A stretch of DNA of 21,354 nucleotides from a virus, in IMG/VR virus record IMGVR_UViG_3300017763_000250, positions 1 to 21,354 of that record; one strand, given 5' to 3'. Below the pieces are notes generated by a model that was given only the letters and a program-made list of their open reading frames with translations, searched no databases and was not told the DNA's origin. Below are positions 1 to 21,354 of this stretch, piece by piece (position 1 is the first letter of the stretch; each line of letters opens with the position of its first letter). The position numbers and the translations under genes are program-made.

Positions 1-1
1 C

Positions 2-160
2 CTTTCATTTCTGCCATTTGACTGGGCTAAGGAAGCAGTCACAGATGGCTTTGCTGCTTTGGAAACTATGCCTCAGTGGTACAGCTATACTTTAGGAGTG
101 ATTGTAGCTAGTAGTTTTGCAGTAAGATCAGCAACAAAGTTTTTCGGAGGTAAGAAATGA
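2..160 (+). CDS. Holin, C-terminal part (cut by window edge)
   Basis: Frame 2 is open from the window edge to TGA at 158-160 and gives 52 residues. The visible part has an amphipathic stretch (PFDWAKEAV), then MPQWYSY, then a hydrophobic segment TLGVIVASSFAVRSA, then a short basic tail KFFGGKK. A last membrane helix preceded by W-Y and ended by a basic tail resembles three-TM holins of the gene-transfer-agent/phage type. It overlaps the endolysin start by 4 bases (ATGA), the usual holin-endolysin pairing. The inferred role is timed permeabilisation of the inner membrane to release the endolysin. The N-terminal helices lie outside the window, so the family call rests on the last helix and the context. 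Confidence 0.62.
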   Translation, partial: LSFLPFDWAKEAVTDGFAALETMPQWYSYTLGVIVASSFAVRSATKFFGGKK

Positions 161-618
161 CATTTAAATTAAGTGAAAGAAGTTTAGGTAGACTTGAAGG
201 TGTTGATAAAAGTTTAGTAGCTGTTGCTAAGTATGCAATTGGAATTACTAATGTTGATTTTGGGATACCAAACTTAGGTGGTCTTCGAACAATGGAGCAA
301 CAGCGTCAGCTTGTCGATAAGGGTGCATCTCAAACAATGAAGTCTAAGCATCTCGAAGGTATTGCTATAGATACAGTTGCTTATATTGGATCAAGAGTAT
401 CGTGGGAGTTAAATCTCTATGATGATATAGCTGATGCTATGAAAGAAGCTGCTAACGATATTGGTGTTCATGTTCGTTGGGGTGCAGCTTGGCACATCAA
501 TTCGATAGGTGAGTACGAAGGGTCAATGGAAGATGCAATGAATGAGTACATTGATCTTCGTAGATCGCAAGGAAGAAGACCATTTATAGATGCACCTCAT
601 TTTGAGTTAAGTGTTTAG
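157..618 (+). CDS. Endolysin, M15-type zinc L,D-/D,D-peptidase
   Basis: 153 aa. A zinc peptidase of the VanY/M15 type (T5 endolysin and phage L-alanyl-D-glutamate peptidase family) that cleaves peptide cross-links of peptidoglycan at lysis. The motif SKHLEGIAID at residues 63-72 supplies H65 and D72. The C-terminal APHFEL supplies H148. W112-H113 lies in the expected central region. The length matches single-domain M15 endolysins; there is no signal peptide, so export would need the upstream holin. The start is supported by GGAGG six bases upstream and by the 4-base overlap with the holin gene. It is the last plus-strand gene here and converges on the early operon, with stop codons overlapping at 615-618. 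Confidence 0.9.
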   Translation: MTFKLSERSLGRLEGVDKSLVAVAKYAIGITNVDFGIPNLGGLRTMEQQRQLVDKGASQTMKSKHLEGIAIDTVAYIGSRVSWELNLYDDIADAMKEAANDIGVHVRWGAAWHINSIGEYEGSMEDAMNEYIDLRRSQGRRPFIDAPHFELSV

Positions 619-794
619 ATATTAATACCTTCTGTTCTTAGCTTAGAAGTAAAACTTTTTAGTTCTTTTTTAGCAACCCAAAGATTTGTTTGCACATTAG
701 GATGAGCGTCTAATCTGTATAACTCATCTTGCCATTTATCTACTTCTCTTCGAAGAAACTTTAGTTCAACTTTCTGCGCCTCTGTAATTTGCAT
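615..794 (-). CDS. Small hypothetical protein, 59 aa
   Basis: The ORF starts MQITEAQKVELKFLRREV and ends RTEGINI. It is charged and helical with a heptad-like pattern (VELKFLRREVDKWQDELYRL), so a short coiled coil is likely. A good ribosome binding site (GAGGAAG) lies about 5 bases before the ATG at 794. The start lies inside the end of the upstream HTH-like gene (29-bp overlap), which suggests coupled translation. Its stop codon overlaps that of the convergent endolysin gene. It is the last gene of the minus-strand operon. I do not recognise the family. Confidence 0.7.
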   Translation of the reverse strand: MQITEAQKVELKFLRREVDKWQDELYRLDAHPNVQTNLWVAKKELKSFTSKLRTEGINI

Positions 795-1056
795 CGTACT
801 TCCTCACTGTTTTTGTACTTACACCTACAACCATAGCTGTTGAACTTACGCACCAACCTTTGCCTCTAAAGTAATGTATGTCTTCTATTTCTTTTTGAGA
901 CAGAGAGTTGTTACGCCAACCTTCTCCAGATGTTTTGATTATTGGTGTAGGTTTTGTAGGTTTGTTTGGAACTTTTGGCTCGATAGTATTCTTGTTTGTT
1001 TTAAGTCTAGCATTGCAAATCTTTGCATCTGCTTTCATTTTTTCAAGTGGTGTCAT
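766..1056 (-). CDS. Small protein with C-terminal helix-turn-helix-like segment
   Basis: 96 aa. The N-terminal third is basic (KMKADAKICNARLKTNKN). A Pro/Lys/Thr-rich linker follows (residues about 27-41, PKVPNKPTKPTP). The C-terminal part (about 50-90) reads like a resolvase-type HTH: helix LSQKEIEDIHYFRGKGW, turn, then VGVSTKTVRKY as a recognition helix. A DNA-binding role is inferred. AAGGAA lies before the ATG at 1056. An intrinsic terminator lies directly upstream of that site (1069-1097), so expression depends on read-through or on a promoter I cannot identify. No named family is recognised. Confidence 0.7.
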   Translation of the reverse strand: MTPLEKMKADAKICNARLKTNKNTIEPKVPNKPTKPTPIIKTSGEGWRNNSLSQKEIEDIHYFRGKGWCVSSTAMVVGVSTKTVRKYDANYRGAES

Positions 1057-1068
1057 TTATTATTCCTT

Positions 1069-1097
1069 AAAAAAAAAGACGCACCAAAAGGTGCGCC
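1069..1097 (-). terminator. Rho-independent terminator after the SSB-like gene
   Basis: On the minus strand GGCGCACC, loop TTTT, GGTGCGTC, followed by nine T. The stem is 8 bp with one G-T pair. It lies 65 bases after the SSB-like stop and ends just before the ribosome site of the next gene, so it separates the recombination genes from the two last small genes. Confidence 0.88.
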
Positions 1098-1106
1098 AGT
1101 TAAAGA

Positions 1107-1143
1107 GGGTTCTGCAAAACGGACTTGAGCAGTGTACGAACCC
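1107..1143 (-). other. Bulged stem-loop in the SSB-like 3' untranslated region
   Basis: GGGTTC (1107-1112) pairs with GAACCC (1138-1143), and TGC (1113-1115) pairs with GCA (1129-1131) inside, leaving a one-sided bulge gtgtac. It lies between the SSB-like stop and the terminator. It could protect the 3' end or form a small RNA body. No known RNA family is recognised. Confidence 0.4.
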
Positions 1144-1161
1144 CCAGAGAACATTCTTATA

Positions 1162-1536
1162 TTAAAATGGTATTGCATCATCTTTCAAGGTGTTTTCTGA
1201 ATTTGTTTCTTGTTTATCATTTGCTTGCTTATCACTGATTTGGAAACTCATATAAGGCTTATCATCTTTCATGCGTCTCCACCCTGCGATACGTTTGTCG
1301 CTTCCAATAGGTCCAGAGTAATCGGGAGCTGCATCATTGCCACGCTTATCATTGACAAACATTGCACCCATCTTTGTGTACATCTCAATAATTTCTGTGC
1401 CATCTCTTGTTTGATCTTTGACCAAGATTAATTTATGGTCAACACCCTCAACATTTACTTTGCCTTGAAGGATCATCTTTTGAGTAGGAAATGGTGTAAA
1501 GGCTGCGCCTCTGTTTGTATCGTCATATTCTGCCAT
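1162..1536 (-). CDS. SSB-like single-stranded DNA-binding protein with acidic DDAIPF tail
   Basis: 124 aa. The protein ends in LKDDAIPF, which matches the acidic C-terminal tip of bacterial SSBs (DDDIPF in E. coli). That tip recruits repair and replication proteins. The body (residues about 15-100, with VNVEGVDHKLILVKD, MGAMFVNDK, DYSGPIG, RIAGWRRMKDDKPYMSFQI) looks like the all-beta DUF736-like fold seen near phage recombination genes, not a canonical SSB; an OB-like fold is inferred. A flexible tail rich in K, Q, N, D and E links body and tip. AAAGGAG precedes the ATG. It follows the annealing protein and exonuclease in the same operon and is preceded by a 105-bp leader with a TTGTGCATTG motif and a hairpin. 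Confidence 0.75.
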   Translation of the reverse strand: MAEYDDTNRGAAFTPFPTQKMILQGKVNVEGVDHKLILVKDQTRDGTEIIEMYTKMGAMFVNDKRGNDAAPDYSGPIGSDKRIAGWRRMKDDKPYMSFQISDKQANDKQETNSENTLKDDAIPF

Positions 1537-1564
1537 GCTTCTGGCTCCTTTGTTAAAGTTATGT

Positions 1565-1591
1565 GAGGGGTTCTTGAGGAACCTGCCCCTC
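1565..1591 (-). other. Hairpin in the leader of the SSB-like gene
   Basis: GGTTC (1569-1573), loop ttgag, GAACC (1579-1583), extended by GAGG (1565-1568) with CCTC (1588-1591) across a four-base bulge. There is no T-tract on either strand, so this is not a terminator. It lies about 30 bases before the start codon on the minus strand and may be an RNA-stability or translation-control element. Confidence 0.45.
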
Positions 1592-1609
1592 GATCAGGTG
1601 GAAATATGC

Positions 1610-1634
1610 AAAGATTCAGGGTCAATGCACAACC
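1610..1634 (-). promoter_or_regulatory. TTGTGCATTG motif before the SSB-like gene
   Basis: The minus strand reads GGTTGTGCATTGAC at 1634-1621, directly downstream of the annealing-protein stop, followed by a stretch containing CTTTGCATATT. The decamer TTGTGCATTG also occurs in two plus-strand intergenic regions (6856-6865, 10233-10242). With TTGTGC as -35, CATATT lies 18 bases on. It could be a promoter giving the SSB-like gene its own transcript. Confidence 0.45.
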
Positions 1635-1641
1635 TCAAGAA

Positions 1642-2091
1642 TTACCAATTTGATTTACCTTTATTACTATCTGCTGCATATTTATTACCATCCATTTCAC
1701 CTAGGAAGACATCAGCATTACAGCCAATGTGCGACAGTGCTTTAGTAAGACCATCAGTGATAGCCATCTTCGGTGCATCCTCTGCCATACGACCTTTAGC
1801 TGCATCAAAGAACTTACGACATCCTGTGAATGGCCCAAAGGAATGATGGTTGTCTGTATGCCAGACAGTTACATGCGCTAGTACAGCACTGTCTCCGTTG
1901 CTAACAGATACAACTTCAGTTGTGTTGAACCAACCCCAACCCAAACCAATAGGTCCAAACTGTTCTGTCATCATTCTAACTTGGTACTGAGGATCAATGG
2001 CAGTAAATGATCTACTGCCAAAGCTAACTTGCTTCAGATATTTGGGGTCTGAAGCAGCTAGCTTGTTCCAAATGTCTAGTTTATTACTCAT
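1642..2091 (-). CDS. Single-strand DNA annealing protein (Rad52/Sak-like)
   Basis: 149 aa. Pairs complementary single strands in phage recombination, working on overhangs made by the exonuclease encoded just upstream. Family-like signs are the N-terminal core (QYQVRMMTEQFGPIGLGWGW, residues 36-54), strands around VLAHVTVWH, and the motif DAPKMAITDGLTKALSHIGC with NADVFLG (residues 105-131), as in Rad52-related phage annealing proteins. It is short compared with the usual 200 or more residues, so it is a minimal domain without the extended C-terminal region. AAAGGAGAACAAC precedes the ATG, and the start overlaps the exonuclease end by 8 bp. Erf-like is the alternative label; the exact subfamily needs profile comparison. 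Confidence 0.75.
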   Translation of the reverse strand: MSNKLDIWNKLAASDPKYLKQVSFGSRSFTAIDPQYQVRMMTEQFGPIGLGWGWFNTTEVVSVSNGDSAVLAHVTVWHTDNHHSFGPFTGCRKFFDAAKGRMAEDAPKMAITDGLTKALSHIGCNADVFLGEMDGNKYAADSNKGKSNW

Positions 2092-2869
2092 TGTTGTTCT
2101 CCTTTTTCCTTTTGGTTATTCTAAGTGATCCTTTTTTGTCTCGCTTGACGGAAAGGTAATCACAGTAGACTTCTCTTTCGTTAGCTCCGACCATTGACTT
2201 AAGGTCTTTCTTTGCATTTTCGAAAACTCTGTTCTGCTCATAACCTTGTATGTATGTAATGGCCGTATCGACAAACTGGTTGTCTGTTGTTGCGTCTCGT
2301 TTGACCATGTTGTCCACCGCAATGTAGTCATGCGAGAGTTGTTCCGTGTCAACGCCAATCGGCTCTTCATCCCGAAGCACGTAACCCCAGAAGTCCGACA
2401 CCACTGCCCACATAGAATTGAAATACTTCTCGTTGTATTCGACATATGTAGATTCCCATTTGCTGTTACCAAAGATGACAGATAGGTAAGCACCTTCTGC
2501 TTTTGCTAAGTGAGCGTACAGTTGTATCTGCGGCATGTATAATTTAATTACATCTTCCATTTTGTTGAAAGCATTTGTGTGCTTTGCTTCTACAATAGCT
2601 TTGTCCCACTGTGCATCGACAGTACCTTTTGCTGGAACTGAACCAATACGAGCTTGATATTCATATTGATGCTTAGAAAGAATACACTTCCTTTGCTGCT
2701 CGAACCAACTAAGGTTAAAGTCCTCAGTACAGATACCAAGCTGCACAGCAATGTTTGTTGTTAAATCTTCTGATAATTCTCTGCCAGTTTTTATTTGCCA
2801 TAGCTCTAGCCAGTGACCTTGCATAATCTTTACACAGTCCGAGCCACCTATGAAACCTTTGCGGTTCAT
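2084..2869 (-). CDS. YqaJ/lambda-type exonuclease (PD-(D/E)XK)
   Basis: 261 aa. A 5'-3' double-strand exonuclease that makes 3' overhangs for the annealing protein. The N-terminus FIGGSD (residues 6-11) is the usual YqaJ opening. A helix with conserved G45 and E49 follows. The active site is GTVDA (D85) plus VEAKH (E94, K96). The helix YMPQIQLYAHLA (111-122) is the conserved Q-x-Q-x-Y helix of this superfamily. The C-terminus is basic (KRKKENNN). The ribosome site is AAAGGAGAACAAC. The promoter/operator at 2896-2924 lies directly upstream, so the exonuclease-annealing pair can be transcribed separately from the genes before it. Confidence 0.88.
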   Translation of the reverse strand: MNRKGFIGGSDCVKIMQGHWLELWQIKTGRELSEDLTTNIAVQLGICTEDFNLSWFEQQRKCILSKHQYEYQARIGSVPAKGTVDAQWDKAIVEAKHTNAFNKMEDVIKLYMPQIQLYAHLAKAEGAYLSVIFGNSKWESTYVEYNEKYFNSMWAVVSDFWGYVLRDEEPIGVDTEQLSHDYIAVDNMVKRDATTDNQFVDTAITYIQGYEQNRVFENAKKDLKSMVGANEREVYCDYLSVKRDKKGSLRITKRKKENNNE

Positions 2870-2895
2870 GTTGTTCTCCTTTATTTATAATGGTT

Positions 2896-2924
2896 AGACT
2901 ACTGCATTAGTGCAGTATGGTCAA
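2896..2924 (-). promoter_or_regulatory. Promoter with embedded operator before the exonuclease gene
   Basis: On the minus strand TTGACC (2924-2919), 17-bp spacer, TAGTCT (2901-2896). The spacer is almost filled by an 18-bp perfect palindrome, TACTGCA-TTAG-TGCAGTA (2900-2917). A protein bound there would block RNA polymerase. Related sites occur at 4333-4350 and 5455-5472. The -35 overlaps the stop codon of the upstream gene. The -10 is weak; TTATAAAT further down is off-spacing. Confidence 0.6.
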
Positions 2925-3196
2925 CCAATATTTATACTGCCGTTAGGTTTGTTATACTTTTCAAAGTCCGATGGTTTGCAATAGCCAAGTTTAATTAGTT
3001 CTTTCTTTAGCTTACCTCGAAGCCAATCCTCTCCAACATGCTCACCGTTTACAATGCGGTTAGCATTGATGCGGTATCCATCAACTTGATAGTTTGATTT
3101 CTTGTATTCTTTGAGTGCTGACACTGAGCTGTTGGCTTTGGCAATGTGTGCATTCCAGACATTTGCTTTGATTGCTTTATGTGTAACATTCTTCAT
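2921..3196 (-). CDS. Hypothetical protein, 91 aa
   Basis: Basic and soluble: N-terminal helix (THKAIKANVWNAHIAKANSSVSALKEYKK), then YRINANRIVNGEHVGEDWLRGKLKKELIKLGY, ending NKPNGSINIG. There is no membrane segment or metal motif. A strong ribosome site AAGGAGAACAAC precedes the ATG at 3196. The start overlaps the upstream gene by 20 bp, and its stop lies in the exonuclease promoter. It sits between nuclease genes; a DNA-related role is only suggested by position. Confidence 0.75.
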   Translation of the reverse strand: MKNVTHKAIKANVWNAHIAKANSSVSALKEYKKSNYQVDGYRINANRIVNGEHVGEDWLRGKLKKELIKLGYCKPSDFEKYNKPNGSINIG

Positions 3197-3488
3197 GTTG
3201 TTCTCCTTGTATTTCTACTCTTTTCATTTTCTTTATTTTAAAGAATCCATTATACTCTGGGTGCAAGTGCATAAAGTATCTGGCGTATAGCGCAATGTAG
3301 TCATTGCTTATTTTAAAATCACCACCTTTTGTTTCGATACTAGTTTCCCATCTAATTCTATTAACAACAAGCCATGCACTTAGTCTGTTGTGTCCTCGAT
3401 TGATTGCTCTGAAAGTAAACTCTTCGAACAATCCAAATACATGTGGGTTTTGCTTGTGCCATTCCCACCACTTCTGTTTAAGATTCAT
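3177..3488 (-). CDS. Conserved phage hypothetical (W-NPHV-LF, RWET, YARYFM family)
   Basis: 103 aa. The pattern WWEWHKQNPHVFGLFEEFT (residues 7-25), then NRGHNRLSAWLVVNRIRWET, then ISNDYIALYARYFMHLHPE and GFFKIKKMKR, is one I associate with a widespread uncharacterised phage/prophage family next to recombination and replication genes. No catalytic motif is evident. Conserved aromatic and basic positions suggest a small compact, perhaps nucleic-acid-contacting, fold (inference). The ribosome site GGAGAACAGAG precedes the ATG, which overlaps the resolvase gene end by 11 bp. Confidence 0.8.
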   Translation of the reverse strand: MNLKQKWWEWHKQNPHVFGLFEEFTFRAINRGHNRLSAWLVVNRIRWETSIETKGGDFKISNDYIALYARYFMHLHPEYNGFFKIKKMKRVEIQGEQHEECYT

Positions 3489-3804
3489 CTCTGTTCTCCA
3501 TTAGTTTTATAAATCTGTCACCACTCATGATGACTATTGTTTGCGGTTGTCCAGTCCGCCTTTTATAGAAAGCAATGTCTCTGCCTTCTAATACTTTGAA
3601 TGGGCTAGGGAAGTTAGACTTGTCTCTGTACTTTACTTCTCCCACCAATTCTTCTCCGTTGAGTTCGAGCTTGATGTCTCCTGAATACTCGCCTCCCAAA
3701 CTGCCCGAGAGGGGTTGCCTTTTCGCTTCGATGCCCGCTTTTTCGAGCCAGTGAACAAACCACTTTTCGTGGTAAGTTCCTTTGTTTTTGTTACGGTTTG
3801 CCAT
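3478..3804 (-). CDS. PD-(D/E)XK Holliday-junction-resolvase-like nuclease
   Basis: 108 aa. Shows the archaeal Hjc/VRR-type layout: N-terminal KGTYHEKW with E13, AGIEAKRQPLSGSLGGEYSGDIKL with D43 (residues 24-46), then LVGEVKYR with E56 and K58. The RxPLSG-GG-GDI block is typical of phage members. The inferred role is resolving branched recombination or replication DNA before packaging. SD GAGGAAG with a four-base gap supports this ATG. It belongs functionally with the exonuclease, annealing protein and SSB-like gene downstream. The exact substrate is not shown by sequence. Confidence 0.82.
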   Translation of the reverse strand: MANRNKNKGTYHEKWFVHWLEKAGIEAKRQPLSGSLGGEYSGDIKLELNGEELVGEVKYRDKSNFPSPFKVLEGRDIAFYKRRTGQPQTIVIMSGDRFIKLMENRDES

Positions 3805-3953
3805 TTATCTTCCTCATAACAGTTGAGGCATACATACCAATGCTTCTCCATTGTACGGCCTGAGTTTCTTTTTAATATTGCAACGAACCAATTTGTTTTA
3901 ATCTGACACGCTATACAAGTTGCCGACTTCCCTTTTCGTAACTTCGATGTCAT
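3633..3953 (-). CDS. Possible small zinc-ribbon protein (doubtful 3' half)
   Basis: 106 codons. The first 50 residues have two Cys pairs, TCIACQ (C13, C16) and YVCLNCYEE (C42, C45), separated by about 25 residues and spanning the otherwise empty 93-bp gap between the HTH gene and the resolvase gene. That is a plausible four-Cys zinc ribbon. The rest (about 57 codons) overlaps the resolvase in another frame and is Ser/Thr/Lys-rich, as a shadow frame would be. The SD is weak (AGGA two bases before ATG). It could be a real overlapping gene, or a short gene whose stop is lost or misread. Confidence 0.3.
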   Translation of the reverse strand: MTSKLRKGKSATCIACQIKTNWFVAILKRNSGRTMEKHWYVCLNCYEEDKWQTVTKTKELTTKSGLFTGSKKRASKRKGNPSRAVWEASIQETSSSNSTEKNWWEK

Positions 3954-4176
3954 ATCCTAAAGCATCCAACCAACAAATTAACATAAACCCAGAGGGAATA
4001 CGCTTGTGCGCTTCCCACTTATGAATGAGTGAAGAAGTGCAACCTATTTTATGAGCTAATGACTCTTGGCTTAAACCTTGCTCGAATCGAGCTTCGATCA
4101 ACAGGCTTATTAGCTTCTCGTAGTCCTTTGGTATGCTCACTGGCTTTTTGTATCGAGTTAAGTTCTTCGATAACAT
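3898..4176 (-). CDS. XRE-family helix-turn-helix regulator
   Basis: 92 aa. Cro/CI-type HTH at residues about 19-76: LISLLIEARFEQGLSQESLAH, turn KIGCTSSLIHKWEAHKRIP, then SGFMLICWLDALGYDIEV. L-S-Q-E-S-L-A and I-H-K-W-E are the classic XRE positions. No dimerisation or protease-cleavage domain follows, so it is Cro-sized. The start is uncertain: ATG 4176 lacks a clear SD, and GTG 4140 is an alternative. Either way it overlaps the preceding HTH gene by 92-128 bp in another frame. It is a candidate repressor or activator for the palindromic operators in this operon. Confidence 0.82.
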   Translation of the reverse strand: MLSKNLTRYKKPVSIPKDYEKLISLLIEARFEQGLSQESLAHKIGCTSSLIHKWEAHKRIPSGFMLICWLDALGYDIEVTKREVGNLYSVSD

Positions 4177-4333
4177 TGATTACTTTCACAGCTGTATCGT
4201 ATCTAAGTTCTGTATTACCATTGACTGTTCTATAATATGTTGAGGTAGGAATCTCAGCACGTTTAAAACATTTGAGCAAGGAGACATCAATCTCCTCTGC
4301 TCGATCTTGTAAATAGTTTAGATATGATTTCAT
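4049..4333 (-). CDS. HTH-containing regulator, possibly leaderless
   Basis: 94 aa. MKSYLNYLQDRAEEIDVS, then LLKCFKRAEIPTSTYYRTVNGNTELRYDTAVKVINVIEEL reads as a lambda-repressor-like HTH; the recognition helix is probably PTSTYYRTVNG (residues about 29-40). The basic tail (REANKPVDRSSIRARFKPRV) lies in the region shared with the XRE gene. I chose ATG 4333 because the codons upstream belong to the end of the zinc gene. No SD precedes it. A palindromic operator (4333-4350) touches the start codon, and a promoter at 4340-4369 would put the transcript start at or next to the ATG. This fits an autoregulated repressor. Confidence 0.72.
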   Translation of the reverse strand: MKSYLNYLQDRAEEIDVSLLKCFKRAEIPTSTYYRTVNGNTELRYDTAVKVINVIEELNSIQKASEHTKGLREANKPVDRSSIRARFKPRVISS

Positions 4334-4369
4334 ACTGCACTTATGCAGAAAAATCATCGTACTCGTCAA
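4333..4369 (-). promoter_or_regulatory. Promoter and operator at the HTH gene start
   Basis: On the minus strand TTGACG (4369-4364), 18-bp spacer, CATAAG (4345-4340). The near-palindrome TACTGCA-CTTA-TGCAGAA (plus strand 4333-4350) covers the -10 and the predicted start of transcription. It overlaps the stop of the zinc-protein gene and abuts the HTH gene ATG. It matches the operator in the exonuclease promoter at 12 of 14 arm positions or better. Confidence 0.55.
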
Positions 4370-4526
4370 TAGGCATTGCTCCAAAGCCATCACATTCATA
4401 GCAATCATCCCAAACAGAATCTATATATCCAATATCTCTACCAAAGTTATGAGGCGTGGGCGCATCATATTCAATACGCCCTTCACCTTCACAAGTTTCA
4501 CATATTTTAATAGGGGACTTCATCAT
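4341..4526 (-). CDS. Small DnaJ-type zinc-finger protein
   Basis: 61 aa from ATG 4526. Two CxxCxGxG repeats: CETCEGEG (residues 9-16) and CYECDGFG (42-49), the zinc-binding repeat of DnaJ. The region between has NFGRDIGYIDSVW. The C-terminus is acidic (DEYDDFSA). With no J domain, it is probably a small zinc-stabilised adaptor or nucleic-acid/protein-binding factor. The longer frame from 4577 would overlap the upstream gene by 71 bp, so I prefer the ATG at 4526 (or 4523, in frame). Its last codons form part of the operator of the next gene. Confidence 0.72.
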   Translation of the reverse strand: MMKSPIKICETCEGEGRIEYDAPTPHNFGRDIGYIDSVWDDCYECDGFGAMPIDEYDDFSA

Positions 4527-4731
4527 CAATACTTTCTTTACTGAGGTTATAGTTTTCTTCCCATGCTCGTTCAGCACGTTCTACAAACTTATCATAGTTA
4601 AAGTTTCGATTGGTAGCTTTCAGTTCATCAGCAACATACTTGATAGCTGTTGCCCAGCTAAGATGCGGAGCAATCTTATCTGCAATAAACTCATAATCTC
4701 TGCGTGTAAATCTAGGTGTTGATCTAGTCAT
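4507..4731 (-). CDS. Conserved phage hypothetical (FTRRDYEFIAD family)
   Basis: 74 aa. Starts MTRSTPRFTRRDYEFIADKIAPHL, then ATAIKYVADELKATNRNFNYDKFVERAERAWEENY. The pattern F-T-R-x-D-Y-x-x-I-A-D ... F-x-x-D-K-F-x-x-R-A is one I know from many alphaproteobacterial phages and prophages without assigned function. It is predicted all-helical. AAGGA precedes the start, which overlaps the previous stop by one base (TAATG), so translation is likely coupled. Confidence 0.8.
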   Translation of the reverse strand: MTRSTPRFTRRDYEFIADKIAPHLSWATAIKYVADELKATNRNFNYDKFVERAERAWEENYNLSKESIDDEVPY

Positions 4732-5087
4732 TAGTCCATCCTTACTGCATAGTGTTCTGATCCAGTTGGTATTCCCATTACTGAGTAGGGATAGAAATAA
4801 ACTGTTCCATCTCTAGTTTCCCAAGTCATGTATGGATACATAGGTTCATCCTCTGGGTATCGATAAACACCTTCAGCATCTATCTCTCCACCAAGAGAGT
4901 TGTCTTTTACTGACATACCTGCTCTTCGTTTATATGAATTATCAAGATGATCAATTAAGTTTTCTTCTGCGCCAAAAGCATGACGCAGGTTCCATTCAAC
5001 TACCCATATTGGTACATACCCACCTGTTGCCCACATATCATGGGTACTCATTTCTGGGTATCGTTTCTTATCATATGTTATCTGCAT
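4731..5087 (-). CDS. Hypothetical protein, 118 aa
   Basis: Aromatic-rich: MQITYDKKRYPEMSTHDMWATGGYVPIWVVEWNLRHAFG, then an acidic middle, then PEDEPMYPYMTWETRDGTVYFYPYSVMGIP and a C-terminus HYAVRMD. It is likely a small globular protein with beta structure. No catalytic motif or membrane helix is evident. AAAGGAGAGCAATA precedes the ATG; its start overlaps the stop of the 40-aa gene by one base. The family is not recognised. Confidence 0.75.
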   Translation of the reverse strand: MQITYDKKRYPEMSTHDMWATGGYVPIWVVEWNLRHAFGAEENLIDHLDNSYKRRAGMSVKDNSLGGEIDAEGVYRYPEDEPMYPYMTWETRDGTVYFYPYSVMGIPTGSEHYAVRMD

Positions 5088-5209
5088 TATTGCTCTCCTT
5101 TATTATCATCTGAGGTAATTATAATTACTTTCTCATCGAGCCAAGACTTAGCTTCTTTGCCAAGTTCTTTTTCTAATGCTTTGCGTACTTCTTTTTGAAG
5201 TGTTTTCAT
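5087..5209 (-). CDS. Very small protein, 40 aa
   Basis: Sequence MKTLQKEVRKALEKEL, GKEAKSWLDEKVIIIT, SDDNKGEQ. A charged helix followed by a short strand (KVIIIT). TAGGAGAACAAAA precedes the ATG, and the gene is tiled at both ends: 4-bp ATGA overlap with the gene before and 1-bp TAATG overlap with the gene after. That packing and the conserved ribosome site support a real gene although it is short. The function is unknown. Confidence 0.68.
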   Translation of the reverse strand: MKTLQKEVRKALEKELGKEAKSWLDEKVIIITSDDNKGEQ

Positions 5210-5430
5210 TTTTGTTCTCCTAAGTTTTGTGGCCTTATCTTTGGCCTGATTAATTTTGAATGTACTTCACTTACGTCACACCATCCAGCTTCAGCATTGA
5301 TTTGATCATAGAGTGAGTCGTTTTGCATAAGCACACTCCAACAATCATTTTCATTTTCAAACCAAATCTTTGCGTCAAGTTGATGTCCATCTATTACATA
5401 AGCTATAGTTAGTAGAGTAAAGAACTCCAT
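5206..5430 (-). CDS. Hypothetical protein, 74 aa
   Basis: From ATG 5430: MEFFTLLTIAYVIDGHQLDAKIWFENENDCWSVL, then a C-terminus with KLIRPKIRPQNLGEQK. Looks like a small alpha/beta protein with a hydrophobic first strand. I prefer ATG 5430 (AAAGGA six bases before it) over the in-frame TTG at 5445. It is the first gene after the operator-containing promoter at 5450-5479 and opens the second block of the early operon. The family is not recognised. Confidence 0.72.
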   Translation of the reverse strand: MEFFTLLTIAYVIDGHQLDAKIWFENENDCWSVLMQNDSLYDQINAEAGWCDVSEVHSKLIRPKIRPQNLGEQK

Positions 5431-5449
5431 TACGTTTCCTTTCAAATAG

Positions 5450-5479
5450 ATAGTAGTTGCGCTTGTGCAGTACTGTCAT
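5450..5479 (-). promoter_or_regulatory. Early promoter with embedded operator
   Basis: On the minus strand ATGACA (5479-5474), 18-bp spacer, TACTAT (5455-5450). The spacer carries the operator, conserved on one arm (plus-strand TGCGC-TTG-TGCAGTA at 5458-5472). The distance from -35 to operator is the same as in the exonuclease promoter. It reads toward the gene starting at 5430. Confidence 0.58.
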
Positions 5480-5481
5480 TT

Positions 5482-5496
5482 GTTACGTTACGTCAC
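5482..5496. promoter_or_regulatory. GTTACGTTACGTCAC palindromic site
   Basis: Fourteen of 15 bases match the perfect palindrome GTGACGT-A-ACGTCAC at 6210-6224 (compared in reverse complement). It begins three bases upstream of the -35 of the early promoter on the minus strand, the position of an activator site. Confidence 0.45.
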
Positions 5497-5499
5497 TTT

Positions 5500-5557
5500 G
5501 TAGGCAACTAAATGTGTATCTAGCTGCCTACGATATTGGGTAGCTGTTACGCTACCC
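5500..5557. other. Tandem hairpins after the first early gene
   Basis: Hairpin one: GGGTAGC (5538-5544), loop tgttac, GCTACCC (5551-5557), followed by TTTT on the plus strand only; the loop contains the stop codon of the minus-strand gene. Hairpin two: an 11-bp stem with one G-T pair between 5500-5510 and 5521-5531. On the minus strand neither has a T-tract, so they may be weak terminators, 3'-end protection or processing sites. On the plus strand the first could stop antisense transcription. Confidence 0.5.
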
Positions 5558-5930
5558 TTTTCTTGAGTTCTGCAACTTTCTTGGCAAGTGAGCTTTTAAC
5601 GTTGCGTTGCTTGCGTTCTGGTGTCCAAGCTTGACCATCTGTGATGATTGCGTAGACCTGACAATCAGCGTCATGTCTCTCTGCAAGATGTTCGAGTTCG
5701 ATTTCCATGTTGTCAAGCTTGCGAGTGATAGCTTCGGCTCTCATGTCGCGTCCTTCTGTTACCGCAGTCTCGAAGTCGGTGATGGTATCTGCCATCTGTT
5801 TCTTCTTGTAGAGAAGTGAATTGTAGCTAGTGTAGCAAGCATCGCGTGCCATGCTAGTCATTAAGTATTCCATATTATCACCGTTGTGATATTGAATGGT
5901 CTGTAGTTTAAGTTCAACAAGTTTAGTCAT
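5547..5930 (-). CDS. Hypothetical coiled-coil protein, first gene of the early operon
   Basis: 127 aa. The N-terminus MTKLVELKLQTIQYHNGDNMEYLMTS is followed by a long helical region with heptads (YKKKQMADTITDF, ITRKLDNMEIELEHLAERH) and a basic C-terminus (PERKQRNVKSSLAKKVAELKKRVA). Probably a coiled-coil oligomer; the basic tail could bind nucleic acid. CAGGAGAACC precedes the ATG. As the first gene after the divergent control region, and downstream of the structured leader at 5952-6089, it is likely transcribed first after entry. The family is not recognised. Confidence 0.75.
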   Translation of the reverse strand: MTKLVELKLQTIQYHNGDNMEYLMTSMARDACYTSYNSLLYKKKQMADTITDFETAVTEGRDMRAEAITRKLDNMEIELEHLAERHDADCQVYAIITDGQAWTPERKQRNVKSSLAKKVAELKKRVA

Positions 5931-5951
5931 TTCTAGGTTCTCCTGTTCTTA

Positions 5952-6089
5952 GCGAGGACCACCCTCGCAATGACGAGGAGATGCACGGAGCAGAAACGCC
6001 CAGAGGCGCTTGCAGTTTGCAAGGAGCAAAGCGAAGCGTACCTTGCAAACTGTTTCTGCCCGATGCAACGAAGGAGGAGTGCGAGGTGG
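5952..6089 (-). ncRNA. Candidate structured RNA or leader with three-way-junction fold
   Basis: GC-rich relative to its surroundings. Stems, in plus-strand coordinates: outer CCACCCTCGCA (5959-5969) with TGCGAGGTGG (6080-6089), one bulge; central TGCA-CGG-A-GCAGAAAC (5982-5997) with GTTTCTGC-CCG-A-TGCA (6052-6067), 15 bp with two bulged A; arm one CGCC-CAGA-GGCG (5997-6008); arm two CAGTTTGCAAGG (6013-6024) with CCTTGCAAACTG (6041-6052), 12 perfect bp. Purine-rich internal loops separate outer and central stems. It lies in the 5' leader of the first early gene if transcribed from the minus strand. The strand is inferred; a DNA-level role (origin, cruciform) is possible. The frames across it encode no convincing protein. 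Confidence 0.5.
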
Positions 6090-6200
6090 CCGCAGTGAAA
6101 CAGAGAGAGCATAGGTATGAGTCAACTGGCAGAACTTCAACGAAAGACCATGAAGGCCTTTGTAGTAGTCAATACCATATGCAGTAGTGAACGCCACGTA

Positions 6201-6224
6201 ACTATACTAGTGACGTAACGTCAC
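6201..6224 (-). promoter_or_regulatory. Perfect palindrome with adjacent minus-strand -10 element
   Basis: GTGACGT-A-ACGTCAC at 6210-6224, a 15-bp perfect odd palindrome. On the minus strand TAGTATAGT follows at once (TATAGT at 6206-6201), with no -35 hexamer at the right distance. That is the layout of an activator-dependent promoter with the palindrome in the -35 region. A transcript from here would carry the structured leader into the first early gene. Confidence 0.42.
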
Positions 6225-6258
6225 GTATTGACAGGTTAGTACAAACTAGTGTCCAAAT

Positions 6259-6281
6259 GGGGGGAGAGAGGGAGAGGGGGG
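6259..6281 (+). other. G-tract, potential quadruplex, upstream of terS
   Basis: Six G (6259-6264), AGAGA, three G (6270-6272), AGA, six G (6276-6281). At least four G3 runs are available with short loops, so an intramolecular G-quadruplex is possible. A second G-tract (6784-6789 and 6792-6796) lies directly after terS. A stray perfect TTGACA (6228-6233) upstream has no matching -10. Confidence 0.5.
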
Positions 6282-6324
6282 CTAGTAAATGAAACAATGG
6301 TTTAGAGTATCTCAATCCTTCTAT

Positions 6325-6353
6325 TTGAAAGACGTCATACTCTTAGCTATATG
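6325..6353 (+). promoter_or_regulatory. Sigma70-type promoter of the packaging/virion operon
   Basis: TTGAAA (6325-6330), 17-bp spacer, TATATG (6348-6353), predicting a start near 6360 and a 50-base leader to terS. The spacer begins with GACGTCAT, sharing the ACGTCA core of the palindromes at 6210 and 5482. Confidence 0.55.
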
Positions 6354-6361
6354 TTAGTAGA

Positions 6362-6381
6362 CAGCACTTAGTTAGGTGCTG
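6362..6381 (+). other. Stem-loop at the 5' end of the terS transcript
   Basis: CAGCAC (6362-6367), loop ttagttag, GTGCTG (6376-6381). It would be the first structure in the mRNA from the promoter at 6325 and has no T-tract. A 5'-end protective hairpin is the simplest reading. Confidence 0.5.
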
Positions 6382-6409
6382 CTTACAACACTAAGAAGAA
6401 GGATATGAG

Positions 6410-6784
6410 ATGCTTCCAGCTGATAAGAAACTTACTGATAAACAAATGGCTCTGGTGGATATAATGGTAGCAAAAGGATTACCACCAGCTAAAGCCGCTG
6501 TTGAAGCTGGATACGCTGAAGGTAAATCTGGATATGTCTCCGCTTACAAAGCACTGAAGACACCTCATGTGCAACAGTATATGATGCAGCGAATGAATGA
6601 AGAGTTTGGAGTTAGTGCTACTGTAGCAGTTGGTACTGTTCGTAGGTTAGCTCAGAACGCTAAGTCTGAGTACGTTCAGCTCGAGGCGAGTAAGGATTTA
6701 CTAGATAGAGCTGGGTATAAACCTATAGATCGTTCCCAAGTACAAGTCGCAGGAGATATAAAGGTTTCTATTGACCTAAGCTAG
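6410..6784 (+). CDS. terS: Terminase small subunit
   Basis: 124 aa. Recognises phage DNA and regulates the large subunit at packaging start. The N-terminal DNA-binding region LTDKQMALVDIMVAKGLPPAKAAVEAGYAEGKSGYVSAYKALKTPHVQQYM (residues 8-58) is the typical HTH of Terminase_2-like small subunits. A helical oligomerisation region follows (SATVAVGTVRRLAQNAKSEYVQLEASKDLLDRAGYKPIDRS, 69-109) and a C-terminal beta tail (VQVAGDIKVSIDLS). AGAAGG precedes the ATG at the right distance. First gene of the plus-strand operon, flanked by G-tracts on both sides. The large subunit lies 1.9 kb downstream rather than adjacent, with small genes between. Confidence 0.87.
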   Translation: MLPADKKLTDKQMALVDIMVAKGLPPAKAAVEAGYAEGKSGYVSAYKALKTPHVQQYMMQRMNEEFGVSATVAVGTVRRLAQNAKSEYVQLEASKDLLDRAGYKPIDRSQVQVAGDIKVSIDLS

Positions 6785-6887
6785 GGGGGTAGGGGGAAAA
6801 GTTAGTAGCTATGTTACTGTAATAGTCTCTCCCTCACATTATTAGTAAAAAAGGTTTGTGCATTGCCAAGAATATTTTTTGTATGCT
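6784..6887 (+). promoter_or_regulatory. Intergenic G-tract and TTGTGCATTG motif
   Basis: This 114-bp gap holds a G-tract (6784-6796) and, at 6854-6865, GTTTGTGCATTG followed by AAGAATATTTTTTG and TATGCT (6882-6887). The same 12-mer followed by a T-rich stretch occurs at 10231. It lies 34 bp before the small-protein cluster and is a candidate promoter, possibly for a modified or phage-directed polymerase. Confidence 0.48.
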
Positions 6888-6898
6888 AAGGGTTTTTT

Positions 6899-7168
6899 AT
6901 GAGGAAAGAGCATAAGAATCCGAAGGGTGGTTTAACTGCTGCTGGTAGGCGTTTTTTTAAGCGTACTGAGGGGGCTAATTTAAAGGCTCCTGTTAAGAGT
7001 GGTACTAATCCTAGGCGTGTTTCTTTTGCGGCTAGATTTGCTGGAATGAGGGGTCCGATGAAGGACGAGAAGGGGAGGCCGACTAGGAAGGCTTTGGCAT
7101 TGAAGGCTTGGGGTTTTGGCAGTGTTGAGGCTGCGCGTAATTTTGCAAGAAGGAATAGGAAGAGCTAA
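6899..7168 (+). CDS. DUF6321-like small basic protein
   Basis: 89 aa, very basic. Blocks KGGLTAAGRRFFKR (residues 9-22), LKAPVKSGTNPRRVSFAARFAGMRGPMKDEKGRPTRKALALKAWGFGS and EAARNFARRN match what I know of the DUF6321 family of marine phages and cyanophages. The function is unknown; the charge and the position between terminase genes suggest DNA or virion association. AAGGG seven bases before the ATG. It ends in a TAATG overlap with the next gene. Confidence 0.85.
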   Translation: MRKEHKNPKGGLTAAGRRFFKRTEGANLKAPVKSGTNPRRVSFAARFAGMRGPMKDEKGRPTRKALALKAWGFGSVEAARNFARRNRKS

Positions 7169-7353
7169 TGTGTTTTAGTGGTCCGAGTGCGGAGAAATTA
7201 TACAAAAGACGTAAGAAGAGTTTTGGTCCTCTTCCTTCTTTGCTTATGAAGAGTGCCAAGTCTGGTCGTAGTGCAGAGATAGCTAGTCCAGTATTTAGGG
7301 ACGTTAAGACTGAGAGACGTTCATTATTAAATCCATATAAAGGAGAGATGTAA
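7168..7353 (+). CDS. Small MCFSGPSAEK protein, 61 aa
   Basis: Starts MCFSGPSAEKLYKRRKKS, then PLPSLLMKSAKSGRSAEIASPVFRDVKTERRSLLNPYKGEM. The first ten residues closely resemble those of the small protein before the portal gene (MCFGPSRAEK at 10291), suggesting a shared N-terminal motif. C2 could be a modification or disulphide site (speculative). It begins and ends in TAATG overlaps, so its translation is probably coupled to its neighbours. Virion-associated by context; the function is unknown. Confidence 0.75.
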   Translation: MCFSGPSAEKLYKRRKKSFGPLPSLLMKSAKSGRSAEIASPVFRDVKTERRSLLNPYKGEM

Positions 7354-7487
7354 TGCCGATGGGTAAGGGGACTTATGGTTCAAAGGTTGGAAGACCTAAG
7401 AAGAAAACAATGTTGACTTCTAAGCAGAAGACATTGCCTGATGCTTTGAAGAGAAAGATTATGAAGGCTAAAAATGCAAAGGCCTAA
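7353..7487 (+). CDS. Small AT-hook-like basic protein, 44 aa
   Basis: The sequence begins MPMGKGTYGSKVGRPKKK and continues TMLTSKQKTLPDALKRKIMKAKNAKA. The opening MPMGKGTYGSK-GRP-K is one I know from many marine phages. The GRPKKK core resembles an AT-hook, so minor-groove DNA binding is plausible. About one third of residues are Lys or Arg. TAATG start overlap; its end overlaps the next gene by 14 bp. Confidence 0.75.
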   Translation: MPMGKGTYGSKVGRPKKKTMLTSKQKTLPDALKRKIMKAKNAKA

Positions 7488-7740
7488 GACTAGAATGGAT
7501 GCAATGAAAACCCTTATGAAGAAGAGGGAAGATTTGCAAGATCAGTTAGACAATCTTAGTGTTACTTCCAAGCCTACTACTTTTCTTGGCAAGGCAAAGG
7601 CAAAGATGCAAAGAAGTGTTACTGCCACTAAGGAGCAAACTAGTAAGTTTCAGAATACTAGGCGTACTTTATTAAAGAAGATTGAGGAGCTTGATACTAA
7701 GCTTGAGAAGTTTCCTGATCCAGAAAAGAGTTTTCCCTAA
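7474..7740 (+). CDS. Small coiled-coil protein, 88 aa
   Basis: Two predicted coiled-coil helices, MDAMKTLMKKREDLQDQLDNL (residues 8-28) and FQNTRRTLLKKIEELDTKLEKF (59-80), joined by a basic stretch (FLGKAKAKMQRSVTATKEQTSK). Looks like an antiparallel helical hairpin. GAAGG precedes ATG 7474; the ATG at 7495 is an alternative start. It ends in TAATG with the next gene. The function is unknown. Confidence 0.75.
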   Translation: MQRPKTRMDAMKTLMKKREDLQDQLDNLSVTSKPTTFLGKAKAKMQRSVTATKEQTSKFQNTRRTLLKKIEELDTKLEKFPDPEKSFP

Positions 7741-7907
7741 TGGCGGTTAATGCAGCTGGTAATTATACAAAGCCTAAAATGAGAAAGACTTTGTTTCAGA
7801 GAATAAAGGCAAGTGCTGTACAAGGTACGGCTGCTGGTCAATGGTCTGCTCGAAAAGCACAGTTGCTTGCCAAAGAATATAAAAAGCGTGGTGGAGGATA
7901 TAAGTAA
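7740..7907 (+). CDS. Small conserved marine-phage protein (MAVNAAGNYTKP)
   Basis: 55 aa. MAVNAAGNYTKPKMRKTLFQRIKASAVQ, then GTAAGQWSARKAQLLAKEYKKRGGGYK. The N-terminal VNAAGNYTKP and C-terminal GQWSARKAQ-LAKEYK-GGGYK are motifs I associate with a widespread uncharacterised protein of marine myo- and podoviruses. It is basic. TAATG overlaps at both ends. Confidence 0.78.
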   Translation: MAVNAAGNYTKPKMRKTLFQRIKASAVQGTAAGQWSARKAQLLAKEYKKRGGGYK

Positions 7908-8062
7908 TGGAAAGAAGAAATAGTTTGCTTAGATCAAAAGATCGCGGAAAAAAATCTAGCAAAGGTCTTTCTCCGATGTCATTGTTAAAGCTTGTTAAAT
8001 CAGAAATAAAAATATTAGAACAAAAAATAGCAACAGCTAATAAACAGTTAAAAAAGAAATAA
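7907..8062 (+). CDS. Small basic protein, 51 aa
   Basis: MERRNSLLRSKDRGKKSSKGL, then SPMSLLKLVKSEIKILEQKIATANKQLKKK: a disordered basic head and one amphipathic helix with heptad spacing (LLKLVKSEIKILEQKIATANKQL), likely a coiled coil. The start overlaps the previous stop by one base; the stop abuts the next ATG. Not recognised. Confidence 0.68.
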   Translation: MERRNSLLRSKDRGKKSSKGLSPMSLLKLVKSEIKILEQKIATANKQLKKK

Positions 8063-8299
8063 ATGAAGAAGTCACAGAAGTCATTATTAAACTGGGGAAA
8101 GCAGAAGTGGCGCACTAAGTCTGGAAAGAAGTCTAGTGAAACTGGTGAACGGTACTTACCTAGCAAGGCTATTGCTGCTCTTAGTGATTCTGAATATGCA
8201 GCCACAACCAGAGCTAAACGAAAGGGTAAGGCTTCGGGCAAACAGTTTGTAGCCCAACCCAAAAAAATTGCTAAGAAAGTAAGGAGATATAGAACATAA
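8063..8299 (+). CDS. DUF5872-like small basic protein
   Basis: 78 aa. WGKQKWRTKSGKKSSETGERYLPSKAIAALSDSEYAATTRAKRKGKASGKQFVAQPKKIAKKVRRYR matches the DUF5872 pattern (KWRTKSG-S-TGERYLP-KAI-ALS-SEYAATTRAKRKG) found in marine phages and some large eukaryotic viruses. Very basic, so nucleic-acid contact is likely, but no activity is established to my knowledge. The start directly follows the previous stop; the end forms TAATG with the next gene. Confidence 0.85.
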   Translation: MKKSQKSLLNWGKQKWRTKSGKKSSETGERYLPSKAIAALSDSEYAATTRAKRKGKASGKQFVAQPKKIAKKVRRYRT

Positions 8300-8517
8300 T
8301 GGCATGGTATATTAGAAACACTGGAGAGTTGTGGACAGGTCCAACTCATACTCTTCATGGCTTTACTTGGACTGAAGCAACTCACATGAGTTATTCCGCA
8401 AAGCTTGAGGAAGGTGAAGAGCCAGTAAAGGCTAGAACAGATAAGGGAACATTTAAAGCTGATGACCCTTCTACGCCTAACATCGATGAATCAAAGAAAA
8501 GGAAAGCAAAGAAGTGA
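8299..8517 (+). CDS. Hypothetical protein, 72 aa
   Basis: MAWYIRNTGELWTGPTHTLHGFTWTEATHMSYSAKL, then an acidic/Lys-rich C-terminus ending DESKKRKAKK. The N-terminal half has alternating hydrophobics and aromatics typical of a small beta fold; the tail is probably disordered. It starts on TAATG and ends on GTGA overlapping the next gene. The function is unknown. Confidence 0.74.
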   Translation: MAWYIRNTGELWTGPTHTLHGFTWTEATHMSYSAKLEEGEEPVKARTDKGTFKADDPSTPNIDESKKRKAKK

Positions 8518-8714
8518 GCTTTGTAAATACTTTGAAACAGGAAGATTTACGTCTTCTTCGCAACATAGTTCGTAAAGAACACTTTAAATTTTTTGCTAAA
8601 AAACACGGCAAAAGCTTTGTGACTAACTATATGGTCGATAATATTATTGACAACATTGGTCCTGAAGTTGCTGAAAATATGATTAAGCTTGGCGTTGATA
8701 AGGGATTAAGGTGA
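8514..8714 (+). CDS. Hypothetical helical protein, 66 aa (GTG start)
   Basis: MSFVNTLKQEDLRLLRNIVRKEHFKFFAKKHGK, then SFVTNYMVDNIIDNIGPEVAENMIKLGVDKGLR. Predicted all-helical. The GTG at 8514 overlaps the previous stop as GTGA, and its own stop overlaps the terminase GTG in the same way, which decides both starts. The position directly before terL might suggest a packaging accessory; there is no recognisable family. Confidence 0.74.
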   Translation: MSFVNTLKQEDLRLLRNIVRKEHFKFFAKKHGKSFVTNYMVDNIIDNIGPEVAENMIKLGVDKGLR

Positions 8715-10231
8715 TTAATTTTAAGTACAAGCCTGATGGCGATGTGCTAAAATCTTTTATGAAAGACCATACTTTCTTTCGTGGCATTAGAGGTCCAGTT
8801 GGTTCTGGCAAATCTGTTGGATGTTGCGTTGAGGTTTTTCGCAGAGCCTTAGAACAAAAGAAAGGCCCTGATGGTATTCGTAAAAGTAGATGGGCTATCA
8901 TTCGAAATACCAACCCACAACTTAGAACAACAACTATTAAGACTTGGCTCGATTGGTTTCCAGAAGCTGATTGGGGTAGGTTTCATTGGTCTGTTCCTTA
9001 TACTCATCATATTAAAAAGGGGGAGATTGACCTTGAGATTATCTTCTTAGCTTTGGATAGACCTGAAGATGTTAAGAAACTTCTATCACTTGAATTAACA
9101 GGGGTATGGATTAATGAAGCAAGAGAAATACCAAAATCTATTATTGATGCTTGTACTATGCGTGTCGGTCGTTTTCCTTCAATGCGTGATGGAGGCCCTT
9201 CTTGGACAGGTGTAATTGCAGATACTAACGCACCAGAAGAAGATCACTGGTGGCCTATTATGTCAGGCGAAGTTCCTATTCCAGACCATATTCCTAGAGA
9301 GCAAGCTAAGATGTTAGTAAGGCCAGACAATTGGTCTTTTTTTACGCAACCCTCTGCAATGGTTGAAAAGAAAGATGAAGAAGGGGAGATTCTTGATTAT
9401 TTAAATAATAAGCAAGCTGAGAATTGTAAGAACATGCTTGCAAATTACTATTCTAATCTTATTAGAGGTAAGACAAAATCATGGATAGATGTATATGTGA
9501 TGAATCGTTTAGGTCACATACAAGATGGAAAGCCAGTATACCCTATGTTTGCACCAGAAGTTCACATTGCAAAAGAAGAAATACCAGTAGCAGCCAACGT
9601 CCCTGTATATGTTGGCGTAGACTTTGGCTTAACACCAGCCGCAGTTCTTGGGCAGAAAGTACGAGGTCGATGGTATTTGCAATCAGAAATTGTAGCCGTA
9701 GACATGGGCATCGTTCGTTTTGCAGAAGTTCTTAGACAAGAATTATCTACAAGATTTGTTGCTGCTTCTGAAGTAATTATTTATGGCGATCCTTCTGGTG
9801 ACTTTAGAGCGCAAACAGATGAATCTACTCCCTTTCATATTTTGCGCGGTGCTGGCTTGAGGGCGTTTCCAGCTCCCTCCAACTCTGTTGATCTTCGATT
9901 AGAATCGGTTTCCTCCCAATTAACGAAGATGGTCGATGGTAAGTCAGCACTTTTAATAGATAGGCGTTGTCCTCAACTCATTAAGGGTTTTGAGGGTGGT
10001 TACGCCTATAAGCGTATGGAAGTTTCTGGTGAAAGATACGCTGACAAACCAGATAAGAATATGTTTTCTCACGTTCATGATGCAGCTCAATACTTGTTTC
10101 TTGGAGCTGGGGAGGGTAGAGCTTTATTAAATACACAAAAACCAGCGAGAGCTTTTGTAGCTGGCCGCAACTTTGATGTATTTAAGAAAAGTCCGAAGCA
10201 GCGCAAACAAAGTGTTTGGGCTAGAATGTAG
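8711..10231 (+). CDS. terL: Terminase large subunit
   Basis: 506 aa. DNA-packaging ATPase and nuclease that docks on the portal. Walker A is GPVGSGKS (residues 28-35). Walker B-like is GVWINEA (131-137), with N-E in place of D-E. An adaptor-like motif follows (GVIADTNAPEED, 167-178). The RNase H-like nuclease domain shows VGVDFG (D304), IIYGDPSGD (D360) and HVHDAAQY (D457). The length is normal for podovirus terminases. It starts at GTG in a 4-bp GTGA overlap. The stop is followed directly by the TTGTGCATTG motif that precedes the portal module. Confidence 0.95.
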   Translation: MINFKYKPDGDVLKSFMKDHTFFRGIRGPVGSGKSVGCCVEVFRRALEQKKGPDGIRKSRWAIIRNTNPQLRTTTIKTWLDWFPEADWGRFHWSVPYTHHIKKGEIDLEIIFLALDRPEDVKKLLSLELTGVWINEAREIPKSIIDACTMRVGRFPSMRDGGPSWTGVIADTNAPEEDHWWPIMSGEVPIPDHIPREQAKMLVRPDNWSFFTQPSAMVEKKDEEGEILDYLNNKQAENCKNMLANYYSNLIRGKTKSWIDVYVMNRLGHIQDGKPVYPMFAPEVHIAKEEIPVAANVPVYVGVDFGLTPAAVLGQKVRGRWYLQSEIVAVDMGIVRFAEVLRQELSTRFVAASEVIIYGDPSGDFRAQTDESTPFHILRGAGLRAFPAPSNSVDLRLESVSSQLTKMVDGKSALLIDRRCPQLIKGFEGGYAYKRMEVSGERYADKPDKNMFSHVHDAAQYLFLGAGEGRALLNTQKPARAFVAGRNFDVFKKSPKQRKQSVWARM

Positions 10232-10268
10232 TTTGTGCATTGAGATTTATTTCTTTTTGTGCTTACGA
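10231..10268 (+). promoter_or_regulatory. Second copy of the GTTTGTGCATTG motif, before the portal module
   Basis: GTTTGTGCATTG (10231-10242), identical over 12 bases to 6854-6865, followed by a T-rich stretch and TTTTTGTGCTTACG. It begins at the last base of the terL stop and lies 50 bp before the next start. Neither copy makes a good sigma70 promoter by itself. Confidence 0.48.
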
Positions 10269-10290
10269 AAGATAACACAAGGAGATAGTT

Positions 10291-10497
10291 ATGTGTTTTG
10301 GTCCAAGTAGAGCAGAGAAGCAAACGGCTGTAACTCAACGCATGGAAGCTGATGAGTCTCAAAGACAAGAAGCTGAAAAACGAGCAATGCAAAAACGTGA
10401 AGATATTCAAGAAGCAGTAATGAAAAGAGGTTCCGCTAGAACCAGAAGGTCTTTATTTTCTGCTGGTCGCGGTGGATTTTTAGGTAGGTTTGACTAA
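10291..10497 (+). CDS. Small MCFGPSRAEK protein before portal (gp7.3-position)
   Basis: 68 aa. N-terminus MCFGPSRAEK; a charged helix follows (QRMEADESQRQEAEKRAMQKREDIQEAVMKRG, residues 16-47); the C-terminus is Arg/Gly-rich, RTRRSLFSAGRGGFLGRFD. The ending SLF-G-GGFLGRF resembles the small virion or tail-assembly proteins encoded just before the T7-like portal. The N-terminus resembles that of the 61-aa protein at 7168. AAGGAG precedes the ATG. Ends in TAATG with the portal gene. Confidence 0.75.
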   Translation: MCFGPSRAEKQTAVTQRMEADESQRQEAEKRAMQKREDIQEAVMKRGSARTRRSLFSAGRGGFLGRFD

Positions 10498-12023
10498 TGG
10501 ATAAAATAGCCAGTCAATATATTCAAAGTTATAAGAAAGCTAAAGCCTTTCGTGAAAACTGGGTTCCTCTTTTTGAAGAGTGCTATGAGTATGCTTTACC
10601 TCAAAGAGAGTCATTTTATTATGAAGAGGCTGGTCAGCGTAGAGACGAAAAGATATTTGATGAAACTGCTGTTGTTGGTACTCAAGAGTTTGCAAGTCGC
10701 TTACAATCAGGTATTGTTCCAAACTTTGCTCGATGGGCAGACCTTACGGCAGGGAGTGAAATCCCTGTAGATCAACGCGAAGAGGTTGATAATGTTCTTG
10801 ATGAAGTTACTGATTATGTTTTTGAAGTCTTAAATAACTCTAATTTTAGTCAAGAGGTTCACGAATCCTTTATGGACTTGGCTGTTGGTACTGGTATTTT
10901 ATGTGTTGAAGAAGGTGATTCACTTAATCCAATTACTTTTAGCGCAATTCCTTTACCACATGTTGTGCTTGATACTGGTCCTGATGATAGAATTGATCAT
11001 GTTTACAGAGAGCGTAAAAAGGTAAAGTTTGATCATTTACCTATTATGTATCCTGATGGAAAGTTTGATCAGCGTGTTTTATCTCAAATGGGTGCTGATA
11101 AAGAAACTACAGTTCTTGAAGTTGTTTGCAGAGATTATTCCAAAAAGAACCAAGAGGCTTACTTACATTATGCAATATGTTTAACGACAAAGACTTTGCT
11201 ACATTCAAAAGAGCTTTCTGGCATAGGATCGAATCCTTTTATTTGTTTTCGTTGGAACAAATGTGCTGGTGAGATATATGGTCGAGGCCCATTATTAAAT
11301 GCTTTGTCTGCAATTAAAACAACAAACCTAACTATAGAATTAATTTTGGAAAATGCTCAGATGTCTATATCTGGAATATACCAGATGGAAGATGATGGCG
11401 TTGTAAATCCTGATACAATCAATCTCGTTCCAGGGAGTATAATTCCAAAAGCTATGGGGTCTGCTGGTTTGCAACCAATTCAAGCTGCTGGTCGCTTTGA
11501 TGTAGCTCAACTTGTTTTAAGTGATATGCGTTTGAATATTAAACGTGCATTATACAATGATATGCTTGGAAATCCTGATCGAACACCTGCAACGGCAACA
11601 GAAGTTGCTGAACGTATGGCTGATTTATCTAGAAGAATGGGCGCTGCATTTGGTAGATTACAAGCAGAACTTGTACAACCTGTACTTCAACGTGTAATTT
11701 ACATTTTGAAAAAGCAAGGCCGTATAGAGGTTCCTACAGTAAACGGAAGAGAAGTTAAGGTTAGATCAATATCTCCATTAGCACAAGCGCAAGCTAATCA
11801 AGATATATCTAGTGTCGCAAGGTTCTTAGAACTTACAGGTTCTACTTTTGGTCCAGAGACTTTGCAGCTTTTAATTGACTCAGAACAAACAGCAATTTTC
11901 CTTGCTAAAAAATTTGGTGTGCCAGAAAGCTTGATTCGTGATGAAGAACAGCGTAGACAAATAGCTGCAATAGCGCAGCAAATAGCACAGCAACAAGGAG
12001 TACCGATTGAGCAAGAAGAATGA
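10497..12023 (+). CDS. Portal (head-tail connector) protein, T7 gp8-like
   Basis: 508 aa, close to T7 gp8 (536). Forms the dodecameric ring at the capsid vertex through which terL pumps DNA. Typical opening YIQSYKKAKAFRENWVPLFEECYEYALPQRESF, then FDETAVVGTQEFASRLQSGIVP. The core has GEIYGRGPLLNALSAIKTTN (where the family usually has YGRGP) and NPDRTPATATEVAERM, a conserved stretch (R-TPATATEV-ER). The C-terminal region ends QQIAQQQGVPIEQEE. The start is fixed by the TAATG overlap; the end overlaps the next gene by 17 bp. Confidence 0.93.
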   Translation: MDKIASQYIQSYKKAKAFRENWVPLFEECYEYALPQRESFYYEEAGQRRDEKIFDETAVVGTQEFASRLQSGIVPNFARWADLTAGSEIPVDQREEVDNVLDEVTDYVFEVLNNSNFSQEVHESFMDLAVGTGILCVEEGDSLNPITFSAIPLPHVVLDTGPDDRIDHVYRERKKVKFDHLPIMYPDGKFDQRVLSQMGADKETTVLEVVCRDYSKKNQEAYLHYAICLTTKTLLHSKELSGIGSNPFICFRWNKCAGEIYGRGPLLNALSAIKTTNLTIELILENAQMSISGIYQMEDDGVVNPDTINLVPGSIIPKAMGSAGLQPIQAAGRFDVAQLVLSDMRLNIKRALYNDMLGNPDRTPATATEVAERMADLSRRMGAAFGRLQAELVQPVLQRVIYILKKQGRIEVPTVNGREVKVRSISPLAQAQANQDISSVARFLELTGSTFGPETLQLLIDSEQTAIFLAKKFGVPESLIRDEEQRRQIAAIAQQIAQQQGVPIEQEE

Positions 12024-12282
12024 GAGCGCATCTAATATTGGCATTGATGGCTTTAAAAGGTCATTTGATTCTGATTTAGAAGTTAGCCAAGTATTGGCTG
12101 AAACGTTTAAAACTCCGTCAGGAGAAGCAACACTTAAATATTTAAAATCAATAACAATAGATATGATACATGGGGCGGCAACATCTAATGATGAACTTCG
12201 TCACCATGAAGGTCAAAGATTTATTGTAGGTTTAATACAAGCGAGAATACAACATGCAGCAAGGAACAGAGCAAGTGAGTGA
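12007..12282 (+). CDS. Bbp19-like small phage protein (TTG start)
   Basis: 91 aa. The motif VLAETFKTPSGEATLKYLKSITID (residues about 28-51), then DELRHHEGQRFIVGLIQARIQHA (62-84) matches the Bbp19 pattern (short phage protein with F-tp-G--vL--L and -EGqR-). The role is unknown; in podoviruses it lies between portal and scaffold. It has no ATG at its head: the TTG at 12007 is chosen because AAGGAG (11995-12000) lies six bases before it. It overlaps the portal gene by 17 bp and the scaffold gene downstream. Confidence 0.78.
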   Translation: MSKKNESASNIGIDGFKRSFDSDLEVSQVLAETFKTPSGEATLKYLKSITIDMIHGAATSNDELRHHEGQRFIVGLIQARIQHAARNRASE

Positions 12283-13009
12283 GACAGCAGTTGAAGTAGC
12301 AGAAGCTGATGGTCGTGATTTTGTAACTCAAGAAGATGTTAACAAAACATCTGAAACATCTGATAGACCTGAATGGCTTCCTGAAAAATACAATACTGGT
12401 GAGGATTTAGCTAAAGCTTATAAAGAGCTTGAGTCTAAACTTGGCAGTCGAGAAGAGGATATAAAGAGCAAGCTAATCGAAGAGATACAATCTGAAGCCT
12501 TTAATGATAGACCAGAAAAAGCTGGTGATTATCAGTTACCAGAAATGGTTGACGAAGAAATGGCTGTTGATAATGATTTACTTCAGTGGTGGTCTGATCA
12601 TTCTTTTGAAAATGGCTATAGCCAAGAAGAGTTTCAAAAGGGTATAGAAATGTACGCTCAAGCTATTAATGGAGCCGAACCTGATTTAGAAGCTGAAAGT
12701 TCTAAACTTGGAGATGGCGCAAACGATCGTATTGAGGCAGCATCACTTTGGGCTAATAACTTTTTTCCAGAAGAAACTATACCTGCAATAGAGCGTTTAT
12801 GTGAAACATCTGAAGGTATTATAGCGTTAGAAACTATAATGGAAAAAATGAAAGATGGTTCATTTTCTGGAGATACTCAACCAACTGCTGGTTTATCTGA
12901 AGCTCAACTTAGGGAAATGATGTCTGACTCTAGGTATCATGGATATAATAAGGATGCAGATTTTGTTAAGCAAGTCGATGAAGGTTGGAAACAACTTTAC
13001 AGAGGTTAA
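12254..13009 (+). CDS. Capsid scaffolding protein, T7 gp9-like
   Basis: 251 aa, acidic. Guides procapsid assembly and leaves before DNA fills the head. The N-terminus is low-complexity; then RPEWLPEKYNTGEDLAKAYKELESKLG (residues 38-64), the conserved opening of podovirus scaffolds. A helical, acidic body follows, then a C-terminal LSEAQLREMMSDSRYHGYNKDADFVKQVDEGWKQLYRG, likely the capsid-interacting end. ATG 12254 lacks a clear SD; the in-frame GTG at 12275 has AAGGA nine bases before it and a tighter overlap, so the true start may be there. Confidence 0.88.
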   Translation: MQQGTEQVSETAVEVAEADGRDFVTQEDVNKTSETSDRPEWLPEKYNTGEDLAKAYKELESKLGSREEDIKSKLIEEIQSEAFNDRPEKAGDYQLPEMVDEEMAVDNDLLQWWSDHSFENGYSQEEFQKGIEMYAQAINGAEPDLEAESSKLGDGANDRIEAASLWANNFFPEETIPAIERLCETSEGIIALETIMEKMKDGSFSGDTQPTAGLSEAQLREMMSDSRYHGYNKDADFVKQVDEGWKQLYRG

Positions 13010-13520
13010 AATTATTCAGAGGGGTCAATATTATCTGACCCCTTTTCAACCTTATCATATTGATGAAGTTGTAAATCATCTGAGTTCTGAAAACATAGAA
13101 GAGCTTGCTTTGCTTGGCTATACGAATATACGCGAAGCAATAACTGATATGTACGAAACATCTGAATGTTATATAGCTAGAAAAGAGGGTGAAACTTTTC
13201 TTGCTGTTGGTGGCCTTTGGTATGCTGATGATCAAGATTGCCCACAAATGTTTGCAATGTTTTCTAATAATATTAAGAAATCTTTTATAGCGGCTGCTCG
13301 TGGATCAAAGATGGTTGTTGATTTTTTTGATAAGACTCAACCAATGATGACTATGACTATTTTGCAAAGTAATGAGTTAATATTAAACTGGGCAGTATGG
13401 TTAGGTTTTGATCCTGTAGGCTTTATAGAACAAAGAAATTACAAGTATGTTGAATTTGTGCGTTGCAATCCGAATAAAAATAATGTTAGCGATAAGATAT
13501 TACAGCCCGTAATACACTGA
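12978..13520 (+). CDS. gp13-like internal virion / GNAT-fold protein
   Basis: 180 aa from ATG 12978. The core YYLTPFQPYHIDEVVNHLSSENIEELALLGYTNIREAI, then ECYIARKEGETFLAVGGLWYADDQDCPQMFAMFSNNI and a C-terminal NWAVWLGFDPVGF resembles DUF2833/T7 gp13, a small GNAT-like protein needed for virion assembly. The start is uncertain. ATGs at 12939, 12954 and 12978 all lie inside the scaffold gene, and the recognisable domain begins only after 13018, where no ATG, GTG or TTG exists. A terminator-like hairpin (13020-13046) lies within the coding sequence. In T7 the gp13 gene follows the tail genes, not the scaffold. Confidence 0.68.
   Translation: MKVGNNFTEVKIIQRGQYYLTPFQPYHIDEVVNHLSSENIEELALLGYTNIREAITDMYETSECYIARKEGETFLAVGGLWYADDQDCPQMFAMFSNNIKKSFIAAARGSKMVVDFFDKTQPMMTMTILQSNELILNWAVWLGFDPVGFIEQRNYKYVEFVRCNPNKNNVSDKILQPVIH
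13020..13046 (+). terminator. Terminator-like hairpin just after the scaffold gene
   Basis: AGGGGTCA (13020-13027), loop atattatc, TGACCCCT (13036-13043), ending in a run of four T. A perfect 8-bp GC-rich stem 10 bases after the scaffold stop. It lies inside the frame of the gp13-like gene, so it can only be a partial terminator or a processing site. It would reduce downstream transcripts relative to the scaffold. Confidence 0.55.
13456..13484 (+). promoter_or_regulatory. Possible promoter upstream of the capsid gene
   Basis: TTGTGC (13456-13461), 17-bp spacer, AATAAT (13479-13484). The upstream half TTTGTGCGTTG differs in one base from the intergenic motif at 6855 and 10232. It lies in the last codons of the gp13-like gene, 116 bp before the capsid ATG, and would give the capsid its own transcript. 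Confidence 0.4.
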
Positions 13521-13593
13521 AAGGCCCGAAAGGACACCCTTGCTGAAGTAAAAAATCGGACACCTGTAGCGAGAGAAACTTCAATTAAGGACT
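13521..13593 (+). promoter_or_regulatory. Structured leader of the capsid gene
   Basis: Non-coding 79-bp gap. It contains CCGAAAGG (a GAAA tetraloop hairpin), two copies of GGACACC (13532, 13558), and TGAAGT (13544-13549) pairing with ACTTCA (13578-13583). AAGGA precedes the ATG at 13600. Probably an mRNA-stability or translation element for the most-expressed virion gene (inference). Confidence 0.48.
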
Positions 13594-13599
13594 GAAAAA

Positions 13600-14409
13600 A
13601 TGGCTAATACAATTGACACAGCCTTTATCAAGCAGTTTGAAACCGAAGTTCATATGGCGTATCAACGTATGGGTTCTAAGCTACGGAATACTGTGCGTAC
13701 TTCAAATGTAACAGGTTCAACTGCTCGTTTCCAAGTTATTGGAAAAGGCACTGCAAGTACTAAGTCTCGAAATGGTAATGTAACTCCAATGGAATTGGCA
13801 CACACTACTGTAGAGGCAACAATGGCTGATCATTATGCTGCTGAGTATATTGATAAGCTAGACGAACTAAAGATCAATATTAATGAGCGTCAAGCTGTAG
13901 CGCAATCTGCTGCTGCTGCTTTGGGTCGTAAGACTGACGAGATTATCACTACTGCAATGGATGCTGGTGCTAACTCAACTCAGATTCACGATGCAAGTAG
14001 TGCGCTTGAAAAAGCTGATCTGCTTTCTCTATTTCAAACATTTGGCAATGAAGATATTCCAGAAGATGGGCAACGCTATTTAGCTATGTCACCTGCTGGC
14101 TTTGCTGACTTGTTTGCAATTACAGAGTTTGCATCATCTGACTTTGTTGGTCCGCAAAATCTACCGTTTGCTGGTGGTATGACAATGAAAGAATTCTTGG
14201 GTTTCAAGATTTTCTCAACGTCTTCCGTAGCTGGTGGTAAGAACTTTGCTTATCACACTTCTGCTGTTGGCTTAGGCGTGAACTCTGATGTTCAAACTGA
14301 AGTTAACTATGTTGCAGAAAAAGTCTCACACTTAACCACATCTATGATGTCAATGGGTTCTGTCGTTATTGATGACGATGGCGTCTTTGAAGTCCTAGAT
14401 AACAACTAA
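13600..14409 (+). CDS. Major capsid protein
   Basis: 269 aa, HK97-type fold expected. Opening MANTIDTAFIKQFETEVHMAYQRMGSKLRNTVRTSNVTGSTARFQVIGKGTA; the spine-like region VEATMADHYAAEYIDKLDELKININERQAVAQSAAAALGRKTDEIITTAMDAGA (residues 71-125); then the A-domain stretch DIPEDGQRYLAMSPAGFADL and a C-terminus YVAEKVSHLTTSMMSMGSVVIDDDGVFEVL. Short for a podovirus capsid but complete, with a strong SD and a dedicated leader. The order scaffold, (gp13-like), capsid, tail tubular supports the call. Confidence 0.92.
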   Translation: MANTIDTAFIKQFETEVHMAYQRMGSKLRNTVRTSNVTGSTARFQVIGKGTASTKSRNGNVTPMELAHTTVEATMADHYAAEYIDKLDELKININERQAVAQSAAAALGRKTDEIITTAMDAGANSTQIHDASSALEKADLLSLFQTFGNEDIPEDGQRYLAMSPAGFADLFAITEFASSDFVGPQNLPFAGGMTMKEFLGFKIFSTSSVAGGKNFAYHTSAVGLGVNSDVQTEVNYVAEKVSHLTTSMMSMGSVVIDDDGVFEVLDNN

Positions 14410-14420
14410 GGAGTTATAGA

Positions 14421-14684
14421 ATGGCTTACGCAGCAAGTGGTCTTACTCGTGTTGGTGGAGACTCAAATGGAAGTTTGTGGATGTATCGTTCAGCAGATGC
14501 AATAGCTACTGTTAGAGCATCTGGATATTTTAACAATGCAGCAAATATGCTTGGTGTTCGTGACTTGGTAATTGTTCAAGACACAAATGTACCAACAACA
14601 AGCTTATGTAGTGTTCTTTCTAACACTGGTTCTGTAGTTGATATTTCAGACGGCACTGCCGTTTCTGAAACTGACACTGACTAA
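14421..14684 (+). CDS. Small conserved post-capsid protein
   Basis: 87 aa. MAYAASGLTRVGGDSNGSLWMYRSADAIATVRASGYFNNAANMLGVRDLVIVQDTN, then VLSNTGSVVDISDGTAVSETDTD. The pattern SGL--VGG---SLWMY-SADA---VRASGYFN is common directly after capsid genes in marine and alphaproteobacterial phages. Probably a beta-rich virion protein (capsid decoration or head completion), inferred from position; the function is not established. AAGGAG precedes the ATG. Confidence 0.82.
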   Translation: MAYAASGLTRVGGDSNGSLWMYRSADAIATVRASGYFNNAANMLGVRDLVIVQDTNVPTTSLCSVLSNTGSVVDISDGTAVSETDTD

Positions 14685-14691
14685 TAAAGGG

Positions 14692-14711
14692 ATGGGGGTT
14701 TCGGCCCCCAT
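14692..14711 (+). other. GC-rich hairpin between the post-capsid and tail tubular A genes
   Basis: ATGGGGG (14692-14698), loop TTTCGG, CCCCCAT (14705-14711); no T-tract follows. It ends six bases before the tail tubular A ATG, which has no SD in the normal place. An SD-like AAAGGG lies just before the hairpin (about 14687-14691). Confidence 0.6.
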
Positions 14712-14717
14712 ACTAAC

Positions 14718-15302
14718 ATGCCAACAATAGCTGATACCGCAGTAAAGATAGCATCTCGCGCATCCATTTTGATTGGTGGTGACGCGATTCAATCTTTTTC
14801 AGATGGGACAACAGAGGCAGATGTTTGTAATAACATTTATGAAGATGTTGCTCAGTCTTGTTTAACAAGAACACGCTGGAGATTTGCAACAAACCAAGCT
14901 CAATTAAGTAGGCTTGCTGCTGCACCAACAGGAAGATTCGATGCAGCTTATCAATTACCTTCTGATACTTTAATGATTAATGCTATCACAATTAATGATG
15001 TACCAGTTAAATATGATGTTTACGGTAATAAAGCTTTTTGTGATGCAGACAGTTCTCAGGTTTTAGTTGCTGACTATATATTTAGGGTAACGGAAGAAAA
15101 CTGGCCTCCATATTTTATTCTTGGTGTTGAATTTTTCTTAGCTAGTATTCTTGCTATTTCTGTTGCTCGTGATGGTGCATTGGGTTCAGCAATGGAATTA
15201 AAAGCTGAGAAGCAAATGATAAAAGCAAGAACACTTGATTCACAACAGCAAACAACAAGCAAGCTCAATACTTCGAGGTTTATTGCACAAAGGCGTAGCT
15301 AA
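14718..15302 (+). CDS. Tail tubular protein A, T7 gp11-like
   Basis: 194 aa, the T7 gp11 size. Ring protein between portal and nozzle that receives tail fibres in T7. Features are IADTAVKIASRASILIGGDAIQSFSDGTTEADVCNNIYEDV (residues 3-43), the conserved R-T-R-W-R-F-A (51-57), LPSDTLMINAITINDVPVKYDVYGNKAFCD, and the helical C-terminus LAISVARDGALGSAMELKAEKQMIKARTLDSQQQ. Its start codon follows a stable hairpin with an SD-like site upstream of it. It ends in TAATG with tail tubular B, so the two are translated together. Confidence 0.88.
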   Translation: MPTIADTAVKIASRASILIGGDAIQSFSDGTTEADVCNNIYEDVAQSCLTRTRWRFATNQAQLSRLAAAPTGRFDAAYQLPSDTLMINAITINDVPVKYDVYGNKAFCDADSSQVLVADYIFRVTEENWPPYFILGVEFFLASILAISVARDGALGSAMELKAEKQMIKARTLDSQQQTTSKLNTSRFIAQRRS

Positions 15303-17935
15303 TGCAGAAAGTTAGAGTTCCTATTAATAGCTTTCAGTTTGGCGAAGTAAGTGATTCTCTCTCAATGAGAGTAGATAGTCCTGTTTATGCCTCATCTGTT
15401 CAGACATTACAAAATATGGTTGTTATGCCAGAGGGTTCTGTAACCAAGCGTTATGGTGCTAAACATATGGCTAAGTATGGTGGCATTACATATGATGCTA
15501 ATAATACAGAACAATCTCATTTATTTCCTTTTATCTACGATGAAAACGAAGAGTATATAGTTGCTATACAGCATCAACAGATAAGAGTTCATCAAGTAAA
15601 TGATACTACCTTAACTCAGCGTTTAAACACAACAACGGATATAAATGGGGCGACTCTTCCTTTTGATAAAGAATATTTACAAGAGTACACTGTAGCTCAA
15701 CTTGGCAATGACATGTTTATATGTCATCCATTGTTTGCGCCTAGAATATTACGCAGAACAAGTGCTACTAGTTTTCATGTAAGAACATTTACTTTTGATC
15801 AAAGGGCTGACTCACTTGTTACTTTTCAACCGTATTCACGTTTTGCAGATGCAAATGTAAAACTTGATCCAGAAGCTGCTACTGGAGATAATATAGATTT
15901 TAGCATCTACACTACAGACGGTACTACCGATGATGATTTTTATTTTAGTGGAACAAATGCATCTGGAGCTGGAAACTTAACATTAAATAGTGGTGCGACT
16001 GCTGCTTTTGATAACTCTGTAGAAATAAGCGTAACATCTACTGGTAACATTAGTGGTGTAACATTTACATTTACTGGAACAGATCAGGATGGTGTTGCTC
16101 TTACTGACTATATAGATGGCCCTAATAATGCAACTGTATATGTTCCTCGTATGTTTAAATCTATCTCAACTATTTATGCAAATGGCAACTTTGCTACAAC
16201 TGTTAAGATTGGTCATACAAACAAAAGAGGTGTTACTTATTTAGATATTACTGGGTCTAAGACAGCAACTCTTAGAACAGGTAATTACGCTAGTTCAAAA
16301 CATAAAGATATATTATTAAGGTATCATAAGAATGAATTAAAAATAGATACAGTTTATAACTCTAATCAGTTTAGAGCAGATATTCTTGATTCTCTTTCAA
16401 CAAGATTAGAAATAGAAAATCCTCTTAGGACTAATAATAATAGTAATAAGGTTGAAGTAAGCCAACCTCAACATGGATTTTCTCTAGGTGATACTATTAA
16501 TGTTGAAAACGCAGATGCTCTTGGTGGTATAAATATAGCAAATATAAATGGTTCCAGAACAATACATGAAATTATTGATGAGAATACTTATAGTTATACG
16601 GCTGGTGCTACTGCAAATGCCTCTGCTGATGGCGGTGGTTTTCCTAGAATTGAAAGTGATGCGCCAACAACTGATTTTGATGAACAGTCATTTTCTGATG
16701 TAAGAGGATACCCTGCGGCTGTAGAGTTTCATCAAAACCGTTTAGTGTTTGCTGGTACATTAGATGAACCTGATACATTGTTTTTTAGTAAGGTTGGTAG
16801 CTTTTCTAATTTTGATGTAGGTATTGCTGCTGATGATGATGCTATACAAGTTACTGCTGCTACTGGTGATGTTAATGAAATACGATACTTAGTTTCTAAC
16901 AGAGATTTGCAAATCTTTGCTGCTGGAGCAGAGTTATATATTCCTACATTTCAAAATCAACCATTAACACCAACTAACTTACAGATTAAAAAGCAAACTC
17001 CTTTTGGTATTTCTCATGTGCAACCAATAGAACTTGATGGTGCTACCTTGTTTGTTCAAAGAAATGGTAAGGTTGTTAGAGAGTATTTATTTACAGATGG
17101 AGAGGATGCTTATACTTCTGTGCCTGTATCTAGTATAGCTTCACATATGATTGATACGCCAAGATATATGGCGGTTGTTCATAGTGGTTTTGGTCAACCA
17201 GATTCTTATGCAGCTATGACTACAACAGGTAATAACTTGATTGTATTTTCCTCGAATAGAGCTGAAAGAAAAGCATCTTGGGTACAGTTTAATACCGCAG
17301 GTAAGTTTGGTTCTGTTTGTGCTATTGAAGATAGATTGTTTGCTGAGATTTACGATACGAGTGGTCAGCTTCATGTTTGTGAGTTTGCACCTAAATCAAC
17401 TCAGAATGTTGGATTAGATATTTGGTTACATAAACTTATCATTAGTAATGAAGTTGATGTTAGCACTGCATATAATCAAAATGATGTTGTAGATGTTATA
17501 GCAACAGATGTTATTGATGGTTATCAAGAATACTTGGGGACATTTACTGTTGATGCTAATGAAAAGATAAATGTATCTGCCTATTCTGGTTTGGGTCATA
17601 CTTATGTTTATGTTGGTAAGAAGTTTGACTCTAAGATTGTTACTAATGAAATAGATGCTTCTATGGGTAGTGGACCTGTAACTGGTGAAGTTAGAGGGAT
17701 TGGTAGAATCCTTCTTGATGTAAAAGATGCTTTCTCTCTCAAAGTAAACAATAAAAGCATACCTATTTCTAGTAAAACAAATCCTGATACAGCAAGTCAG
17801 TCAATACTTGATCCTATAGTTGGCAAGAAAGAAATAAGAACAACAGGTTATACTCGCAGCCCTCAAGTTACAATCGAGCAATCAGAACCATTGCCGTTAC
17901 AAGTTAATGGCTTAGTCGTGGAGTTAATAGTTTAA
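15302..17935 (+). CDS. Tail tubular protein B (nozzle), T7 gp12-like
   Basis: 877 aa (T7 gp12 is 794). Six copies form the tail nozzle. The N-terminus NSFQFGEVSDSLSMRVDSPVYASSVQTLQNMVVMPEGSVTKRYGAKHM (residues 9-56) is the conserved opening. An Ser/Thr/Gly-rich beta insertion at about 205-310 (FYFSGTNASGAGNLTL, VTSTGNISGVTFTFTGTDQDG, FKSISTIYANG) looks Ig-like and accounts for the extra length. The conserved middle is RLVFAGTLDEPDTLFFSKVGSFSNFD, then SNRDLQIFAAGAELYIP (about 479-550), then a propeller-like second half with IRYLV and VQRNGKVVREYLF. TAATG overlaps at both ends. Confidence 0.9.
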   Translation: MQKVRVPINSFQFGEVSDSLSMRVDSPVYASSVQTLQNMVVMPEGSVTKRYGAKHMAKYGGITYDANNTEQSHLFPFIYDENEEYIVAIQHQQIRVHQVNDTTLTQRLNTTTDINGATLPFDKEYLQEYTVAQLGNDMFICHPLFAPRILRRTSATSFHVRTFTFDQRADSLVTFQPYSRFADANVKLDPEAATGDNIDFSIYTTDGTTDDDFYFSGTNASGAGNLTLNSGATAAFDNSVEISVTSTGNISGVTFTFTGTDQDGVALTDYIDGPNNATVYVPRMFKSISTIYANGNFATTVKIGHTNKRGVTYLDITGSKTATLRTGNYASSKHKDILLRYHKNELKIDTVYNSNQFRADILDSLSTRLEIENPLRTNNNSNKVEVSQPQHGFSLGDTINVENADALGGINIANINGSRTIHEIIDENTYSYTAGATANASADGGGFPRIESDAPTTDFDEQSFSDVRGYPAAVEFHQNRLVFAGTLDEPDTLFFSKVGSFSNFDVGIAADDDAIQVTAATGDVNEIRYLVSNRDLQIFAAGAELYIPTFQNQPLTPTNLQIKKQTPFGISHVQPIELDGATLFVQRNGKVVREYLFTDGEDAYTSVPVSSIASHMIDTPRYMAVVHSGFGQPDSYAAMTTTGNNLIVFSSNRAERKASWVQFNTAGKFGSVCAIEDRLFAEIYDTSGQLHVCEFAPKSTQNVGLDIWLHKLIISNEVDVSTAYNQNDVVDVIATDVIDGYQEYLGTFTVDANEKINVSAYSGLGHTYVYVGKKFDSKIVTNEIDASMGSGPVTGEVRGIGRILLDVKDAFSLKVNNKSIPISSKTNPDTASQSILDPIVGKKEIRTTGYTRSPQVTIEQSEPLPLQVNGLVVELIV

Positions 17936-18387
17936 TGCCTGATCCAGCAACAATAATGATAGCAGCAGCAGTTTTAAATGCTGGGGGGCAATTAATTAGC
18001 GGCATAGGTGCAAAGCAAGAAGCTGAATTAACATCTTTTCAGATAGAAACTCAGAAAAAACAAAATAGAGTTTCTGCTTCTCAGCAAGCAAGAGCAAGAC
18101 GAGAGGAATATGATTTAGCTACTTCTTCTAATATTGCAGCTTTTGCATTGCAGGGTCGTGACATTACTACTGATAGAAGTGTTGAGGCTTTCTTAAAAAG
18201 GCAAAAAGAAATTGCTAGGCAAGATGTTGGTCGTATTGCAAAACAAACAAATAATGAAGATTTAAAAGCTGATATGATGGCAATGTCTGAGGGAAGAAGA
18301 GGGCGTAATGCTTTATATTCTTCTTTGTTTAATGCTGCTGGAACAATTGGCGAAGCTCAATATAGAGCAGAAAAAACAGGAACATAA
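17935..18387 (+). CDS. Internal virion protein, T7 gp14-like
   Basis: 150 aa. In T7 gp14 forms the outer-membrane pore of the ejection channel. The N-terminus PATIMIAAAVLNAGGQLISGIGAKQEA is Ala/Gly-rich and amphipathic, as in this family. Then a long helix QIETQKKQNRVSASQQARARREEYDLATSSNIAAFALQGRDI (residues 37-78) and a C-terminal helical part with a small hydrophobic ALYSSLFNAAGTIGEAQYRAE. The position after tail tubular B and before the large internal protein is exactly T7 order. The start is set by the TAATG overlap. Confidence 0.83.
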   Translation: MPDPATIMIAAAVLNAGGQLISGIGAKQEAELTSFQIETQKKQNRVSASQQARARREEYDLATSSNIAAFALQGRDITTDRSVEAFLKRQKEIARQDVGRIAKQTNNEDLKADMMAMSEGRRGRNALYSSLFNAAGTIGEAQYRAEKTGT

Positions 18388-18389
18388 TA

Positions 18390-21354
18390 ATGGCTGTAAT
18401 AAGACAAAGAACACAAGTTTTTAATCAGCCAGTAGGTATTGTGCAAACAAGAGCTGGCGCTCAAGAAGTAGGTGGAGCAATTAGTAGAGCAGCTAATACA
18501 ATGTCTCAGTTAGCTTATCGAGATGCGGCAGACGAAGCTCAGAAAAAAGGTATTGAGCTTGCTCAGGCTGTAGAAGAAAAAGGATTAAGAACTATTAATC
18601 CAGAAACAGGTAAGCCAGAAGCATACAAAGCACCATCAACATTTGGTCAAATTGCAGCTGAAGCATATCAAAGTGTTATTGATAAACGTTTTGAAGACTC
18701 AATGAATACTGAGCTTAGATTGAAGGCTCAAGAAATATCATTGAAGTTTCCATTTGCACCAGAGGCATATGATGAGGCTATGGATAGCTATATATCAGAA
18801 ATGTCTGAAAATGCTCAAGGAAAATATAAATCTTATATAGAAACTACTGGAACTAAGTATTTAGCTTTAACTAAATTAAATATTACAGAGCGTGTTTCTA
18901 CAAAAGCAAGGGAGGATGCAGCTAAATCAATAGGTGTTTCTGTAGATGCTAGTGCTGATAATGCTTATACACTTGCTCGAGCTGGTGGTTACAAAGCAAG
19001 AGAGAACGAAGAGCAAAGTGAAACAGATGTTATTCTTAATCGTGAGATAACAAATACTGTAAATGGTATTAACTCAGGTTTGGTTAATGTTGGCTCAGAT
19101 ACCATAGCAAAGCAAAAGATTAATGAAGCTATTGCTAGAGGTGCTGTAGAGCATCTTATGAGCAAAACTTATTCTTCATTGGAAAGAAACGCTATTGAGC
19201 TTGCTATTCGTACTCGTGGTGAAGTTACAGGTGCAGTTCCTCCAGATTTAAAAGATGATTTAAAAGAGCTTCTTAAATATGTTGAGCCATCAAATGTTGA
19301 GCGCGTTCTCAGTCATAGTTCAACTGTAGCTGCTGATTACAATGCTGTTGAACGAGATATTGCTGAAGTATTAAAAGATGATCTTGCTCAAAAATCAAGA
19401 GTTTCAGAACTTCAGTTTAGTGATAGTTTATTAGATTTTGGGACTCAAGCGACAGGTTTTGCTACACTTGGTTTTAGCTTTGAAAATCCAGTTGCTATTT
19501 CTTCAGTAATTAATCAAACTAATGATCTTTATAATACAATCAAAGATGCTGAAGAGGCAAGATTTAAGGCAGACCAAAGTTATACTAAAGCTGAGTTTGA
19601 ATCTAATCTTAAAGATGCTCGACAAGAAGCATTACGTCCATTTCTTATACAAGCTGCTGCACAAGGTAATGTAGAAGAGTTTCGTGTTGCTTTTAATACA
19701 CGCAATCCTGAAGACATGGCAAATTTAACTGCTGAACAAAAGCAAGTTATTAATGATATTTATAAATCAGATATGTTTAATGCTGGGGAAGATATTGGGT
19801 TTGTTCGTGAGGTTTTATCTGCATCTAAGAACGATTTAAGAATAGCTGCTGAACGTGAGAAGTTTAGATTTGAAATATCTCAATCAATTACTGAGGCAGG
19901 GGTTCTTGCTGAGACAGGTGGTTTGTCTGATAAGGCTTTTGATAATTTAGTAAAGACTGTTAAGAACAGCATTGGCTCAAATAAATTAACAGCAGATCAA
20001 GCTGAATCAGAAATAAACAGGCTAACTAAGCAACGCGCTTTAGGCTTAGTTGAGTCTTTTGCTAGATTTTCTACTTCTCGTGATTTAAATAATCTTGCAA
20101 CTTATATTGATAGTGGCGGTAAACGTACAGAAGGTATGTCTGAAGATATTATTAATGCTGGAAATACTATTCTTGAGAGAACAAAGGATGCTGAAGACAA
20201 ATCAAAGATAAGAGACTCTGTAGTAAGCAAAATTAATGGTTTAAAGTCTACGGTAGCTGCCGAAGAAAAAGAACTGGAAGATGCTATTGAGCTTAAGAAT
20301 AATCAAAAAAGGATTCTTAGTGGCGGTGGGAATGTTAACGATAAAAAGGATCGGGAATATTCTCAAGATATATTAGATGATAAAAGTATTGATATAGGTC
20401 AGTTTAATACATTTGATCCCACATTAAAAACTACTGTTATTTCCTTAATGCGTACTGCTGCGCCTCAAGGATATATTGATGAAATGGATAAACTTGCTTC
20501 TGGTTTAGACATAAAAAATGCGGATACATACCTTGATTTGTTTGCTATTCTTTCAAATGATCCTACAAAAACAGGATTATTTATTAATAGATTTGGTGAT
20601 GCTTTAGATCAAAAGACTGTTGAGTTGCTTAATGACGCAAACTCAATACGAACTGTAATTGGTGGTAATGCTAATGAAATTATAACAACATTAGTAGAAA
20701 GGCAAAATGATCCAAAGTCTAGTATTCAAATGGACTTAGTTTTAGGAGATAAAACACCAACGGAATATGCAACAGCTTATTTTGGAGGCGATCAGATTAT
20801 TGGTACTGAGTTGTCTTCTTCTGTTGAATATTTAGCAAGAAGTGGTAAAAGTGCAAAGCAAATTAATGCTAGATTAAAAACATTAAAAGACCAACATTAT
20901 CCTGAGTCTACTCATATTGTTGACCCAAGATTTCCTGCTGGTTCTATAAAAAGATCAAGATATGCTTTGGAAAAGCAATTCCCAGAAGAAGACGAAAGAA
21001 AAGCATTTGTTGCTTCTGTAGAAAGTCAACTTCCATCTGGCTATGCTCTTATTCCTAATTTAGATGCTGAAGACAAAAAAGTTTTCTTAGCTCCAGATGA
21101 AAGCACTGCTGGTGTTTTGTATTTTTCTTATTTTGTAGATGAAAATGAAGAGTTACGTCCATTAATATTTGAAAAAAATGGTGTGTCTACTTGGCCTACA
21201 TTTAGCAAAAAAGACATAAAAGATTATTACAAAAAGAAAGAAGCTGAAAATAAAGCTGAACTTGATACGTTAGAGCAAAAACAATCTAAAGGTTTTGCAT
21301 TACAACAAAAGATAAGGGATATGGACCCTAGCATTTCTGCTTTTACTAGAGGTC
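18390..21354 (+). CDS. Large internal virion (ejection) protein, T7 gp15-like; runs off the window
   Basis: Open from ATG 18390 to the window end: 988 residues and no stop, so incomplete. Opening MAVIRQRTQVFNQPVGIVQTRAGAQEVGGAISRAANTM, then long helical, Ala/Glu/Lys-rich regions (KYKSYIETTGTKYLALTKLNITERVSTKAREDAAK) and a late region with NAGNTILERTKDAEDK and DPKSSIQMDLVLGDK. No transglycosylase motif appears in the visible part. It follows the gp14-like gene as T7 gp15 does and is expected to span the periplasm during DNA ejection. The length already exceeds T7 gp15 (747 aa), so a gp15-gp16-type fusion is possible. AGGA precedes the ATG. Confidence 0.8.
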   Translation, partial: MAVIRQRTQVFNQPVGIVQTRAGAQEVGGAISRAANTMSQLAYRDAADEAQKKGIELAQAVEEKGLRTINPETGKPEAYKAPSTFGQIAAEAYQSVIDKRFEDSMNTELRLKAQEISLKFPFAPEAYDEAMDSYISEMSENAQGKYKSYIETTGTKYLALTKLNITERVSTKAREDAAKSIGVSVDASADNAYTLARAGGYKARENEEQSETDVILNREITNTVNGINSGLVNVGSDTIAKQKINEAIARGAVEHLMSKTYSSLERNAIELAIRTRGEVTGAVPPDLKDDLKELLKYVEPSNVERVLSHSSTVAADYNAVERDIAEVLKDDLAQKSRVSELQFSDSLLDFGTQATGFATLGFSFENPVAISSVINQTNDLYNTIKDAEEARFKADQSYTKAEFESNLKDARQEALRPFLIQAAAQGNVEEFRVAFNTRNPEDMANLTAEQKQVINDIYKSDMFNAGEDIGFVREVLSASKNDLRIAAEREKFRFEISQSITEAGVLAETGGLSDKAFDNLVKTVKNSIGSNKLTADQAESEINRLTKQRALGLVESFARFSTSRDLNNLATYIDSGGKRTEGMSEDIINAGNTILERTKDAEDKSKIRDSVVSKINGLKSTVAAEEKELEDAIELKNNQKRILSGGGNVNDKKDREYSQDILDDKSIDIGQFNTFDPTLKTTVISLMRTAAPQGYIDEMDKLASGLDIKNADTYLDLFAILSNDPTKTGLFINRFGDALDQKTVELLNDANSIRTVIGGNANEIITTLVERQNDPKSSIQMDLVLGDKTPTEYATAYFGGDQIIGTELSSSVEYLARSGKSAKQINARLKTLKDQHYPESTHIVDPRFPAGSIKRSRYALEKQFPEEDERKAFVASVESQLPSGYALIPNLDAEDKKVFLAPDESTAGVLYFSYFVDENEELRPLIFEKNGVSTWPTFSKKDIKDYYKKKEAENKAELDTLEQKQSKGFALQQKIRDMDPSISAFTRG

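Follow-up and report, generated by a model that had tools for sequence, protein, structure and literature searches.

The maturation gene of the RNA phage MS2 is preceded by a leader that forms a cloverleaf, the stable fold of which shuts translation, whereas a transient structure permits translation at an earlier time (PMC6733600). The mRNAs of the type I toxins hok and aapA are kept inert through long-distance pairing that hides the Shine–Dalgarno sequence (SD) and form metastable alternative hairpins (PMC6733600). The locus described here resembles the MS2 leader as a structured 5′ leader whose stable fold would close the translation of a phage gene, and resembles hok and aapA in its long-distance pairing that would hide the SD and in its alternative hairpins. 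It differs from MS2 in that it belongs to a DNA phage and combines two covarying alternative stems with a conserved three-way junction; in addition, a crude barrier calculation gives no support here for a folding delay like that of MS2. For hok and aapA, the pairing is with a downstream or 3′-terminal partner, a small toxin is made, and an antisense RNA is involved. In our locus the partner lies upstream and the product is P127, a protein of 127 amino acids.

Structured leaders are also found on the first early genes of phages, namely gene 0.3 of T7 and N of lambda, where RNA structure limits translation until processing or binding takes place. The leader of P127 shares with them that it is structured and precedes a first early gene, but we know of no three-way junction or mirrored gene start in the T7 and lambda leaders, nor are we aware of an inverted gene copy in the leader of MS2. 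With translational riboswitches it has in common a junction domain and mutually exclusive stems adjoining the ribosome site; it differs from them in that no Rfam family matches and in that the gene itself is copied in the masking strand. In the open-access papers that we searched there was no prior description of this leader.

The window, that is the whole stretch of 21,354 bases that was analysed (IMG/VR record IMGVR_UViG_3300017763_000250), comes from a tailed phage as judged from its gene content. The plus strand carries terminase, portal, and capsid genes, and the minus strand codes for a RecE-like exonuclease, a second recombination protein, a RusA-like resolvase, and small regulators. 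When the large terminase subunits (TerL) are compared, the nearest annotated relative is Pelagibacter phage EXVC031P Hodr with 65% identity. By searching with TerL and P127 we collected 160 loci, and we refer to the fold-bearing group as ocean podoviruses. The fold sits between divergent operons, with TerS on one side (6410, plus strand) and P127, the first early gene, on the other (5547–5930, minus strand). P127 has no known family and contains a conserved RDACYTSxNSL stretch. Its AlphaFold2 model is a helical hairpin (pLDDT 92) without significant structural match, the best E values being 0.087 in the PDB and 0.0057 among viral models, and no homolog was found in 50,697 phage records. That P127 regulates its own synthesis is a guess.

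An earlier note on this DNA had described a three-way junction of four stems, and all four are present at its coordinates when the plus strand is read: an outer stem with one bulge (about 5959–5968 with 6081–6090), a central stem with two single-base bulges (5983–5996 with 6053–6066), an arm with a CAGA loop (5997–6008), and an arm of 12 bp (6013–6024 with 6041–6052). The region 5945–6095 is much more stable than expected: −64.4 kcal/mol (z −5.1) for the plus strand and −65.1 kcal/mol (z −5.8) for the minus strand as RNA, and −37.9 (z −5.9) with DNA parameters, and in each case none of 200 shuffled sequences folded as well. The gene start at 5930 and its ribosome site are on the minus strand, with the start codon at 5928–5930 and the SD (AGGAG) at 5940–5944. 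As to the extent, the structured and covarying unit is larger than the proposed 5952–6089 and reaches from about 5896 to 6151.

In the sense of the mRNA, which corresponds to the minus strand, the order of the leader is D′–C′–junction–B′–A′–SD–AUG. Strand D′ (6099–6151) is the upstream arm of an outer inverted repeat, P0; it is an inverted version of the P127 start, and its inner part pairs with SD and AUG. The downstream arm of P0 (5896–5947) comprises the ribosome site, the AUG, and the first P127 codons. Strand C′ (6081–6093, mRNA GCGGCCACCUCGC) pairs with B′ (mRNA GCGAGG; 5958–5968 together with the hairpin loop GUGGU) in P1, the stem that closes the junction. Within the junction, the 5′ side of the central stem P2 is at 6053–6066 and its 3′ side at 5983–5996; the other elements are P2a, the arm of four base pairs (CGCC/GGCG, 5997–6008), a conserved linker (CAAG in the mRNA, 6009–6012), and P3, the 12-bp arm with its loop (6013–6052). 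A promoter-like hexamer, TACTAC, is predicted at 6162–6167 and the transcription start of the leader is likewise a predicted one; a scan for consensus promoters found none, and there is no terminator-like site beside the fold.

To follow the fold through related phages we built a covariance model from nine leaders, which located 41 leaders in related contigs but did not recover more diverged ones. P127 homologs have a related fold directly upstream. The check for compensatory changes that the earlier note had called for turned out in favor of the stems: in the alignment of the 41 leaders, 91.5% of the cells pair and two-sided changes occur at 28 of 39 base pairs. A double change that keeps the pairing was counted in 225 cells, compared with 66 in shuffled alignments and at most 57 when the partners are slid. 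Such counts tend to favor the structure, because the model guided the alignment and the sequences share ancestry. The same trend is seen in a MAFFT alignment of nine rows. P2 and P2a vary and covary freely, whereas the base of P3 (UUCGCA/UGCGAA in most relatives) and the CAAG-type linker are kept in sequence, and many relatives have a long extension of P3. At the level of sequence, the fold and its covariation are thus demonstrated. Two observations that the earlier note had named as evidence against a conserved fold, stem changes without compensation in homologous regions and a dispersed REP-like repeat, did not occur; the element is found at one place per contig, beside a P127-type gene. Its statement that it recognised no matching riboswitch or phage RNA also holds, since Rfam gave no match at the gathering threshold for the window and 14 relatives and only chance matches at a relaxed threshold. 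A covariance model now exists for this fold missing from Rfam. Among the 50,697 phage records only chance matches of similar DNA were seen. One further match of the model was found in the sole genome contig that bears P127 (L165, PBGS01000047.1), part of a MAG labelled Euryarchaeota; with its P127 gene and leader it is probably a phage contig that was wrongly binned.

The outer strand of the junction has a second, competing partner which had been overlooked. Strand A′ (5952–5957, mRNA CCUCGC) can pair with B′ to give the hairpin P4, read on the plus strand as GCGAGG[ACCAC]CCTCGC at 5952–5968. B′ therefore pairs either with C′, with the junction closed (P1), or with A′, with a hairpin adjoining the SD (P4), and both mutually exclusive pairings are preserved through independent changes across the leaders. 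Examples are GAAGG[GATAAT]CCTTC with CTTATCCCTTC in relative L110 and TCAAGAGG[GTTGG]CCTCTTGA with CCAACCTCTTG in L141. For P4 alone, two-sided changes are found at four of the six pairs, compared with 0.9 in shuffles. Most of 69 leaders reach their lowest computed energy with P0 and P1 formed, and in the energy model P4 does not clearly expose the SD. Sequestration of the SD by A′ alone was rejected, as the openness of the SD does not differ consistently between the P1 and P4 states. A slow-folding timer finds no support either: the computed barrier to closure is small in our crude calculation and no folding delay is predicted.

Immediately 5′ of C′ lies a strand that in nearly all leaders pairs with the SD and tracks its variants: GGAGTC is matched by GACTCC, GAGGTAC by GTACCTC, and GGAGACC by GGTCTCC. 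Over 23 SD variants the mean energy of the SD duplex is −13.3 kcal/mol with the own strand, compared with −10.1 with strands of other phages, −7.8 with shuffled strands, and −6.2 for a comparison set of 619 other SD-led starts. The SD duplex of the window is less stable than the mean (−11.0; p 0.11 for this leader by itself) but continues over the AUG, a codon that is fully paired in 36 of 52 distinct leaders. When 20 predicted transcripts were folded, 5% of the SD and 13% of the AUG remained unpaired; with the upstream arm shuffled these values rose to 21% and 47%. SD and AUG are on average the best matched part of the arms. Thus, the SD is predicted to be paired with a distant complementary strand, as in fold-back leaders that mask the ribosome site.

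Beyond the part that masks the ribosome site, the same strand carries on as a reversed counterpart of P127, taking in its start and coding sequence. The mirror in the window covers about 52 columns at 77% (6099–6151 against 5896–5947), and longer ones were found in relatives, with 461 columns in L081, 421 in L011, and about 390–410 in L110 and L034, giving a range of arm lengths from about 50 to 460 bp. The mirrors in L081 and L011 cover the whole gene and were independently detected as nested inverted repeats; in L029 the first gene resembles a distant P127 and is mirrored as a whole. Each copy is much more similar to the gene of its own phage (mean score 70.5) than to the genes of other phages (27.5). 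In 19 of 29 clusters the arm begins 0–12 nt after a conserved TACTA(C/T) hexamer, plausibly a −10 element, and in several it runs past the hexamer. In Hodr, a cultured pelagiphage, the first gene is likewise accompanied by an inverted copy of itself; this gene is not recognisable as a P127 homolog. There, a stretch of 563 nt folds with −226.8 kcal/mol, compared with −131 ± 7.5 for shuffled sequences, into a long hairpin without junction (L084, about 6395–6958), which is near-continuous and takes in both the start of the first early gene and that of TerS. The copy in Hodr differs from the gene by 10 substitutions and 26 small indels when gaps are cheap or by 57 and 10 when gaps are costly, and this split is uncertain. 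At 11 loci of the same sample with another type of first gene no inverted copy was present.

None of the inverted copies at 97 loci encodes an intact protein. An intact divergent paralog of P127 was therefore rejected, a single weak fragment in L110 aside. Two further coding candidates were also dismissed: an upstream ORF through the leader (window 5933–6112, 59 amino acids), whose frame is not kept in relatives, and a small gene on the plus strand at the inverted ribosome site, where no ORF is conserved and the lengths lie anywhere between 2 and 65 codons. The latter candidate is the reverse-complement view of the strand that pairs with the ribosome site.

Leader and gene appear to travel together. 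Relative L005 is 97.6% identical to the window over the TerL region; the shared sequence stops at window position 5499 and resumes at 6191. Between these points L005 has a different gene with its own structured leader, and both the mirrored start and this fold are absent. As far as sequence comparison can tell, leader and P127 are exchanged jointly. The replacement cassette (L005 3051–3550, first gene of 174 amino acids) has a strongly structured leader with z values of −4 to −5, and this leader may follow a comparable three-armed design. Relative L090 is nearly identical to the window in flanks and gene and has a different junction with a long P3, which suggests that junctions are exchangeable as units of their own.

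The reading of the earlier note as an undescribed three-way junction in the leader of the early operon is retained. The note had mentioned neither the alternative hairpin nor a masked SD and AUG, nor had it recognised the arms as an inverted gene copy. Because of the fixed relation of the fold to SD and AUG and its exchange as a cassette with P127, we prefer the explanation that it is the 5′ leader of the P127 mRNA, off by default, masking the ribosome site, and travelling with its gene; we give this explanation about an even chance of being correct. The upstream inverted copy of the gene start would pair in P0 with the SD and usually the AUG and so keep translation closed by default, and the three-way junction would be the hinge that joins the two arms. 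The base of P3 together with the CAAG linker would be a likely sensing or binding site, and an exchange between P1 and P4, or binding or cleavage at the junction, might open the ribosome site. That RNA is the acting molecule is our inference, and so are the direction of control and its trigger.

If the fold acts as RNA, pairs other than Watson–Crick pairs should favor G–U on the transcribed strand. In P2, P3, and P2a, G–U makes up less than 1% of the pairs and is not clearly commoner than A–C. In P1, 22 G–U stand against 7 A–C, which favors the mRNA strand, with a single inherited wobble making up much of the number; in P4 the two are equally frequent (5 each), and P0 with 13 G–U against 49 A–C favors the opposite strand. 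The substitutions in the copy are mostly towards G (A>G 232, T>G 118, C>G 87, compared with G>A 30, G>T 37, G>C 13), and such a general enrichment in G can explain the bias of P0 through base composition. As T>G shows about the same rise as A>G, we rejected the bias as proof of a plus-strand RNA, and a lower folding energy of the plus strand was set aside, since in our judgement the energy model gives bonuses to purine-rich loops. The near absence of wobble pairs without a consistently favored strand is the main doubt about the leader explanation; the wobble test selects no strand, and a DNA fold or arm-to-arm copying of a palindrome may lie behind the pattern instead. Further points speak against a leader: the mirrors of whole genes in L081, L011, and L029 exceed what masking needs, the wobble departures in P0 go in the wrong direction, even if base composition can explain them, and the weak SD pairing of the window, the failure of P4 to expose the SD clearly in the energy model, and the small computed barrier count against it as well.

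Part of this evidence would suit a structure at the level of DNA, a palindrome situated where early and late genes diverge, which is extruded or single-stranded and recognised, for example, in replication initiation or near the packaging start next to the TerS gene. Covariation by Watson–Crick pairs only, the lack of a consistent strand bias, and the low energy with DNA parameters would then be expected, and the arms extend past promoter and gene in some phages and into the TerS start in Hodr; the cumulative GC skew turns near the fold as well, but divergent transcription gives the same turn. Nevertheless, we regard this as rather improbable, as an essential origin or packaging site should be present in all close relatives and the very close relative L005 lacks fold and mirror, although its replacement is also structured, and as SD and AUG are on average the best matched part of the arms. 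The pairing of the arms might also be a mutational by-product without selection, if the polymerase switches template at the hairpin tip and repeatedly re-creates an inverted copy of the adjacent sequence. The similarity of each copy to its own gene, the lack of intact proteins in the copies, the variable arm length, and the rarity of wobble pairs would all follow, but widely diverged phages share an architecture with two exclusive pairings, a conserved P3, and the linker, long palindromes do not normally persist, and other first genes have no mirror, and hence we think it unlikely. By its position as the first transcribed part of the early operon, and by its compact junction with a sequence-conserved P3 and linker, the leader RNA could instead act on RNA polymerase or be processed into a small RNA, in the manner of HK022 put or of phage ncRNAs, and not on P127 translation. 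This would leave the covarying partner of SD and AUG unexplained and finds no terminator-like site adjoining the fold; it seems very improbable to us.

Whether leader or DNA, we tentatively propose a new kind of regulatory locus, a proposal that we ourselves hold to be somewhat doubtful: a gene and an inverted copy of its start, or in some cases of all of it, stay in register across a conserved three-way-junction hinge, where concerted copying from arm to arm preserves the self-complementarity, and the mRNA or DNA could always be folded shut however fast the gene evolves. If the P127 leader explanation is true, the first early gene of a group of ocean podoviruses is controlled by a self-mirroring leader unlike the described riboswitches, and its arms show how self-complementarity is renewed while the gene diverges.

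Some further features lie near the fold. The cumulative GC skew of the window turns at about 5250–5600, beside the fold, for which divergent transcription or a replication origin are possible causes. The palindrome GTGACGTAACGTCAC (6210–6224) and the similar GTTACGTTACGTCAC (5482–5496) flank the P127 cassette and are possible operators; motifs like these recur upstream of the leader in relatives. Between the divergent operons there is also a G-rich tract, GGGGGGAGAGAGGGAGAGGGGGGC, at 6259–6283, and the same tract is found in L005.
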